Assembly: GCF_002245215.1 (NCBI RefSeq) | Contig: NZ_NPMR01000001.1 | Coordinates: 124,001 to 188,000, forward strand | Length of the DNA: 64,000 nt | Reading direction: 5' to 3' | DNA from: Microbacterium sp. Yaish 1 | GTDB taxonomy: Bacteria > Actinomycetota > Actinomycetes > Actinomycetales > Microbacteriaceae | Shown here: positions 1 to 64,000 of the stretch, in pieces | Numbering within the stretch: the stretch's first letter is position 1 | How the letters are laid out: each line of letters starts with the position of its first letter | Notes under the pieces: model-generated | Seen by the model: only the letters and a program-made list of their open reading frames with translations | What the model was told of the DNA's origin: nothing | Database searches by the model: none | Translations under genes and position numbers: made by a program

Positions 1-287
1 TGACGATGGACCAGGACACGCACGACGTGCAGGTCGGCGACGTCTCGATCGACCTGTCGCCCACCGAGTTCAAGCTGCTGCGCTACCTGATGCTCAACCC
101 CAACCGGGTGCTGAGCAAGGCGCAGATCCTCGACCACGTGTGGGAGTACGACTTCAACGGCGACGCCGGCATCGTCGAGAGCTACATCTCGTACCTCCGC
201 CGCAAGATCGACCCGCACTCCTCGGAGCCGCTGATCCAGACCAAGCGCGGTTTCGGATACATGCTCAAGGCCGACAAGTCGGCGTGA
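1..287 (+). CDS. OmpR/PhoB-type response regulator, C-terminal part (5' truncated by window edge)
   Basis: Only the DNA-binding half is present. The reading frame stays open to base 3, so the ATG at base 6 is an internal methionine and the receiver domain lies outside the window. What remains is a winged-helix effector domain: the beta-rich entry (DVSIDLSPTEFKLL), the recognition-helix region (LSKAQILDHVWEY) and the C-terminal wing (TKRGFGYML). It activates or represses promoters after phosphorylation by its partner. A sensor kinase gene follows immediately, so the two form a normal regulator-kinase operon. The stimulus cannot be read from the sequence. Confidence 0.93.
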   Translation, partial: TMDQDTHDVQVGDVSIDLSPTEFKLLRYLMLNPNRVLSKAQILDHVWEYDFNGDAGIVESYISYLRRKIDPHSSEPLIQTKRGFGYMLKADKSA

Positions 288-369
288 CCCGCGGGAGCGC
301 AGACGCCTGAGCGATTCCGCGAACGACGGCGTCACCCGGTGGTGGCGCGGCATCAGCCTGCGCACGAAG

Positions 370-2088
370 GTGACGGGCGTCATCGTCACCCTGCTCGCGA
401 TGGGTCTGATCGCTGCGGGCGTGGGAACGATGATCTTCCTCCGCAACGCCCAGGTCGCAGCTCTCGACGGCAGCCTGCGGTCGTTGGCCCCGACCGACCT
501 GGCGAGCACGGTGATGGACGTCACCGTCGAAGACGGAATCGCCCTCTTCGAGGCGAAGGAGTCACCGGCGCCGACCACCTTCGTCGTCGCGATCTACAGC
601 GCTGAGGGCGAGCTGCTGTCGGTCGCCGGCGGGCCCGAGTCGGTCCGCCCCGATCTGCCCGCCTCGTTCCCCCTCGACCGAACGCTCGTCAAGGGCACGG
701 AGCCCTTCGAGCTCCCCGCCCGCCAGGGGAACGGCACCTTCCACGCGAGCGTCGACATCCTCCAGCCCGAGGGATCGCGGGAGAGCTACACGCAGCTCGT
801 CGCGCTGCCGCTGACCTCGGTGACGCAGACCGTCGCGAACTTCATCAGCATCTACACCGTCATCGCAGCCCTCATCCTCGTAGCCGGCGCTCTCGGCACC
901 CGCTGGCTCGTGACGCTCACCTTCCGCAGCCTCAGCCAGGTCGAGGAGACCGCGATGACGATCGCGGCGGGCGACCTGAGCCAGCGCATGGGCGACATCT
1001 CCCCCGGCACCGAGGTAGGCCGGCTGAAGATCGCCATCAACGCGATGCTCGACCGCATCGACACCGCCCTGGCCCAGCGCGACGCCACAGTCCAGCAGAT
1101 GCGTCGGTTCATCGGCGACGCCAGTCACGAGCTGCGCACGCCGCTCGTGACGGTGCGCGGATATGCGGAGCTCTACCGCATGGGCGCGATCACCGACGCC
1201 GAGCACACGGCGCAGTCGATGGAGCGCATCGAGAAGGAGGCCGTTCGGATGAGCGGCCTCGTCGAGGACCTCCTGGCCCTCGCGCGCCTGGACGAACGTC
1301 GCGACCTGGTCATCACCCCCGTCGACCTGCGTCCCATTGCCCGTGATGCCGCGCTCGACACGCGTGCGGCGGCGCCCGAACGCCAGGTGTCGGTGATCGA
1401 GTACTCCGATGAGACGTTGACGGTGGATATGCCGGCGGACACGGGCACCGGTGCGACGGCCAAGCGTTCCGGCGGCGCCCGCAATCGCACGGGCCAGACG
1501 CTCGCCCGCCTGCGGCGACGCCCGAAGGACGAGCGCACCGCCCGATCGGGAACAGAGGCCGGCTCGACGTCCCGGAAGGGGGATGCCGCGTCGGCGAGCA
1601 GCTCGCCCGCCGCGGCCGCCGACACGAAGCCTCTGCTGCAGCCGGCCGAACCGCCGCTCGTCCCCGTCGTCCTCGGCGACGAGAACCGCATCCGCCAGGT
1701 CGTGGCGAACCTCATCGGCAACGCGCGGCGCTACAGCCCCGAAGGCACCCCGATCGAGATCGCCGTGGGGCTGGACCGCGACGCCCGCATGGGATGGATC
1801 TCGGTGATCGATCACGGTGAAGGCATCCCGGAACCGCTGCGCGAGAAGATCTTCCAGCGGTTCTGGCGCGCCGACACGTCGCGGACGCGCGAGACCGGAG
1901 GCTCCGGCCTCGGCCTGTCGATCGTGGCCTCGATCGTGGAGGCGCTGCACGGCTCGATCGACGTCCAGGCCACGCCCGGCGGCGGCGCCACGTTCCGCGT
2001 CGCATTCCCCCTGGCCGACCGCCGCGAGGCCGCCGAGCACCTCTGGATCGAGACCCAGCCGCTGCCGCGTCTGCGCGACGAGCGCTGA
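370..2088 (+). CDS. Membrane sensor histidine kinase with HAMP domain and a disordered insert
   Basis: Partner of the preceding response regulator. Numbered from the GTG at 370: a membrane helix at about 5-24, an extracytoplasmic segment, a second membrane helix near 160-180, a HAMP linker, and a HisKA dimerisation domain with the phospho-acceptor His253 in GDASHELRTPL. The ATPase domain has the N box (NLIGNARRYSPEG, about 447), then DHGEGIP and GGSGLGLSI. Residues about 356-425 are a basic, Ser/Ala-rich low-complexity stretch placed before the N box, which is unusual. The frame is open upstream and reads sensibly (RWWRGISLRTK). The true start may be CTG 307, which has GGGAG about ten bases ahead of it. 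Confidence 0.92.
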   Translation: MTGVIVTLLAMGLIAAGVGTMIFLRNAQVAALDGSLRSLAPTDLASTVMDVTVEDGIALFEAKESPAPTTFVVAIYSAEGELLSVAGGPESVRPDLPASFPLDRTLVKGTEPFELPARQGNGTFHASVDILQPEGSRESYTQLVALPLTSVTQTVANFISIYTVIAALILVAGALGTRWLVTLTFRSLSQVEETAMTIAAGDLSQRMGDISPGTEVGRLKIAINAMLDRIDTALAQRDATVQQMRRFIGDASHELRTPLVTVRGYAELYRMGAITDAEHTAQSMERIEKEAVRMSGLVEDLLALARLDERRDLVITPVDLRPIARDAALDTRAAAPERQVSVIEYSDETLTVDMPADTGTGATAKRSGGARNRTGQTLARLRRRPKDERTARSGTEAGSTSRKGDAASASSSPAAAADTKPLLQPAEPPLVPVVLGDENRIRQVVANLIGNARRYSPEGTPIEIAVGLDRDARMGWISVIDHGEGIPEPLREKIFQRFWRADTSRTRETGGSGLGLSIVASIVEALHGSIDVQATPGGGATFRVAFPLADRREAAEHLWIETQPLPRLRDER

Positions 2089-2222
2089 GCGGGGGCCGCG
2101 GCGCGGTTCCTCCCCCGCCAGCGCCCAGCGTCTGTCTCTCCCCGATCCGCTCGAGCTGCGACCACAGCGGCCGGGCAGCGGCCTACCGTGTCGGCATCCC
2201 ATCGCACGACGCAAGGAGCGAC

Positions 2223-2510
2223 ATGGCCATCTTCTCCATCGACAGCGACGCCGTGGCGAGTGCCACCGCCGCCATCCGAGCCACCTCGGGACGCATCGAG
2301 AGCGACACCGGCGCCATGATGGCGCAGCTGACTCAGCTGCAGGGATCGTGGACCGGAAGCGCGGCGCTCGCCTTCCAGGCTGTCGTCGAGCGCTGGCGCG
2401 CCGCCCAGCGCGAAGTCGAGGCGGCCCTCGGCGACATCGGATCGGCGTTGGATGCCGCGGGCCAGCAGTACCTGCATGCCGAGACTGCGGCCGCCGGTCT
2501 CTTCCGCTGA
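2223..2510 (+). CDS. WXG100-family (ESAT-6-like) small helical protein
   Basis: A 95-residue protein of the ESAT-6/WXG100 type. Its length is typical, it is almost entirely alpha-helical by composition, and the central turn carries the W-x-G signature (GSWTGSAAL, near residues 40-48) between two helices. Family members form helical-hairpin dimers and are usually exported by type VII (ESX) systems. No EccC ATPase, EccB or mycosin gene lies in this window, so it is an orphan copy here. The start has an AAGGAG-like ribosome site a few bases upstream. Substrate partner and export route are unknown. Confidence 0.85.
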   Translation: MAIFSIDSDAVASATAAIRATSGRIESDTGAMMAQLTQLQGSWTGSAALAFQAVVERWRAAQREVEAALGDIGSALDAAGQQYLHAETAAAGLFR

Positions 2511-2528
2511 ACCCGCCCGGAAACGCGG

Positions 2529-2556
2529 AACGGCCCCTCCCGAAGGAGGGGCCGTT
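2529..2556. terminator. Bidirectional hairpin between the WXG100 gene and groEL
   Basis: A perfect 12-base-pair stem (AACGGCCCCTCC / GGAGGGGCCGTT) closes a CGAA tetraloop. It sits between the converging WXG100 and groEL genes and can end transcription from both sides. Confidence 0.85.
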
Positions 2557-2570
2557 CTGTCTGCGATGGA

Positions 2571-4254
<1,684 letters not shown>

Positions 4255-4261
4255 AGCCATT

Positions 4262-4288
4262 CTGGCACTCGCCCATGGGGAGTGCAAG
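4262..4288 (-). promoter_or_regulatory. CIRCE operator, imperfect second copy
   Basis: CTGGCACTC, nine bases, GAGTGCAAG. The core GCACTC/GAGTGC halves are intact but the outer positions are degenerate. It lies seven bases beyond the perfect copy, so HrcA could bind both sites next to each other. Confidence 0.85.
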
Positions 4289-4320
4289 CCGCCCCGCCCG
4301 CGACCGGAACGGGAAACGAC

Positions 4321-4348
4321 AGAGCGCGCCGCGATGGCGGCGCGCTCT
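4321..4348 (-). terminator. Terminator hairpin after the cold shock gene
   Basis: A perfect 12-base-pair stem (AGAGCGCGCCGC / GCGGCGCGCTCT) around a GATG loop, 16 bases after the cspA stop. On the minus strand it is followed by GTCGTTTCCC, a weak T run. Confidence 0.8.
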
Positions 4349-4364
4349 GTGCGAGTGGTGCGAT

Positions 4365-4568
4365 TCAGGCGACGACACGCACCGATTCCGCTTGCGGACC
4401 CTTCTGCCCCGTCCCCACGGTGAACTCGACCGCTTGCCCTTCCTCGAGCACGCGGAAGCCGCTCATCTCGATGTTGGAGTAGTGGACGAAGACGTCCTGC
4501 CCCTCGTTCACGGTGATGAAGCCGAAACCCTTCTCGGCGTTGAACCACTTGACGGTGCCCTGTGTCAT
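4365..4568 (-). CDS. cspA: Cold shock protein, CspA family
   Basis: A 67-residue single cold-shock domain that binds single-stranded RNA and DNA and acts as an RNA chaperone. RNP1 (KGFGFI, about residues 13-18) and RNP2 (DVFVHY, about 25-30) are both intact, with the usual TVKWFN opening and GPQAESV ending. AGGAGA precedes the ATG. The 121-base leader upstream contains a 14-base palindrome (CGCCGGATCCGGCG, about 4617-4630), which may fold in the mRNA, as expected for cold-shock genes with structured leaders. It is transcribed alone, away from groEL's regulators. Confidence 0.96.
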
Positions 4569-4664
4569 GCGAATCTCCTGATGCTGTGCGACAGCGTCAT
4601 CGTATGCAGGGCGTTCCGCCGGATCCGGCGCTTCCGGTCACTGTTGACACGGCCGCATCGAGAA

Positions 4665-4680
4665 TTTCACGAGCGTGAAA
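4665..4680. promoter_or_regulatory. 16-base palindrome between cspA and the LytR_C gene
   Basis: TTTCACG-AG-CGTGAAA is a perfect 7-2-7 palindrome ten bases beyond the stop of the LytR_C-domain gene and upstream of cspA. It could be a regulator site for cspA or a weak terminator for the gene before it. The sequence does not decide between these. Confidence 0.5.
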
Positions 4681-4689
4681 CACGCCCCC

Positions 4690-5274
4690 TCATTCGCCGC
4701 CGGAAGAGCCGCCCGCCCGGTCCTCGCCGACCACCACGGTCAGCTGCTTGCTCGGGGTTCCGTCGGCCGCGTCAGGGCCCGCGTAGGCCTCGCTCATCTC
4801 CACGTCCGCACCGCCGATGACCTGCGCGAGACCTCGCGCGGCGCCCTCGTCCTCCGCGTTGACATAGAAGATCGTGGTCGTCGCGAAGTCGTGGGTGCTG
4901 GCGTCGCCCGCGTCCACGACATCCGAGTTCCATCCAGCACCGACGACGGTGTCGCGGAGGGCGGTCGCAAGTCCGCGCTCGGAGGTGGCGTTGAGGATCA
5001 GCACCGGATACGACGTGTCGACCACCGGATCGGCTTCCACCGGGGCTTCGACCACGGCCGTCGCGGTCGGCTCCGCCGGGAAGAGCGCGATGCGCCCCGT
5101 GACGATCATCGTGCCGACGATGCCCGCCGCGACCAGGACGAGAACCGCGCCCGCTGCCCAGGCCAGGACGACGCCGGCACGGAGCCGGGGGTTCTCCGCC
5201 CGGTGGGCGCCGACCCGGGTGGTGTCGGCGGGGAGCTCGTCGAAACGGTCTTTCGGGTATGTCGTTGTCGGCAC
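4690..5274 (-). CDS. Membrane-anchored protein with a LytR C-terminal domain
   Basis: 194 residues. A cytoplasmic N-terminus of about 33 residues is followed by one membrane helix (about 34-60), an acidic and Val-rich linker, and a LytR_C-type domain (about 87-185; VLILNATSERGLA, then ATTTIFYVN). This domain is often found C-terminal to LCP wall-ligase proteins, but here no LCP domain is present. The GTG start has no ribosome site. Instead TAGCAT, a possible -10 box, lies six bases before it, so the message may be leaderless. It follows a DUF3263 gene by 29 bases on the same strand. Exact role unknown; envelope-linked by topology. Confidence 0.82.
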   Translation of the reverse strand: MPTTTYPKDRFDELPADTTRVGAHRAENPRLRAGVVLAWAAGAVLVLVAAGIVGTMIVTGRIALFPAEPTATAVVEAPVEADPVVDTSYPVLILNATSERGLATALRDTVVGAGWNSDVVDAGDASTHDFATTTIFYVNAEDEGAARGLAQVIGGADVEMSEAYAGPDAADGTPSKQLTVVVGEDRAGGSSGGE

Positions 5275-5303
5275 GGAGGAATGCTATCTGGCGAAGCTCC
5301 GCG

Positions 5304-5546
5304 TCACATGGCCGCGCGTTCGGCTCGCGAGCGCTCCGCAGCCGCGCGCATGCGCCGCAGCCGGTGCACGAGCATCGGGTCGTGCGAGACCGCGTCAGCC
5401 GAGTCGATGATGCGCCCGAGCAACTGGTAGTACCGAGCGGGGCTCATCGAGAGCTCGGCGCGTACCGCCTCTTCCTTCGCGCCGCTGTGGGCACCCCAGC
5501 GCGCCTCGAAGTCGAGGATCGAACGGTCGCGATCGGAAAGTGCCAC
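5304..5546 (-). CDS. DUF3263 family small protein
   Basis: An 80-residue, highly charged, helical protein with the pattern of the actinobacterial DUF3263 family (LSDRDRSILDFEARWG at the N-terminus, then ARYYQLLGRIIDS). The family looks like a small helix-turn-helix or helical-bundle protein, and its function is unknown. The GTG start lies nine bases after the stop of the DUF2332 gene, and the LytR_C gene follows 29 bases on, so the three probably share a transcript. The C-terminus is Arg/Ala-rich. Confidence 0.8.
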   Translation of the reverse strand: MALSDRDRSILDFEARWGAHSGAKEEAVRAELSMSPARYYQLLGRIIDSADAVSHDPMLVHRLRRMRAAAERSRAERAAM

Positions 5547-5555
5547 CCCTCCACG

Positions 5556-6554
5556 CTACGACCGTGGACGCTCGGATCCGGGACGCCACTCCCACCACCG
5601 TCCGAGCGGGTCGGCCGCCGCGTCGATCTCGCCGTCGAGCGCGACGGCGAAGCCTCCTCGCCAGCCGCTCGGCGTTCCCCCCGACCACGCGTCGTGGGTC
5701 GCCGGGTCGTCGATCGTGAGCCACCGCCCGAGACTCCGGGCGCGCTCGATCACGCGCGAACGACGCTCGCGTGGGATGTGGACGAGGACGCCGGGGGTGG
5801 TGATCACCAGCGTCGCCCCCGCCGGCGCGAGAGCCGCGACCTCCGGCAGCAGGTCGAGAGCGTCTCCGGCGAAGAGGAGCGGCGGGTCGGATGCCGCGAT
5901 CGCCGCAGCCGCGCGGATCCGCTCGGCCCGCCCGTCCTCGCCGGGCCAGACCAGCCGAGCCAGCCAGTCGACGTCGCGAGGGTCGCGCACGTCGAGCGGG
6001 GCCAGATCGATGCCGGCACGCCAGACGATCTCGGGATGCCGCACCTGCGGCATCCGCTCCCCCGCCACCGCACTGACGAGCTCGACCTCCGAGGCGCCGG
6101 CCACCGGGTCGAGCCGCACGTGGCCCCCGCCTGCGCCGGCATACCGGTACGAGTAGCGGTCGGGATACAGGCACAGCCCCGCGCTCGCCCCGACCTCCAG
6201 CAGCGCAATCGGGCCGGCCACCCGCGAGAGAGTCGGGAGGAGCGCCGCACAGCGCAGGGGCTCGTTCGTCTGCACAGAGCGCGCGAGGCTCTCCGACACC
6301 ACGGCCTCGTCATGCGCCAGCACCCATGCGGCCCATTGCTCCGCGTCGACGTCGCCCGACCCGAGCAGCCGGCACACCGCGAACACGAGCGGCGGCTGAC
6401 GCCGGTTCGCCGGAAGCCGCGAGAGCACGTCTTGCAGAGCCGGATCCTCGACGACGCGCCACGCCCAATCGGCGTACAGGTCGGAGCGGCCGGGAGCCTC
6501 GTCTGCGGCGAAACGCCGGTAGCGCTCGATCACGGCGGCGTACTCGTCGGACAT
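5556..6554 (-). CDS. DUF2332 family protein
   Basis: 332 residues from the ATG at 6554 (MSDEYAAVIERYRRFA). The reading frame runs further upstream, but that part overlaps msrB on the other strand and is not coding. The protein fits the DUF2332 family, which has a Rossmann-like core reminiscent of methyltransferases: LLEVGASAGLCLYPDRY near residues 120-135, then PLLFAGDALDLL. No enzyme activity is established for the family. It is divergent from msrB, with 66 bases between the starts, and leads the DUF3263-LytR_C group. Confidence 0.8.
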   Translation of the reverse strand: MSDEYAAVIERYRRFAADEAPGRSDLYADWAWRVVEDPALQDVLSRLPANRRQPPLVFAVCRLLGSGDVDAEQWAAWVLAHDEAVVSESLARSVQTNEPLRCAALLPTLSRVAGPIALLEVGASAGLCLYPDRYSYRYAGAGGGHVRLDPVAGASEVELVSAVAGERMPQVRHPEIVWRAGIDLAPLDVRDPRDVDWLARLVWPGEDGRAERIRAAAAIAASDPPLLFAGDALDLLPEVAALAPAGATLVITTPGVLVHIPRERRSRVIERARSLGRWLTIDDPATHDAWSGGTPSGWRGGFAVALDGEIDAAADPLGRWWEWRPGSERPRS

Positions 6555-6620
6555 GAGGACATTCTCCGGGAACATCGACCCGCAACGTCGAGTTGAATAG
6601 GACGAGGCGAAGGAGCAGAC

Positions 6621-7028
6621 ATGACCTATTCCGTGAACAAGACCGACGAGCAGTGGCGCGAAGAGCTCACCCCCGAGCAGTACGCAGTGCTGCGGCAGGC
6701 CGGCACCGAACGCGCGTGGACCGGGGAGCTGCTCGACGAGAGCCGCGCGGGCCTGTACACCTGCGCCGCCTGCGGCGCCGAGCTGTTCCAGAGCGGCACG
6801 AAGTTCGACTCGCACTGCGGCTGGCCGAGCTTCTACGAGTCGGTGCGTCCCGAAGCGGTCGAGCTCATCGAGGACCGTTCGCACGGGATGGTGCGCACGG
6901 AGGTGCGCTGCGCGAACTGCGGTTCGCACCTGGGCCACGTCTTCCCCGACGGTTTCGGCACCCCCACCGGTGACCGCTACTGCATGAACTCGCTGTCGCT
7001 GTCGTTCACGCCCGAGCAGGAGAAGTGA
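6621..7028 (+). CDS. msrB: Peptide-methionine (R)-S-oxide reductase MsrB
   Basis: Repairs methionine R-sulfoxide in oxidised proteins. At 135 residues it is a complete single-domain MsrB. It has both zinc-binding CXXC pairs (CAAC and CANC), the GWPSF and HLGHVF motifs, and the catalytic Cys121 in RYCMNS. The ATG is preceded by an AAGGAG ribosome site. The next gene starts inside its stop codon (GTGA overlap), so the two are translationally coupled. Confidence 0.97.
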   Translation: MTYSVNKTDEQWREELTPEQYAVLRQAGTERAWTGELLDESRAGLYTCAACGAELFQSGTKFDSHCGWPSFYESVRPEAVELIEDRSHGMVRTEVRCANCGSHLGHVFPDGFGTPTGDRYCMNSLSLSFTPEQEK

Positions 7029-7561
7029 CCGGAGCCTTCGAGGCCGCCGGCGCACGCCGGTCGTGGTCGAAGGTCACCGACGAGGCCCCCTCGCACGACG
7101 AGCTCGTGCGACTGATCTCGGCCGCGGGCCGCGTCGCCGACCATTCCTCGTTGCGTCCGTGGCGGCTCATCGAGATCCGAGGCGACGGACGCACCCGACT
7201 GGGCCGCGCGCTGAACAAGGCCGAGGGCAAACGCGGTGTCTCGACGAAGCCGATGCGCGCACCGCTGCTGATCGCGGTCGTCGCGAGCTACAGCAAGAAG
7301 AGCAAGGTCCCGCGGTGGGAACAGGAGGCCGTCGCATCCGGGGTGGCGCACATGCTGAGCCTGTTGCTCGACGAGGCGGGCTGGGGCGTGTTCTGGCGCA
7401 CCGGCAGCGCCACGCGCTCCAAGGCCGTCGCGAAGGCGCACAAGCTCGGCAAGCGCGAGGAACTGCTCGGGTGGCTCTACGTGGGCGGTAAGCCGTCGGA
7501 CCGGGACTCGGGCCGACGCAAGACGATCGACGGCGAGGACTTCCTCAGCCCCATGCCCTGA
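7025..7561 (+). CDS. Nitroreductase-family protein
   Basis: 178 residues with the nitroreductase fold. The FMN-phosphate contact region reads AGRVADHSSLRPWRL (about 34-48). The Gly/Ala-rich helix (ASGVAHMLSLLLDEAGWG, about 103-120) and the C-terminal GWLYVGG strand are typical. Members reduce nitro or quinone compounds with NAD(P)H through FMN. It is shorter than many members and its substrate is unknown. It overlaps msrB by four bases, so a shared role in oxidative or electrophile stress is likely. Confidence 0.85.
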   Translation: MTGAFEAAGARRSWSKVTDEAPSHDELVRLISAAGRVADHSSLRPWRLIEIRGDGRTRLGRALNKAEGKRGVSTKPMRAPLLIAVVASYSKKSKVPRWEQEAVASGVAHMLSLLLDEAGWGVFWRTGSATRSKAVAKAHKLGKREELLGWLYVGGKPSDRDSGRRKTIDGEDFLSPMP

Positions 7562-7566
7562 ACGCG

Positions 7567-7836
7567 TCAGGTGGGCGGCTGCCCGCCGGATCGCACCCGC
7601 CGCGTCGTGAGGCGACTGTCATCGAGCAGGTCGGACATGTCGACGTCGAGGGCTGCTGAGATGCGTGCCAGCTCCTCGATCGACATCGCCGAGGGGCGTC
7701 GGACGTGCAGGCGGCGGGCGAGGGTTCGCATCGGGATGCCGCTCGCCTCGGCGAGCCATTCCTGCGTCAACCGCTCATCCGCGAGGACCGCACGGATGGA
7801 CCGAGCCACTCGAGCGCTTAGCAAGCCGTCTGCCAT
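7567..7836 (-). CDS. XRE-family helix-turn-helix regulator (small)
   Basis: 89 residues from the ATG at 7836. It has a single helix-turn-helix (LTQEWLAEASGIPMRTLARRL, about 26-46) with a C-terminal dimerisation stretch (ISAALDVDMSDLL). This start was chosen over the upstream in-frame ATG because the palindrome TGCCATATGGCA overlaps the 7836 start codon, as expected for autoregulation. It is divergent from a pair of larger XRE genes and an IrrE-type peptidase, which looks like a phage- or stress-type control switch. Confidence 0.85.
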   Translation of the reverse strand: MADGLLSARVARSIRAVLADERLTQEWLAEASGIPMRTLARRLHVRRPSAMSIEELARISAALDVDMSDLLDDSRLTTRRVRSGGQPPT

Positions 7837-7842
7837 ATGGCA
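7831..7842. promoter_or_regulatory. Palindromic operator over the XRE start codon
   Basis: TGCCATATGGCA, a perfect 12-base palindrome spanning the start of the small XRE gene. It shares its half-site with the next palindrome 16 bases further on. Confidence 0.6.
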
Positions 7843-7857
7843 ACAGTATTGACGCTC

Positions 7858-7871
7858 TTGCCACATGGCAA
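7858..7871. promoter_or_regulatory. Second palindromic operator in the XRE divergent region
   Basis: TTGCCA-CA-TGGCAA, a 6-2-6 palindrome centred between the divergent XRE genes. TTGACG at 7849 could be a -35 box for the rightward gene, which would place this site over its spacer. Confidence 0.6.
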
Positions 7872-7873
7872 TA

Positions 7874-8293
7874 GTTCCGCCAAACTTGGCACGTGCCCAC
7901 AGGAAGAACGCCGGAACCCGGCCCGCTCAGCCACCATGTCGCGCATCTGCTCGCCACCGAGATCGCTCGCCGCGGACTGCGGCAGACAGACGTCGCCGCA
8001 CAAGCGGGCATGTCGGCCTCGCAGCTTTCGCGCGTCCTCGCCGTGAAGAAGGTCTTCACACTCGACCAGCTCGACGCGGTGTGCCGCGCCGTCGGCATCC
8101 CCATCGCGCAGGTCGTCGTGATGCCCGGCGGACGCGCGCGGCGCGCCCGCCGAACCGGTGGCATCGCGCCCATCGATATCGGACCGGCGCGCCGCACCGT
8201 GCGGGCGGTGGCCAAAGCACCGCAGGACGACCTCGGCGGGGACGACGGTCGCGGATGACGAGATGCTCGGAACGGGGCGACACGATCGCGACA
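7874..8293 (+). repeat. Tandem duplication, unit 1 (420-base period)
   Basis: This unit and the next are about 85-90 percent alike over roughly 400 bases. Each begins with a short palindrome (GCCAAACTTGGC at 7879 here, GCCAGACTTGGC at 8299 in unit 2) and a GTG-started XRE gene at the same offset. At its end, unit 1 also contains a remnant of the peptidase gene start (GTCGCGGATGACGAGATG at about 8248), whose GTG has become GTC. Confidence 0.85.
7893..8258 (+). CDS. XRE-family regulator, duplicate copy 1
   Basis: 121 residues. The helix-turn-helix spans about 20-75 (GLRQTDVAAQAGMSASQLSR, then VKKVFTLDQLDAVCRAVGI), and a basic tail includes GGRARRARRTGG. The GTG start sits just after the palindrome GCCAAACTTGGC and has no obvious ribosome site, so the message may have a very short leader. 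It is the diverged twin of the gene at 8313. The helix-turn-helix is nearly identical, while the tail after the CRAVG.PIAQVV segment differs most. It probably represses through the nearby TGGC-type palindromes. Confidence 0.85.
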   Translation: MPTGRTPEPGPLSHHVAHLLATEIARRGLRQTDVAAQAGMSASQLSRVLAVKKVFTLDQLDAVCRAVGIPIAQVVVMPGGRARRARRTGGIAPIDIGPARRTVRAVAKAPQDDLGGDDGRG

Positions 8294-8695
8294 ACTCCGC
8301 CAGACTTGGCACGTGCCCTCAGGAAAGACCCCGCAACCCGGCCCGCTCAGTCGTCATGTCGCGAATCTGCTCGCTGCCGAGATCGCACGCCGCGGATTGC
8401 GTCAGACGGACGTCGCAGCGCGGGCGGGCATGTCGGCCTCGCAGCTGTCGCGCGTGCTCGCCGCCAAGAAGGTCTTCACGCTCGATCAACTCGACGCGGT
8501 GTGCCGCGCGGTCGGCACCCCCATCGCGCAGGTCGTCGACATGCCGGGACAGCAGCCCCACCGGGCCCGCACCGGGTCCCCCGTCCCCCGCATCGATGTC
8601 GGACCCTCACGCGATACTGAGCGTGCGGTGGCCAAAGCGCCACACGACGACCGCGGAGGGGACGACGGTGACGGATGACGAACTTCTCGACACAC
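8294..8695 (+). repeat. Tandem duplication, unit 2 (420-base period)
   Basis: Second unit of the XRE duplication. It starts with the palindrome GCCAGACTTGGC (8299-8310), carries the second XRE gene, and runs into the first codons of the intact IrrE-type gene, where similarity to unit 1 ends. Confidence 0.85.
8313..8678 (+). CDS. XRE-family regulator, duplicate copy 2
   Basis: 121 residues, twin of the gene at 7893. It keeps the same helix-turn-helix (GLRQTDVAARAGMSASQLSR) and length, and has a diverged tail (PGQQPHRARTGSP). It overlaps the start of the downstream peptidase gene by 11 bases. The pair therefore matches the XRE-repressor plus ImmA/IrrE-peptidase arrangement in which the peptidase cleaves the repressor to switch genes on. 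Whether copy 1, copy 2 or both are substrates is not visible. Confidence 0.86.
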   Translation: MPSGKTPQPGPLSRHVANLLAAEIARRGLRQTDVAARAGMSASQLSRVLAAKKVFTLDQLDAVCRAVGTPIAQVVDMPGQQPHRARTGSPVPRIDVGPSRDTERAVAKAPHDDRGGDDGDG

Positions 8696-9096
8696 TCGAT
8701 CTTCTCGGCGTACGCCTGACCATCACCGACCTGCCTCCCGACCGCGACGGCGAGTACGAGCACGGGCTCCGCATCGTCCGGCTCCGGCCGGGAATGGCCC
8801 GTCGCCTCCACCGGTCGGTGCTGGCTCACGAGTGCGCCCACGCCGTCTACGGCGACGTGCCGCTTCGCGACCCGCATCACGCCGAACGGCAAGAGGTGCG
8901 GGCCGATGAATGGGCGGCGCGGATGCTGGTGTCGGTCGACGACTACGCACGCGCCGAGAGCATCCACGACGGTCACGTGGACGGGATGGCCCTCGAGCTC
9001 GACGTCACCGTCGACCTGATCCGAGCCTTCCAGCGCACGCTCCGGCATCCGCGCGCCCTTCGCATGCCGGGCATCCCGACGGGCGCGTCGCGGTAG
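8668..9096 (+). CDS. ImmA/IrrE-family metallopeptidase
   Basis: 142 residues from the GTG at 8668, which has GGAGGGG seven bases upstream. The zinc motif HECAH (His54 onward) and the downstream acidic segment (RQEVRADEWAARML, third zinc ligand region) are intact, followed by a helical tail. Proteins of this family cut a partner XRE-type repressor in response to stress or phage signals. It overlaps the preceding XRE gene, which supports translational coupling with its likely substrate. Confidence 0.87.
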   Translation: MTDDELLDTLDLLGVRLTITDLPPDRDGEYEHGLRIVRLRPGMARRLHRSVLAHECAHAVYGDVPLRDPHHAERQEVRADEWAARMLVSVDDYARAESIHDGHVDGMALELDVTVDLIRAFQRTLRHPRALRMPGIPTGASR

Positions 9097-9220
9097 CACA
9101 GCGTTCCGCATGCAGCCGACCGCATGAGTCGAGACGTAAAATCGACGGATGCCCGGATGCGCCTCGAGCGCGGGTCGGAGGCAGAAGCCGCTGGCCACCG
9201 GAGACACCGCGGGAGTCGCA

Positions 9221-10243
9221 TTGCACGGAAACGCCACCACTCGTTACGACGACGTCGCCCTCCTCTCGGTCGCGAGTGTCCTCCCCTCACGCGTCACCTC
9301 CTCCGACGCGATCGAGGACCGATTGTCGGACGTGTTGCGGCAGCTCAAGCTCAAGCCCGGCCTGCTGCGCCGTGTCGCAGGTGTGAACGAGCGTCGCAAC
9401 TGGGCGGTGGGCGAGTCCTCCGACGACGCGACGATCCAGGCGGGGCGCCGGGCCCTCGACGAGGCGGGGGTGCGTCCCGACCAGATCGGCCTGCTCATCA
9501 ACACCTCGGTGTCGCGGAAGCATCTCGAACCCTCCGTCGCGGTGCGTCTTCATCACGGGCTCGGGCTGCCCACCTCGGCCATCAACTTCGACGTCGCCAA
9601 CGCCTGCCTCGGCTTCATCAACGGCATGATCCTCGCGTCGGGCATGATCCAGTCGGGCCAGATCGACTACGCGATCATCGTCAACGGCGAGGACGCCGAC
9701 GAGATCCAGGTCAACACGGTCGAGCGCCTCAATCGCGGCGGCCTCGACCGCAACGGGTTCATGAGCGAGTTCGCCTCGCTGACCCTCGGCTCGGGCGCCG
9801 CTGCCGCCGTGCTGGGACGTGCGAGCGAGAACCCCGGCGGACATCGCATCGTCGGCGGGGTGACCCGCGCGGCCACGCAGTTCCACGAGTTGTGCGTCGG
9901 GAGCGTCGACGGGATGTTCACCGATGCCAAGGCTCTCCTCAAGGGGGGTCTGGCGCTCGTCGTCGACGCCTGGAAGGAAGCGCAGTCGACCTTCTCGTGG
10001 TCGAACATCGACCGCTACATCACGCACCAGGTCTCGTCGGTGCACACCAACGCGATCGTCAAGGCCGTCGGCCTCGATCGCCGCCGTGTGCCGGTCACCT
10101 ATCCCCATCTGGGCAACGTGGGACCGGCATCCATCCCCATCACCCTCGACGCGGAGAAGGCGACGCTCCAGCGCGGCGACCGGGTGCTGCTCATGGGTGT
10201 CGGCTCAGGGCTGAACACCAGCATGCTGGAGCTCGCCTGGTGA
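9221..10243 (+). CDS. oleA: OleA, thiolase-fold acyl-CoA condensing enzyme
   Basis: Joins two fatty acyl-CoAs head to head to a beta-keto acid, the first step of long-chain olefin or beta-lactone formation. The nucleophile Cys129 lies in NACLGF. The His and Asn parts of the triad are in the THQVSSVHTNA and YPHLGNVGPAS segments. I chose TTG 9221, which has GGGAG six bases ahead. The ATG at 9149 lacks a ribosome site and sits downstream of a -10-like TAAAAT (about 9136), so it may lie outside the message. The next gene begins in its stop codon (GTGA). Confidence 0.93.
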   Translation: MHGNATTRYDDVALLSVASVLPSRVTSSDAIEDRLSDVLRQLKLKPGLLRRVAGVNERRNWAVGESSDDATIQAGRRALDEAGVRPDQIGLLINTSVSRKHLEPSVAVRLHHGLGLPTSAINFDVANACLGFINGMILASGMIQSGQIDYAIIVNGEDADEIQVNTVERLNRGGLDRNGFMSEFASLTLGSGAAAAVLGRASENPGGHRIVGGVTRAATQFHELCVGSVDGMFTDAKALLKGGLALVVDAWKEAQSTFSWSNIDRYITHQVSSVHTNAIVKAVGLDRRRVPVTYPHLGNVGPASIPITLDAEKATLQRGDRVLLMGVGSGLNTSMLELAW

Positions 10244-12924
10244 CCCCCGTGGTGCCGCGGGAGCTCCCCGGGATCGAGAACGGCGTCTCGACGACCCGCG
10301 TCGTGGCCGGTGCCGGAGCCGACGCCGGCTCGCAGCGACGCTGGCACCTGCTCGACACCGCCCCGCTGCTCGAGAGAGAGGGCATCACCCCGGTCGGGAC
10401 GATCGTCGCGGTGCACGGCAACCCGACCTGGTCGTACCTCTGGCGCGGCCTCGTCGCGGCGTCGCTCGAGCGCGCGCGAGCCGGCGGACCGGCATGGCGC
10501 ATCGTCGCCGTCGATCAGCTCGAGATGGGCTACTCCGAGCGCACGACACTGACGCGGGGCCTGCCGCAGCGCATCGACGACCTCGGTGCGCTCATCGACG
10601 ACCTCGACATCACCGGCACGCTCGTCACCCTCGGCCACGACTGGGGAGGCCCGATCTCGCTGGGATGGGCCGTGCGCCATCGCGACCGCGTCGACGCCGT
10701 CGCCGTGCTCAACACCGCGGTGCATCACCCCGCCGGGATGCCGCTGCCCACGGCCCTGCGCGTCGCGGGAGCCCGGTCGCTGCTGGCCACGACGACGGTC
10801 AAGACGACCGCGTTCCTCGACACGACCCTCGCGCTGGCCGATCCTCCGCTCGCGCCCGAGGTGCGTGCCGCTTACCGGGCGCCGTACGCGTCGAGCGAGC
10901 TGCGGCGCGGCATCGGCGCATTCGTCGCCGACATCCCCGCCACGCCCGAGCACCCGAGCACTCCCGCCCTCGATGAGCTGGCGGGCGGCCTCGTCGACCT
11001 GACCGTGCCCGCCCTGCTGCTGCGCGGGCCGCGCGATCCGGTGTTCGGCGAGCACCACCTCGACGATCTCGCGCACCGCCTTCCTCGCGCCGACGTGCAC
11101 CGCTTCGAAGGCGCCGGACACATGCTCGCGGAGGAGCGCCCGTACGCGGACCTCGTGCTCGACTGGCTCGACGACAAGGGCCTGTCCTCTGGTGACGCCG
11201 ATGGCGCCGCTGACGCCCGTGACACCGGCGAGCGCCGCATCCCCACCCAGCAGCGGGATGAGGACGACGACGCTCGCCCGTTCGTCCCGATCTGGCAGCG
11301 GCTCTCCGACCGGCGAGACGACGACGACACCGCCGTGGTGGATCTCACCCGAGACGTCGGCGGCGAGCCGCTGGACGTCAGCTGGCGCGAGCTCGCGCAG
11401 CGCGTCGATCACCTCGCCGCGGGGTTCGCGGCGTTCGGCATCCGACGCGGTGACCGGGTCTCGCTGCTCGTGCAGCCCGGTCCGACGCTGACCGCCGTGC
11501 TCTACGCGTGCCTGCGCATCGGCGCCGTCGTGGTGGTCGCCGACCGCGGGCTGGGGGTCCGCGGACTCTCCCGCGCCGTCCGCGGCACGGAGCCCGCTTT
11601 CGTCATCGGCGAGCGGGCCGGCCTCGCGGCCGCGCGCGCACTCGGGTGGCCGGGCCGGCGCATCTCGGCCCCGAACCTGCCCGCGCCGGCGGCGCGTGCA
11701 CTCGGCGTCGAGGCGTCGCTGGCCGAGATCGCCGCCTCGGGCTCTCGGGGCGGCGTGCCGGCGCCGCCGTCCGCCGACGATGAAGCGGCGATTCTCTTCA
11801 CCTCGGGCTCGACCGGGCCCGCGAAGGGAGTCGTGTACACGCACGCCCAGCTCGCCGCGCTCCGCGACACCCTGGGGTCGCACTTCGACGTCACCCCCGA
11901 TGTCGGGCTGGTGACGGGCTTCGCCCCCTTCGCCCTGCTCGGGCCGGCGCTCGGCACCCGATCGGCGACGCCGCGCATGGATGTCTCAGCGCCGCGCACG
12001 CTCACGGCGACCGCGGTCGCCGAAGCGGTCCGCGCCTCCCGCGCGCGCATCGTCTTCCTCTCTCCCGCGGCCGTCGCGAACGTCTGCGCGACGGCCGCTG
12101 CGCTCACACCTGACGACCGCGCAGCGCTCGCGCAGGTGCGCACCTTCCTCTCGACAGGTGCGCCGGTGAGCATCGACCTTCTGCGCCAGGCGCACGAGCT
12201 CATGCCCGAGGCCGAGGCTCATACGCCGTACGGCATGACCGAGTGCCTGCTCGTCACCGACATCACCCTCGACGAGCTCGAGCGAACGCAGTCGGCACCC
12301 GACGCCGGCGTCTGCGTGGGCACGCCGATCGGCGCGGGCACGGTGCGCATCTCCGCCCTCGACGCCGTTGGTCGCGCAACCGGCGACCTCTCGGACGCAC
12401 CTCGCATCACGGGCGAGATCGTGGTCTCGGCGCCCCACCTCAAGCGCGGCTACCACCGCCTGTGGGCGACCGATCGCGAGGCGGTGCGCGGCACGGCCTC
12501 CCACCCCGGCCGCTGGCATCGCACCGGCGATGTGGGTCACCTCGACGCCGACGGCCGGCTCTGGGTCGAGGGGCGGCTCCCCCATGTCGTCGTCACGAGC
12601 GACGGCCCCGTGACCCCGGTCGGTCCCGAGCAGCAGATCGAGAGGGTCGAGGGCGTCCGCCGCGCGGCCGTCGTCGGTGTCGGGCCCCGAGGCCGCCAGG
12701 TGTGCGTCGCCGTCGTCGAGACGACGCCGGGGGCGCGTCGGCCTGACCTCGCCCCGTCGGCACTGGCCGAGCGCATCCGCGCGGCATCCGACACCGCCAT
12801 CGCCGCCGCACTCGTCGTGCCGGCCCTGCCCACCGACATCCGGCACAACTCCAAGATCGACCGGTCGCGCCTGGCGGCCTGGGCCGAGCGCGTGCTGGCC
12901 GGCGAGAAGCCGAGCGCGCCGTGA
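10240..12924 (+). CDS. oleBC: OleBC fusion: beta-lactone decarboxylase and beta-lactone synthetase
   Basis: 894 residues, two enzymes in one chain. Residues about 1-315 are an alpha/beta-hydrolase of the haloalkane-dehalogenase type (OleB): HGNPTW oxyanion loop, nucleophile Asp134 in GHDWGG, and a distal His in GAGHMLAEE. A charged linker leads to an AMP-forming ligase-like domain (OleC, about 345-894) with the P-loop TSGSTGPAKG near 521 and YGMTE. OleC closes the beta-lactone and OleB removes CO2 to give the alkene. Fused oleBC genes are known from actinobacteria such as Micrococcus. It overlaps both neighbours by four bases, so oleA-oleBC-oleD is one translationally coupled operon. Confidence 0.93.
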   Translation: MTPVVPRELPGIENGVSTTRVVAGAGADAGSQRRWHLLDTAPLLEREGITPVGTIVAVHGNPTWSYLWRGLVAASLERARAGGPAWRIVAVDQLEMGYSERTTLTRGLPQRIDDLGALIDDLDITGTLVTLGHDWGGPISLGWAVRHRDRVDAVAVLNTAVHHPAGMPLPTALRVAGARSLLATTTVKTTAFLDTTLALADPPLAPEVRAAYRAPYASSELRRGIGAFVADIPATPEHPSTPALDELAGGLVDLTVPALLLRGPRDPVFGEHHLDDLAHRLPRADVHRFEGAGHMLAEERPYADLVLDWLDDKGLSSGDADGAADARDTGERRIPTQQRDEDDDARPFVPIWQRLSDRRDDDDTAVVDLTRDVGGEPLDVSWRELAQRVDHLAAGFAAFGIRRGDRVSLLVQPGPTLTAVLYACLRIGAVVVVADRGLGVRGLSRAVRGTEPAFVIGERAGLAAARALGWPGRRISAPNLPAPAARALGVEASLAEIAASGSRGGVPAPPSADDEAAILFTSGSTGPAKGVVYTHAQLAALRDTLGSHFDVTPDVGLVTGFAPFALLGPALGTRSATPRMDVSAPRTLTATAVAEAVRASRARIVFLSPAAVANVCATAAALTPDDRAALAQVRTFLSTGAPVSIDLLRQAHELMPEAEAHTPYGMTECLLVTDITLDELERTQSAPDAGVCVGTPIGAGTVRISALDAVGRATGDLSDAPRITGEIVVSAPHLKRGYHRLWATDREAVRGTASHPGRWHRTGDVGHLDADGRLWVEGRLPHVVVTSDGPVTPVGPEQQIERVEGVRRAAVVGVGPRGRQVCVAVVETTPGARRPDLAPSALAERIRAASDTAIAAALVVPALPTDIRHNSKIDRSRLAAWAERVLAGEKPSAP

Positions 12925-13895
12925 TCGTCCTGGCCACCGGAGCATCCGGATTCCTCGGTCGCGCCGTCGTCGCCGACCTGCTCTCGGCCGGACACGAGGT
13001 GCGCACCCTGCAGCGCCGTCCCTCCGGCGTCACCGGGGCGCTCGACATCCGCGGATCGGTCACCGATGCGACCACCGTGGCGGATGCCGTGACGGGCGCG
13101 GATGCCGTCGTCCACCTCGCCGCGAAGGTGTCGCTCGCCGGCGACCGGCGCGAGTTCCGCGACGTCAACGTCGGCGGCACGACGACCCTCCTCGACGCCG
13201 CCGCGGCCGCGGGAGTGTCACGCTTCGTGCAGGTCTCGTCGCCCTCGGTCGCCCACGCCGGTTCCGCGCTCGCGGGCGCGGGGGCCGATCCTGCCGACCC
13301 TGTCCGCGCGCGCGGCGAGTACGCGCGCACGAAGGCCGAGGCCGAGCTGATCGCGCTCGGACGTGACTCCGAGGCGATGCGCGTCGTCGCCGTGCGGCCG
13401 CATCTCGTGTGGGGCCCGGGCGACCCGCAGCTCATCGAGCGCATCGTGGCCCGCGCGCGGCGCCGCACGCTGCCCCTCTTGAACGGCGGCACGGCCCTCA
13501 TCGACACCACGTACGTCGACAACGCCGCGTCGGGCATCGTGGCCGCGCTGCACCGGGCGGATGCCGTCGGCGGTCGCGCCTACGTGCTCACGAACGGCGA
13601 ACCGCGGCCCGTGGGCGACCTGATGGCGGGCATCTGCCGCGCGGCGGGAGCCCCCGAGCCGAAGCTGCGCCTGCCGGCTGCCGTCGCCCGCGCGGCGGGC
13701 GCCGCCGTGGAGAAGGTCTGGGACGTGCGGCCCGGCGCCGATGAGCCGCCGATGACGCGGTTCCTCGCCGAGCAGCTGTCGACCGCACACTGGTTCGATC
13801 AGACGGAGATCCGGCGCGATCTGCAGTGGTCGCCGACCGTTTCGATCGACGAAGGACTGTCGCGACTCGCGGAGCACTACGCCGCGCTTCGCTGA
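12921..13895 (+). CDS. oleD: OleD, 2-alkyl-3-oxoalkanoate reductase
   Basis: 324-residue extended short-chain dehydrogenase. The Rossmann motif GASGFLGRAV (about 7-16) binds NAD(P)H, the active-site Ser and Tyr lie in VSSPSV and GEYARTKAEAE, and the chain has the usual 3-beta-HSD/epimerase length. It reduces the OleA product to the beta-hydroxy acid used by OleC. It starts at GTG inside the stop of oleBC. Order in the pathway is A, D, C, B. Confidence 0.92.
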   Translation: MIVLATGASGFLGRAVVADLLSAGHEVRTLQRRPSGVTGALDIRGSVTDATTVADAVTGADAVVHLAAKVSLAGDRREFRDVNVGGTTTLLDAAAAAGVSRFVQVSSPSVAHAGSALAGAGADPADPVRARGEYARTKAEAELIALGRDSEAMRVVAVRPHLVWGPGDPQLIERIVARARRRTLPLLNGGTALIDTTYVDNAASGIVAALHRADAVGGRAYVLTNGEPRPVGDLMAGICRAAGAPEPKLRLPAAVARAAGAAVEKVWDVRPGADEPPMTRFLAEQLSTAHWFDQTEIRRDLQWSPTVSIDEGLSRLAEHYAALR

Positions 13896-13900
13896 CCCTT

Positions 13901-14854
13901 TCAGCGGACGCGGCGCCGCCAGGGAACGACGGCGATGACGACGCCGATGAACGCGACCGCGGCGGCTGTCGTCGCGGCCAGCAGCGATGGTCCGGACGGA
14001 GGCGGCGCGATCGCGTCGAGGACGATCGAGGCGGCGAGGAGCCCGACGACCGATCCGAGGCCGAGGAGCAGCACCCCGGTGCGCTTGACGAGCGCGGCCG
14101 AGATCACGATGTAGACGACGCCCATCGCGCCGCCGAGGTACATCCAGGGCTCGGCCGGCAGCGCCGCCGGCATCCCGTTGACCGTCACGCTCACCACCGC
14201 GGCGATGCCGAGGGCGATCGATCCTCCCGTGAAGTTCACCACCGTCGTCGACAGCGGGCTGCCGAGCTCCTGCCGCAGCCGGCCGTTGGTGCCCTGCTGC
14301 CAGGCGATGCCGGCTCCCGCGATGAGGGGCAGCGCCAGCATCCACCAGGCGACGGGCTCGCCGCGCTGGCCGAGTGCGCACAGCACGACACCGACGATCG
14401 CCATCAGCCCGCCCACCAGCCGGGGAACGGTCACGGCGACGACGCCGGCGGGCCCGTAGCCGGCGCGGTCGAGCACCAGGCCACCCGCCGTCTGCCCGGC
14501 GACGAGGCCGACGGTGAACAGCGCCACCCCGATCGTGGCGACGGTGAGTCCCTGGGTGGCGACCGTGACGGCGCCCGCGAGCCCGCCCAGCAGCATCCAG
14601 ATCGGGATGCTGCGCCCCGCCCCCGCCACGAGCAGGCGGAGTCCTCGCCGGCCGGTGGGGGCGAGCAGGGTGATCACGAGGATCAGCACGAGACCGCTTC
14701 CGAACGAGATGGACGCCGCCACGAATCCGTCGCCGATGGCCGCGCCGAGCGCGCCGTTGATACGGGCTTGAACGGCGGTGAGGACGCCGATGAACACGGT
14801 TGCGGCGATCGCCACACCAAGCGGCAGCGCCGGGGGTCGAGTCTGATCGGTCAC
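13901..14854 (-). CDS. DMT-superfamily transporter of the YdcZ/DUF606 type (two fused halves)
   Basis: 317 residues, about ten membrane helices, with two DUF606 halves. The first is at about 12-150 (ATVFIGVLTAVQARINGALG and related helices). The second is at about 165-310 and repeats the pattern (GAGIAWQQGTNGRLRQELG, then TTVVNFTGG). Single-domain members work as pairs, and here the two are fused. The substrate is unknown. It ends five bases from the convergent oleD stop with no clear terminator between them. Confidence 0.85.
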   Translation of the reverse strand: MTDQTRPPALPLGVAIAATVFIGVLTAVQARINGALGAAIGDGFVAASISFGSGLVLILVITLLAPTGRRGLRLLVAGAGRSIPIWMLLGGLAGAVTVATQGLTVATIGVALFTVGLVAGQTAGGLVLDRAGYGPAGVVAVTVPRLVGGLMAIVGVVLCALGQRGEPVAWWMLALPLIAGAGIAWQQGTNGRLRQELGSPLSTTVVNFTGGSIALGIAAVVSVTVNGMPAALPAEPWMYLGGAMGVVYIVISAALVKRTGVLLLGLGSVVGLLAASIVLDAIAPPPSGPSLLAATTAAAVAFIGVVIAVVPWRRRVR

Positions 14855-14961
14855 TCGGTCAATAGTGCATCAGGAGGGGCAGCCGGCACGAACCGTACGC
14901 GTTGCATGCACCCCCTCTTGACGCTGATGCGACGAACCGAGACCGTGGATGAGGAGAACGG

Positions 14962-15034
14962 GGAACGATTCGCGGGCGCGGTCCACACGCCGCATATCCC
15001 CCCTCAGTGCGGCGGCCGACTCGCGAATCGTTCC
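14962..15034 (+). promoter_or_regulatory. Spaced inverted repeat before the first YG-family gene
   Basis: GGAACGATTCGCG (14962-14974) and CGCGAATCGTTCC (15022-15034) are exact complements 47 bases apart. The right arm ends 15 bases before the start codon at 15050. It could fold in the 5' leader or bind a regulator. Confidence 0.55.
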
Positions 15035-15049
15035 TCTCCGGGGACCATC

Positions 15050-15412
15050 ATGGGGCGATTCATCTATGGCAACGGCAACACCAAAGTCGAGATCGAGGAC
15101 CGTGCGCTCGCGCACCTGCAACAGGTCATCGGGTCCAAGCTGCGTCGCAACGAGTGCTTCTTCTTCACGTGGCGCGACGACGTGAGCATCGGCGACGGCC
15201 GCCGATCCGTCTGGATCCATCAGAACGCCGACCTGGTGTTCAAGTACCACGGACATCGCTCGCCGCAGCTGAACCGGGACTGGCTCGAGGCCCTCACCGC
15301 GGTCGCCAACTCCGGCAGCGGCCTGTACCTCACCCCGGAGCCCCCGCCGCGCAGCCGTGGCGTCCACGACGCGACGCTGCACGATCGAGCCGACGCGATC
15401 GGCCTCGGCTGA
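15050..15412 (+). CDS. Small uncharacterised protein, YG family A (DUF7882-like), copy 1
   Basis: 120 residues from the ATG at 15050. It belongs to a small-protein family seen three times in this window (also at 16712 and, on the minus strand, 17576). Shared features are the opening (FIYGNGNTKVEIEDR), then LAHLQQVIGSKLRR, an aromatic strand (ECFFFTW), a VWIH strand, and the block LNRDWLEALTAVANS...GLYLTPEP. Some databases have labelled such proteins as DNA ligase, but no ligase motif is visible. Function unknown. Confidence 0.8.
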   Translation: MGRFIYGNGNTKVEIEDRALAHLQQVIGSKLRRNECFFFTWRDDVSIGDGRRSVWIHQNADLVFKYHGHRSPQLNRDWLEALTAVANSGSGLYLTPEPPPRSRGVHDATLHDRADAIGLG

Positions 15413-15434
15413 CGCGCGGCCTAGGCTGGTTCCC

Positions 15435-15710
15435 ATGTACGTGGGCACCATTCGTCGCGTCGAGAACACCACCGTCGAACTCGCGGGTCACTCGCTCGAG
15501 GAGATCCGGAATCAGGCGCAGGCTGCCGCCCCGGAGGGCTTCGACCTCGTGTCGGCACCGGTGCAGATGATCAAGGGCAGCACCGAGCTCAAGGCGACCG
15601 CGACCTATCAGCGCCGCGACGGCCTGCGCGACATCGAGGCCGACGACCGCGAGGCGTTGTTCGCCAAGGTGCCCGAGGGCTGGCAGCTCGTCAACATCCG
15701 CAAGCACTGA
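15435..15710 (+). CDS. Small uncharacterised protein
   Basis: 91 residues, soluble, with no recognised domain. It begins MYVGTIRRVENTTVELAG. The middle (EIRNQAQAAAPEGFDLVSAP) looks like a helix followed by a strand, and the sequence ends GWQLVNIRKH, an alternating small alpha/beta pattern. It starts 22 bases after family-A copy 1 in the same direction, so it probably shares its transcript. No signal peptide or membrane segment. Function not assignable. Confidence 0.7.
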   Translation: MYVGTIRRVENTTVELAGHSLEEIRNQAQAAAPEGFDLVSAPVQMIKGSTELKATATYQRRDGLRDIEADDREALFAKVPEGWQLVNIRKH

Positions 15711-15767
15711 CGGCCCGGGCTGGCGGGCTCCGCGTGATCGCGTCGCGGAGAGCCGGATCACGTCGGG

Positions 15768-16133
15768 ATGTCGTCGGGCCATGTCAGTCTCTGGCCGGGA
15801 GAGGAGACCCGGCCCGTGGGGACGAACAAGCGCTACGCCGATGCGATCGATCGGCGGGTCGACGAGCGCACCGAACGCGTCCTCATGCGCATCCCGCCCT
15901 GCACGATCCCGATGCAGGCCTACGGGCCACACCCGCTCGAGTGGCCGGCGGATCGGCCGGCGGTGTGGGCGTGGGTGTCGTGGCCGCACAAGCCCGCCGA
16001 ACGGGTCGCGGCCATCGCGCACGGGTGGAACGATCGCGTCGTGGTCGTGTACTGGATGAGCCCGGCCGGCGAACTCAACACGGTCGTCTGGCGCAACGCC
16101 GTGACGCGTCGCGTCGAGCGCGCGCACGGATAG
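15768..16133 (+). CDS. Small uncharacterised protein
   Basis: 121 residues, no recognised family. The C-terminal two thirds contain Trp- and Val-rich strands (WAWVSWPHKPAERVAAIAHGWNDRVVVVYW, seen as two pieces) that suggest a compact beta-rich fold. No signal peptide or membrane helix. It lies in the run of small genes at 15-18.5 kb. A start at ATG 15781 in another frame was not used because this frame carries the longer uninterrupted reading. Confidence 0.55.
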   Translation: MSSGHVSLWPGEETRPVGTNKRYADAIDRRVDERTERVLMRIPPCTIPMQAYGPHPLEWPADRPAVWAWVSWPHKPAERVAAIAHGWNDRVVVVYWMSPAGELNTVVWRNAVTRRVERAHG

Positions 16134-16197
16134 CCCGCCGCTGTCGAGTTGGCAACCCCGTCCCGCACCATCGCTCGCCGTGGCATGGTGCGTCACG

Positions 16198-16557
16198 ATG
16201 CGTTACGTCAAGTACGGGGGCGAGACCTTCATCACCAGCGATGCCGTCGCTCGCGCGCTGCTGGCACTGACGGCGAGCGTCGCCGCCACATCGGGAAGTG
16301 AAGTCGTCACGATCCTCGCGATCGAGCCGGGGTCGGAGGAGCCCGCGCAGGTCGACCTCGTCATCGGGACGGGCATCCATATCCTGTCCCGGCCAGCGGC
16401 CATCGACATCCCGGAGCCGGATTTCGAGGATGCCGTCGGCTGGCTGCAGCTGCATCCCGACTACCCCCGCCTCGCGCCTGAGCCCGGCCCGACAGCCGAG
16501 ACAGACGACCTCACGTCGTGGAACGACGATTTCGGCGGTGCGATCGACATCATCTGA
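16198..16557 (+). CDS. Small uncharacterised protein, YG family B, copy 1
   Basis: 119 residues from the ATG at 16198 (MRYVKYGGETFITSDAVA). It is paralogous to the protein at 18104. Both have an (H/K)YG opening, a helix (DAVARALLAL), a strand-rich middle ending in the block VDLVIGTGIHILS, then DF.....LQLHPDYPR and an acidic C-terminus containing WNDDF. No catalytic motif, signal or membrane segment. It is followed 155 bases later by family-A copy 2. Function unknown. Confidence 0.72.
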   Translation: MRYVKYGGETFITSDAVARALLALTASVAATSGSEVVTILAIEPGSEEPAQVDLVIGTGIHILSRPAAIDIPEPDFEDAVGWLQLHPDYPRLAPEPGPTAETDDLTSWNDDFGGAIDII

Positions 16558-16644
16558 AACCTCGCGGCGTGAGCCGTTACGCGCCGCGCCCTTGACGACC
16601 GCTCGTGCGACGAGGACCGTTATGAGCAAGCAAGCGTGAAAAAC

Positions 16645-16688
16645 GCGACGGCCTCCTCGCTCCCTCCCCTCATCGGAGCGGCCGTCGC
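16645..16688 (+). promoter_or_regulatory. Hairpin-forming inverted repeat before family-A copy 2
   Basis: GCGACGGCC (16645-16653) pairs with GGCCGTCGC (16680-16688), with an inner GCTCC/GGAGC pair. It ends 24 bases before the ATG at 16712, a position similar to the repeat before copy 1. It could also be the terminator of the preceding gene. Confidence 0.55.
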
Positions 16689-16711
16689 CCTGTGCGCGTG
16701 TGGAGGCCAGC

Positions 16712-17071
16712 ATGGGCCGCTTCATCTACGGAAACGGAAACACCAAGGTCGAGATCGAGGATCGCACGCTCGCTCACCTGCAGCAGGTCGTCGGCGCGAA
16801 GCTCCGACGGAGCGAATCGTTCTTCTTCACCTGGAAGGACGACCCGAGCGTGGGTGGCGGGCGGCACGCCGTGTGGATCCACCCCGGCGCCGACATCGAG
16901 TTCAAGTTCCACGGTGGCCGCGAGCCCCAGCTGAGCCGGGAATGGCTTGCCGCGCTCGCGACCGTCGCGAGCTCCCCGACGGGACTGTACGTGGCGCCCG
17001 AGCCCGCGCCGCGGGCGGCATCCGCACGCAGCGGCGGTGCTGAGCTGTATGGGGAGCGCATCGGCGCGTGA
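16712..17071 (+). CDS. Small uncharacterised protein, YG family A (DUF7882-like), copy 2
   Basis: 119 residues from the ATG at 16712, with GGAGG six bases upstream. It is very close to copy 1: the first 27 residues (GRFIYGNGNTKVEIEDR then LAHLQQV) are almost identical, with the same SFFFTWKDD strand, VWIHPGA strand and REWLAALATVASS helix. The C-terminal tail after PEPAP is variable. High similarity to copy 1 points to a recent duplication. Function unknown. Confidence 0.8.
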   Translation: MGRFIYGNGNTKVEIEDRTLAHLQQVVGAKLRRSESFFFTWKDDPSVGGGRHAVWIHPGADIEFKFHGGREPQLSREWLAALATVASSPTGLYVAPEPAPRAASARSGGAELYGERIGA

Positions 17072-17097
17072 CAGGCCGTTGCGCGCGGCACGACATC

Positions 17098-17155
17098 CCG
17101 TTTCGGTAGCCGCGAGCACCGGTACGACTCCTGGAGTCTTCGCCGTCCGAAACGG
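17098..17155 (+). repeat. Spaced inverted repeat before the gene at 17227
   Basis: CCGTTTCGG (17098-17106) and CCGAAACGG (17147-17155) are exact complements 40 bases apart, between family-A copy 2 and the next small gene. Terminator or leader structure cannot be told apart by eye. Confidence 0.5.
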
Positions 17156-17226
17156 TCGCCAGCCCAGGTGATAATGAGCGCTGGCAACACGACAAGGTGT
17201 CTTGCCGGGTGTCATTGGAGGAACGC

Positions 17227-17571
17227 ATGCCGTTTCGCACGAAGGAAACGTTGGAGGCCTGGCTGGCCGAGTTCGCCGAGCTCGGATACCCGATCAGCGA
17301 GCGGCTGCGGGTCATGCCGCAGGACGGTACCGGCGGCCATGACACCGGCCTCATCGGCCTCGACCTGGTCAATGCCGGCACCGTGACCTACCTGCAGCCC
17401 GAGCCCGTCGGGTCGACGCACTGGGCGATCACGTTCGAAGCCCGCGAGCAGGACGTGAAGCTCGACGCCGGCCGTGCCTTCGAGCTGTCGGCAGAGCTGG
17501 CAATGGTGTCCGCTCTGTGCTCGTTCCTGCAGTCCAAGTCCGCCGCCTTCATCGCGAGCCGCGCAACCTGA
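17227..17571 (+). CDS. Small uncharacterised protein
   Basis: 114 residues from the ATG at 17227, chosen because GGAGG lies six bases before it. An upstream in-frame start at 17197 lacks a ribosome site. The N-terminus is a charged helix (TKETLEAWLAEFAELGY), the middle forms strands (GLIGLDLVNAGTVTYLQPEP), and the C-terminus is a long helix (ELSAELAMVSALCSFLQ). It shares the PEP-containing strand feel of family A but is not an obvious copy. Its stop lies five bases from the convergent family-A copy 3. Function unknown. Confidence 0.72.
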   Translation: MPFRTKETLEAWLAEFAELGYPISERLRVMPQDGTGGHDTGLIGLDLVNAGTVTYLQPEPVGSTHWAITFEAREQDVKLDAGRAFELSAELAMVSALCSFLQSKSAAFIASRAT

Positions 17572-17575
17572 CGGG

Positions 17576-17905
17576 TCAGTCGCCGGTTGGCTCCGGAACC
17601 AGTCGCAGCCCGGCCGCGCTGTTCGCCGCTTCGTTGAGGACCACGAGCCACCGTCGGTTGAGGGTCCCCGTCGGCGCTTCGGCGAAGCTGAAGTACAGCG
17701 AGGAGGCGCGGGAGATCCAGACGCTCCCGTACTGACCCTCCTGCCCCTCGGCCGCGTCGTCGCCGTGCGTGTCGGGCTCGCTGCCCCACGTGAAGACGAA
17801 GCTCTCGTCGCGACGGAGCTTGGTGACGATCACCGCTCGCAGGTGCTGCAGCGCCCAGTCATCGATGTTGATGGCCGGTGCGACACCGTAGATCAGATGT
17901 CCCAT
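17576..17905 (-). CDS. Small uncharacterised protein, YG family A (DUF7882-like), copy 3
   Basis: 109 residues from the ATG at 17905, preceded by GGGAGA. It is more diverged than the other two copies: it opens MGHLIYGVAPAINIDDW, keeps LRAVIVTKLRRDESFVFTW, and has an acidic insert (DTHGDDAAEGQEGQ) before VWIS. It then keeps LNRRWLVVLNEAANSAAGLRLVPEP. It is transcribed divergently from family-B copy 2 across a 198-base gap, so an A gene and a B gene again sit together. Confidence 0.78.
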   Translation of the reverse strand: MGHLIYGVAPAINIDDWALQHLRAVIVTKLRRDESFVFTWGSEPDTHGDDAAEGQEGQYGSVWISRASSLYFSFAEAPTGTLNRRWLVVLNEAANSAAGLRLVPEPTGD

Positions 17906-18103
17906 GGTTCTCCCTCTCGAGCGACGGTCCGACCCCACCCCGGACCGGGGGCCTCGGGCGCCAGAGCGTCGCGAGCGGCTGCCCACAATGTACCTCCACC
18001 GTCGCGTGCCGGGAGACTGCGCCGAGGGTGCAAAGGATGCGCCGCGCTCCCCCGACCGCGCAAGCCGGCTTGCGCACTTCCCTCGCACGGGGACAATTGG
18101 CGG

Positions 18104-18451
18104 GTGCGTCGAATCCACTATGGAACGGGCGTCGTCCTCACGACGGACGACGTCGCCGACGCGTTGCTCCGGCTCAACGTCGCCCTTGCGAACCTGTCGC
18201 ACACCGAGCGGGTGACGATCCCGGTCGCGAGTGGCGAGTCTACGGACGGCAGCGTCGACCTCATCCTCGGCCCCGGCATCGCGGTGATGTCCGAGCCCGC
18301 CCCCTGGCACGGCGACGAACCGGACTTCTCGACCGGTGCCACCCTGCTCCGGATGCATCCGCACTACCCCTATCGGCGTCCAAACGGGCACGCGCAGCCG
18401 ATGATGCCGATCGAAATGGACAACTGGGACCCCGATCTCGAGGGCTACTGA
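18104..18451 (+). CDS. Small uncharacterised protein, YG family B, copy 2
   Basis: 115 residues from the GTG at 18104 (VRRIHYGTGVVLTTDDVA). It matches family-B copy 1 in the YG opening, the helix ADALLRLNVAL, the strand pair ending VDLILGPGIAVMSE, and TLLRMHPHYPYRRP. The tail again ends acidic with a Trp (DNWDPDLEGY). It is divergent from family-A copy 3. No enzymatic motif, signal peptide or membrane segment. Confidence 0.72.
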   Translation: MRRIHYGTGVVLTTDDVADALLRLNVALANLSHTERVTIPVASGESTDGSVDLILGPGIAVMSEPAPWHGDEPDFSTGATLLRMHPHYPYRRPNGHAQPMMPIEMDNWDPDLEGY

Positions 18452-18479
18452 GCCGAGGCGTTGCGATAGCGTGCCAGCC

Positions 18480-19127
18480 ATGGAGTCACGCCCCCGCCTG
18501 CGCCGCCTCAGCCTGCTCTCACTAGCCCTCCTTCTCGCAGCGACAGGGTGCACGGCGAATACTCCCGACGAGGAGACGAGGCTCACGACGACGCCTCCTC
18601 CATCGCAAGCTCCGCAGCAGACGGCTGAACCAGCGCCGTCGACGCCAACAGCGGCGCCGACGCCCAGGGTCGTTTCCGTACCGTCGTGCGGTGAGATGCT
18701 GACCACCGAGCAGGTGCGTGCAGCGGCTAACGATGACGCCCGAATCGGCCCTCTCTCCACCATCGCGTGGAGCGCCGAAACTCTGCCGGGCCCGCTGGCT
18801 CGCGCCGCGTACGAGGGCGCCCGCGAAACGACGAGCTGCGGCTGGGGTATTCCGATGTCGGACGGAGTCGTGAACGTGGAAGTCGCCCTGCTGGAGCCTC
18901 AGGTGGAGCAGGAGCTGCGGACCGCGCTCACGGCCTCGAACGAGTACGCCTACGAGAGATTCTCGCGTGTCGACGTCTTCCACCGCGATGTCGAAGACGG
19001 CATCGGGAGCGTTCTCGCGTACGCATTGAGCGACGGAGTATGGGTGATCGTCGACGGCACACTCGTCGACAAGACGACCGCCGCGGAACTCGCACGCGAC
19101 GTGATGGGGCGGATCCTCGCGAGCTGA
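18480..19127 (+). CDS. Secreted lipoprotein of unknown function
   Basis: 215 residues from the ATG at 18480. A short basic N-terminus and hydrophobic core lead to the lipobox LAATGC, giving lipidation at about Cys24. A Thr/Pro/Ala-rich linker (about 25-64) spans the wall. The globular part (about 65-215) contains CGEMLTTEQVRAA and one further Cys (TTSCGWGI). This pattern resembles the DUF3558-type two-cysteine lipoproteins of actinobacteria, though I am not certain of the match. It probably acts at the cell surface. Confidence 0.75.
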   Translation: MESRPRLRRLSLLSLALLLAATGCTANTPDEETRLTTTPPPSQAPQQTAEPAPSTPTAAPTPRVVSVPSCGEMLTTEQVRAAANDDARIGPLSTIAWSAETLPGPLARAAYEGARETTSCGWGIPMSDGVVNVEVALLEPQVEQELRTALTASNEYAYERFSRVDVFHRDVEDGIGSVLAYALSDGVWVIVDGTLVDKTTAAELARDVMGRILAS

Positions 19128-19140
19128 GCTGACCTCACTG

Positions 19141-19213
19141 AGCCGACTACGGGACTCGAACCCGTAACCCCCGTATTACAAGTACGGTGCGCTACCAATT
19201 GCGCCAAGTCGGC
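19141..19213 (-). tRNA. tRNA-Thr (anticodon UGU)
   Basis: A complete 73-base cloverleaf. Acceptor GCCGACT pairs with AGTCGGC. The anticodon arm CCGTA-CTTGTAA-TACGG gives anticodon TGT, and the T arm is CGGGTTCGAGTCCCG. CCA is not encoded. It lies just after the convergent lipoprotein gene. Confidence 0.95.
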
Positions 19214-19278
19214 AGGGCGTCCAGTCTATCGATGGACGCGGGCCGCGCAGAAACGCCGGCCGCCTCAGCGGCGCCCCG

Positions 19279-20253
19279 TCAGGACGCGGGCACCTCGGTG
19301 GGCGTCGGCGTCGGGGTGGGCGCGGACTTGTAGTACGCGTCGCTCGCGGTCGTCAGCACGAACTGCGAGAACTCGGCCGGGTCGCTCAGGTCGCCGATGT
19401 ACTGCTTCCCGTTGACGAGCACCATCGGGGTGCCGGTGAGCGACAGGCCGTTGGTGTCGGGGATGCCGGCGACGGCGCGCTCGGTCGCCGACTTAGCCCA
19501 GGCGGCGTACGAGCCCGACTCGATGCAGTCGCGGACGACGCGGGTCGAGTCGACGCCGGAGGCCTGCGCCATGTTGGCGAGCTCGGTGTCGGAGTAGCCG
19601 TCGGTGTCGACCTCGGGCTGACGCGTGAGCAGCTCGTTGTTGAACGCGAAGAAGGCGTCGGGTGCGTTCGTCGCGACGCACGCTGCTGCACTGGCCGCGC
19701 GGAGCGAGTACTTCGTTCCGTTCGACTTCGCCGTCAGCATCGCCACCGGGTAGTAGCTGAGGGTGACGGCGCCGTCGTCGACCCAGGAGGTGAGCTGCTG
19801 GGCGTTGGCGACCTGCCACTCACGAGCGCCGGCGGAGAGGTAGTCGACGTAGACGCGGATCTCGACGGGCGGGGCCGTCGAGGCCGTCGGAGCAGGAAGG
19901 CCCTCGGCCGGCGTCGCGGCGGCGGCATCCGGAGCCGGCTCGGTGGAGGCATCCGTCTCGGCGGCGATGTCGGTCGAGACCGAGGTGTTGACGACATCGG
20001 CGACGACGAATCCGTCGCCCGAGGCGGTCGCGGGCTCGAGCTGCGGCTGGCTGCCGGCGCTCGAGACGGTCATGGTGACGGCCACGGCCGCGGCGGCCAC
20101 GACTCCGACAGCGAGCACCCCGAGACCCGAGCGGCGTGCGATGCGCGCACGCGACTGCCGGGTGTGAACCTGGAGCGCCTTCTCACGCACCGCCTCGCGA
20201 CGGTCGGTGACTGCCGGCGTTTCAGGTGCGTCAGGAGTGTCGTCAGAAGACAT
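19279..20253 (-). CDS. Membrane-anchored thioredoxin-fold (DsbA/DSBA-like) protein without CXXC
   Basis: 324 residues from the ATG at 20253. The cytoplasmic N-terminus is followed by a membrane helix (about 43-66), a Thr/Pro/Ala-rich extracellular linker, and a DsbA-like domain from about 130 (VEIRVYVDYLSAGAREWQ). In DsbA-type proteins the strand VYVDYL is followed by a CPYC-type motif. Here that position reads SAGAREW and has no cysteine, so it cannot act as an ordinary disulfide oxidase. The cis-Pro region (LTGTPMVLVNGKQY) is kept. It ends in a Pro-Thr repeat. It may be a chaperone or binding domain. Confidence 0.83.
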   Translation of the reverse strand: MSSDDTPDAPETPAVTDRREAVREKALQVHTRQSRARIARRSGLGVLAVGVVAAAAVAVTMTVSSAGSQPQLEPATASGDGFVVADVVNTSVSTDIAAETDASTEPAPDAAAATPAEGLPAPTASTAPPVEIRVYVDYLSAGAREWQVANAQQLTSWVDDGAVTLSYYPVAMLTAKSNGTKYSLRAASAAACVATNAPDAFFAFNNELLTRQPEVDTDGYSDTELANMAQASGVDSTRVVRDCIESGSYAAWAKSATERAVAGIPDTNGLSLTGTPMVLVNGKQYIGDLSDPAEFSQFVLTTASDAYYKSAPTPTPTPTEVPAS

Positions 20254-20439
20254 GGAACCTCGGGGAACAGAAGAAGGATGAGGGCCGAGCGGTGGCACTC
20301 GCGACGGGCTTCACGAGTCACTCGATGGTAATCAGCCAGCCTGGGAAAGCCCAGAGCAACGGCCCGATCTCGATGTCTCTCGCACGCTCGCGCACGTGCC
20401 ATACTGAGAGCGCGCCCGATGAGGGGCGTACGGGGGCGA

Positions 20440-20490
20440 CCCCGTTCCATTCACAACGGATCGTCCGGCACGTACCTGCCGGTGAAGGAG
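20440..20490 (+). promoter_or_regulatory. Leader hairpin upstream of the MsiK-like ATPase gene
   Basis: CCGGCA-CGTACC-TGCCGG (20465-20482) forms a six-pair hairpin directly before the AAGGAG ribosome site of the ABC ATPase gene. A structured msiK leader motif has been described upstream of actinobacterial msiK genes, and this hairpin is a candidate for it. The match to that motif's consensus was not tested. Confidence 0.5.
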
Positions 20491-20498
20491 AAGAAACG

Positions 20499-21602
<1,104 letters not shown>

Positions 21603-21687
21603 TCCGGTATCTTCGTACGCTGCGGCGCGGGTGGCCTCTGGTCGCCCGCGCCGCAGTCTTTGCGCCTCACATCCGATCGGAGAATCC

Positions 21688-22992
21688 GTGACCGCCTCGC
21701 TCTCGATCACCGCCAGCAGCGTCGACCCGGGCCTGCTCGCCCTCCCCTGGTCGACGACCCTCGCCGACTGGTCGACGCCCGACATCGTCTACCTGCCCAA
21801 GGGCATCTCGCGCCACCTCGTGCGCTTCGCGAACCTGTCCGGACGGGTCGTGGCGATCAAGGAGACGACGGCAGCGATGGCTCGACGCGAGTACGAGATG
21901 CTCGGCTCGCTGCAGCGTCTCGATGTACCTTGCGTCGAGCGGGTGGCGGTCATCGACGGGCGTCGAGACGCGAACGGCGAGGAACTGCCCGCGGCCCTCG
22001 TGACGGCGCACCTGAAGTTCTCCCTCCCCTACCGCGCCCTGTTCACGCAGGTGCTGCGCCCCGACACGGCGACCCGTCTCGTGGACGCCCTCGCGGTGCT
22101 GCTCGTGCGCCTGCACAACGTCGGCTTCTTCTGGGGCGACGTCTCGCTGTCGAACACGCTCTTCCGCCGCGACGCCGGCGCCTTCGCCGCGTACCTCGTC
22201 GACGCCGAGACCGGCGAGCTGCATGAGCGCGGCCTCACGCGCGGTCAACGGATGCACGACCTCGACATCGCACGCACGAACATCGCCGGCGAGATCATGG
22301 ATCTCGAGGCCGGTGGCCGCCTCGAGGGCGGCGTGGACGCCATCGCGATCGCCGACGGCATCATGTCGTCGTACCACTCGCTGTGGGCGGCCCTCACCGA
22401 CCAGGAGACGTTCTCGGCGAACGAGTCCTGGCGCATCACCGAGCGCGTCCAGAAGCTCAACTCGCTCGGGTTCGACATCGGCGAGATGTCGATCGACGCG
22501 GCCGCCGATGGCACGCGCGTATCCATCCAGCCGAAGGTCGTCGACGCCGGCCACCACCAGCGTCGCCTCCTCCGCCTGACGGGACTGGACGTCGAGGAGA
22601 ACCAGGCCCGTCGTCTGCTCAACGACCTCGACGAGTTCAGCGCACGAGTCTCACGCCTCGGGTCGAACGAGGAGATGGTCGCGCACGAGTGGCTCACCCG
22701 CGTGTTCGAGCCTGTCGTGCTCTCGGTGCCGTGGGACCTGCGGGCGAAGCTCGAGCCGGCCGAGCTGTTCCACCAGGTGCTCGAGCACCGCTGGTACCTC
22801 TCGCAGACCGAGGGGCGGTCGGTGCCCCTGGCCGAGGTGCTGTCGTCGTACGTCGAGAACGTCCTCCGTCACCGGCGCGACGAGGCGACCGTGATGGGCC
22901 CGCCGACCGAGACGATGTCGGTTCCGATCGTCACCGACTCCGTCCCGATCGACGACGACGAGGCAGAGGTCGACTGGCGCGACCTCGTCTGA
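21688..22992 (+). CDS. DUF4032-family kinase-like protein
   Basis: 434 residues from the GTG at 21688. The N-terminal half looks like a lipopolysaccharide-kinase/RIO-type fold: RVVAIKETTAAMARREYEML supplies a candidate ATP-binding Lys, and GFFWGDVSLSNTLF (about 146-159) resembles a catalytic loop with D and N. The C-terminal half (about 230-434) is the actinobacterial DUF4032 region, ending in an acidic tail (DDDEAEVDWRDLV). Substrate unknown. It lies 86 bases after the MsiK-like ATPase gene in the same direction, with no terminator evident. Confidence 0.82.
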   Translation: MTASLSITASSVDPGLLALPWSTTLADWSTPDIVYLPKGISRHLVRFANLSGRVVAIKETTAAMARREYEMLGSLQRLDVPCVERVAVIDGRRDANGEELPAALVTAHLKFSLPYRALFTQVLRPDTATRLVDALAVLLVRLHNVGFFWGDVSLSNTLFRRDAGAFAAYLVDAETGELHERGLTRGQRMHDLDIARTNIAGEIMDLEAGGRLEGGVDAIAIADGIMSSYHSLWAALTDQETFSANESWRITERVQKLNSLGFDIGEMSIDAAADGTRVSIQPKVVDAGHHQRRLLRLTGLDVEENQARRLLNDLDEFSARVSRLGSNEEMVAHEWLTRVFEPVVLSVPWDLRAKLEPAELFHQVLEHRWYLSQTEGRSVPLAEVLSSYVENVLRHRRDEATVMGPPTETMSVPIVTDSVPIDDDEAEVDWRDLV

Positions 22993-23013
22993 CGAACGAG
23001 GCCGCGCCGCGGG

Positions 23014-23652
23014 TCAGTAGCCGACGGTGAAGCGCTCGCGGACGTGCTTCGGGTTCTCGATCTCGTCCACGACCGCGATGGCGAAGTCGGCACCGGAGAT
23101 GAACGAGTCGCCGTTCTCGTCGGTGACGAGCACATCGCCGCCGTCGCGGTAGCGTCCGGTGCGCTCGCCCGGGTTGAACGAGCCGAAGCCGCCCGCGGGG
23201 TGGATGAAGAACCAGTCGCGACCGCTCTCGTCGGCCTGCAGATCTTGGAGGATGCCGATGGCCTCGAGCGCCTCGTCCTTGAACTCCTCGGGGAAGCCGC
23301 TGTCGATCAGGCGCGGACCGCCCGGGGCGACGAGGCTGCCGCCCGCGCCGCCGACGACGCCGACGCGCACGTTCTCGGGAAGGCTTTCGACCAGCAACGC
23401 GGTGTTCGGGCGGACCTGCCCCTGCATGTCGCCGCGCGGGGCGACCGCCGAGACGACGACGTCCACGCCGTCCAGCTGCCCGACGAGGGCAGGCACGTCC
23501 AGCAGGGTGCCCTCCAGGTACGTCGCGCCCTCGATGCGCTCGGCGGGAACCTTGCGGGCGACGGAGACGACGGTGTGGCCGCGCGAGACGGCCTCCTCGA
23601 CGATGTGGCTGCCGGCGTAGCCGGTTCCTCCGATGACGGCGATGCGTGCCAT
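23014..23652 (-). CDS. NAD(P)-binding short-chain reductase-like protein
   Basis: 212 residues, an atypical short-chain dehydrogenase of the NmrA/YwnB kind. The dinucleotide motif is GGTGYAGSHI (about 8-17), followed by GVDVVVSAVAP and VGGAGGSL. No clear Tyr-x-x-x-Lys pair is visible, as in NAD(P)H-sensing or flavin-reductase-like members. The final strand contains SGADFAIAVVDEIE. It ends 22 bases from the convergent DUF4032 gene. Substrate unknown. Confidence 0.85.
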   Translation of the reverse strand: MARIAVIGGTGYAGSHIVEEAVSRGHTVVSVARKVPAERIEGATYLEGTLLDVPALVGQLDGVDVVVSAVAPRGDMQGQVRPNTALLVESLPENVRVGVVGGAGGSLVAPGGPRLIDSGFPEEFKDEALEAIGILQDLQADESGRDWFFIHPAGGFGSFNPGERTGRYRDGGDVLVTDENGDSFISGADFAIAVVDEIENPKHVRERFTVGY

Positions 23653-23707
23653 GACTTCTTCCTCCGTTGGGTGTCGTGCGCAGACCAGGGCCTGCGGGTG
23701 TGGCCGA

Positions 23708-26212
23708 TCAGCGAGCGGGCTGGGTGTGCCAGATGCGGTCGATGTAGTCGCGGATCGAGCGATCCGACGAGAAGAAGCCCGTTCGAGCGACGTTCAGGAT
23801 GGCCGAACGGGTCCAGGCGTCGCGGTCGGCGTAGGCGGCATCCACCCGCTCCTGGGCCGCGATGTACGACGTGTAGTCGGCCAGCACCATGAAGCGGTCG
23901 TCATACAGCAGGTTCGACACGACGGGCTCGAAGGTCGAGCGGTCGCCGTCCGAGAACGCGCCGGATCCGATGAGATCGAGCGCCCGGCGCAGTTCATCGT
24001 CGGCCTGGGCGAACTCGCCCGGGCGGTAACCCGCTGCCCAGAGCGCTTCGACCTCGGGCTCGCTCATGCCGAACAGGAAGAAGTTGTCGTCGCCCACGAG
24101 CTCACGGATCTCGACGTTCGCGCCGTCGTCGGTGCCGATGGTGAGGGCTCCGTTGAGCGCGAACTTCATGTTGCCCGTGCCGGACGCTTCCTTGCCGGCG
24201 AGCGAGATCTGCTCCGACAGGTCGGCGGCGGGGATGACCCGCTCGGCGAGCGTGACGTTGTAGTTCGGCGGGAAGACGACCTTGAGGCGCCCCTCGAGGC
24301 GCGGGTCGTTGTTGACGACGGATCCGACGGCGTTGATGAGGTGGATGACCCGCTTGGCCATCGCGTAGCCGGGTGCCGCCTTGGCACCGAAGATGAAGGT
24401 GCGCGGCTGCAGGTCGGATGCCGCCACCCGACCCGACACGACCCGCTCGTAGAGCGTGACGATGTGGAGCAGCTTGAGGGTCTGACGCTTGTACTCGTGC
24501 AGCCGCTTGACCATGACGTCGAGCAGATGGTCGTCGGCGATCTCGAAGCCGTCGCGCTTCATCAGCACGTCGTTCAGGCGCCGCTTGTTGGCGGCCTTGA
24601 CGCTGGCGAAGGCCGCGCGGAAGTCGGGATCCTCGGCGTACGACTCGAGTTCGCGCAGCCGCTCGAGGTCGGTGAGCCAGCCGGTGCCGAGCGCGGCGGT
24701 GATGAGCTCGGACAGGTCGGGGTTCGCCAGACGCATGAACCGTCGCGGGGTCACGCCGTTCGTGACGTTCGTGAACTTCTCGGGCATCATCTCGTCGAAC
24801 TGGTGCAGGACCTTCTCGCGCAGCAGCTGCGAGTGGAGCTCTGCGACACCGTTGACCTTCGCGCCGGCGACGGTGGCGAGGTAGGCCATGCGCACGGCCC
24901 GGTGCTCGGAGACGATCGACATGTCGCGCAGACGCTGCTCGTCGTCGCCGAACCGCTCGCGCACGCGCAGCAGGAACTCGTCGTTGATGCGGTAGATGAT
25001 CTCGAGATGCCGCGGCAGCAGGCGACCGAGCAGATCGACCGACCAGACCTCGAGCGCCTCGGGCAGCAGGGTGTGGCAGGTGTAGGCGAAGCACTTCTGG
25101 GTGATCGCCCACGCGGCATCCCAGTCGAGCTTCCGCTCGTCGACCAGCACGCGCATCATCTCGGGGACGGCGATGACGGGGTGGGTGTCGTTGAGCTGGA
25201 AGATGACGCGGTCGGGCAGATCCTCGAGAGCGAAGTCCTCCGGCAGCACCTTCGTCATGTAGTCGGCGATGGATGCCGCGACGAAGAAGTACTGCTGCTG
25301 GAGGCGCAGCTCCTTGCCCTGCGGCGTGGAGTCCTCGGGGTACAGCACCTTCGAGATGTTCTCCGCGAACGTCTGCGCGCGGACCGCCTCGACGTAGTCG
25401 CCGCTGTTGAAGGTGCGCAGGTCGAAGGCCTTCGTCGCCTCGGCGCTCCACAGGCGGAGGGTGTTCACCCGACCGTTCTGGTAGCCGGGCACCATGTAGT
25501 TGTAGGGCACGGCACGGACGCTCCAGGCCGGCACCCACCGGCTGCGGATGACGCCGTCGTCGTCGTAGGTCTCGGTGTGGCCGGCGAACGAGACCGTCTG
25601 AGCCGACTCGGGGTGACGGAACTCCCACGGCGAACCGAGAGCGAGCCAGGCATCCGGCTTCTCGATCTGTTCGCCGTTTCGGAAGACCTGGCGGAAGATG
25701 CCGTACTCGTATCGGATGCCGTACCCGATGCTCGGCACGCTGAGGGTGGCCAGCGAGTCGACGAAGCACGCGGCGAGGCGCCCGAGGCCCCCGTTGCCGA
25801 GGCCCGGCTCGACCTCGTGCGCGCGCATCGTATCGATGTCGATGCCGCATGCCGCCAGCGCCTCGGTGGCGATCTCGGTCAGCCCCGATGCGAGCAGGTT
25901 GTTGTCGAGCTGCCGCCCGAGGAGGTACTCCGCCGACAGGTAGCAGACGGCCTTGCGCTGGTCCTCGCGCTGACGACGCTGGTCCTCGAGCCAACGCGCG
26001 ACGAGGTAGTCGCGCACGGTGGCGGCGAGCGCCATGTACTTGTCGGTCTCGGTCGCCGACGAGAGCGCGACACCGCGTTCCATGTTGAGGTTCAGCAGGA
26101 ACTCGCGCACGAAACCGTCGACCGTCGCCGGGGGCGACGCCACCGGCGCAAGCGCCAGCGGGTGGGTCGCAGCGATCGTGCGGGAGCCGGAGGTCTTGTC
26201 GTTCTCGCTCAC
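23708..26212 (-). CDS. glgP: Glycogen/alpha-glucan phosphorylase
   Basis: 834 residues, full length. It releases glucose-1-phosphate from the non-reducing ends of glycogen or maltodextrin with pyridoxal phosphate as cofactor. The PLP lysine is near residue 683 in GTGNMKFALNGA. The active-site blocks GLGNGGLGRLAACF, NDTHPVIAVPEM and TNGVTPRRF are all present. The GTG start is followed by MSENDKTSGSR. It is transcribed alone; the NAD(P)-binding gene lies 56 bases downstream on the same strand. Confidence 0.97.
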   Translation of the reverse strand: MSENDKTSGSRTIAATHPLALAPVASPPATVDGFVREFLLNLNMERGVALSSATETDKYMALAATVRDYLVARWLEDQRRQREDQRKAVCYLSAEYLLGRQLDNNLLASGLTEIATEALAACGIDIDTMRAHEVEPGLGNGGLGRLAACFVDSLATLSVPSIGYGIRYEYGIFRQVFRNGEQIEKPDAWLALGSPWEFRHPESAQTVSFAGHTETYDDDGVIRSRWVPAWSVRAVPYNYMVPGYQNGRVNTLRLWSAEATKAFDLRTFNSGDYVEAVRAQTFAENISKVLYPEDSTPQGKELRLQQQYFFVAASIADYMTKVLPEDFALEDLPDRVIFQLNDTHPVIAVPEMMRVLVDERKLDWDAAWAITQKCFAYTCHTLLPEALEVWSVDLLGRLLPRHLEIIYRINDEFLLRVRERFGDDEQRLRDMSIVSEHRAVRMAYLATVAGAKVNGVAELHSQLLREKVLHQFDEMMPEKFTNVTNGVTPRRFMRLANPDLSELITAALGTGWLTDLERLRELESYAEDPDFRAAFASVKAANKRRLNDVLMKRDGFEIADDHLLDVMVKRLHEYKRQTLKLLHIVTLYERVVSGRVAASDLQPRTFIFGAKAAPGYAMAKRVIHLINAVGSVVNNDPRLEGRLKVVFPPNYNVTLAERVIPAADLSEQISLAGKEASGTGNMKFALNGALTIGTDDGANVEIRELVGDDNFFLFGMSEPEVEALWAAGYRPGEFAQADDELRRALDLIGSGAFSDGDRSTFEPVVSNLLYDDRFMVLADYTSYIAAQERVDAAYADRDAWTRSAILNVARTGFFSSDRSIRDYIDRIWHTQPAR

Positions 26213-26319
26213 GGTTCGAAACTACCCGCTCGACCGGGATCGCGTCGGGCCGTCGGGCGTGGACCGCGTGGAATTTACAGGAAGGTCATCGCCCGGTCAC
26301 AGCCCGACGACGCCCGACG

Positions 26320-27309
26320 TCATTCCTGCGCGGCGCGGATCGTGGCGACCTGGTAGAGCGCGACGGATGCCGCGATGCCGGCGTTCAGCGACTCGGTCGC
26401 CGACGAGATCGGGATGGAGACGACCTGGTCGCACGTCTCGGTCACCAGGCGCGAGAGCCCCTTGCCCTCCGACCCGACGACGATCACGACCGGGCGGTCG
26501 GCGAGCTGCAGCGACGGCAGCTCGATGTCACCGCCGCCATCGAGGCCGAGCACGAAGACGCCCTGCTTCTTGAACTCCTTGAGCGTGGTCGTCAGGTTCG
26601 GTGCGATCACGACCGGGATGCGCGCGGCCGCGCCGGCGCTGGTCTTCCACGCGGCGGAGTTGACGCCCGCCGAGCGGCGCTGGGGAACGATGACGCCCTG
26701 GCTGCCGAAGGCGGCGGCCGAGCGCATGATCGCGCCGAGATTTCGCGGGTCGGTGACGCCGTCGAGGGCCACGAAGAGCGGGGTCTCCCCCGATTCGATG
26801 ACGTTCTCGAGCAGGTCCTGCGGGTGGCCGTACTCGTAGGGCGGCACCTTGATCGCGACGCCCTGGTGCACGCCGTCGAAGCCGGCCATGCGGTCGAGCT
26901 CCTGACGCGTGACCTCGAGAACGGGGATGCCGCGGTTCGTGGCGATCGACAGCATCTCCTTGACGCGGTCGTCCATCTCGACGCGCTGCGCGATGTAGAA
27001 GGCCGTCGCGGGGATCTTGGCGCGCAGCGCCTCGAGCACGCTGTTGCGGCCGGTGACCGTCTCGGTGTCATCGCCCGACTTCGACTTCGGCGCCCGGTTC
27101 GTGCTGCCCTGGCGCTGCTGCGGCTTGCCGCCGGCGGCGATGTAGCGCTCCTGGGCGGCCTTCCGCTTGCCCGCGGGGTGCCAGGCGCGGTCTTCGGCCT
27201 TCGGGGTCGGGCCGCGCCCCTCGAGCGAGCGGCGGTTCTTGCCACCGGTGCCCTTGGTGGGGCCCTTCTTCTTGCCGCGTCCGGCGGACGGGTTTCCTGG
27301 CTTAGCCAC
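26320..27309 (-). CDS. rlmB: 23S rRNA (guanosine-2251-2'-O)-methyltransferase RlmB
   Basis: 329-residue SPOUT methyltransferase that modifies the peptidyl-transferase centre of 23S rRNA. A long basic N-terminal extension (about 1-85, Lys/Gly/Arg-rich) precedes the substrate-binding domain ([10 protein letters not shown]). The knotted catalytic domain has motifs [25 protein letters not shown] and [15 protein letters not shown]. The GTG start overlaps the end of cysS by eight bases, so the two are co-translated. Confidence 0.96.
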
Positions 27310-28705
27310 GGTTCACACTCCAATGGGTCCCCTCGGGACCGTCTTCGAGGACGATGCCGGCCGCCGCGATCGCGTCGCGGATACGGTCGGCCGTCGTCCA
27401 GTCCTTCGTCGCGCGCGCTTCGGCGCGCTGGTCGATCATGGTGCGCACGAGCGCATCGAGGGCGATGGTCTCGGCGTCGTCGCCGCGCGGCTCATCGGCG
27501 GCATCCAGCCCCAGGACGGCGAGCATCGCCGACACGGCGCCCACCGCGGCGGCGACCGCGTCGTGATCGCCCGCGTCGAGAGCAGTGTTGCCCGACCGGA
27601 CGGTCTCGTGGAGGACGGCGAGCGCCTGCGGGACGGCCAGGTCGTCGTCCATCGCGGACGCGAAGGCGACGGGCAGGTCGGCAGCGCGACCGGCCGATCC
27701 GTCGGGCAGCACGCGAGCGGCGCGCTGCAGGAACGACCGGATGCGGCCGAGCGCGGCCTCGGCCTCGTCGAAGCTCGCCGGCGTCAGGTCGAGGCTCGAC
27801 CGGTAGTGGGCGGCGCCGAGCGCGTACCGCACGACCCGAGGGTCGCGCTCGCGCAGCACGTCGTCGGCGAGCAGGAAATTGCCGAGCGACTTCGACATCT
27901 TCTGGTCGCCGACCGTGACGAGGCCGTTGTGCACCCAGTAGCGCGCGAAGGCGTCACCCGCCGCCGTCGACTGGGCGAGCTCGTTCTCGTGGTGCGGGAA
28001 GCGCAGGTCGAGTCCGCCTCCGTGGATGTCGAACTCCCCACCGAGGTAGCGGCGGCTCATCGCCGAGCACTCGATGTGCCACCCGGGACGGCCGAGCCCC
28101 CAGGGGGAGCTCCAGGCGGCATCCGACGGCTCCTCCGGCTTGGCGCCCTTCCACAGGGCGAAATCGCGCGGATCGCGCTTGCCCCGGGGGTCGGCGTCGG
28201 CCGCGGCTTCCATCGCGTCGAGCGACTGGCGTGTCAACGAGCCGTACTCGGGCCACGACCGCACGTCGAAGTACACGTCTCCCGAGCCGTCGGGAGCCGC
28301 ATAGGCGTGGCCCCGCTCGATGAGGGTCTCGATGAGCTCGATCATCTGCGGAACGGATGCCGTGGCGCGCGGCTCGTAGGTCGGCGCCAGCACGCCCACG
28401 GCCGCATAGGCGCGGGTGAACTCGAGCTCGATCCGGTACGCGAGCGCCCACCACGGCTCGGCATCGGTCGCGTTGGCGAGGATCTTGTCGTCGATGTCGG
28501 TGACGTTGCGGACGAACGTCACTCGTCCGTGGCGGTACTCGAGCCAGCGGCGGAGGATGTCGAAGCCGACCGCTGCTCGGACATGACCGATGTGCGGGCC
28601 GGACTGCACCGTCGGACCGCAGACGTAGACCGTGACGTTCGACGGATCGCGGGGCGCGAAATCGCGCAGCGCCTGCGCGCGGGTGTCGTAGAGGCGAACG
28701 GTCAC
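27302..28705 (-). CDS. cysS: Cysteinyl-tRNA synthetase
   Basis: 467 residues, class I synthetase that charges tRNA-Cys. The HIGH box reads [14 protein letters not shown] (about 30-43) and the KMSKS loop [11 protein letters not shown] lies near residue 270. Zinc ligands include Cys29 (VYVCGPT), the GWHIECSAM segment and HHENE. The GTG start is followed by VRLYDTRAQ. cysS-rlmB is a standard actinobacterial pair. In many relatives ispD-ispF lies just upstream of cysS, but here two rightward genes intervene. Confidence 0.98.
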
Positions 28706-28786
28706 TGCACCAGCCTACCGGCGGGGCGCCGCGCCGCCGTGGCATGAGCGTGCCCCGAGACGCGGTAGAACTGGAGGGTGCTGCCC

Positions 28787-29707
28787 GTGATCGCCGTCCT
28801 CGTCGCGGCGGTGCTGTTCGGCACGACCGGCACCGCTCAGGCCCTCGGCCCCGACGACACGACGCCGCTGGGTGTCGGAGCGGCCCGCCTCATCGTCGGG
28901 GGCACGGCGCTCGCGGCCGTCGGCCTGTCGATCGGGGCCCGCCGACAGCGTGCTCGCGTCGCGCGCGGCGGCATCCGCCCGGTCGGAGGTCCGCGCGCGT
29001 TCGCCCTCATGGCGCTGACCGGACTGTGCCTCGCCCTCTATCAGCCGCTGTTCTTCCTCGGCACGGCGCGCAACGGCGTCGCCGTGGGAACGGTCATCGC
29101 GCTCGGTTCCGCCCCGGTGCTCGCGGGACTGCTGGAGTGGGCCCTCACGCGACGGCGGCCGACGACGTCGTGGATGACCGCGACCGCGCTGGCCACGGCC
29201 GGAGTCGCCCTGCTCGCCGTCGCGGGAGGCGGCTCGGCAGGGGCGGACGGCCTCGGCGTGCTGGGGTCGCTGGGGGCGGGCGCCTCGTTCGCGGTGATCG
29301 CCAACGCGCAGCGGCGGCTGATCTCCGGCGGCTGGGACGCCTTCGCCGTCTCGGGGGCGATGGGCGCTGGTGCGGCCGTGTGCGGCGCCGCGATGCTGCC
29401 CTTCACCGACATGCGGTGGCTCGCCGACCCGCGCGGCTGGGTCATGGCGCTCTGGCTGGGCATTGCGACGGTCGCGCTGGCATACGCGCTGTTCACCTGG
29501 GGGCTCGGCGGCTTGAGCGCGGCGACCGCGGCCACCCTCACCCTCGCCGAGCCGCTGACGGCGAGCCTGCTCGGCGTCATCCTGCTGGGCGAGCGTCTCG
29601 CCCCGCTGGCGCTCGTGGGGCTCGCGGTGCTCGCCGCCGGCCTCGTGCTGCTGGCCGTCACGTCGCGCTCTCGCCGCAACCCCGCCCCGACACCCGTGGA
29701 GGCCTGA
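28787..29707 (+). CDS. EamA/DMT-family permease
   Basis: About 306 residues with ten predicted membrane helices in two EamA repeats (VAAVLFGTTGTAQAL at the start; LGAGASFAVIANAQRR at the middle; EPLTASLLGVILLGERL near the end). GGAGGG at 28772 is nine bases from GTG 28787 but touches GTG 28778, so 28787 is the better start. Members export amino acids or metabolites; substrate unknown. The GNAT gene follows after one base, so the pair is an operon. Confidence 0.86.
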   Translation: MIAVLVAAVLFGTTGTAQALGPDDTTPLGVGAARLIVGGTALAAVGLSIGARRQRARVARGGIRPVGGPRAFALMALTGLCLALYQPLFFLGTARNGVAVGTVIALGSAPVLAGLLEWALTRRRPTTSWMTATALATAGVALLAVAGGGSAGADGLGVLGSLGAGASFAVIANAQRRLISGGWDAFAVSGAMGAGAAVCGAAMLPFTDMRWLADPRGWVMALWLGIATVALAYALFTWGLGGLSAATAATLTLAEPLTASLLGVILLGERLAPLALVGLAVLAAGLVLLAVTSRSRRNPAPTPVEA

Positions 29708-29708
29708 C

Positions 29709-30191
29709 ATGGCGGCATCCGTCACGATCGTCCGAGACGACCTCACCGGCGCCGCGACCCGCGGCCTGCTCGCCGCGCACCTCGCGGGCATGCTCGCGAA
29801 CACGCCCGTCGAGAGCGTGCACGCCCTCGACCTGACCGCGCTGCAGCATCCGTCGGTCCGGGTGTACTCGGCCTGGCTCGGCAACGAGATCGCCGCCGTC
29901 GGCGCGTTCAAGACCTTCGACGCCGACCGCGCGGAGGTCAAGTCCATGCGCGTCGCCGACGGGTTCCTCGGGCGCGGGTTGGGGCGCGCGATGCTGCAGC
30001 ATCTCGAGCGGGAGGCCCGGGATGCCGGCATCCGCTCGCTCTGGCTCGAGACCGGCTCCGGCCCCGACTTCGTCGCCGCGCGGAGTCTGTACGAGAGCGC
30101 CGGCTTCTCGTACTGCCCGCCGTTCGGCGGCTACTCGCCCGACCCGCTGTCGGTGTTCATGACGCGCGACCTCGAGGCAGCGCCCCGCTGA
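29709..30191 (+). CDS. GNAT-family N-acetyltransferase
   Basis: 160 residues. The acetyl-CoA site is in VADGFLGRGLGRAML (about 78-92), followed by SLWLETGSGPDFVAARSLYESAGF, the usual beta-5/alpha-4 region. The last motif (YSPDPLSVFMTRDL) is common in GNATs acting on small molecules or peptides. It is co-transcribed with the EamA permease, so the two may act on the same metabolite. The stop is close to the convergent ispDF stop; a GC-rich 8-pair hairpin (30185-30201) overlaps both ends. Confidence 0.88.
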   Translation: MAASVTIVRDDLTGAATRGLLAAHLAGMLANTPVESVHALDLTALQHPSVRVYSAWLGNEIAAVGAFKTFDADRAEVKSMRVADGFLGRGLGRAMLQHLEREARDAGIRSLWLETGSGPDFVAARSLYESAGFSYCPPFGGYSPDPLSVFMTRDLEAAPR

Positions 30192-30194
30192 GCC

Positions 30195-31376
30195 TCAGCG
30201 GATGCGATAGACGAGGGCGACGGCGGTGGCGCTGACGCCTTCTCCGGCGCCGGTGAACCCGAGCCCGTCCGTCGTGGTGGCGGCGACCGACACCGCGGCG
30301 CCGAGGGCTTCCGTCAGTACCGCCTCCGCTTCGGCGCGGCGCGGCGCGAACCGCGGCCGGTTGGCCTGCACCTGGACCGACACGTTTCCGATCGTGAACC
30401 CGGCCTCCGCCACGAGCTCGCTCACCCGTCGCAGGAAGACGACCCCCGAGGCACCCGCGTACTCGGGACGGTCGACCCCGAAGTGGGTGCCGATGTCGCC
30501 CAGGCCCGCGGCCGCGAGCACCGCGTCGACGATCGCGTGAGCGACCGCGTCGCCGTCCGAGTGGCCGCGCAGCCCGGGTTCGCCGGGCCAGTCGAGACCC
30601 GCGAGGCGCAGGCCACCGTCTCCCCCGAAGGCGTGGACGTCGGTACCGATGCCGACGAGCGGGACCACGGAGGCCGCCGCCGCGGCGGGTCGCACCAGAT
30701 GACGCGCCCGGTCGAGATCGGCAGGCGTGGTGATCTTGAACGACAGGTCATCGCCCGCGACGGTGCGGACGAGGTGACCGGCAGCCGCGAACAGAGCGGT
30801 GTCGTCGGTGTACTCCTCGGCCGCCGTGGCGTACGCGGATTCGAGGGCCGCCCGAGGAAAGCCCTGGGGCGTCTGCGCCGCGGCCAGCGGAGCGCGATCG
30901 ACGGCTTCGTCGACCACAGCGCCGGTCACGCGTTTGAGCGTGTCGACGACGGGACGGACGGGGACGACTGCGGTGCCGGTGCGCTCCACCTCGGCGATCA
31001 CCCGTTCGAAGACGTCCGGCGGGGTCAGCGCACGAGCGGCGTCGTGGACGAGGACGGTCTCGACGTCGGCCCACAGCGCAGCGAGTCCCGCGGCGACCGA
31101 CTGCTGCCGCGTCCGGCCTCCGACGACGATCGAGACGAGGTCGGAGCGGTCGCCGAACGCCGCCTCAGCCTCGGTGCGGGCGTCGCCCTCGCGTCCTGCG
31201 GGCGCCACGATCACGACCTGAGCGGTCGGTGCCGCGGCGACGCCATCGAGGGCGTGCCTCAGGATCGAATGGTCGTCGATGCCGACGAACGCTTTCGGAG
31301 CTCCGGCCGACAGCCGTGTTCCGGAACCGGCCGCGACGACGATGACCGCGACGCGCGGAACGGGGATGATGCCCAC
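30195..31376 (-). CDS. ispDF: Bifunctional IspDF (MEP cytidylyltransferase / MEcPP synthase)
   Basis: 393 residues, two steps of the non-mevalonate isoprenoid pathway. The IspD half (about 1-230) has AAGSGTRLSAGAPKAF and the closing KITTPADLDRA. The IspF half (about 238-393) has the metal-binding GIGTDVHAF, GHSDGDAVAHAIVDA, GDIGTHFG and TTTDGLGFTG. The intermediate CDP-ME kinase (IspE) is encoded elsewhere. carD lies 22 bases upstream in the same direction, a conserved actinobacterial order. Confidence 0.96.
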   Translation of the reverse strand: MGIIPVPRVAVIVVAAGSGTRLSAGAPKAFVGIDDHSILRHALDGVAAAPTAQVVIVAPAGREGDARTEAEAAFGDRSDLVSIVVGGRTRQQSVAAGLAALWADVETVLVHDAARALTPPDVFERVIAEVERTGTAVVPVRPVVDTLKRVTGAVVDEAVDRAPLAAAQTPQGFPRAALESAYATAAEEYTDDTALFAAAGHLVRTVAGDDLSFKITTPADLDRARHLVRPAAAAASVVPLVGIGTDVHAFGGDGGLRLAGLDWPGEPGLRGHSDGDAVAHAIVDAVLAAAGLGDIGTHFGVDRPEYAGASGVVFLRRVSELVAEAGFTIGNVSVQVQANRPRFAPRRAEAEAVLTEALGAAVSVAATTTDGLGFTGAGEGVSATAVALVYRIR

Positions 31377-31398
31377 GGCAGCGGATGCCGAGACGGAC

Positions 31399-31881
31399 TC
31401 AGGAAGCGAGGACCTCGTCGAGGACGCCCGAAGCGTGGTCCTCGTCGGCCTTCAGCGCCAGCGCGATCTCGGACACGAGGATCTGACGCGCCTTCGCGAG
31501 CATGCGCTTCTCACCCGCGGACAGGCCACGGTCCTGATCGCGACGCCACAGATCGCGCACGACCTCGCTCACCTTGATGACGTCGCCCGAGGCGAGCTTC
31601 TCGAGGTTGGCCTTGTACCGACGCGACCAGTTGGTCGGCTCTTCGGTGAAAGGAGCACGCAGGACATCGAACACGCGCTCGAGCCCGTCCTTGCCGATGA
31701 CGTCGCGGACGCCGACCAGGTCGACGTTGTCAGCCGGGACCTCGATGATGAGGTCTCCCTGGGTGACGTTGAGCTTCAGGTATTTCTTCGTCTCGCCCTT
31801 GATGATCCGGTCCTTGACCTCGATGATCGTGGCTGCCCCGTGGTGGGGGTAGACGACGGTTTCGCCAACCTCAAAAAGCAT
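31399..31881 (-). CDS. carD: CarD-family RNA polymerase-binding transcription factor
   Basis: 160 residues from the ATG at 31881, with GAAGGGA upstream. CarD binds the polymerase beta subunit through its N-terminal Tudor-like domain ([17 protein letters not shown], then [16 protein letters not shown]) and stabilises open complexes at rRNA and other promoters through its C-terminal helical domain ([16 protein letters not shown] onward). It is essential in mycobacteria. The upstream in-frame Met residues read into the promoter region and were not used. Confidence 0.96.
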
Positions 31882-32036
31882 GGAGTTATATCCCTTCGGC
31901 AACATCCAGGATAACACAGGGGGCATACAGTAAGGTTTGCCGCCGCTTCTGCCCGGCGGCATCCGCGGGGTGTCGGCATGTCGGCCCCGTCACCCTTAGA
32001 CTTCTGAAGACGCCCGTCTGCCTGCCTGGAGGATCC

Positions 32037-32552
32037 GTGAAACTGCGAATCGTCGCTTCGATTGCCGTGGGCGCCGCCCTGACCCTGGGGGCCACCGGCT
32101 GCAGCATGATCTCGCCGCAGGCGACGACAATCGACTTCTCCGCCTCGGACGGTGTGAACATCCCGCCCTCCGGGCCGCTCGACGTCCGCAACGCGATGGT
32201 CATCGCTGACGAATCCGGCACGGCGGGCAACTTCCTCGCCGCCATCGTCAACCCCACCGACGAGGACCACACGCTCATCTTCGGGTTCGGCGGGGTCACC
32301 ACCGAGCTCGAGGTCCCCGCGCGCGACAGCATCAGCCTGGGCGTCGACGGCAACAAGCCGATCCTCCTCGAGGACATCGACACCAGGCCCGGTGCGACGC
32401 TGCCGATGTCGTTCCAGTCGGGCGACGCCGAGGGCGTGCGCATCGACGTGCCGGTCCTCGACGGCACCCTCCCCTACTACACGGAGTACGTGCCGCTCGA
32501 GGCGGCCACCCCGTCGGCCACCCCCACGCCGTCGGCGACGCCCACCCCGTGA
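32037..32552 (+). CDS. Secreted lipoprotein of unknown function
   Basis: 171 residues. The GTG start leads to a signal peptide (KLRIVASIAVGAALTLGATGC) whose lipobox places the lipidated Cys at about residue 22. The mature part (about 23-155) is a beta-rich domain (VRNAMVIADESGTAGNFLAAIVN, seen as two strands) followed by a Pro/Thr/Ala tail of (S/T)ATPTP repeats. Relatives have been labelled as DNA methylases in places, but no methylase motif is visible. It probably sits on the outer face of the membrane. Confidence 0.78.
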   Translation: MKLRIVASIAVGAALTLGATGCSMISPQATTIDFSASDGVNIPPSGPLDVRNAMVIADESGTAGNFLAAIVNPTDEDHTLIFGFGGVTTELEVPARDSISLGVDGNKPILLEDIDTRPGATLPMSFQSGDAEGVRIDVPVLDGTLPYYTEYVPLEAATPSATPTPSATPTP

Positions 32553-32575
32553 CGGCCCGACGCATCTGATGCGGC

Positions 32576-32608
32576 CGAGGGGCCCGGCGATGATCGCCGG
32601 GCCCCTCG
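32576..32608. terminator. Strong hairpin between the lipoprotein gene and regX3
   Basis: A 15-base-pair perfect stem (CGAGGGGCCCGGCGA / TCGCCGGGCCCCTCG) with a TGA loop, placed between two convergent genes. It can terminate both. Confidence 0.85.
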
Positions 32609-32644
32609 TCACGTCTCTGCGGCTTCCTCGTCGCGCGGGCGAGC

Positions 32645-33328
32645 TCAGCCCTCGAAGCGATAGCCGAGTCCGCGCACGGTGAGCAGCATCGACGGCCGGC
32701 CCGGGTCGGCCTCGATGCGGGAGCGGATGCGCTTGATGTGCACGTCGAGGGTCTTCGTGTCGCCGAAGTAGTCGCTCCCCCACACGCGGTCGATGAGCTG
32801 ACCGCGGGTCATCACACGGCCCGCGTTCCGCATCAGGACCTCGAGCAGCTCGAACTCTTTCAGCGGCATGTTGATCTCGCCGCCGTCGACGGCGACCGTG
32901 TGGCGGTCGAGATCGATCGTCACACGGCCACCGGCGAGCACCCGCTCGTCGACGTCGACCTCGGCCGTCGCGGCGCGCCGCAGCACGGCCCTCATGCGAG
33001 CGAGCAGCTCCCGCGACGAGTACGGCTTGGTGACGTAGTCGTCGGCACCGAGCTCGAGCCCGACCACGATGTCGACTTCGGAGTCCTTGGCGGTCAGCAT
33101 GATGATGGGCGTCTTCGACGTCGTCCGGATGATGCGGCACACCTCGGTCCCCGGCATCCCGGGCAGCATGAGGTCGAGCAGCACGATGTCGGCACCGCGC
33201 GACTCGAACGCCTCGAGGGCGGCGGGTCCGTCCTCGGCGATCTCGACCTCGAAACCCTCCCGTCGCAGCAGATACGCCAGCGGGTCGGCGAGGTCGGGCT
33301 CATCCTCCACGAGCAGGACACGGGTCAT
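32645..33328 (-). CDS. regX3: Response regulator RegX3
   Basis: 227 residues. The receiver domain has the acidic pocket E8/D9, phospho-acceptor Asp52 (VLLDLMLPG) and Lys in VTKPYS. The winged helix ends in LLTVRGLGYRFEG. Paired with SenX3 and flanked by phoU and gpmA, this is the actinobacterial phosphate-starvation regulator that binds PHO boxes such as the one before pstS at 48412. It starts within the stop of senX3 (ATGA overlap). Confidence 0.95.
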   Translation of the reverse strand: MTRVLLVEDEPDLADPLAYLLRREGFEVEIAEDGPAALEAFESRGADIVLLDLMLPGMPGTEVCRIIRTTSKTPIIMLTAKDSEVDIVVGLELGADDYVTKPYSSRELLARMRAVLRRAATAEVDVDERVLAGGRVTIDLDRHTVAVDGGEINMPLKEFELLEVLMRNAGRVMTRGQLIDRVWGSDYFGDTKTLDVHIKRIRSRIEADPGRPSMLLTVRGLGYRFEG

Positions 33329-34533
33329 GATGGGTCTCCCTTGGGCCGGGCGGGCATCGCCCGGACGATCTTCTTCCTGGTCTTCCTCGGCGCCGCAGCC
33401 GCGCCCTCGGGCGCGGCGATCGCGGGCAGGCGGATCGTGAAGGTCGAGCCGCGTCCCGGGCGGGACCACAGCTGGACCTCGCCGCCGTGACGTTGCACGG
33501 CGTGCTTGACGATCGACAGCCCGAGGCCGGTGCCGCCCGTGCGGCGCGAGCGGGCGTAATCGGCGCGATAGAACCGCTCGAATACGCGCTGCTGCTCGCT
33601 CTCCGGGATGCCGATGCCGCGATCGGTCACGGCGATCTCGACGGTGTCACCCGTGCCGCGGATGCCGACGCCGACCTGGCTGGCGGGCGGCGAGTAGACG
33701 ATGGCGTTCGCGATGAGGTTCCCCACCGCCTCGCTCAGCACCTGCACGTCGCCGCGCACGTACAGCCCGCGATCTCCGCCGCGCACGAGCGCGACGCCGG
33801 CCGACTCGGCGGCGATCGCGTGCGTCTCGATCGCCGATGTCACGACCTCGTCGATCGCGACGTCGCGCAGCTCCGTCAGCTCGTCGGAGGACTGCAGGCG
33901 CGACAGGCTCATGATGCGCGAGGTCAGGTTTCCGAGCCGCATCGCCTCGGCGCTCAGCCGGCTGGCGAACGAGCGCACCTGTTCGGGGTCGTCGGCGGCG
34001 GACTCGATCGCCTCGGCGAGCAGGGTGACCGCCCCGACCGGGGTCTTCAGCTCGTGACTCGTGTTCGCCACGAAGTCGCGTCGCATCTCGGCGAGCCGTT
34101 CGCGCTCGGTGATGTCGCGCACGAGCACGAGGGTGAACCGCGGGGTGATGCTGCTGGCGCGCGCGACGATCAGTCGCGGCTCCGCCGGCGCCACCCCGCG
34201 ACGCAGCCGCAGCGTGCCCGTCTCGGAATGCGCCACACCCCGCGAGGAACGCAGCAGCTCGCGCAGTTCGTCACCCGGAACCGTCTCGCCCTCGAACAGG
34301 CCGAACAGCTCGGCGGACGGCGACGTCGCGACGATGGTGAACGACGCGTCGACGATGAGCGCGGCCTCATCGAGGGCGGCCAGCACGTCGCGCGCGCCGG
34401 CCGGGAGGTCGCCGGCGGCCTGCTCCTGCGCCTGAGCGCGGGCACGCCAGGCCAGGAAGGCCACAGCGCTGATGAGAAGGCCGACGAACACGCCCCCGAG
34501 AAGGGCGACCAGCGCGAGCTGCGTCGGATTCAT
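33325..34533 (-). CDS. senX3: Sensor histidine kinase SenX3
   Basis: 402 residues. One N-terminal membrane helix (about 6-28), a PAS-like domain (about 45-140), HisKA with phospho-acceptor His160 (NTSHELKTPVGAV), and an ATPase domain (NLIANAIVYSPP, DRGIGIP, GGTGLGLSIV). The C-terminal 35 residues are Lys/Arg/Ala-rich. With RegX3, PhoU and the Pst importer it senses phosphate supply. It is divergent from phoU across 171 bases. Confidence 0.94.
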   Translation of the reverse strand: MNPTQLALVALLGGVFVGLLISAVAFLAWRARAQAQEQAAGDLPAGARDVLAALDEAALIVDASFTIVATSPSAELFGLFEGETVPGDELRELLRSSRGVAHSETGTLRLRRGVAPAEPRLIVARASSITPRFTLVLVRDITERERLAEMRRDFVANTSHELKTPVGAVTLLAEAIESAADDPEQVRSFASRLSAEAMRLGNLTSRIMSLSRLQSSDELTELRDVAIDEVVTSAIETHAIAAESAGVALVRGGDRGLYVRGDVQVLSEAVGNLIANAIVYSPPASQVGVGIRGTGDTVEIAVTDRGIGIPESEQQRVFERFYRADYARSRRTGGTGLGLSIVKHAVQRHGGEVQLWSRPGRGSTFTIRLPAIAAPEGAAAAPRKTRKKIVRAMPARPKGDPS

Positions 34534-34704
34534 TCCTCCAGATTAGGACGCGGTGCGGGGCCCGCCCATCGCGTCTCGGCCGTTCCTTCTCGGACTCGGG
34601 TCGATGTTCATCGGCTCGGCACCGTTCGTTAACCTTGTCGAGCGACAATCGCGTCGCCGTGAGTACGGCGTCGTGCTGTCTCCGCAAGAAGGAAAGGTGC
34701 TCCG

Positions 34705-35391
34705 ATGCGCGAAGTCTTCCACCAGTCCCTCGAGGACGTCCAGGCCCGCCTGGTCGAGATCTCCGAGCTGGTGACCGTCGCGATCGAGAAGGCCACGCGT
34801 GCATTCGGCACGAGCGACATCACCCTCGCCGAAGAGGTCATCGATGCGGATGCCGTCATCGACGACAAGGCCATCGCGATCGACGAACTGGCCATCGAGA
34901 TCCTCGCCCGTCAGCAGCCGGTCGCACGCGACCTGCGCATCGTCGTCTCGGCACTGCGCACCAGCGCGTCGCTCGAGCGTATGGGTGACATCGCCGAGCA
35001 CATCGCGCAGCTCACCCGCATGCGCTTCCCCGAGCGCGCCATCCCGAAGGGCCTGAAGGGCACGTTCACCAAGATGGGCGAGATCGACGTCGAGGTCGCG
35101 CGCACGCTCACCGAGCTGCTGCGCTCGGAAGACCTCGCGCTGGTCGAGACGCTGCGCGCTCTCGACGACCGCCTCGACGACCTCCACCTGAGCGTCTTCG
35201 AGAAGGTCCTCAGCGAGAACTGGCAGGGCGAGGCCGCCGCCACCGTCGATGCGACGCTGGCCAGCCGGTACCACGAGCGCTTCGCCGATCACGCCGTCAC
35301 GGTCGGCAAGCGCGTGGCATACCTCGCGACGGGTGAATGGCGCCCCGACACCGAGACGATCAACGTCATCGTGAACGACAGCGGTCTCTGA
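34705..35391 (+). CDS. phoU: Phosphate signalling protein PhoU
   Basis: 228 residues, all helical, two PhoU three-helix repeats. The metal-binding signatures are partly visible (ELAIEILARQQPVARDLR in the first repeat and VAYLATGE at the end). PhoU links the Pst importer to the SenX3 kinase and dampens the Pho response when phosphate is plentiful. It has its own promoter region shared with senX3. Half-sites GTTCATC (34606) and GTTCGTT (34624) in that region resemble PHO-box halves but lack the 11-base spacing. Confidence 0.96.
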   Translation: MREVFHQSLEDVQARLVEISELVTVAIEKATRAFGTSDITLAEEVIDADAVIDDKAIAIDELAIEILARQQPVARDLRIVVSALRTSASLERMGDIAEHIAQLTRMRFPERAIPKGLKGTFTKMGEIDVEVARTLTELLRSEDLALVETLRALDDRLDDLHLSVFEKVLSENWQGEAAATVDATLASRYHERFADHAVTVGKRVAYLATGEWRPDTETINVIVNDSGL

Positions 35392-35409
35392 CCGGCATCC
35401 GCTCGACGC

Positions 35410-35445
35410 ACGAAGGGGCGGTGCCGATCGGCACCGCCCCTTCGT
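35410..35445. terminator. Hairpin between phoU and gpmA
   Basis: A long perfect stem (ACGAAGGGGCGGTGCC / GGCACCGCCCCTTCGT around GATC) between convergent genes; a bidirectional terminator. Confidence 0.87.
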
Positions 35446-35457
35446 CGTGTCTCGTGC

Positions 35458-36207
35458 TTACGCCTTGCCCTGGTTGGCCACGGCGGCGGCGCCGGCTGCA
35501 GCCGCCTCGGGGTCGAGGTATTCGCCGGGGCCGAGCGGCTTCAGGTTCTCGTCGAGCTTGTAGACCAGCGGGATGCCCGTGGGGATGTTCAGCTCCGCGA
35601 TGTCGTCGTCGCTGATGCCCTCGAGCTGCTTGACGAGAGCACGCAGCGAGTTGCCGTGAGCGGTCACGAGCACGGTCTTGCCCGCGCGCAGGTCATCGGC
35701 GATGTCGGACTCCCAGTACGGCAGCAGACGGTCGATGACGAGCTTGAGCGACTCGGTGCGGGGCACCTCGCCGTCGATGTCCGCGTAGCGCGGGTCGTTC
35801 ACCTGGCTGTACTGGTCGTCGTCGGCGAGCGGCGGCGGCGGCACGTCGAACGAACGACGCCACAGCATGAACTGCTCGTTTCCGAACTCCGCGAGGGTCT
35901 GCGCCTTGTCCTTGCCCTGCAGCGCACCGTAGTGACGCTCGTTCAGACGCCACGAGCGCTTGACCGGGATCCACAGGCGATCGGCCGCGTCGAGAGCGAT
36001 CTGAGCGGTCTGGATGGCACGGCTGAGGACCGACGTGTAGAGGACGTCGGGCAGCAGTCCCGCCTCGGCGAGCAGCTCACCGCCGCGCTGGGCCTCGGCC
36101 TTGCCCTGGTCGGTCAGTCGGACGTCGACCCAGCCGGTGAACTGGTTGGACTTGTTCCACTCGCTCTGCCCGTGGCGGAGGAGGATCAGCGTGTACGGCG
36201 CACTCAT
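35458..36207 (-). CDS. gpmA: 2,3-bisphosphoglycerate-dependent phosphoglycerate mutase
   Basis: 249 residues, glycolysis and gluconeogenesis. The phospho-histidine is His12 in [10 protein letters not shown]. Further active-site motifs are [28 protein letters not shown] and [12 protein letters not shown]. Its position beside regX3-senX3 repeats the gpm1-senX3-regX3 grouping of mycobacteria. An Ala-rich C-terminus follows the last motif. Confidence 0.97.
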
Positions 36208-36247
36208 GCTTCGAGTCTACCGAGCCGGGGCCTGCGATCATGGGGGG

Positions 36248-37066
36248 ATGGCCCCGGGACATATCGGGCAGGCCACCCGTGGCACCACCAACACGAACCG
36301 CCTGCGTCGCGTCGATCGCTGGATCGCGCGGCATCCCGTGCTGCGCCGGTGCGCCGATCCCCTCGTCATCGATCTCGGCTACGGTGCGAGCGGCGTCACG
36401 GCGCTCGAGCTGGAGGCCCGGCTGCGGCCCGCGCGACCCGACGTCGAGGTGCTCGGGCTCGAGATCGACCCCGAACGCGTCGCTCGTGCGCGCGGTCAGC
36501 TCGACGACGTCCGCGCCGGACGCACGCCCTTCGCGCCGGATGCCCGCGTGGGGTTCGCTCGGGGTGGGTTCGAAGTGCCCGTGCCGGGTGGACGCCGGCC
36601 CGCGGTCATCCGCGCGTTCAACGTGCTGCGCCAGTACGACGAGGCGGATGTCGCCGACGCGTGGTCCCGGATGACGTCGCGCCTCGCGCCCGACGGGATG
36701 CTCGTCGAGGGGACGTGCGACGAGATCGGCCGCGTGAGCACCTGGATCGAGGTGGGGCCGGATGCTGCGCCCCGCAGCCTCACGATCTCGCTCCGACTCG
36801 CGGAGCTCGACTCCCCCGCGATCGCGGCCGAACGCCTGCCGAAGGCTCTCATCCACCGCAATGTCGCCGGCGAGCGGGTGCACTCGCTGCTGTCGTCGCT
36901 CGAGGACGAGTGGCAGCGGGCCGCGCCGGCATCCGCTTTCGGTCCGGTTCAGCGCTGGCGAGCCGCTCTCGGCGCGATGGCCGAGCGCGGACTCCACCTC
37001 GGCGACCGCACGCGCTGGCGGCTGGGCGAGTTCACGGTGCCGTGGAGCGCCGTCGCACCCCGCTGA
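36248..37066 (+). CDS. SAM-dependent class I methyltransferase
   Basis: 272 residues from the ATG at 36248, which has GGGGGG just upstream. The SAM motif is VIDLGYGASGVTALEL (about 40-55), with the acidic residue that binds ribose in VLGLEIDPERV. The later strand IRAFNVLRQYDEAD corresponds to motif IV/post-IV. No substrate-specific signature is recognised. It stands alone, divergent from gpmA, and converges on the HEAT-repeat gene. Confidence 0.86.
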   Translation: MAPGHIGQATRGTTNTNRLRRVDRWIARHPVLRRCADPLVIDLGYGASGVTALELEARLRPARPDVEVLGLEIDPERVARARGQLDDVRAGRTPFAPDARVGFARGGFEVPVPGGRRPAVIRAFNVLRQYDEADVADAWSRMTSRLAPDGMLVEGTCDEIGRVSTWIEVGPDAAPRSLTISLRLAELDSPAIAAERLPKALIHRNVAGERVHSLLSSLEDEWQRAAPASAFGPVQRWRAALGAMAERGLHLGDRTRWRLGEFTVPWSAVAPR

Positions 37067-37105
37067 CGCCCGCGGCGCCGGTGATGTCCGGGCCCGGGCT
37101 CGGGG

Positions 37106-37783
37106 TCACACGTCGTCGTTCCAGTCGGCGGCATCCCGACGCGCTGCGGCACGGCGCGCGACCGCGACGGCCGCCTCGTAGCCGTCGTCGGGGTTCGAGA
37201 CGAGGTGGTCCGTCGCGAGCGCGTGCAGCCGGACGTTCCATTCCGCCGACGCCGCCGCGGCGTCGATCGCGTCGCGTCCCGAATCGCCGAGGGTCACGAA
37301 CGCCCGGCTGAGGCTCTGCTGCAGGTCGTCGGGGCCCAGGCCGAAGTGGGCGGCCAGCTCGGACGCGAGGGCGGCGCGCTCGGCCTCGGGCGCGAGTCCC
37401 GCTGCCGTGCGCCAGGCGGTGCGGGCGACGTCGCTGTTCGCGTCATGCAGGAGCTCCCGCGTGATCGCCGGCCAGGCCCGCGGGTCGCGGATCTTCGAGA
37501 GCGTGTGCAGAGCCTGGGCCCGCGCCCTCGGCAGCGGCGATCCGAGCTCGGGGATCACCCGGTCGAGCGTCACCTCGCGGTCCTGCCGGGTGAGCGCCCA
37601 GGTCAGCGTCTCGCGAACAGTGAAGTCGGGTTCGTGCGCGCACTGCTCGACGAGCACCGGCACGTACTCGGGACGCGGGTAGGTTCCCGCCGCCATCGCG
37701 CTGCGGACCCGCTCGGATCCGTTCGGCGACCCGAGCGCACGCCGCAGCAGGTCGGCGGCCGTCGGGGTGTCGTCGCTGGTCAT
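37106..37783 (-). CDS. HEAT-repeat protein
   Basis: 225 residues from the ATG at 37783, preceded by GGAGGGA. It is built of helical pairs typical of HEAT/PBS-type repeats: VPVLVEQCAHEPDFTVRETL, LGSPLPRARAQALHTLSKI, ITRELLHDANSDVARTAW and a last repeat near AEWNVRLHALATDHL. Such scaffolds bind other proteins and have no catalytic residues. It follows the alcohol dehydrogenase gene by 151 bases in the same direction. Partner unknown. Confidence 0.83.
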   Translation of the reverse strand: MTSDDTPTAADLLRRALGSPNGSERVRSAMAAGTYPRPEYVPVLVEQCAHEPDFTVRETLTWALTRQDREVTLDRVIPELGSPLPRARAQALHTLSKIRDPRAWPAITRELLHDANSDVARTAWRTAAGLAPEAERAALASELAAHFGLGPDDLQQSLSRAFVTLGDSGRDAIDAAAASAEWNVRLHALATDHLVSNPDDGYEAAVAVARRAAARRDAADWNDDV

Positions 37784-37934
37784 GTGGCGTCCCTCCTCCT
37801 CCACCGAACACCCTCGCCGGCTCGCTTGTTCCGTCAACAGGCTGGGCATGCCTGCAACGTCGCTCCCGAAGCCGCAGGACAGACTCAGCCTGTTGGCGGG
37901 CCGGGCTGGCCGCAAGACCCGCTCGGCGGCGGTG

Positions 37935-39146
37935 TCAGCCACCGATGTCGAGGGCGACCTTGATCCAGCCGGGCTCGCGGCGGTCGAAGGCTTCGTACGC
38001 GTCGATGACCCCGGCGAGGGTCTCGTGGGCGGTGATGAGCGCGGTGGGGTCGAAGACCCCGGCGGCGACCATGTCGATCAGCGGAGGCGTAACGCTGTGG
38101 TGGTCGCAGTTGCCCATCCGGATGGTGAGGTTCTTGTTCATGGCCTGCCCGATCGGATAGACCTCGGCCAGCGGCGAGTACACCCCGATGATCCCGATGC
38201 GCCCGTACTTCGCGACCATCTCGACCGCCCACCGCGACGCCTGCGACGGCGCGTCGCCCGGTCGCCAGAGATCGCCCTGGGGCGCGATGTCGGGCGCGAC
38301 CTGAGCGACCTCCTCATCGAATCCCGCCGCGGTGTCGTCATCCGGAGCTGCCGGACCGCGAGCCGGACGCTCGGCGTCCACCCCCACGGCGTCGATGACG
38401 CAGTCGGCGCCGATGTCGTTCGTCAGCTCCATGACAGCGGCCACCGGGTCGACGTCGTTGAAGTCGACGACTTCCGCTCCGAGGGTGCGCGCCTGCTCGA
38501 GGCGATCCGCGACGCCGTCGACGACGATCACGCGTCCCGCGCCCTGCTTGAAGGCCGAGACGACCGAGAACTGCCCGACGATTCCCGCTCCGAGCACGAC
38601 GACGATGTCGCCGCGGGAGACCCCCGCGAGCTGCGCGCCGAACCACGCTGTGGGGAAGATGTCCGAGAGCAGGATCGCCTGATCGTCCGAGACCGCGTCC
38701 GGCAGCTTCGTCATCGTGTTCTGAGCCCAGGGGATGCGGGCGTACTCGGCCTGCAGGCCGTCGACCGGTCCCGTCGTCTCGGGCCCGCCGAAGAACGAGG
38801 TGCCGGCGTGCGGCCCGTTCGGGTTGGCGACGTCGCACTGGGCCGTGTGCCCGTCGCGGCAGTATCGGCACGCACCGCACGACATCGTCGAGTTGATCAC
38901 GACACGGTCGCCGGGCTGGAAGCCGCGAACGTGTTCGCCGACCTCGGTCACGACGCCGACCGCCTCGTGTCCGAGGATGGTGCCCTCCTTCATTCCCGAC
39001 ATCGTGCCGCGAATGAAGTGGAGGTCCGTGCCGCAGATCGCGCTGCGGGTGATACGGACGATCGCATCGTGCCCGTCCTCGATGCGAGGCTCCTCGACCT
39101 CGTCGAGTCGGATGTCGCCGATGCCGTGCCAGACCACTGCCTTCAT
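37935..39146 (-). CDS. Zinc-dependent alcohol dehydrogenase (formaldehyde-dehydrogenase-like)
   Basis: 403 residues, medium-chain dehydrogenase. Catalytic zinc ligands are Cys38 (SAICGTDLHF), GHE (GHEAVGVV) and a downstream acidic residue. The structural zinc site is CGACRYCRDGHTAQC. NAD binding uses LGAGIVGQFSV. An insertion around residues 260-300 (Pro/Asp-rich, then RPGDAPSQ) is typical of the glutathione-independent formaldehyde-dehydrogenase-like branch. It is divergent from a TetR gene, which probably controls it through the palindrome at 39257. Confidence 0.9.
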   Translation of the reverse strand: MKAVVWHGIGDIRLDEVEEPRIEDGHDAIVRITRSAICGTDLHFIRGTMSGMKEGTILGHEAVGVVTEVGEHVRGFQPGDRVVINSTMSCGACRYCRDGHTAQCDVANPNGPHAGTSFFGGPETTGPVDGLQAEYARIPWAQNTMTKLPDAVSDDQAILLSDIFPTAWFGAQLAGVSRGDIVVVLGAGIVGQFSVVSAFKQGAGRVIVVDGVADRLEQARTLGAEVVDFNDVDPVAAVMELTNDIGADCVIDAVGVDAERPARGPAAPDDDTAAGFDEEVAQVAPDIAPQGDLWRPGDAPSQASRWAVEMVAKYGRIGIIGVYSPLAEVYPIGQAMNKNLTIRMGNCDHHSVTPPLIDMVAAGVFDPTALITAHETLAGVIDAYEAFDRREPGWIKVALDIGG

Positions 39147-39256
39147 GCTCGCTCCTCACTCCAGGGGAACGACCACGCTAGAGAACGGAAGGGATGCCGC
39201 ACGAGGCGGTTGCGTGACATCCCGAACTGCCGTAGATCACGGTTCTCTGCCAGAGT

Positions 39257-39272
39257 GTTATCGTCCGATAAC
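39257..39272. promoter_or_regulatory. Palindromic TetR-type operator
   Basis: GTTATCG-TC-CGATAAC, a perfect 16-base palindrome 18 bases upstream of the tetR start and about 110 bases from the divergent dehydrogenase start. Its position fits autoregulation by the TetR protein. Confidence 0.72.
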
Positions 39273-39289
39273 CAGGAGAGGGAGGCGGC

Positions 39290-39883
39290 ATGGCCCAGCG
39301 ACGTCTCCCCGCGCGCAATGAGCAGCTGCTCGCGGCATCCATGCGCGCCTTCGCCGCCCACGGCTACTTCGGAACGACGACCGCGCAGGTCGCCGAACAG
39401 ATGGGCGTCTCGCAGCCCTACGTCATCCGGACCTTCGGTTCCAAGCTCGAGCTCTTCATCCGCACGCACGCCTTCGCGGGCGAGCTCATGCTGCGCGCGT
39501 TCCGCAGCATCGATTCCGACCAGCTCACGCCCGAGCGGCTCGGTAAGGCCTACCGAGACCTCGTCATCCGCGAGACGGCGGCGGTGCTCGTGCACGCCCA
39601 TGCCTTCTCGGCTTCCGTCGGCGAACCGGCGATCGGAGTCGAAGCCCGGCGCCTGTTCGACGAGGTCTACCGCACGCTCGCCGCGGCGGGCCTCGATCAC
39701 ACCGAGATGTGGATGTTCATGGGCCGCGGCATGCTCATCAACAATCTGCTGCTCATGGAGGCTCCGCGCTACGCCGACGGCTACGACTTCGCCCCGCTGG
39801 TCGCCGTCGTCCTCGGCACCCCGCCACCGCCACACGTTCACCCCGACGATCCCGATGCCCATCCCGAGGAGCAGGAAAGATGA
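39290..39883 (+). CDS. TetR/AcrR-family regulator
   Basis: 197 residues. The N-terminal helix-turn-helix (ASMRAFAAHGYFGTTTAQVA, about 17-36, then MGVSQPYVIRTFGSK) is standard, and the C-terminal ligand domain includes the VHAHAFSAS and WMFMGRGML helices. GGAGG precedes the ATG. It overlaps the downstream zinc-ribbon gene by four bases (ATGA). It probably represses itself and the divergent zinc dehydrogenase. The effector is unknown. Confidence 0.92.
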   Translation: MAQRRLPARNEQLLAASMRAFAAHGYFGTTTAQVAEQMGVSQPYVIRTFGSKLELFIRTHAFAGELMLRAFRSIDSDQLTPERLGKAYRDLVIRETAAVLVHAHAFSASVGEPAIGVEARRLFDEVYRTLAAAGLDHTEMWMFMGRGMLINNLLLMEAPRYADGYDFAPLVAVVLGTPPPPHVHPDDPDAHPEEQER

Positions 39884-40521
39884 CCACCCACGTTCCGTTC
39901 ACCGACAACTTCACGGACCTGTCCAACACCGAAGGCTTCCAGTTCGAGTTCCGCTGCGAGCGATGCGGCAACGGCTACCGCTCCGCGTTCCGCCGGGATC
40001 CCCGGGCCGCGGGCCAGAAGCTCGCGCGTGGGCTGGGAAACCTGTTCGGCGGCGCTCTGGCCGAGTTCACCTCGGCCGCCGATCGTCTTCTCGACCGCGG
40101 GACCAACTCTCCCGCGAAGGACGACGCCTTGCGGGCGGCGACCGCTGAGATCGGCCCTCTGTTCCACCAGTGCCGCGGATGCAGCGATTGGGTGTGCGGC
40201 GACGTGTGCTGGAACGACGGGGTCGGACAGTGCGCCCGCTGCTCCCCGATCCCGACGGAGGAGCTCGCGCAGCTGCAGGCCGAGGCGCGCCGCCGGCAGC
40301 TCCAGGAGCGCCTCGAGACGACGGATCTGACCGCGGGGATCGCCGTCGACCAGCAGGCCCGGCCGCGCTGCGCGTCGTGCGGCGCCCAGTCGTCCGGCGG
40401 CAAGTTCTGCGGGGAGTGCGGCGCGTCCTTGAACCCGGTCCGCCGTTGCCCGGGATGCGCGTACGAGAACCCGCCGACCTCGCGGTTCTGCGCCGAGTGC
40501 GGCACGGGACTCGTCGCATGA
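39880..40521 (+). CDS. Multi-zinc-ribbon protein
   Basis: 213 residues with many cysteine pairs. An N-terminal pair (CERCGNGY, about 25-32) is followed by CRGC...CGDVCW...CARC (about 97-120). Two C-terminal ribbons of the double-zinc-ribbon type (CASCG/FCGECG and CPGC/FCAECG, about 165-210) complete the set. A Gly/Leu segment (LGNLFGGALAEFTSAADRLL) separates them. Function unknown; such ribbons usually bind nucleic acid or protein. It is coupled by overlap to the tetR gene before it and the lipoprotein gene after it. Confidence 0.8.
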   Translation: MTTHVPFTDNFTDLSNTEGFQFEFRCERCGNGYRSAFRRDPRAAGQKLARGLGNLFGGALAEFTSAADRLLDRGTNSPAKDDALRAATAEIGPLFHQCRGCSDWVCGDVCWNDGVGQCARCSPIPTEELAQLQAEARRRQLQERLETTDLTAGIAVDQQARPRCASCGAQSSGGKFCGECGASLNPVRRCPGCAYENPPTSRFCAECGTGLVA

Positions 40522-41078
40522 GCCTGCGGCTGACACGTCTTGGGGCACACGCGCGCACCGCGCTGGTCGTATGCGCCGTCGGCGTGGTTCTCACCGGATG
40601 CAGCGCGGGTCAGGATGCCGCCGCGTCCCCCGCCCCCTCCGATTCGCCTTCGGCCACGGCCACACCGTCGCCGGCCGCCGCGACCCCGTCGACTCCGGCA
40701 TCCGGCGCCGGCGCGGGCGGCACGGCGGACTACACCGAACTGTGCGACGCGAACCGCGAGGCGGCCGCGGCGAAAACCGGCACGGTCGGACAGGACCTCG
40801 CGGCGGCACACCGGCAGGCCGACGCGATCGCCGCGCTGCTGCCGATGACCGGCGTCAGCCCCGAGGTCGCGGCCGGGGCGACGGTCTTCGCCGATTCGAC
40901 CGCGGAGCTGATCGGCATCCTCGAGCAGTATCCGGCCGACACGGCGGTCGTCGACATCGCGCTCGACGACGCGTTGCTGCAGTCGCAGGCCCTCGACAAT
41001 GTCGCCACGAACATCGACTACCAGGCGTTCATCGCCTGGACGATCGAGACCTGTTACGGCACCGTCCTCGGCGAGTGA
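40518..41078 (+). CDS. Secreted lipoprotein of unknown function
   Basis: 186 residues. The signal peptide ends in lipobox VVLTGC (lipidated Cys about 28), followed by an Ala/Pro/Ser/Thr linker (about 30-68) and a helical domain (LCDANREAAAAKT through IETCYGTVLGE) with two cysteines that could form a disulfide. It starts within the stop of the zinc-ribbon gene (ATGA), so tetR, zinc-ribbon and lipoprotein genes form one operon. No family recognised. Confidence 0.76.
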   Translation: MSLRLTRLGAHARTALVVCAVGVVLTGCSAGQDAAASPAPSDSPSATATPSPAAATPSTPASGAGAGGTADYTELCDANREAAAAKTGTVGQDLAAAHRQADAIAALLPMTGVSPEVAAGATVFADSTAELIGILEQYPADTAVVDIALDDALLQSQALDNVATNIDYQAFIAWTIETCYGTVLGE

Positions 41079-41114
41079 CCCCGGCTCTCACCGAGTCGAT
41101 GCGGAGCCCGGCGC

Positions 41115-42233
41115 TCAGATGCGCGGCATCGTCGCCCGGGCTTCGGCCTGCGGCATCCCCGCCGCGGTGAGCAGATCGACCACGAGGGGACGCAGCGCGG
41201 TGATGACGTTCTGGTCTCCGAGCGAGGAGCCGGGCGCCAGACGGGTCGGATCGAGGCGGGTCGCGACGGCGAGCAGTGACTCGCGGGCGGCCGGTTCCAG
41301 CGCGATGTCGTCGATCGACTGACCCAACAGGTCGGCCGCACGGGCGATCTGGGCGAGGAGGTCGGCGGCGATCGGGCGGGGCTGCCGGTCTTCGAGGGCG
41401 TACACGACACGGCGGGCGATGACCCGGAGGTTGCGCGTGGCGAGGTCGAGCGACGCTCGCATCCGGTCCTGGCGTTGCAGCTCCTCGCGCTGGCGGCGGA
41501 GGAACGGCGAGATGCGGGCGACGGCGAGCCCGGAGTCCAACGAGGTCGTCCAGTCGTCGACGAGCGGCTGCAACGCCCGCGCCTTCTCGAGGCCGCGGTC
41601 TGCTCGCACCCGGTCACCGCGGCGCAGCGCCTGGATCACCGTCGCGGCAGCGCCGTCGAAAGCGGCGAAGAGGGCGCGCCCCGCGCGTGAGACCTCTCGC
41701 AGCGGCCGGCGCGGCAGCAGGGCCGTCGCAAGCAGCGCGGCGACCGCGCCCACCGATCCGTCGACCAGGCGGAGGAACGGCATGCTTCCGGGGATCGCGA
41801 TCACGATCACCGACTGGATCGCCGCCGAGATCGCGAAGCTCGGCTGCGCCGAGAGCACCCGAGCGGTGAGCAGCGTGGCGGCCAGAGCCAGCGCGAGCTG
41901 CCAGGTCCCGGAGCCGACGGCGAGGACGATGAGCTCCGAGACGAGCACGCCCACCAGCATCCCGATCACGGTCTCGAGCACGCGGCGCGGACGCGCGTCA
42001 CGGACGAGACCGAGACTGGAGATGGTCACGGTCGCCGCGAGCAGGGGCGACGGATGCCCGAGCACGAGGTGCGCGAACGCGTAGGCAGCGGATGCCGCGA
42101 CGACGATCTGAACGATCGCGGGAGCCGAATCGCGCGCGCGCTCGAAGCCCCGGCGCGGACGCACGCGAGCCCGCCAGCCGGTCGCGATGGGCGCGGTGAC
42201 GGCGGGCGGCTCGTCGGCACGCTCGGGTGTCAC
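41115..42233 (-). CDS. FUSC-family membrane protein (aromatic acid exporter-like)
   Basis: 372 residues. The N-terminal membrane domain has about six helices (IVQIVVAASAAYAFAHLVLG, then VLETVIGMLVGVLVSEL and others up to about 185), and a long cytoplasmic helical part follows (about 190-372). This is the FUSC/AaeB-like arrangement, here with one membrane half. Substrate unknown. The GTG start is one base past the ygfZ stop, so the two genes are coupled. Confidence 0.85.
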   Translation of the reverse strand: MTPERADEPPAVTAPIATGWRARVRPRRGFERARDSAPAIVQIVVAASAAYAFAHLVLGHPSPLLAATVTISSLGLVRDARPRRVLETVIGMLVGVLVSELIVLAVGSGTWQLALALAATLLTARVLSAQPSFAISAAIQSVIVIAIPGSMPFLRLVDGSVGAVAALLATALLPRRPLREVSRAGRALFAAFDGAAATVIQALRRGDRVRADRGLEKARALQPLVDDWTTSLDSGLAVARISPFLRRQREELQRQDRMRASLDLATRNLRVIARRVVYALEDRQPRPIAADLLAQIARAADLLGQSIDDIALEPAARESLLAVATRLDPTRLAPGSSLGDQNVITALRPLVVDLLTAAGMPQAEARATMPRI

Positions 42234-42234
42234 G

Positions 42235-43323
42235 TCAGGTGCGGCGGCTCAGGCGGGGCAGCCGCGGGGGCGCGGCGGTGCGCCCGGCATCGGGAGGCAC
42301 GACGACCTCCTGCACGGCGGCGACCGTGTCATCACCGGCATCGACGACGAGGTCGGCATCGATCGGCACCGATCGCTTGACGAGGGCGAGGGCGATGGGC
42401 CCCTGCTCGAAGTGTCGGGCGACCGAGGTGACGCGCCCCACCTCGTCGCCGTCCCGGCGCACGATCGCACCGGGTTCGGGAAGCACCGCGTCGCTGCCGT
42501 CGAGCTGCAGCGCCACCAGCCGCCGGGGCGGATGCCCGAGGTTGTGCACCTTCGCCACCGTCTCCTGTCCGCGGTAGCAGCCCTTCGACAGGTGGACGGC
42601 GGTGCGGAGCCAGTCGACTTCGTGCGGCAGCGTCATGCCGTCCGCCTCGGTGGCCGCTCGCGGGCGCCATGCGGCGATGCGCAGGGCATCCGCGGCCCAC
42701 CGTCCGGCGACACGGCGACGTCCCGCGACGGCGTCGTCGGCGAGCCGGCGGAGCTCCTCGCGGTCGACGATCGCCTCGGCCCAGTCGCGTCCGGCACCGG
42801 GATGCCCCTCGCCTGCCGCGTAGCCCCACCCGCCGATCGAGACCTCGGGCCACGGATCGCGCCACACGGCGGATGATGCGAGGTCGGCGACCGCGGATGC
42901 CGTCCCGCCGACGACTGCGGTGTCTTCGGACCGATCGACGACCTCGACCCGCAGCCGGAACCGCATGCGCGTGAGCCAGGTCACGAGCGCCTCGAGTCGC
43001 CCGGCGTCGGTGATGAGCCACGTCGTCTCGCCGTCGTCGACGACGGATGCCGCATGCTCCACGTGGCCCTGCGGATCGAGCACCAGCAGTTCGGTGCTCT
43101 CCCCGGGAAGCAGGCGCGTCAACGCCTGCGAGGTGAGCGAGTCGAGCCAGCTGAGCCGGTCCGGGCCGGTGACGGTGACGACCGCGCGGTCACCGAGCGG
43201 TGCGACGGCGGCGCCACTGTCGAGCAGCTGCTGCTCGCGCATCGGGTTGCCGATGTGCACGAGGCCGAGGTCGTCGCGCACCGCCCCGTCGACGCCGGCG
43301 AAGGTCGCGCCGTCGCCCGACAT
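42235..43323 (-). CDS. ygfZ: Folate-binding YgfZ/GcvT-like Fe-S repair protein
   Basis: 362 residues from the ATG at 43323. The signature KGCYRGQETVAK is intact, with the GcvT-like fold before it (VTVTGPDRLSWLDSLTSQ). YgfZ uses tetrahydrofolate and helps assemble or repair certain iron-sulfur enzymes. Its start overlaps the stop of the FABP gene by one base (TGATG). Upstream in-frame sequence overlaps FABP in another frame and is not coding. Confidence 0.94.
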   Translation of the reverse strand: MSGDGATFAGVDGAVRDDLGLVHIGNPMREQQLLDSGAAVAPLGDRAVVTVTGPDRLSWLDSLTSQALTRLLPGESTELLVLDPQGHVEHAASVVDDGETTWLITDAGRLEALVTWLTRMRFRLRVEVVDRSEDTAVVGGTASAVADLASSAVWRDPWPEVSIGGWGYAAGEGHPGAGRDWAEAIVDREELRRLADDAVAGRRRVAGRWAADALRIAAWRPRAATEADGMTLPHEVDWLRTAVHLSKGCYRGQETVAKVHNLGHPPRRLVALQLDGSDAVLPEPGAIVRRDGDEVGRVTSVARHFEQGPIALALVKRSVPIDADLVVDAGDDTVAAVQEVVVPPDAGRTAAPPRLPRLSRRT

Positions 43324-43928
43324 CAGTCGGCCTTGGCCAGGCGTGCCGAGGCGTGGGAGGCGAGCTCGCCGCCGAGCGCGGCGATGTCCCAGGCCCACAA
43401 CAGGTGCCCGTCGACGAGGCCGTACATGCGCGTGGCGGCCGTGTACTCCTTCGCCCCCGCGGTGCGGACGACGGCGTCGGTGGCGAGGTCGATGCGGGGA
43501 CCGCGAACCTGTCCGAGATACAGCTCGCTCACGCCGTCCGAGTGCACGAGCGCGACCTCGAGGTCGAAACCGCCCTCGGCGTTGCGGAGCGCCTCGACGT
43601 CGTCGACGGTGCGCTCGCGCGCGGGAGCGGATGCCGGGAGCAGTCCCGGCCCGGCATCCTCGGCTCCGGCCTCTCGCGCGACGCGCCAATAGCCGGTCTC
43701 GGCCACCAGCGGACGGATGCGCGCGCCGCTGTCATCGATCAGCCAGGCGTTGGCGGAGTAGTTGAGGTAGTCGCCGCCGTCATGACTGAAGCTCACCTGA
43801 TGCGCGAACTCGCCGGTGAGATGACCGTCGGCCGTCTCGTAGTCGATGACGCCCGAGCCTTCCCAGACGCCGAGCAGCCATGACAGCGGAACGAGGTCCG
43901 CCGGCAGATCGGTGGGCAGCTCGAGCAC
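43323..43928 (-). CDS. FABP-family (nitrobindin-like) beta-barrel protein
   Basis: 201 residues, predicted ten-strand lipocalin-like barrel. The N-terminal G-x-W-x-G-x-G motif (LLGVWEGSGVIDY, about 19-31) and the final strand (ATRMYGLVDGHLLWAWDI) fit the actinobacterial FABP/THAP4-like family, some members of which bind ferric heme. It is coupled to ygfZ downstream. This FABP-ygfZ-glnR-ppk-pst neighbourhood is conserved in actinobacteria as far as I recall. Confidence 0.88.
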   Translation of the reverse strand: MLELPTDLPADLVPLSWLLGVWEGSGVIDYETADGHLTGEFAHQVSFSHDGGDYLNYSANAWLIDDSGARIRPLVAETGYWRVAREAGAEDAGPGLLPASAPARERTVDDVEALRNAEGGFDLEVALVHSDGVSELYLGQVRGPRIDLATDAVVRTAGAKEYTAATRMYGLVDGHLLWAWDIAALGGELASHASARLAKAD

Positions 43929-43932
43929 GATG

Positions 43933-44046
43933 TCAGCGCTGGCCGCGGTAGAGGTTCTTCACGACGACGCCCGACACGAAGACGATGGCGAGCGACGCCA
44001 GTCCGAGCAGGCCCACGTAGAAGATTTCGAGCGCGAGGAGATCCAT
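43933..44046 (-). CDS. 37-residue single-helix membrane peptide
   Basis: A short open frame with a clear coding look: MDLLALEIFYVGLLGLA, then SLAIVFVSGVVVKNLYRGQR, stop. It is one hydrophobic helix of about 24 residues followed by a basic Lys/Arg/Tyr end, so the N-terminus probably faces out. It ends five bases before the FABP start on the same strand, and the ATG lies in a purine-rich context (AGAGTAGAGAC). Function unknown; it could regulate a membrane neighbour such as the FUSC protein. It is easily missed because of its size. Confidence 0.65.
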   Translation of the reverse strand: MDLLALEIFYVGLLGLASLAIVFVSGVVVKNLYRGQR

Positions 44047-44105
44047 GTCTCTACTCTATGCCCGCCCGCGCCGTTCGCGCCTGTGGCGAGCGGGAGCGCC
44101 GGCGG

Positions 44106-44396
44106 TCAGGCTCCGACGAGCGACGAGAGCCCGAACCCGATGCCGATGAACCCCATGACGAAAAGCGCGCCCAGCACACTCACGGCGACGCGCTCGATGA
44201 ACCCGCGCACCCGGCCCAACGCCAGCTGGACGACGAACGCGAGGATGAGGCAGCCGCCGAGGGCGACCGGCATCCATACCGCCCGCTCGGCGACCGGGGC
44301 GAGGATGCCCACCAGGACGGCCGCGACAGCAGCAGCGATCCAGACGGCGACGACTCCGGCGACGGTGCGCGGCGGTGCGAGATCGGGCGTGGTCAC
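44106..44396 (-). CDS. Small membrane protein of unknown function
   Basis: 96 residues from the GTG at 44396 (VTTPDLAPPRTVAG). Three membrane helices are predicted (about 14-36, 41-60 and 68-92), with RVRGFIERV as the cytoplasmic loop. No family recognised. A larger frame running upstream overlaps the glnR-like gene on the opposite strand and is not coding. It is divergent from the glnR-like gene. Confidence 0.7.
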   Translation of the reverse strand: MTTPDLAPPRTVAGVVAVWIAAAVAAVLVGILAPVAERAVWMPVALGGCLILAFVVQLALGRVRGFIERVAVSVLGALFVMGFIGIGFGLSSLVGA

Positions 44397-44504
44397 CGTC
44401 CCATTGTGGCCCACCGTGTCGTCCGACGCGACGCTGCGCACAGGCGGCATCCAGCGAACGCCTAAGATGAGTGCACGTCCCGGCCGCTCCCGGAGGAATC
44501 CCCG

Positions 44505-45203
44505 TTGGCACAGCTTCTCGTCCTGAGTTCCACGCACGGCGGTGGTCTCGCGCTCCCGGCGCTCGAGCTGCTCAGCCATCGGGTCCGTCAGATCCCCGCC
44601 GAACCCGCCCAGCTCGTCAACGCGCCCAGCGCCGACGTCGTCTTCGTCGACGCGCGCCATGACCTGGTCGGCGCGAAGTCGCTGTGCAAGATCCTCGGCA
44701 GCACGGGCATCGACGCGCCGCTCGTGCTCATCGTCACGGAGGGCGGCCTCACTGCTGTCTCCACCGACTGGGGCATCGACGACGTCATCCTCGCCACAGC
44801 CGGCCCCGCCGAGATCGACGCCCGCGTCCGGCTCGCCATCGGACGCGTGAGCAAGGAGGCGGTGTCGAGCCGCATCCAGACGTCCGGCATCACGATCGAC
44901 GAGTCGTCGTACTCGGCGAAGGTCCACGGGCGCCCGCTCGACCTGACGTACAAGGAGTTCCAGCTGCTCCACTTCTTCGCGACGCATCCGTCGCGGGTGT
45001 TCACGCGCGAGCAGCTGCTCAGCGAGGTGTGGGGCTACGACTACTTCGGCGGCACCCGGACGGTCGACGTCCACGTGCGACGACTGCGGGCCAAGCTCGG
45101 CGATCTCGAGCAGCTGATCGGCACGGTGCGCAACGTCGGGTACCGCTTCAACGTGTACGAGGACGAGCCGGTTCCCGCCGGCGGCGAATCCGCGCAGAGC
45201 TGA
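44505..45203 (+). CDS. glnR: GlnR-like atypical response regulator
   Basis: 232 residues from TTG 44505. The N-terminal receiver-like domain has [17 protein letters not shown] with the conserved Asp but lacks a normal acidic triad and phosphorylation pocket, as in GlnR. The winged helix is near-canonical ([20 protein letters not shown], then [17 protein letters not shown] and [10 protein letters not shown]). GlnR controls nitrogen genes and, in Streptomyces, lies near ppk and pst, as here. Identification as GlnR and not a related regulator rests on my recall of the family's sequence. Confidence 0.85.
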
Positions 45204-45253
45204 CTCTCCGCCTCGTTCACCGGCAGGACACGCAGGACTGCCATGATGAGGGG

Positions 45254-47422
45254 ATGATCGACACCGAGGCTCTGGACTCCGGTCTGGGCGACGCCGACGA
45301 CGACGACTTCGACCCCGCCGTCGAAGACGTCGACGCGCAGCTGCCCGACCACCGCTACACCGACCGTGAGATCAGCTGGCTCGCCTTCAATCAGCGTGTG
45401 CTCGAGCTCGCGGAGGACCCGACCCTGCCGGTGCTCGAGCGGGCGAACTTCCTCGCGATCTTCGCCAGCAACCTCGACGAGTTCTTCATGGTGCGCGTCG
45501 CCGGGCTCAAGCGTCGCATCGTCACCGGCCTCGCCGTGCCCACCAACGTCGGTCGCGCTCCGCAGGAGGTGCTCTCCGACATCTCCGCAGAAGCGCACGC
45601 CCTGCAGCTGCGCCACTCGAGCGCCTGGGGCGACATGGTCCAGCCCGCTCTGGCGGAGGCGGGCATCGAGATCGTCGGCTGGGATGACCTCGACGAGTCC
45701 GAGCGCGGACGTCTGTACGACTACTTCCAGGCGCAGGTGTTCCCCGTCCTGATGCCCCTCGCCGTCGACCCGGCGCACCCCTTCCCCTATATCTCGGGCC
45801 TGTCGCTCAACCTGGCGATCCGCATCCGCAACGCCAAGACCGGCCGGCAGGAGTTCGCGCGCCTCAAGGTGCCGCCGATGCTCCCCCGGTTCGTCGAGCT
45901 CAACACCGGCACCTCGGTCAAGCGCTACCTGCCGCTCGAGGACCTGATCGCCAACAACCTCGAAGACCTCTTCCCCGGCATGGAGATCCTCGAGCACCAC
46001 ACCTTCCGGCTCACGCGCAACGAGGATGTCGTGATCGAGGAGGACGAGACCGAGAACCTCATTCAGGCCCTCGAGGCCGAGCTGCTCCGGCGCCGCTTCG
46101 GTCCGCCGATCCGGCTCGAGGTGACCGAGGACATGGACGACGTCACGCTCGACCTGCTGCTGGGCGAGCTCGACATCACCGATCAGGAGGTCTATCGACT
46201 GCCGGGCCTGCTCGACCTGCGCGGGCTCTTCGACCTCGCCCGCATCGACCGTCCCGAGCTGCGCTACAAGCCCCACGTTCCCACCACGGCGACCGCCTTC
46301 CAGCCCGCCGAGCAGAACGGGCGCACCGACTTCTTCGGCGCGATCCGGGCCGGCGACGTGCTCGTGCACCACCCGTACGAGTCGTTCACCACGAGCGTCG
46401 TCGCGTTCCTCGAGCAGGCGGCTCGCGACCCCCACGTCCTCGCCATCAAGCAGACGCTCTACCGCACGTCGGGCGACAGCCCCATCGTGCAGGCGCTCAT
46501 CGACGCGGCCGAACGCGGCAAGCAGGTGCTCGCCCTCGTCGAGGTGAAGGCCCGTTTCGACGAAGCGGCGAACATCGTCTGGGCGCGCAAGCTCGAGAAG
46601 GCCGGCGTGCACGTCGTCTACGGCCTGGTGGGGCTGAAGACGCACTGCAAGCTTCTGCACGTCATCCGCGAAGAGGACGGCGCGCTCCGCAGCTACAGCC
46701 ACATCGGCACCGGTAACTACAACCCCAAGACGAGCCGTCTCTACGAGGACTTCGGCCTGTTCACGAGCGACGAGCAGGTCGGCCGCGACCTGACACGACT
46801 GTTCAACGAGCTCAGCGGCTACGCGATCGAGAAGAAGTTCAAGCGGCTGCTCGTGGCTCCCCTCCACCTGCGGAAGGGCCTGCTGCGTCACATCGACGCC
46901 GAACGCCGCAACGCGCTCGACGGCAAGCCCGCCCACATCCGCATCAAGGTCAACTCGATGGTGGACGAGCAGATCATCGACGCCCTCTACCGGGCGAGCC
47001 AGGCCGGCGTCCGCGTTGACGTGTGGGTGCGCGGCATCTGCTCGCTTCGCACCGACCTGGCGGGCGTGACCGACAACATCACGGTCCGCTCGATCCTCGG
47101 GCGGTACCTCGAGCACTCGCGCATCTTCACGTTCCACAACAACGGTGACACGATCGCCTACATCGGCAGCGCCGACATGATGCACCGCAACCTCGACCGC
47201 CGTGTCGAGGCGCTCGTGCGCGTCGTGGCGCCTGCCCATGTCAAGGAGCTGACGACGCTGTTCGACCTGGCGATGAGCGACTCGACCAGCTCGTGGCATC
47301 TCGGTGACGGCGGTGTGTGGACGCGCCACGCGTTCGACGATGAGGGCAAGCCGCTGGTCGACCTGCAGGACCGCACGATGGCGCAGGTGCAGCGGCGCCG
47401 CCGGGCGCGGGCGGTGCGATGA
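45254..47422 (+). CDS. ppk: Polyphosphate kinase Ppk1
   Basis: 722 residues, full length. It makes inorganic polyphosphate from ATP through a phospho-histidine, His464 in [16 protein letters not shown], and has [17 protein letters not shown] nearby. The N-terminal ([17 protein letters not shown]), head and two phospholipase-D-like catalytic domains are intact. An acidic N-terminal extension (about 1-35, Asp-rich) precedes them. Start at ATG 45254 with GAGGGG ahead. It overlaps the Nudix gene by four bases. Confidence 0.97.
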
Positions 47423-48357
47423 CCGACACCGCGGTGTACGCGGCCGGTGGTGTGGTCTGGCGGTGGGTCGACGGCAAGGTGAAGGTGCTGATCATCCACC
47501 GCACCAAGTACCGCGACCTCACGCTGCCCAAGGGCAAGGTGGACCCGGGTGAGATGCTCGCCGAGACCGCCGTGCGCGAGATCCGCGAGGAGACCGGCAT
47601 CTCGGTCCGGCTCGGTCCGCCCATCGGAGTGTCGAAATACCACCTGCCGAGCAAGAAGCAGAAGATCGTCCACTACTGGGCGGCCGAGGCGACCGACCTG
47701 TCCATCAGGATGTCGACGTTCGTGCCGAACAAGGAGATCGCGGCACTCGAATGGATGGGGCTGAAGAAGGCGCGCAAAGCGCTGAGCTATCCCGTCGACG
47801 TCGAGATCCTCGACGAGTTCGTACGGCTGGTCGACGAACGCGCCATCGACACGTTCCCTCTCATCGCCCTGCGCCATGCCAAGGCCGTGGCCCGCGAAGA
47901 CTGGGACGGCGAGGATGCCGCACGGCCGCTGTCCGCGCGCGGGAAGAAGCAGGCGCACGCGATCGTGGGCCCGCTCGTCGCGTTCGGCGTCCGCCGGATC
48001 ATCTCGTCCGACGCGCGGCGCTGCGTGCGCACCGTGACACCCCTCGCGGCGGCGATCAGCAAGCGGATCGACAAGAGCGCGCATCTGTCGCAGGACGCCT
48101 GGGAGAACGGACTGGCCGACGTCCGATCGGTGGTCGGTGACCGGGTGCGCGCCCGCAAGCCGGTCGTGCTCTGCACCCACGGCCCGGTGCTCCCCGACGT
48201 CTTGAACGAGATGGCGCTCGCCACCGGCACCCTGCGCGGCTCGTACCTCGGCAGCGCCTCGGCGCTCGAGACCGGCGCGTTCTCGGTCGTGCACCTGCCG
48301 CGTGAGAACCCGGGCTCGGGGATCGTCGCGATCGAAACACACATGCCGAAGGTGTGA
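47419..48357 (+). CDS. MutT1-like Nudix hydrolase with C-terminal histidine phosphatase domain
   Basis: 312 residues, two domains. The Nudix box runs about 40-62 ([14 protein letters not shown], then REIREETGI). The phosphatase domain begins about 150 with [10 protein letters not shown] (the RHG-like motif reads RHA) and ends with [12 protein letters not shown]. This is the architecture of mycobacterial MutT1, which hydrolyses oxidised nucleotides and diadenosine polyphosphates. It is translationally coupled to ppk, which links it to polyphosphate and nucleotide metabolism. Confidence 0.93.
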
Positions 48358-48411
48358 TCTCGCTCGCGCAACCACGCCGCGAGGCCCGTCTTTCCGCGGC
48401 TCGGGAGCGCC

Positions 48412-48433
48412 GTTCACCTTCTGTTCACCCCCA
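48412..48433 (+). promoter_or_regulatory. PHO box upstream of pstS
   Basis: GTTCACCTTCT and GTTCACCCCCA are direct 11-base repeats, each starting with GTTCACC, as in the actinobacterial PHO box bound by RegX3/PhoP. It lies 69 bases before the pstS ATG and 55 bases after the Nudix gene. Confidence 0.88.
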
Positions 48434-48501
48434 CAGCGCACTCTCGTAAGGGACGGTGTCTACCGTTCGGGACGAACCTGCACCGGGTTCTCGTCACCAA
48501 C

Positions 48502-49623
48502 ATGCGAAGGATTCACACAGTGAAGCTCTCCCGATTCGCCCAGCTGGGCGCCGTGGCCGCCGTGGCCTCTCTTGCCCTCGCCGGCTGCGCTGCAAACGAA
48601 AGCGCTGCGCCCGGCGCCGGCTCGAGCGACTCCTCGGCACCCTCCCTCGAGGGCAACCTCGTCGGTGGCGGCGCCTCGTCGCAGGAGGTCGCCGTCCAGG
48701 CCTGGACCCAGGGCCTGCAGACCGCGAACCCCGGTCTCACGATCGACTACGACCCCTCCGGTTCGGGCACGGGACGCGAGTCGTTCCAGGCCGGTGCCGT
48801 GCAGTTCGCCGGCTCGGACCGCGCGTTCAAGACCGACGAGATCACGGCCGGCCCGTTCGAGGCATGCGCGGCCGACTCCGACCTCGTCGAGCTGCCGACC
48901 TACATCTCGCCGATCGCCGTCGTCTTCAACATCGACGGCGTCGACTCGCTGAACCTCGACGCGACGACGCTCGCGAAGATCTTCGCCGGTCAGATCACGA
49001 CGTGGAACGACCCCGCCATCGCCGCCCTCAACTCGGGCGTCGAGCTGCCCGCGACGGCGATCACGCCCGTCCACCGCTCCGACAAGTCGGGCACCACCGG
49101 CAACTTCACCGACTACCTCGCCAAGACCGCGCCCGATGTGTGGACCGCCGGTTCGGTCGAGGAGTGGCCGGCCCTCGGCGGCGAGGCCGCTCAGGGCACG
49201 TCGGGCGTCATCTCGGCCGTCGAGGGCGGACAGGGCACCATCGGCTACGCCGACGCCTCGCGCGCCGGCAACCTCGGCACCGTGGCGATCAAGGTCGGCG
49301 AGGAGTTCGTCGAGTACTCGCCCGAGGCCGCGGCCGCGATCGTCGACGCCTCGCCCGAGGAAGAGGGTCGCGCCGCCACCGACATCGCGATCAAGCTCGA
49401 CCGCACCAGCACCGAGGCGGGCGTCTACCCGATCGTCCTCGTGAGCTACCTCATCGGCTGCGCGGAGTACAAGGACGCCGCGACCGCCGAGATGGTCAAG
49501 GGCTTCTTCAGCTACGCCGCGAGCGCCGAGGGCCAGGACGCCGCGGCATCCGCTGCCGGCTCCGCCCCCATCTCGGAGACCCTGCGCACGCAGGTCACCG
49601 AGGCCATCGAGGCCATCAAGTAA
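48502..49623 (+). CDS. pstS: Phosphate ABC transporter substrate-binding lipoprotein PstS
   Basis: 373 residues. The signal peptide ends in lipobox LALAGC, followed by a Ser/Ala/Gly linker. The binding protein has GGGASSQEVAVQAW and YDPSGSGTGRESF (phosphate-binding loop), VELPTYISPIAVVFN, ITTWNDPAI and HRSDKSGTTGNFTDYL. It captures phosphate outside the membrane for PstCAB. A PHO box upstream predicts induction at low phosphate. Confidence 0.97.
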   Translation: MRRIHTVKLSRFAQLGAVAAVASLALAGCAANESAAPGAGSSDSSAPSLEGNLVGGGASSQEVAVQAWTQGLQTANPGLTIDYDPSGSGTGRESFQAGAVQFAGSDRAFKTDEITAGPFEACAADSDLVELPTYISPIAVVFNIDGVDSLNLDATTLAKIFAGQITTWNDPAIAALNSGVELPATAITPVHRSDKSGTTGNFTDYLAKTAPDVWTAGSVEEWPALGGEAAQGTSGVISAVEGGQGTIGYADASRAGNLGTVAIKVGEEFVEYSPEAAAAIVDASPEEEGRAATDIAIKLDRTSTEAGVYPIVLVSYLIGCAEYKDAATAEMVKGFFSYAASAEGQDAAASAAGSAPISETLRTQVTEAIEAIK

Positions 49624-49632
49624 GACGCTCCG

Positions 49633-49665
49633 GGTGCCCGGTCCGGTTTCGCCGGGCCGGGCACC
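49633..49665 (+). terminator. Intercistronic hairpin after pstS
   Basis: GGTGCCCGGTCCGG pairs with CCGGGCCGGGCACC (one G-U pair) around TTTCG, between pstS and pstC in the same transcript. It may end most transcripts or protect the pstS message, giving more binding protein than permease. Confidence 0.72.
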
Positions 49666-49701
49666 TCGCGCGGTTCCCGTCCGTCGCACAGAATCGAAGC
49701 C

Positions 49702-50655
49702 ATGACCACCACACCCGAGGTCACCCGCACCGGAGCCCCGAAAGCCAAGACCCGAGCGGGCGACCGCTGGTTCTCCGGCACCGCGCTCTTCGCCGGCTCG
49801 ATGATCCTCGTGACCCTCGCCGCGGTCGCGATCTTCCTGGTCATCCAGTCGCTCCCCGCTTTCGTCGCCACCAACGAAGACGCCTCGATCCTGCCCGACA
49901 ACTTCTGGTCGTACGTCGGGCCGCTCGTCTTCGGCACCGTCTGGGCCGCTGCGCTGGCCCTGCTCATGGCCGTGCCGCTGTCGCTCGGCGTCGCCCTCTT
50001 CATCTCGCACTACGCACCGCGCAAGCTCGCTCAGGCCCTCGGTTACGTCGTCGATCTGCTCGCGGCCGTCCCCTCCGTGGTCTTCGGCCTGTGGGGCATC
50101 GGCGTCCTGGCACCGGCCGTGCAGCCGGTGTACAGCTGGTTCGTCGACAACGTGGGGTGGTTCCCGCTCTTCAACGGCCCCGTCTCCAGCACGGGCCGCA
50201 CGATCTTCACGGCATCCGTCGTCCTCGCCGTCATGGTCACTCCGATCATCACCGCGATCTGCCGCGAGATCTTCCTGCAGACGCCGACCCTCCACGAGGA
50301 GGCCGCCCTGGCCCTCGGGTCGACGCGCTGGGAGATGATCCGCATGGCCGTCTTCCCCTTCGCCCGCAGCGGCATCGTCTCGGCCGCCATGCTCGGCCTC
50401 GGTCGGGCGCTGGGCGAGACCATGGCCGTCGCCATGGTGCTCTCCGTGTCGGGCGGCGTCACCTTCGCGCTCTTCACCTCGGGAAACCCCTCGACGATCG
50501 CGGCGAACATCGCACTCACCTTCCCCGAGGCCTACGGGACGAACGTCAACGTCCTCATCGCCACGGGCCTCATCCTCTTCGTCGTCACCTTCGCGGTGAA
50601 CGCGGTCGCGCGCTACATCGTGAGCCGCCGCAAGGAATTCTCGGGGGCCAACTGA
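49702..50655 (+). CDS. pstC: Phosphate ABC transporter permease PstC
   Basis: 317 residues with six or seven membrane helices. The ABC-permease EAA loop reads EEAALALGSTRWEMIRM, followed by SGIVSAAMLGLGRALGET, as is normal for PstC. It forms the channel with PstA. The start is an ATG after the pstS hairpin, and the stop is one base from the pstA start. Confidence 0.96.
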   Translation: MTTTPEVTRTGAPKAKTRAGDRWFSGTALFAGSMILVTLAAVAIFLVIQSLPAFVATNEDASILPDNFWSYVGPLVFGTVWAAALALLMAVPLSLGVALFISHYAPRKLAQALGYVVDLLAAVPSVVFGLWGIGVLAPAVQPVYSWFVDNVGWFPLFNGPVSSTGRTIFTASVVLAVMVTPIITAICREIFLQTPTLHEEAALALGSTRWEMIRMAVFPFARSGIVSAAMLGLGRALGETMAVAMVLSVSGGVTFALFTSGNPSTIAANIALTFPEAYGTNVNVLIATGLILFVVTFAVNAVARYIVSRRKEFSGAN

Positions 50656-50656
50656 C

Positions 50657-51754
50657 ATGACCGCGACTCTCACTCCCCCGAGCACGTCGGCGCGCAGCGC
50701 ATCGACGAGCCTCACCACGGGGCATCTGCCCTCGTGGGGCCCCTGGGCCATCCTCGGCGCCTCGCTCGTGGTCGTCGGGATCTTCTTCGGCGTGATCGCA
50801 GCCGCCTCGGGCGACGCACTCAACATCCCGGCCTGGCTGATCCTGTCGGCGGTGGCCTACCTCGTGCTCATCACGGCGGTATCGGCCGCCGTCGAGGGCC
50901 GTCGCAAGTCGGTCGACCGCCTGGTGACGGGCGTCGTCACGGTGGCGTTCCTCATCGCGATGGTGCCGCTCGTCTCCGTGGCGTTCACCGTCATCACGCT
51001 GGGCGCCCCCAGCTGGAGCGGCGAGTTCTTCAGCTCGTCGATGCGCAACGTCGTCGGCGAAGGCGGCGGTGCGCTCCACGCCATCATGGGCACCGTCCTC
51101 ATCACGCTCGCGGCGGCAGTCATCTCGATCCCGATCGGCATCTTCACCGCGATCTATCTCATCGAGTACGGCCAGGGGAAGCGCCTGGCGCAGGGCATCA
51201 CGTTCCTCGTCGACGTCATGACCGGCATCCCCTCGATCGTGGCCGGCCTCTTCGCCTACGCCCTGTTCGCGCTCTTCCTCGGCCCCGGCATCCGTCTGGG
51301 CATCATGGGGTCGGTCGCGCTCGCGGTGCTGATGATCCCGGTCGTCGTCCGCTCGACCGAAGAGATGCTGCGCCTCGTCCCCAACGAGCTGCGCGAAGCC
51401 TCGTACGCGCTCGGCGTGCCCAAGTGGCTCACGATCGCGAAGGTCGTGCTGCCGACGGCGATCGCGGGCATCACCACCGGCGTCATGCTGTCGATCTCGC
51501 GCGTCATCGGCGAGACCGCACCGCTGCTGATCACCGCCGGCTTCACGGCATCCATGAACTACGACCTCTTCAACGGTCGTATGCAGACCCTGCCGGTCTT
51601 CACCTACACGCAGTACATGAACCAGGGCATTCCCGCCGAGGCCTTCGTCGGCCGCGCGTGGGCATCGGCCCTGACCCTCATCGTCATCGTGATGCTGTTG
51701 AACCTCGTGGCGCGCCTGATCGCCAAGTTCTTCGCACCCAAGACCGGCCGCTGA
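50657..51754 (+). CDS. pstA: Phosphate ABC transporter permease PstA
   Basis: 365 residues, longer than the usual 280-300 because of extra N-terminal membrane segments (about 30-100). The core has [16 protein letters not shown], the EAA loop [18 protein letters not shown] and [15 protein letters not shown]. It pairs with PstC. ATG 50657 lies one base after pstC. Confidence 0.95.
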
Positions 51755-51773
51755 CCCGAAAGAAAGAACCTCC

Positions 51774-52553
51774 GTGTCCAAGAGCATCGAAGTCAACGAC
51801 CTCAACGTCTACTACGGCGACTTCCTCGCCGTCGAGGGCGTCTCCCTCGACATCGAACCCCGCAGCGTCACCGCCTTCATCGGCCCGTCGGGCTGCGGCA
51901 AGTCGACGTTCCTCCGCACCCTCAACCGCATGCACGAGGTGATCCCCGGCGCCCGCGTCGAGGGCAGCGTCCTGCTCGACGGCGACGACCTGTACGGCCC
52001 GGGCGTCGACCCCGTGCTCGTGCGCCGCCAGGTCGGCATGGTGTTCCAGCGGCCGAACCCCTTCCCCACGATGTCGATCCGCGAGAACGTGCTGGCGGGC
52101 GTCAAGCTCAACAACCGTCGCATCTCGAAGTCCGACGCCGACGCTCTCGTCGAGAAGTCGCTGCGTGGCGCCAACCTCTGGAACGAGGTCAAGGACCGCC
52201 TCGACAAGCCCGGCTCGGGCCTCTCGGGCGGGCAGCAGCAGCGTCTGTGCATCGCTCGCGCGATCGCGGTCTCGCCCGACGTGCTGCTGATGGACGAGCC
52301 GTGCTCGGCCCTGGACCCGATCTCGACGTTCGCCATCGAGGAGCTCATTCAGGAGCTCAAGAGCGACTACACCGTCGTCATCGTCACGCACAACATGCAG
52401 CAGGCCTCGCGCGTGAGCGACAAGACCGCGTTCTTCAACATCGCGGGAACCGGCAAGCCCGGCAAGCTGATCGAGTACGACGACACGACCTCGATCTTCA
52501 CCACCCCGTCTGTGCAGGCCACCGAGGACTACGTCTCCGGCCGCTTCGGGTGA
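51774..52553 (+). CDS. pstB: Phosphate ABC transporter ATPase PstB
   Basis: 259 residues, full length. Walker [10 protein letters not shown], PstB-typical [13 protein letters not shown], signature [15 protein letters not shown], Walker [14 protein letters not shown] and switch His VTHNMQQA are all present. The GTG start is preceded by GAAAGAAAG, 19 bases after pstA. A short GC hairpin (CGAGC-CCG-GCTCG, about 52556-52568) follows the stop and is a weak terminator. Confidence 0.97.
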
Positions 52554-52590
52554 GCCGAGCCCCGGCTCGTTGTGCGTCGGGCCCCGCGAG

Positions 52591-52694
52591 TGCCGGGATG
52601 CAAGGGATCGTGCGCGGATGCAAGGGATCGAGTCCGACACCCCGGTGAGGATGCCGCTCGGGCGGGGTGTCGCGTCAAATCCCTTGCATCGCGG
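52591..52694. repeat. Dispersed palindromic repeat, copy A
   Basis: It opens TGCCGGGATGCAAGGGATCG, repeats ATGCAAGGGATCG at 52618, has the core GACACCCCGG...GGATGCCGCTCG, and ends ATCCCTTGCATCGCGG. ATGCAAGGGAT and ATCCCTTGCAT are exact inverted ends, so the unit can fold into a long hairpin. It lies between pstB and the AbiEi/DUF559-like gene. Confidence 0.72.
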
Positions 52695-52805
52695 AGCGCG
52701 GTCATCGGGCGCAGCGGTTCCTGCACGAGGCACCGAGCACCAGAGCAGTGCACAGAACGAGCGATGTGGGCCATCGGCCGGCGCCGGGTCGAGCACGGTT
52801 GGGGG

Positions 52806-53642
52806 ATGTGCGAGTCGCGATCGGTCTTCACGACCCGGGAGCTCCGGGCAGACGGGCTGAGCCGCCGGGAGATCACCGCGGCGGTCGACTCCGGCCGGCT
52901 CAGCCGCATCCGGATCGGGATGTACGCCTCCCCCGGCGCGTGCACCTCGGCCCGAGCCATTGCAGCGCACGGCGGCTCGATGGCATGCGTCACGGCCGCG
53001 CGCCATCACGGCCTCTGGACCCTCGATGACGACGACGAACCGCACGTATGGCTGAAGACCGGCCAGCGAGCCCACCACGACGGGTCGTGCGGGTGCATCG
53101 AGCATTGGGACCGCGATGCGCGTGCGGCGGCATCCGGTCCTCTTCCGCTCCGGCAGGTGCTGCGCCAGATCCTCGGATGCCGTGGTCCCGAGCACTTCTT
53201 CGTCACGCTGGAATCCGCGCTGCGACAGCGCCGCCTCACGAGGGACGACCTGCGATGGCTCCGAAGACACACCAACGCCCGCGGCCGGGAGGCGATCCGC
53301 CTCGCTCGGACGGATGCCGACAGCGGACTCGAGTCGCTCCTGCGGTGGCGTCTTCGGAAGCACGGCCTCCGGGTGAGGACCCAGGTCTCCGTCTTCGGAG
53401 TCGGTGTCGTCGACGCGCTGATCGGCGACCGGCTCATCGTCGAGCTCGACGGCAGGGCCAATCATCACGGCAGCGCCAAGCGCCACAAGGACCTGACGCG
53501 CGACGCGAACGCGGCGTCGTGGGGCTACGTGACGCTGCGCTTCGACTACGCTCTCGTCATCCACGACTGGGAGCTCGTCGAGTCCGCCATCCTCGGAGCC
53601 CTGCGATCGCACCCGAGCCTGCAGCTCGCGGCATCCGCCTGA
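52806..53642 (+). CDS. AbiEi-like/DUF559 protein
   Basis: 278 residues from the ATG at 52806. The N-terminal part is a winged-helix of the AbiEi antitoxin type (FTTRELRADGLSRREITAAV, then LSRIRIGMYASPGA). The C-terminal part is a DUF559-like, Vsr-related nuclease fold (GLESLLRWRLRKHGL, VVDALIGDRLIVELDGRANH, YVTLRFDYALV). No AbiEii toxin partner is adjacent, so it is a solitary member, a common type in actinobacteria. The gene is bracketed by two copies of the palindromic repeat. Nuclease activity is possible but unproven. Confidence 0.83.
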   Translation: MCESRSVFTTRELRADGLSRREITAAVDSGRLSRIRIGMYASPGACTSARAIAAHGGSMACVTAARHHGLWTLDDDDEPHVWLKTGQRAHHDGSCGCIEHWDRDARAAASGPLPLRQVLRQILGCRGPEHFFVTLESALRQRRLTRDDLRWLRRHTNARGREAIRLARTDADSGLESLLRWRLRKHGLRVRTQVSVFGVGVVDALIGDRLIVELDGRANHHGSAKRHKDLTRDANAASWGYVTLRFDYALVIHDWELVESAILGALRSHPSLQLAASA

Positions 53643-53675
53643 CGCCCCCTCACACCGTGACTCGGTCTCCCCACC

Positions 53676-53760
53676 GTGCCGGGATGCAATGCTTCGCCCC
53701 CGACACCCCGAGGCGACCCGCGACCCGCCGGCGTGGCGCGCACGATCCCTTGCATCGCGC
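53676..53760. repeat. Dispersed palindromic repeat, copy B
   Basis: GTGCCGGGATGCAATGC... with the shared core CGACACCCCG and the shared end GATCCCTTGCATCGCG. The middle is diverged from copies A and C. It sits between the AbiEi/DUF559-like gene and the convergent PLP enzyme gene. Confidence 0.68.
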
Positions 53761-53789
53761 CACCTCGACTCCGCCGCCGCGTGCGGGCC

Positions 53790-54674
53790 TCAGTCGCGTG
53801 GCGAGAGCAGGTAGGCGTTGAGGGATGCCGTGAACTCGGCGTCCATGCCGAGAGCGGCGCCGTCGAGCTCGACGATGGGAGCCGCGAGCCGGACGCTCGA
53901 CACCAGCCACGCGGCATCCGCTCGTCGCAGCTCGTCGACCGGAATCGTCTCGTACGCCGTCTCGAAGCCGCGCTCGGCGAGGTGCTCGAACAGGCTCAGC
54001 TGCGTCGTGCCGTGCAGGATCCCGCCGTTGGGCGCCGGGGTGACGAATGTGTCGCCGCGCCGCAGGATGAGCGATGCCGTCGGCGCCTCGAGCACGAACC
54101 CGTCGGAGCTGAGGAAGATCGCGTCATCCGCGCCGCGCCGGTGCGCCTCGCGCAGGGCCGCCATGTTCACCGCGTACGACAGGGTCTTCGCGCCCAGGAG
54201 CAGCCACGGAGCCCGCGCGGGCGCGTCGATGGCGTAGCCGCGGTCGAGAGTCACGACGCGGATGCCGCTCGTGCGCGGCTCGGTGAAGTCCGCCGCCGCC
54301 GCGGCCGTCGCCCACGCCGTCGGGGTCGGTCCGTGCTCGATGCCGCGGCTGAGGATCAGCTTGACGACTCCCTCGCCCGAACCGCATTCGGATGCCGCGA
54401 CGGCCACGGCCGCCCGCCACTGGCCGATGTGCGGCACCGGCAGGTCGCAGAGCTTGGCGGAGTGCGCCAGGCGCTCGAGGTGCGCCTCGACCTCCTGCGG
54501 GTGGCCGTCGACCACGCCGATGGACTCGAAGATGCCGTCGCCGCGCTGGGTGCTGAGCTCTCCCACTGTCAGCGCCGGGGCCGCGGGATCGACCGGAGTG
54601 AAGGTCGACGCCAAGTCAGACCGGGTGTCATCCGCCGCGAGCGGGTCGATCATCAGCGCGAAACGCAGTGCCAT
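53790..54674 (-). CDS. Class IV aminotransferase (aminodeoxychorismate lyase-like)
   Basis: 294 residues, fold-type IV PLP enzyme. The PLP lysine is in LLLGAKTLSYAVNMAA, with RGDGIFES at the N-terminus and ILHGTTQLSLFEHL binding the phosphate. Such proteins act as aminodeoxychorismate lyase (PabC, folate pathway) or as branched-chain/D-amino-acid aminotransferases. The neighbourhood does not decide; PabC is my first choice. No pabAB lies nearby. The stop is close to repeat copy B and the start is next to copy C. Confidence 0.85.
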   Translation of the reverse strand: MALRFALMIDPLAADDTRSDLASTFTPVDPAAPALTVGELSTQRGDGIFESIGVVDGHPQEVEAHLERLAHSAKLCDLPVPHIGQWRAAVAVAASECGSGEGVVKLILSRGIEHGPTPTAWATAAAAADFTEPRTSGIRVVTLDRGYAIDAPARAPWLLLGAKTLSYAVNMAALREAHRRGADDAIFLSSDGFVLEAPTASLILRRGDTFVTPAPNGGILHGTTQLSLFEHLAERGFETAYETIPVDELRRADAAWLVSSVRLAAPIVELDGAALGMDAEFTASLNAYLLSPRD

Positions 54675-54697
54675 GCGCCGAGCCTACGACGCGCCCG

Positions 54698-54782
54698 GTA
54701 CCGGGATGCACGACATCCTGCGCGACACCCCGGTACGGATGCCGCTCCCCCGGCACGTCGCCCGCGATCCCTTGGATCGCGG
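54698..54782. repeat. Dispersed palindromic repeat, copy C
   Basis: GTACCGGGATGCACGACATCC, core GACACCCCGGTACGGATGCCG, end GATCCCTTGGATCGCGG. It is closest to copy A in the core. It lies just upstream of the class IV aminotransferase start, so it could also affect that promoter. Confidence 0.68.
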
Positions 54783-54878
54783 CCCCCGCCCACACCCGAA
54801 GCCACCACCCACTACCGGCCGGTTCCCGGATTTGTCCACCCCGGGAATGCCCACGTCCGAGGCTCCGTTAGACTGTAT

Positions 54879-54969
54879 GTGCCGGGCCGCAGTAACCCCG
54901 GGCTCCATCTTCAGCCGCTGCGAGCGGCCACGCGCCGAGAGGCGTTCTGCGGCCCGGCACTTCTCTTTT
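54879..54969 (+). ncRNA. Candidate structured small RNA
   Basis: A 14-base-pair perfect closing stem (GTGCCGGGCCGCAG at 54879 / CTGCGGCCCGGCAC at 54947) encloses inner hairpins GGCT/AGCC, GCCGCT-GCG-AGCGGC and CGCC-GAGA-GGCG, and is followed by TTCTCTTTT. A TAGACT box at 54869 fits a -10 element, though no -35 is clear. No coding frame is evident here. It does not match the SRP RNA core or other RNAs I know. Alternative: a terminator structure for the leftward gene ending at 55011. Confidence 0.5.
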
Positions 54970-55010
54970 CCGGGTCTTTCCGGCCGGTTTCCGACCTCGC
55001 AGCGGTCGGC

Positions 55011-55652
55011 TCAGGTAAGGGCCTCGCGGCGCCACAACCCGGCGCACGAGCCCAGGTCGTCGGCGTACGTGCTCAGCCGGAGGGCGCGCGCGGTGAGCGC
55101 CGACGAGCGATCGGGCTCGCTGACATCGTGGTCGTCGGCCACCGAGGTCGCTCCGGCCGACTGCACCCGGCAGAACGACGCGGCACGTTCGAGCGCGACG
55201 GCGAAGTCTCCGCGGAACACACCGCGCATGATCACGTCGATAAGCGCCACCAGCTCTTCCGGCCCGGCCGGCGTGGGAGCCCCGGCGATCACCTCGTCGG
55301 CAGAACGCAGCACGACCCGCCCGCGTTCGTAGAGCAGCGCGGCGGTTCGCGGGTCGCGGTGGATCATCAGCTGCAGCAGATACAGCCGCCAGAGCGCACC
55401 CGGCAACGACTTGGCGGGCGAGCGTGACCACAATTCGGCGACGGTGTCGATCCCGTGCTCGGCCGTGAAGCCCACGAGCCGATCGACGACGGCGTCGCTC
55501 GGGTCTTCGCGCACCCGCGACAGCAGGGCGCCCGCGGTCGCATGCGCAACGCGCGAGACCTCCGCCGGATCTTCACCGGCGAAGTGCCGGTCGAACTCGT
55601 CGGCGGGTCGCCGAACGGGCTTGTGGTAGTCCCGGGATCCGTCCGTCATCAT
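55011..55652 (-). CDS. Conserved actinobacterial protein of unknown function
   Basis: 213 residues, soluble and helical. Notable segments are RDYHKPVRRPADEFDRHFAG near the N-terminus, then ADPAEVSR-like (EDPAEVSRVAHATAGALLSR) and SLPGALWRLYLLQLMIHRDP. Similar proteins have been labelled RNA polymerase subunit beta in databases, but it has no polymerase motifs. The protein starts at ATG 55652 or the adjacent ATG 55649. No operon partner. Function unknown. Confidence 0.72.
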   Translation of the reverse strand: MMTDGSRDYHKPVRRPADEFDRHFAGEDPAEVSRVAHATAGALLSRVREDPSDAVVDRLVGFTAEHGIDTVAELWSRSPAKSLPGALWRLYLLQLMIHRDPRTAALLYERGRVVLRSADEVIAGAPTPAGPEELVALIDVIMRGVFRGDFAVALERAASFCRVQSAGATSVADDHDVSEPDRSSALTARALRLSTYADDLGSCAGLWRREALT

Positions 55653-55711
55653 TCCAGGCTAAGCGAGAGCGGCATCCCCGCGGCCCTCAGGGCACAAGCC
55701 GGGAACGACAG

Positions 55712-55740
55712 AACGGCCGACCCGTGAAGGGCCGGCCGTT
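55712..55740 (-). terminator. Terminator hairpin after rskA
   Basis: AACGGCCG-A-CCC / GGG-C-CGGCCGTT with loop GTGAA, 28 bases after the rskA stop. It also faces the gene starting at 55652. Confidence 0.7.
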
Positions 55741-55767
55741 CCGCTGCCGGATAACGGGGTCGGGCAG

Positions 55768-56601
55768 TCAGGCGCTCGTTGGGATCGCGACGATGGGGTC
55801 GGTGGTGGGCAAGCCGCTCGGCGACCCGCCGCTCTGCTCTATGGTGAGAGCGATGACGTCGTCGGGCTCCATGTCGCCCTCGAGCAGCATGGCGGCCGAG
55901 CCATCGCTCGATTCGAACGCCCCGGCCGGGATCGGGGCGCTGCCCCGGACGAACCACGCCTCGTACGACTGGTCGTCGGCGATCTCGGGCAGCCCCTCTG
56001 CGACGAGCACGACGCCGTCGACGCTCGGCGACCAGTGGACCGTGGCCTCGCCGCCGTCGCCCAACTGCGCGGTGCTCGACTGCGCGTCGCCGGAGCGCTC
56101 GATCTGCGCGAGCACACTCTCGGCGGACGGAGCACGCATGTCCTGGGTCAGCGCGCCAACGCCCCAGCCGATGCCGACGAGGAGTGCGATCGACGCCGTC
56201 AGGGCGAACAGGCTGCGCGTCCAGTTGCGACGCTGCACCAGCTGCACCTCTTCGGTCACCGGAGAGCCGACGGAGTAGCCGGATGCCGCGGCCCGCGGGT
56301 CGTCGTCGTGGAGCTCGTCCGCGGGGTCGGCGACATCGTCCCCGCCGGGCGATGGCTGCTCCGCGACCGGCTCCGCGGCCGGCGCACCGATCTGTGCCAG
56401 CAGACTGGCCCGCAGCGCCGGCGGAGGAGCCACATCGGCCACGCCCTCCGAGAGCAGGGCCGCAGCTGCGGCGTCGGCCTCGACCAGCGGCATCCACTCG
56501 GGGTGCGCGTCGAGAGCTTCGCGGTAGGCCAGCTCGTCTTCAGGCGACAGCGCTCCGAGCGCGTACCCTGCCGAGAGCTCGGCGAATGTCTGTTCGTTCA
56601 C
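55768..56601 (-). CDS. rskA: Anti-sigma-K factor RskA
   Basis: 277 residues. The N-terminal cytoplasmic anti-sigma helices (LSAGYALGALSPEDELAYREAL, about 8-29) lack the zinc CXXC of other anti-sigmas, as in RskA. An acidic linker, one membrane helix (about 133-155; LFALTASIALLVGIGWGVG) and an extracytoplasmic RskA C-terminal domain (about 165-277; YEAWFVRGSAPIPAGAFES) follow. It holds SigK until regulated proteolysis. It overlaps sigK by four bases. Confidence 0.92.
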   Translation of the reverse strand: MNEQTFAELSAGYALGALSPEDELAYREALDAHPEWMPLVEADAAAAALLSEGVADVAPPPALRASLLAQIGAPAAEPVAEQPSPGGDDVADPADELHDDDPRAAASGYSVGSPVTEEVQLVQRRNWTRSLFALTASIALLVGIGWGVGALTQDMRAPSAESVLAQIERSGDAQSSTAQLGDGGEATVHWSPSVDGVVLVAEGLPEIADDQSYEAWFVRGSAPIPAGAFESSDGSAAMLLEGDMEPDDVIALTIEQSGGSPSGLPTTDPIVAIPTSA

Positions 56602-57197
56602 GATGTCACCCCCATTGCGCTACGGAGCTTGGTCAATCCATCACGCATCCGTGTCTTGATCGTTCCGAGCGGCGCTCCTACCAGCGCTGCGATTTCGCTC
56701 TGACTGTATCCCCCGTAATAGGCGAGGGTGATGGCCTCTCGTTGCGCCTCGGGTAGAGAGCTGAGAGCCCGAGCGACGCGCCGTCCTTCGATGCGCAACT
56801 CAACCTGCTCGGCGACACCTTCGGGCTGTGACGCCATCTCGCGGTAGCCCGCACGCACGTCGCGATCGCTGCTCGCCTGCGACGACCGAACCCGGTCCAC
56901 CGCGCGACGGTGGGCGATCGTGAGAACCCACGATCTTCCTTGACCCTTCTTCGGAGCGAACGTCGAAGCGGATTGCCACACTTCGAGGAAGACCTCCTGG
57001 AGCACTTCCTCGCTCTGCGCGCGATCGACGAGCACGCGGAGGATGAGTCCGAAGACGCGCCCCGACAGGGTGTCGTACAGACGGGCGAAAGCACTGTGGT
57101 CACCGTCGGCGCAACGCTGGATCAGCTCCGCGACGTGATCCGTCGACGGCCCGTCGTCGGGCACGTCCATTCCATCTATGACCATCGCTACCAGCAT
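56598..57197 (-). CDS. sigK: ECF RNA polymerase sigma factor SigK
   Basis: 199 residues from ATG 57197; shorter starts (57182-57173 region) are possible. Region 2 contains AFARLYDTLSGRVFGLIL and VLQEVFLEVWQSAS; region 4 is LPEAQREAITLAYYGGYSQ followed by SEIAALVGAPLGTIKTRM. Paired with RskA and a divergent fasciclin lipoprotein, this matches the mycobacterial SigK-RskA-MPT70/83 regulon, where SigK drives the fasciclin genes. The 246-base divergent region upstream should carry their promoters. Confidence 0.93.
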   Translation of the reverse strand: MLVAMVIDGMDVPDDGPSTDHVAELIQRCADGDHSAFARLYDTLSGRVFGLILRVLVDRAQSEEVLQEVFLEVWQSASTFAPKKGQGRSWVLTIAHRRAVDRVRSSQASSDRDVRAGYREMASQPEGVAEQVELRIEGRRVARALSSLPEAQREAITLAYYGGYSQSEIAALVGAPLGTIKTRMRDGLTKLRSAMGVTS

Positions 57198-57443
57198 GCC
57201 GCATCCTCCGACCTGTTCCCGGATGCAGCGCCGACCTGTTATCGGTTCTCTACCTGCCGCCTGCCGCGGTGTGCACCCGCGCCGGCATCCGTGTCGCGCT
57301 TGTTCGTATAGGAGGGGTGCTTCGGATGCCTGAAAACTCGGTGTCGAACTTTCTCGAACTTTTTCCGATCCGATCTGTGGGGGCCTCCGAAGAACCCTCG
57401 ACGCCGGGGACCGACCCACGGCGGAGAACACACGGAGGCAATC

Positions 57444-58115
57444 ATGCTCAGCACCAAGAAGAAGTTCACTGCTGCCCTGGCCCTCGGCTTCGCCGGAGCG
57501 CTCGCTCTCTCGGCCTGCTCGTCGGGATCGGGTGACACCATGACCGAGGAGACCGAGGCCCCCTCGTCGACCGCCGCTCCGATGGAGACGGCTTCGCCCG
57601 ACGCTTCGATGGACCCGGCCGCCAACCTCGTCGGCCCCGGCTGCGCCGACTACGCCGCTGCCGTTCCGGACGGCTCCGGCTCGGTCGCCGGCATGGCTCA
57701 GGACCCGGTGGCCACCGCAGCCTCGAACAACCCGCTGCTCACCACCCTCGTCGCCGCCGTCAGCGGACAGCTCAACCCTGACGTCAACCTCGTCGACACA
57801 CTGAACGGTGACGAGTTCACTGTCTTCGCTCCCGTCGACGACGCTTTCGCCAAGATCGACCCCGCCACCATCGAGTCGCTGAAGACCGACTCGGCGACCC
57901 TGACGTCGATCCTCACGTACCACGTCGTGCCCGGCCAGATCGCGCCCGACGAGATCGACGGCACCCACACCACCGTCAACGGTGCCGACCTGACCGTCAC
58001 CGGCTCGGGCGACAACATCATGGTCAACGACAGCGCCGCGGTCATCTGCGGTGGCGTCACGACGGCCAACGCCACGGTCTACCTCATCGACACGGTGCTG
58101 ATGCCCCCGATGTGA
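57444..58115 (+). CDS. Fasciclin-domain lipoprotein (MPT83-like)
   Basis: 223 residues from the ATG at 57444. The signal peptide ([18 protein letters not shown]) ends in lipobox LSAC, followed by an acidic/Thr-rich linker. One fasciclin domain (about 95-223) has [14 protein letters not shown] and [11 protein letters not shown], then [14 protein letters not shown]. Fasciclin domains mediate adhesion at the cell surface. A pair of Cys (GPGCADY and VICGG) matches MPT70/83-type proteins. It is divergent from sigK and probably its target. Confidence 0.93.
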
Positions 58116-58176
58116 CCCGAACAGCCGCGGTGAGGGGTTCCCGCGGCACGGCCTCGGTATCTCCGTGGCCGAGGCG

Positions 58177-58206
58177 AAGCCGCCGGTGCGAGCACACCGG
58201 CGGCTT
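58177..58206 (+). terminator. Terminator after the fasciclin gene
   Basis: A perfect 12-pair stem AAGCCGCCGGTG / CACCGGCGGCTT with loop CGAGCA, followed by TTGTC, 62 bases after the stop. Confidence 0.85.
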
Positions 58207-58288
58207 TGTCGTGCCCGGACGGATGTCGGCGGATTCGGATGTCGGTCGGTTCTGGGCCTCCCCCGCGGCTACTAAGCTGGGAGGCTCA

Positions 58289-58361
58289 GGGCCTCTAGCT
58301 CAGTCGGTAGAGCATCGGACTTTTAATCCGCGGGTCGTGGGTTCGAGCCCCACGGGGCCCA
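58289..58361 (+). tRNA. tRNA-Lys (anticodon UUU)
   Basis: A 73-base cloverleaf. Acceptor GGGCCTC pairs with GGGGCCC allowing one G-U, the anticodon loop CTTTTAA gives TTT, and the T arm is GTGGGTTCGAGCCCCAC. CCA is not encoded. Its 3' end forms the left boundary of the integrated island that follows. Confidence 0.96.
58344..58356 (+). repeat. attL-like repeat (inside tRNA-Lys)
   Basis: CGAGCCCCACGGG within the tRNA T arm; identical to 63421-63433. Confidence 0.65.
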
Positions 58362-58586
58362 CCGCACTCACCGCGCCCAAGCTGTGACCAGAAGATCTGG
58401 ATCTACGGGGTAGCACCGACTTCGGTGCGCGTGAATGTCTCGTCGAGCGCCCGGGACTCGACTAAGCCGGCGACCTCACGGTGCGATGCGGCGGCGTTCG
58501 ATCATCCCATCTTCTAGCTTCCAGACGAACGACACGAGCGTCGAAAGATGCTGCTTTACCCTTCAACGCGGAGCGCCAGGCGGGCC

Positions 58587-58931
58587 TCAGCGACCGACTT
58601 CTTTGCTCGCTCCCCGCCTCTCTGCAAGCCAGTCCCGACTGAATTGCGCCCACGCTTCCCGGCGTGCGTCGTCGAACCTTATGACGTCCTCCACCTTGAG
58701 TCTTTCCTCCGGCCTCGTCGCAACGTAGGTGGTAAGTTCCTCCTCGTCGCGATGCCATCGGGCCAGGGCCTGATCCGCGGAAACCCAGCGCGCGCGAAAG
58801 TTGAAGAATGGTTCGAGCGCCGTCACTAGGGTCACTACAGCCGATAGCGCGAATCCCCAAGCCGCGAGCCCCGACAGGTCCGCTAGGCCCAGCATGATGG
58901 TGGCCAGACCCGAGAGAAGCACGGCCGTCAA
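58587..58931 (-). CDS. SLATT/DUF4231-like membrane protein fragment (5' truncated)
   Basis: 114 residues from TTG 58931. Two membrane helices ([18 protein letters not shown] and [19 protein letters not shown]) are followed by a cytoplasmic helix pattern ([22 protein letters not shown], seen in two parts, then [10 protein letters not shown]) as in SLATT-domain proteins. The frame continues upstream without a normal start ([20 protein letters not shown]) until it meets the opposite-strand Rhs gene near 58990, so its 5' end was lost at a recombination joint. SLATT proteins are thought to form effector pores in conflict systems. Probably non-functional here. Confidence 0.6.
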
Positions 58932-58951
58932 TCGGAAGACGACCGCTCCGA

Positions 58952-60619
58952 ATGCCCATCCGCGTCGCCTACCTCGAATGTAGTTGCGTAACGTTCCCGC
59001 AAGCAGGGTCCTACACCCTGCGTCTCATGAGCGACGACGGGGCCCGCGTCTGGCTCAACGACGTCCTCGTCATCGACAGGTGGGGTTCGCCGGCTGGGAC
59101 CGAAACCAACAGCGGTAGCTTCACCGTCGCGGCCGGTGAGGTCCGCCGCATCCGCGTGCAGCAGAAGTTCGAGCAAGGCTCCACGACGAATACCTCCACA
59201 TACGGCTACGACGCGGCAGGCCGACTCGTCTCAGCCCGGATCCCCGGCCACCAGCTGACCTACGAGTTCGCGTCGTCGGGGGGCTGCGGGGTGAACACGG
59301 CAGCCGGCGCGTCTGGTAACCGCACAAGGTATACGGACGTTTACACGGCTCCCGGAACCTCCACACCCGTAACCACGACAACCCAGTACTGCTACGACTG
59401 GGCTGACCGCCTCACCTCGACCAGCGTCACCGGCGCCATCACCGGATCGACGAGTGTTGTCGACGGCCTGGCGCCATCGGACATCGTCTACGACGCCCGA
59501 GGCAACACCGTGCGCCTGGCGGACATGCAGCTCCGATACGACGCGAACAACCAGCACGTGGGCACGATCTACGACGACGGGACCAACGTCAGCATCGTCC
59601 GAGACCCCCTCGGGCGCGTGGCATCTCGCACCACCACGCCGTCAGGAGGCGGTGCGGAGGCGGTGGTCAAGTATCTCTACAACGGAACGAGCGATGCCGC
59701 ATGGGCAACCGTCCCCGCCGCCGGAACGGCAACCCTCTCCCTCTCCCTACCGGGTGGTGTGACGGTAGACATCCCGTCCACCGGACCGTCCACCTGGTTG
59801 TACCCGTCACTGCAGGGCCACACCCTCACCACGGGCGACGGTACCAACTCCACCGGGCTCAGCCTCTACGACCCTTACGGTCAACCCCTTGCCGCAGGCA
59901 CATATGCGATCGGCACAGCCGCCGCAGACGACTCCGGCGTCGTGACAGGAACTTCAGGCTGGCACCAGGGCGGGCAGAAGCTCGTCGAAACCGCCGGCAC
60001 GACCATGCTCATCGAGATGGGCGCGCGCCTATATGTTCCTGCGCTCGGGCGCTTCCTGCAGGTCGATCCCGTCGAGGGCGGCGTAGACAACGACTACGTC
60101 TGGCCCACCGACCCCGTCGGAAAGAGTGACCTATCTGGCCGGGCATGGTGGGACGAGGCGTGGAAGGGCGTTCAGAGCATTGCAAAGGGAATCGCGAACT
60201 CGAACGTCGCAGACGCAGCTTTCGCTGTATGCGGCTTCATCCCCGGGCTCGTCAGCGCCGTATGCGGTGTGGCCGAGGCAGTGGTACACGTCGTCGCGGG
60301 TGATCCAGTGAGGGCTGCGACGTCCCTCGCCCTCGCCGCCGCCGGCGCTGTCGGCGTCGGCGCGCTGGCACGCGCCCTCGACAGAGGAAGTAGAGGGCTG
60401 GCCGTCGTCCGAGCGGCACAGCCCGTTCAACAGCTGACCAGGTCCCAACTAAGGCCGCATCGGCAGAACATACGCCAGACGAATCAGTGGGTTGCGAACG
60501 CGCCCTTCGCCGCCGCCTCGATCGCTGCGGGCTCTATCGTGGGGGCTATCATCGCGAAACCCAGTCCAACCAAGGCTATGAGGGGCGGAGGAGGAATGCT
60601 CAGGTGGTCGATACGGTGA
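58952..60619 (+). CDS. Rhs/YD-repeat protein tip (5' truncated)
   Basis: 555 residues. It begins in the middle of a PA14-like segment ([20 protein letters not shown], about 12-31), then YD repeats ([32 protein letters not shown]), then the Rhs core end ([22 protein letters not shown], about 351-372; [10 protein letters not shown]). The last 160 residues form a variable C-terminal domain with hydrophobic stretches ([39 protein letters not shown]), the position of a polymorphic toxin. Full Rhs proteins are several times longer and have a secretion N-terminus, so this is a displaced tip. The stop overlaps the next gene. Confidence 0.8.
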
Positions 60620-61101
60620 CGGTCCCCAGGGCCATCGCGCATGCGACGCGCGGTGTGCGCGTAGGCGGACTGATAGTCGGACTTTTCCACTCCACCCTCG
60701 CTGCCACCACCTATTTCACGCAATCAGACAAGTTTCCAGCATGGATGTCCTGTATGTGGTTGCTTGTTGGCGCTTTCGTTGCTATACGACCATGGTGGCT
60801 ATCTATCGTGATAGTTGAGGATGGGTTTATCGTCACTTCCTGGTTTCGCCGATATCAGTTCCGGAGAGGTGAGGTGGAGAGCATCGACATGAGGAAGGTC
60901 CACAGCATGGGACTGGGGGCGATCGCAGTCGGGTACATACCATTCGTTGGATCCGTGAGAATGATAGAGATCGTTAGGAATGGCGGGAGGCAAGTCTGGC
61001 TCCCCTGTCTGCTCGGCAGGCGCAATGATGTCCTTCGGTTAGCGCGCGCACTCCGCGTGCAAGTGGGACTCTCCTCCGCCCATAGCTTGTTGAACGACTA
61101 A
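60604..61101 (+). CDS. Membrane protein with PH-like (bPH) domain; possible immunity protein
   Basis: 165 residues from GTG 60604, with GGAGGAGG about ten bases ahead. Two membrane helices (about 17-35; [19 protein letters not shown] about 47-66) precede a PH-like beta domain ([30 protein letters not shown]). It overlaps the end of the Rhs gene by 16 bases, exactly where Rhs immunity genes sit. Its base composition is more A/T-rich than the genome average, a sign of transfer. Immunity function is inferred only from position. Confidence 0.62.
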
Positions 61102-61151
61102 GAGGCCAGCTCAAGACGGCCATATCGAGGTAGTAGACCATGACGACGAAC

Positions 61152-61960
61152 CTAGTTCGCGTTCGCGAGGACAGCGGTGTCGTGCACGTCCTCACGAGAG
61201 AGAGCAGCGTTGAGGAATTCTAAGGTCTCCTGGTCAAGGTTGTCGAAGGATTGCCAGGCTCTATCGCTCAGTCCGACTGCTCTCCGCGGATTGTCCGTTA
61301 TCCCAAAGATGATATATCCGCCTCGCGCGTTTGCGAATTTGTACCGCCGCACCGCTTCAGCACGTTGCGTCTTCTTCAGCGGCTGACGACGCATCCCGAC
61401 GCCACGTTCATGGAGGAGCTCGAGCATGCTTGGTTTCGAGATGCGCAACTCGTCGCAGAGCTCCGGTGTTCCAGCGCCCGACTGATACTTCGTCACCATC
61501 TCTTCGATCTGCGCGTCGGCGAGCCGACGCCTCACCGCCCACGGCTGAGGCTCTACTTCGACAGCCCCCGGTGCAACCGCCTGACTTGACGCCGCGAGCT
61601 TCTGCAGCTCTAACAGGGGCGGCGAAAGCCTCATCGAATTGGTTAAGTCCTTCCCCACCTGGCCACCTCTGATAGCAGCATCAAACCCGCCGACTTCCGC
61701 TTTCACGTTGCCGCCGGCGCTGATCGCCAACAACCCTGCCGCGTGGCGCAGATCATGAGGTGTGACGCGCGGGAACAGATGCGGCGTACGCACGCTGGCA
61801 ACGGTCGCGGCTTCGATACGCCCCTGCGTCTCATCGCGGATCTGCGTGACCGCGCTGTTGAACCACGCGGTCGTCGACTTGGCTCGTCGGATGAAGCCGC
61901 CGAGAAGCGACTCGTTACCCGGGCGGGTGACCGCTCGGAAGGCTCCCCTTAGCGGTGAGC
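61152..61960 (-). pseudogene. Mosaic relic: tyrosine integrase end + helix-turn-helix + AlbA_2 fragment
   Basis: An open frame of 213 codons (GTG 61793 to 61152) stitched from three sources. Residues 1-35 (FPRVTPHDLRHAAGLLAIS) are the catalytic box of a tyrosine integrase. Its upstream part continues in frame without a start (GGFIRRAKSTTAWFNSAV) to about 61960. Residues about 85-150 (RRLADAQIEEMVTKYQSGAG, LCDELRISKPSMLELL) match the helix-turn-helix tail of recombinase-type proteins. Residues about 153-200 (FANARGGYIIFGITDNPRRA) match an AlbA_2/Schlafen-type domain. The integrase lacks its N-terminal domains and catalytic Tyr, so it is dead. Confidence 0.7.
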
Positions 61961-62005
61961 GTCCGGATGGGATCGTCGCCGCCGGGCGAGGCGCCCGAGG
62001 AGTAG

Positions 62006-63043
62006 CTATTCAGTCTCGACTAACGCAAAAGGTCCGAGCTCAAGACTGCTGAACATCAGGCCATCGCGAGACGCGGTGATGTCAACGTGGCCGGACGTGA
62101 CGAAAGGCAGGACAACTCGATCCTCTTGTACTTCGACATCCCCGCCGCCAGATCGAACACGCTGGAGGGCGAGCTCCACATCAACGGTCGCCAAAAAGTC
62201 GGCCCGGAGATCGCCCCGCTCCCAGTACTGTCTCACCTCTACCTCGCCCACCAATGGCTCTCCGATGTCTGTGATGAACAGCGCTGCCGGTTCACCAGGC
62301 GTACCTAGATCGCGCGGTAGAAGATCGTCTAGTCTCGATTCCCAGAGCGCCGACTGAAGGTACCCGCCGATTTCGCCCGCGCTGACGGCAATGTCAAAGC
62401 CCTCCTGAATCTGGTCATGGAAGACCCCTGGCACAGAGAACTCGGCGAGACTCTGTATCCAACGGAACCAGGGATCCTCGGCGCCGCGCTCGGCCAAGTC
62501 ATCGACAAGGTGTTGGTGGAGCTCGCCGCGTGCGTTTCCCTCCCCGCCGAAGGCGCGGCGATCGGCGCTCACGAACACGATATCCTCGTCCTCAAAGCGG
62601 CCATCGACCACTTCGAGCACAGACAGCCAATGGAGCGTGTCACGGTAGCCAGATCCGTTCTCATCGAATGGACGGCGCCGGGCGATTGCTCGTCGCGCAA
62701 CGTCGCTATGAGTAACCCGCGGGGCATCGATCATCGAGACGCCCACCGCCTCTAGTGCTGTTCGAATGCGTTTCGGATACTTGCGACCTTCCCTGAGCGC
62801 CGCCTTCCTCGCCCGCTCCAAGTGCGCCTGAACGTCGCGGGAAGCTTTTCGCCCGACTGCTTGGATCTCTACCGCCTTCGCCTCACGCAGCCGTCGGTAC
62901 GTGGCGATGGCTTCCTCGAGCGCCAGGGTCGGCAGCAGAACTTCGACCCTGCCGCCTCTCACCGCGTCTGCCAACTGCGGCCAAATGGCGCTTCGGAGCA
63001 TCGGGTCGGCGACGATCACGTTGGCGTCGAGCACGAGCAGCAC
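62006..63043 (-). CDS. PIN-domain protein (DUF4935-like)
   Basis: 345 residues from GTG 63043. The N-terminal PIN ribonuclease fold has the first acidic residue in LLVLDANVIVADP (about 2-14), a middle acidic helix (DTLHWLSVLEVVDG) and FVSADRRAF, as in the DUF4935 PIN group. The C-terminal part (about 180-345) is a domain of unknown function rich in strands (VEVQEDRVVLPFV; MFSSLELGPFALVETE). No antitoxin gene is adjacent. It is the most intact gene of the tRNA-Lys island and may be a cargo defence or toxin gene. Confidence 0.72.
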   Translation of the reverse strand: MLLVLDANVIVADPMLRSAIWPQLADAVRGGRVEVLLPTLALEEAIATYRRLREAKAVEIQAVGRKASRDVQAHLERARKAALREGRKYPKRIRTALEAVGVSMIDAPRVTHSDVARRAIARRRPFDENGSGYRDTLHWLSVLEVVDGRFEDEDIVFVSADRRAFGGEGNARGELHQHLVDDLAERGAEDPWFRWIQSLAEFSVPGVFHDQIQEGFDIAVSAGEIGGYLQSALWESRLDDLLPRDLGTPGEPAALFITDIGEPLVGEVEVRQYWERGDLRADFLATVDVELALQRVRSGGGDVEVQEDRVVLPFVTSGHVDITASRDGLMFSSLELGPFALVETE

Positions 63044-63420
63044 GTGGCCAGCATATGATCCCCCGCCCGCTGTTCCTGAGAAGGTGGCTTGATGCCGCAA
63101 ATCGTCGCCTCGCGAATGGCGTGAAGGCAGAGAGGTTCTGAGTCCTATCGAGCGATACGAGGGGCGGCGGGGGACTGCTGCAGGAGGAGGTGACCTCGTG
63201 AACTGGCTCGCATGAGGCCGCTTGTTCACCGATCACCACCCGTCTAGGGATCCCTAACGTGCGGGCTCGCAGCTCCGCGAGCCCGCTTCCCCGAAGGCGC
63301 GCCGTGGCAACATATGGCAACACTCCCACTGATTCTCGCCTCCCACGCATATTGAGCCAGCGCTCCGGGGCCTGGACGATCCTGATCGAACACGACACAG
63401 CTAGACCCATGGGCCGAGTC
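63044..63420. other. Non-coding right end of the island
   Basis: 377 bases with no supportable gene. It holds the PIN gene's promoter side, a palindrome CTAGGGATCCCTAA (about 63243-63256), a hairpin (listed separately), and the direct repeat TGGCAACATA/TGGCAACAC near 63304, which resembles integrase arm sites of att regions. Nothing else is seen. Confidence 0.5.
63261..63286. terminator. Hairpin near the right end of the island
   Basis: GCGGGCTCGC-AGCTCC-GCGAGCCCGC, a perfect 10-pair stem followed by TTCCCC. It could terminate transcripts running rightward toward the catalase gene. Confidence 0.7.
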
Positions 63421-63433
63421 CGAGCCCCACGGG
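63421..63433 (+). repeat. attR-like repeat
   Basis: CGAGCCCCACGGG, identical to the tRNA-Lys T-arm segment 5.08 kb upstream. The following bases (CCTAGCG) differ from the tRNA end, so only the 13-base core is kept. Confidence 0.6.
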
Positions 63434-63475
63434 CCTAGCGCATGATTGTCAGTCGAGCCTGCCACGACGAGATCG

Positions 63476-63541
63476 TCGTCGACTCGCCAAACTCGGCGTA
63501 TGTGGGAGGCCCGGCATCCGCCATTCGTGGCGAGTCGACGA
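63476..63541 (+). promoter_or_regulatory. Inverted repeat upstream of catalase
   Basis: TCGTCGACTCGCCA (63476) and TGGCGAGTCGACGA (63528) are exact complements 38 bases apart, ending 94 bases before the catalase ATG. They could be paired regulator sites or a leader structure. Confidence 0.5.
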
Positions 63542-63635
63542 TCGGGGCACCCCCCGCAACCCCCTTCCGACCGCATCCGCTCCCCCGTAGCCTCGGCCGC
63601 ATCCCCACGACGATGCGAACCATACGGAGGACGCG

Positions 63636-64000
63636 ATGACCGATGTATCGAACCAGGGTCCCGCTGAGGGCGACGACCGCCGGGAGCTCACCGACCGGCA
63701 GGGACACCCCGTCTACGACAACCAGAACCAGCGGACGGTCGGGGCGCGCGGGCCGGCGACGCTGGAGAACTACCACTTCCTCGAGAAGATCAGCCACTTC
63801 GACCGCGAGCGCATCCCCGAGCGGGTCGTGCACGCGCGCGGCTTCGTCGCCTTCGGATACTTCGAGGCGACGGGCATGTGGGGCGACGAGCCCATCGCGC
63901 AGTTCACGCGCGCGAAGCTCTTCCAGGAGCCCGGCAAGCGCACCGACCTCGCCGTCCGTTTCTCGACCGTCATCGGCGGACGCGATTCATCCGAGGCTGC
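63636..64000 (+). CDS. Catalase, N-terminal part (runs off the window)
   Basis: The first 121 codons of a heme catalase. After a short acidic N-terminus come [20 protein letters not shown] and the catalytic-His motif [15 protein letters not shown], then [14 protein letters not shown] where the window ends. It breaks down hydrogen peroxide. GGAGG lies five bases before the ATG at 63636. It lies just outside the island, so it belongs to the chromosome proper. The proximal heme-binding Tyr is beyond the window. Confidence 0.95.

Follow-up and report, generated by a model that had tools for sequence, protein, structure and literature searches.

A gene cluster in Microbacterium sp. Yaish 1 combines DUF7882 proteins with a probable distant sister family

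Introduction

Do small genes that lie side by side in several copies encode proteins that act together, and in what kind of system might they do so? This question is raised by a 3.4 kb gene cluster of Microbacterium sp. Yaish 1 (RefSeq assembly GCF_002245215.1, contig NZ_NPMR01000001.1), situated within the 64,000-nucleotide stretch analysed here (positions 124,001 to 188,000 of the contig; hereafter the window). A first-pass annotation of this DNA had described two recurring families of uncharacterised proteins, A and B, and suggested that they act together, possibly as a multi-copy binding or sensing system particular to this bacterial group. Here, we examine this proposal using profile searches, structure models and counts of gene neighbourhoods.

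Results

All eight small genes are present and were called as coding by a codon-usage gene caller, which confirms the composition first described, namely three A copies, two B copies and three other small genes within 3.4 kb (Table 1). The common size of about 110–120 residues stated for them applies to most of the genes, but not to the shorter P. A and B genes adjoin twice, as reported, once in the same direction (B1–A2, 154 bp between the genes) and once divergently (A3–B2, 198 bp). A1 shares 71% identity with A2 over 102 residues and 43% with A3 over 107 residues; the B1–B2 comparison in Table 1 extends over 118 residues. The genome of 3.41 Mb carries at least 12 A and at least 3 B copies among the matches listed, and the crowding of A and B in the window is not due to chance. 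A scan of the cluster for promoters and terminators returned none of either, and a tRNA-Thr gene is located just downstream. At other loci (e.g. in L108, L109 and L115), the profile recovered some A genes that our home-made gene caller had overlooked.

Table 1. Small genes of the cluster and the block that is missing from a related genome (positions in the window)
Feature	Position	Strand	Basis
A1, DUF7882 protein, 120 aa	15050-15412	+	Pfam PF25355, E 5e-38, 129 bits; coding by codon usage
P, 91 aa, small family of the genus	15435-15710	+	homologues in 17/98 genomes, own included
Q, 121 aa, unrelated small family	15768-16133	+	homologues in 23/98 genomes, own included
B1, B family, 119 aa	16198-16557	+	B profile member; 37% identical to B2; without Pfam/NCBIfam match
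A2, DUF7882 protein, 119 aa	16712-17071	+	PF25355, E 1e-36, 125 bits; AlphaFold2 mean pLDDT 87
C, 114 aa, multi-copy family of the genus	17227-17571	+	homologues in 28/98 genomes, own included
A3, DUF7882 protein, 109 aa	17576-17905	-	PF25355, E 3.6e-28, 98 bits
B2, B family, 115 aa, GTG start, acidic C-terminal tail	18104-18451	+	B profile member; AlphaFold2 mean pLDDT 87
Block A2-C-A3-B2	16558-18463	.	the syntenic locus in Microbacterium sp. AG238 lacks it, with near-exact ends (blastn)

Family A, initially regarded as uncharacterised, already bears a name, as A1, A2 and A3 all score above the curated cut-off of 27 bits of DUF7882 (PF25355). This family was deposited by the authors of the CryoRhodopsin study, whose account of it describes a putative ring-shaped cytoplasmic rhodopsin transducer and an AlphaFold3-predicted pentamer accommodating a strand from the C-terminus of the rhodopsin (PMC12227055). 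The AlphaFold2 model of A2 comprises the elements E2-6, E11-15, H17-32, E37-42, E51-56, E62-65 and H76-86. A sequence search of the PDB with A yielded no credible match, and Foldseek matched neither the A nor the B model to a solved structure (best E 0.95 and 0.77, respectively). Copy numbers of A reach at least 17 per genome among the matches listed. The family is not particular to Microbacteriaceae, as had been supposed, since it also occurs in 4 of 274 genomes of the order's other families (a sample size taken from the kinship column), with one of the four under the cut-off.

Family B, in contrast, yielded nothing credible from Pfam, NCBIfam, PADLOC or PHROGs for either B1 or B2, and none of 40 B members is matched by the DUF7882 model at an E threshold of 0.1. 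Six other Pfam families match one of these 40 members each (best E 0.0066), and we regard B as lacking a credible Pfam match. A PDB sequence match to designed repeat proteins (E 6e-5, profile positions 42–91) was taken as spurious. The B model consists of E2-6, E9-13, H15-30, E35-43, E46-55, E61-65 and H76-83, followed by a short tail helix; by eye, the tail varies, and in many members it closes with an acidic segment containing Y, W or F. No B was found in the 274 genomes of other families, and all 14 plasmid records with B belong to Curtobacterium, so that for B the restriction to this bacterial group has held so far. B counts are lower bounds because scoring was limited to 15 first-look candidates per genome.

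The two models share an identical predicted order of elements (strand, strand, helix, three strands, helix), while hhalign finds no significant direct similarity between the A and B profiles (prob 0.6, E 0.09). A third, previously undescribed family of about 70–100 aa, D, which occurs in other genomes and not in the window, matches both B (prob 94, E 1.3e-7) and A (prob 83, E 8.4e-6), with E-values that apply to single comparisons. The third profile round gave 73 rows, of which 15 make up the D alignment; the other 58 (drifted-in B proteins and one D-like row) were removed. In a control run of D against 26 other family profiles and four reversed profiles, in which the controls labelled dec16 and dec22 correspond to D itself and to the small family G, the best control scored 18.2 compared with 44.1 for B and 34.2 for A; the similarity of D to A and to B thus exceeds that of unrelated profiles. 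The A–B score of 15.7, by comparison, fell below that of the best unrelated profile (16.9). The link between A and B rests on D together with the models, and B is probably a distant sister of A rather than the unrelated partner that it was first taken for.

The co-occurrence and adjacency that the first-pass annotation proposed to count were found in genomes beyond its own. Across 297 genomes of the order, A lies within 1 kb of 11 of 24 B genes, compared with 0.125 expected, and of 9 of 21 when the window's own genome is excluded; the remaining 13 of the 24 have no A within this distance. In G476 and G581 (two of the 11), the B counted near A is a B-like frame interrupted by a stop codon. A genes also neighbour each other, with another A within 1 kb at 39 of 117 A places (0.49 expected; two overlapping pieces in G106 were merged into one). 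At genome level, A is present in 102 of 104 B-bearing genomes and in 56 of 145 B-less ones, a comparison uncorrected for genome size and ancestry. The recurrent co-occurrence and the adjacency above chance bear out the part of the proposal that the families belong together, whereas elsewhere it is D that shows the tightest coupling to A.

Among 78 further loci chosen by likeness to the window's A, D was found in 22 and B in 14. Orientations were counted over all loci available, some of them fetched because the neighbour was visible, so that these counts are not rates. In them, 15 of 18 neighbouring A–D pairs are tandem with A preceding D, 13 of these 15 overlapping by exactly 4 nt. Such a 4-nt gene overlap is usual for proteins that are made in step. 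The A–B pairs listed comprise 26 tandem, 7 convergent and 8 divergent arrangements, with the window's A1–B1 pair included twice (as W and L002). With every orientation represented among A–B pairs, the two genes do not as a rule form a fixed operon. One Curtobacterium plasmid carries A, D and B in a row; for 40 of the 102 labelled A rows, neither B, D nor CryoRhodopsin lies nearby. A candidate operon of A, a membrane protein and B (L131, L136 and L011) was dismissed, as the membrane protein gene lies on the opposite strand.

P, Q and C each belong to a small family of its own and are loosely associated with A. In the 78 loci, G occurs in ten, P in three, C in three and Q in one; P directly follows A in all three P-bearing loci of this A-picked set. 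Conversely, A was found in 0/4 loci fetched for P, 1/8 for Q and 4/13 others for C, and B or D in none. P has no credible Pfam match, and C has five copies in the window's genome and up to nine in others. Profiles of C, P, Q and G gave no link to A, B or D; a marginal P–D score (20.4 vs 18.3 for an unrelated profile) was discounted.

The wider surroundings show no fixed neighbour family. A Pfam scan of 150 of 194 called neighbour proteins, from which near-duplicate loci and a few others had been omitted by hand, revealed none that dominates (MarR top with 5/150), and the context is therefore mostly scattered. An apparently recurrent general-stress dehydrogenase was discarded because its cluster mixes different short-chain dehydrogenases. 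None of five promoter patterns is clearly enriched upstream of A and B, with SigF/SigB-like patterns in 0/101 A, 0/64 B and 1/547 other genes. The word TTGACA was seen 10 times upstream against 1.4 expected, as one among very many words tried.

The comparison with Microbacterium sp. AG238 (L268), which lacks Q and is otherwise syntenic, illustrates how the cluster varies. By blastn, window positions 16112–16557 correspond to 3667–4109 and 18464–19177 to 4118–4855 of L268, which leaves 8 bp between the matches where the window has 1.9 kb. The absence of the A2–C–A3–B2 block from this relative indicates that the cluster grows and shrinks piecewise. The A1–P–B1 part is kept together with its flanks in a Microbacterium other than that of the window.

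The published transducer role fits only one branch of A, since no rhodopsin was detected in 127 of the family sample's 158 genomes with A, the window's included; in the window's genome, the rhodopsin family PF01036 gave no match at E 0.001. The A genes linked to CryoRhodopsins make up almost a single branch (12 rows, two changes compared with a shuffled mean of 11.6) in a quick tree of 98 columns, in which 61 of 106 inner branches are open and the CryoRhodopsin label was set by hand. The window's A genes lack the neighbouring gene that would mark them as CryoRhodopsin transducers. At L109, A, CryoRhodopsin and B stand in a row, the sole B among 25 such loci.

Discussion

The sister relationship and the co-location of the families are well supported, and from them we infer how the proteins may work. 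We hypothesise that A, B and D are variants of one small, soluble fold, probably ring-forming cytoplasmic adaptors, that was multiplied in Microbacteriaceae. Their subunits would assemble into small homo- or hetero-oligomeric rings, to which a partner protein binds by a short strand or tail and which relay its signal. In one A branch, this partner would be the C-terminus of CryoRhodopsin, as published; the A copies might differ in the partner they serve, while B or D, produced alongside A, could be alternative or mixed subunits. That the three families provide mixed or interchangeable subunits of such rings, perhaps related to stress, is a tentative reading to which we give somewhat less than an even chance. 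For the window's proteins, this reading would entail oligomers, contact of A with B or D, attachment to a partner, and a binding, sensing or stress role, the stress link being circumstantial.

It may instead be that A and B are sisters each of which acts alone, as a homo-oligomer or monomer, and that they are neighbours as members of one co-regulated set or as retained tandem duplicates. We take this to be a serious possibility, though a doubtful one. A–A neighbours are common too, A–B orientations are mixed, the unrelated families G, P, C and Q at times join the same clusters, a whole block is absent from a relative, and neighbouring paralogues may be left over from tandem duplication. The exact overlap in most tandem A–D pairs argues against independent action, however, as does the near-constant presence of A in genomes with B compared with those without it.

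A mobile or selfish module, such as a toxin–antitoxin system, an anti-phage system or prophage cargo, appears improbable. Small genes, variable copy number, a presence/absence block, the adjoining tRNA-Thr gene, the plasmid copies (17 records for A, 14 for B) and 14 A genes on predicted viral contigs would suit it. Yet, going by the listed ranges, 13 of these 14 lie no more than 3.2 kb from the end of their contig and may represent host flanks, and A1–P–B1 keeps its flanks in another Microbacterium. None of the eight window proteins matches PADLOC or PHROGs at E 0.01, and a search of 50,697 phage records with A1 found nothing; on these grounds we rejected a defence or phage module. The chance that A is an ATP-dependent DNA ligase, as databases name it, is negligible: although 9 of 17 plasmid matches carry this product name (in Curtobacterium, Microbacterium, Clavibacter, Cryobacterium and Glaciihabitans), A proteins have only 109–120 aa, DUF7882 is the sole Pfam family over its cut-off, and the Pfam and NCBIfam scans show no ligase domain. 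No such ligase model of NCBIfam matches, and the value of A3 with the biotin ligase model (E 0.1) is at chance level. The ligase name is frequent for the A family in public annotation and may have entered stress-response analyses.

Returning to adaptor rings, the new elements are the shared element order of A and B, the profile link through D, the A–B adjacency, the 4-nt overlap of A and D, and the majority of A genomes in which no rhodopsin was found. The CryoRhodopsin work left open the function of its proposed transducer, and most sampled A genomes have no detectable rhodopsin, while two undescribed sister families accompany DUF7882 and its copy numbers reach at least 17; together, these data offer a testable route to that function. 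An even broader view is that DUF7882, B and D, possibly with DUF3107, constitute a superfamily not recognised before, whose hetero-oligomeric adaptor rings draw on a stock of exchangeable subunits multiplied in Microbacteriaceae. The CryoRhodopsin transducer would then be one partner-specialised branch of it and the window a rhodopsin-free form carrying other, perhaps stress, signals; in this full extent we consider the view unlikely.

Of the known systems, the DUF7882/CryoRhodopsin transducer is the closest. The window's A proteins belong to its family, but stand beside B, P, Q and C in a genome without a detected rhodopsin. B resembles DUF7882 in the predicted element order and through D, and differs in that its members escape the DUF7882 model. 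For DUF7882, a pentameric blade arrangement similar to that of bacterial PH domains is reported in the same account (PMC12227055); no PH-domain likeness was seen among the structure-search rows listed for the A model, which excludes nothing. DUF3107 (PF11305; Rv3208A, PDB 7rur, a hexadecamer) is weakly matched by the A model (Z 4.2, rmsd 2.6 over 58 residues, with no other entry listed) and by the B model (Z 3.0, rmsd 2.6 over 56 residues, tied with others). The D profile reaches it with prob 49 and E 1.7e-4 (27.3 vs 18.2 for the best unrelated profile), whereas the A and B profiles do not reach it directly. DUF3107 has one match per genome in 39 of 40 genomes, in contrast to the multi-copy A and B, and is possibly a widespread relative of A, B and D.

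Results

The cluster of three A genes (DUF7882 family), two genes of family B and three other small genes (P, Q and C) described in the first-pass annotation is present at 15050-18451 (Table), and a window-trained, codon-usage gene caller picks all eight as coding. The size given there, about 110-120 residues, does not apply to P, which is shorter. Identity is 71% between A1 and A2, 43% between A1 and A3, and 37% between B1 and B2. On one side the eight genes are bordered by the start of a transporter-like gene (minus strand) and on the other by a lipoprotein-like gene, both assigned by eye; a tRNA-Thr gene (window 19140-19213, minus) lies just beyond the latter, downstream.

Table. Small genes of the cluster, with positions in the window
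Gene	Position	Strand	Length
A1	15050-15412	plus	
P	15435-15710	plus	91 aa
Q	15768-16133	plus	
B1	16198-16557	plus	
A2	16712-17071	plus	
C	17227-17571	plus	
A3	17576-17905	minus	
B2	18104-18451	plus	

The cluster is built in modular fashion. In Microbacterium sp. AG238 (L268), the best named match, whose flanking genes are 91-96% identical at the protein level and point to Microbacterium as the probable source genus, the same flanks surround A1, P and B1 alone; Q is absent and window 16558-18463 (A2, C, A3, B2) corresponds to 8 bp. Microbacterium sp. cf332 (L270) retains A1, P and part of Q. The C, P and Q families occur in 28 (up to nine copies), 17 and 23 of 98 genomes, respectively, the window's genome counted each time; none has a profile link to A, B or D, and A was present in 4/13, 0/4 and 1/8 of the loci fetched for them.

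A1, A2 and A3 each score above the Pfam DUF7882 (PF25355) cut-off. The product name ‘ATP-dependent DNA ligase’, borne by 9 of 17 plasmid-record matches of DUF7882, was rejected, as neither Pfam nor NCBIfam supports it, and is probably a misnomer; proteins of about 95-125 aa are so annotated in these records and on NZ_CP121273.1 (L252) and NZ_CP126282.1 (L253). It may also have entered expression studies: products so named in PMC12029717 may be DUF7882, because the same name marks this family in Curtobacterium plasmids. Predicted viral contigs carry 14 DUF7882 genes (L254-L267); judging by the ranges given, 13 of them are no more than 3.2 kb from the end of their contig. They would lie either in host DNA flanking a prophage or among cargo genes at its ends.

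A third small family, D, emerged from clustering of A and B neighbours; it was not found within the window, but the same genome has D at L003:1102-1308. D matches B (E 1.3e-7) and A (E 8.4e-6) in register, with control-run scores of 44.1 and 34.2, respectively, whereas none of 26 other families or four reversed profiles scored above 18.2. Direct comparison of the A and B profiles gave no significance (15.7 in the same run). The AlphaFold2 models of A2 (from 54 sequences) and B2 (from 40), each with a mean pLDDT of 87, share the order strand, strand, helix, strand, strand, strand, helix. No credible Pfam match was found among 40 B members (best E 0.0066) or 15 D members (best E 0.063).

Among 249 sampled genomes of the Microbacteriaceae, A occurs in 158 (up to 17 copies), B in 104 and a rhodopsin in 64. 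A is present in 102/104 genomes with B compared with 56/145 without, a difference for which genome size and common descent are confounders. Across 297 genomes of the order, where counts of B are lower bounds, B was detected in 14/23 genomes of this family and 0/274 of the others, and A in 21/23 and 4/274, one of the four below the cut-off. In this sample A lies within 1 kb of 11/24 B genes (0.125 expected), two of the 11 (G476, G581) being B-like frames interrupted by a stop codon, and within 2 kb of 12/24 (0.22 expected); excluding the window's genome, the values are 9/21 and 10/21. In loci chosen by score only, some from close relatives, 14/30 A loci have B, and 15/29 B loci have A, within about 1.5 kb. 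The 78 loci most similar to A2 contain D in 22, B in 14 and a second A in 24. Fifteen of 18 neighbouring A-D pairs are arranged in tandem with A first, and in 13 of them the two genes overlap by exactly 4 nt. A, D and B are consecutive on a Curtobacterium plasmid, as are A, CryoRhodopsin and B in one locus (L109); another reads B-A-B-A-B (L345).

A further small family, G, recurs beside A, D and B (L127, L137, L189, L196, L205, L253:2699-3019), in five loci of one neighbour set, 10 of the 78 A2-like loci and one plasmid. MarR-type regulators (5/150 scanned neighbours) adjoin A genes in the window's genome and relatives of the genus (L127, L128, L171, L172, L173, also L125), divergently in five cases. 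One contig (L297), entitled Planococcus sp. APC 4015, has B, A, D and G together; its title may reflect a mislabel or contamination.

Discussion

These data support well the view that A, B and D are a co-locating set of sister families, of which A was already known. The A-B-D relation is new, as is the observation that most sampled DUF7882 genomes contain no detectable rhodopsin for DUF7882 to serve. Neither B nor D, both lacking a searchable name, is the subject of any paper listed by literature searches on DUF7882 and on CryoRhodopsin with transducer. The only paper found to name DUF7882 is PMC12227055; there, a small gene adjoins the CryoRhodopsin gene in every genome examined, and its product is predicted to form a pentamer that accommodates a strand from the C-terminus of the rhodopsin, is compared with bacterial PH domains and was deposited by the authors as DUF7882.

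In the 249-genome sample, no rhodopsin was found in 127 of the 158 A-bearing genomes, the window's included. Of the 25 rhodopsins scoring above the Pfam cut-off yet below 110 bits, 13 are accompanied by an A in the fetched stretch (one a fragment) and one by a B. The loci of 30 higher-scoring rhodopsins, each from a different genome and with some 1.5 kb (about) on either side, contained no A, B or D; 13 of them came from A-bearing genomes. On an A tree of 109 rows, with few columns and many forks open, the 12 CryoRhodopsin-linked rows require two changes (shuffled mean 11.6), compared with 10 for 20 D-linked rows (18.5) and 18 for 30 B-linked rows (26.0). From these locus counts and few changes, the rhodopsin partnership therefore looks like a single specialised branch of the A family. 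Eight rhodopsins without a nearby A (L101, L103, L105, L107, L118, L119, L120, L123) nevertheless have a C-terminal tail like (H/L)PE(S/A)(I/V/T)W, also seen on CryoRhodopsin-like rhodopsins with a nearby A; one genome (G163) combines a rhodopsin with such a tail and B, but no DUF7882 match.

We infer a mechanism in which A, B and D would form rings, made from one or several kinds of subunit, that may dock on a strand or tail of a partner protein; it is suggested by the 4-nt overlap of paralogue genes, the published A ring prediction and the shared predicted fold. Judged by eye, the C-terminal end of B proteins is often acidic and includes an aromatic residue; we guess that it could be such a tail. 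A stress role is suggested by a Microbacterium plasmid on which genes for a response regulator, a sigma factor, an Asp23/Gls24 protein and YihY lie no more than 6 kb from A genes.

Among known families, the relation of A, B and D to DUF3107 is only a lead, because the structural Z values are weak and the A and B profiles did not reach DUF3107 in profile comparison. For the A model VIA-align lists a single solved entry, the DUF3107 protein Rv3208A (7rur), at a weak Z of 4.2 (rmsd 2.6, 58 aligned); for the B model Rv3208A is among the tied best rows, at a weak Z of 3.0 (rmsd 2.6, 56 aligned). D matches the DUF3107 profile with an E of 1.7e-4, scoring 27.3 in the control run compared with 18.2 for the best unrelated profile.
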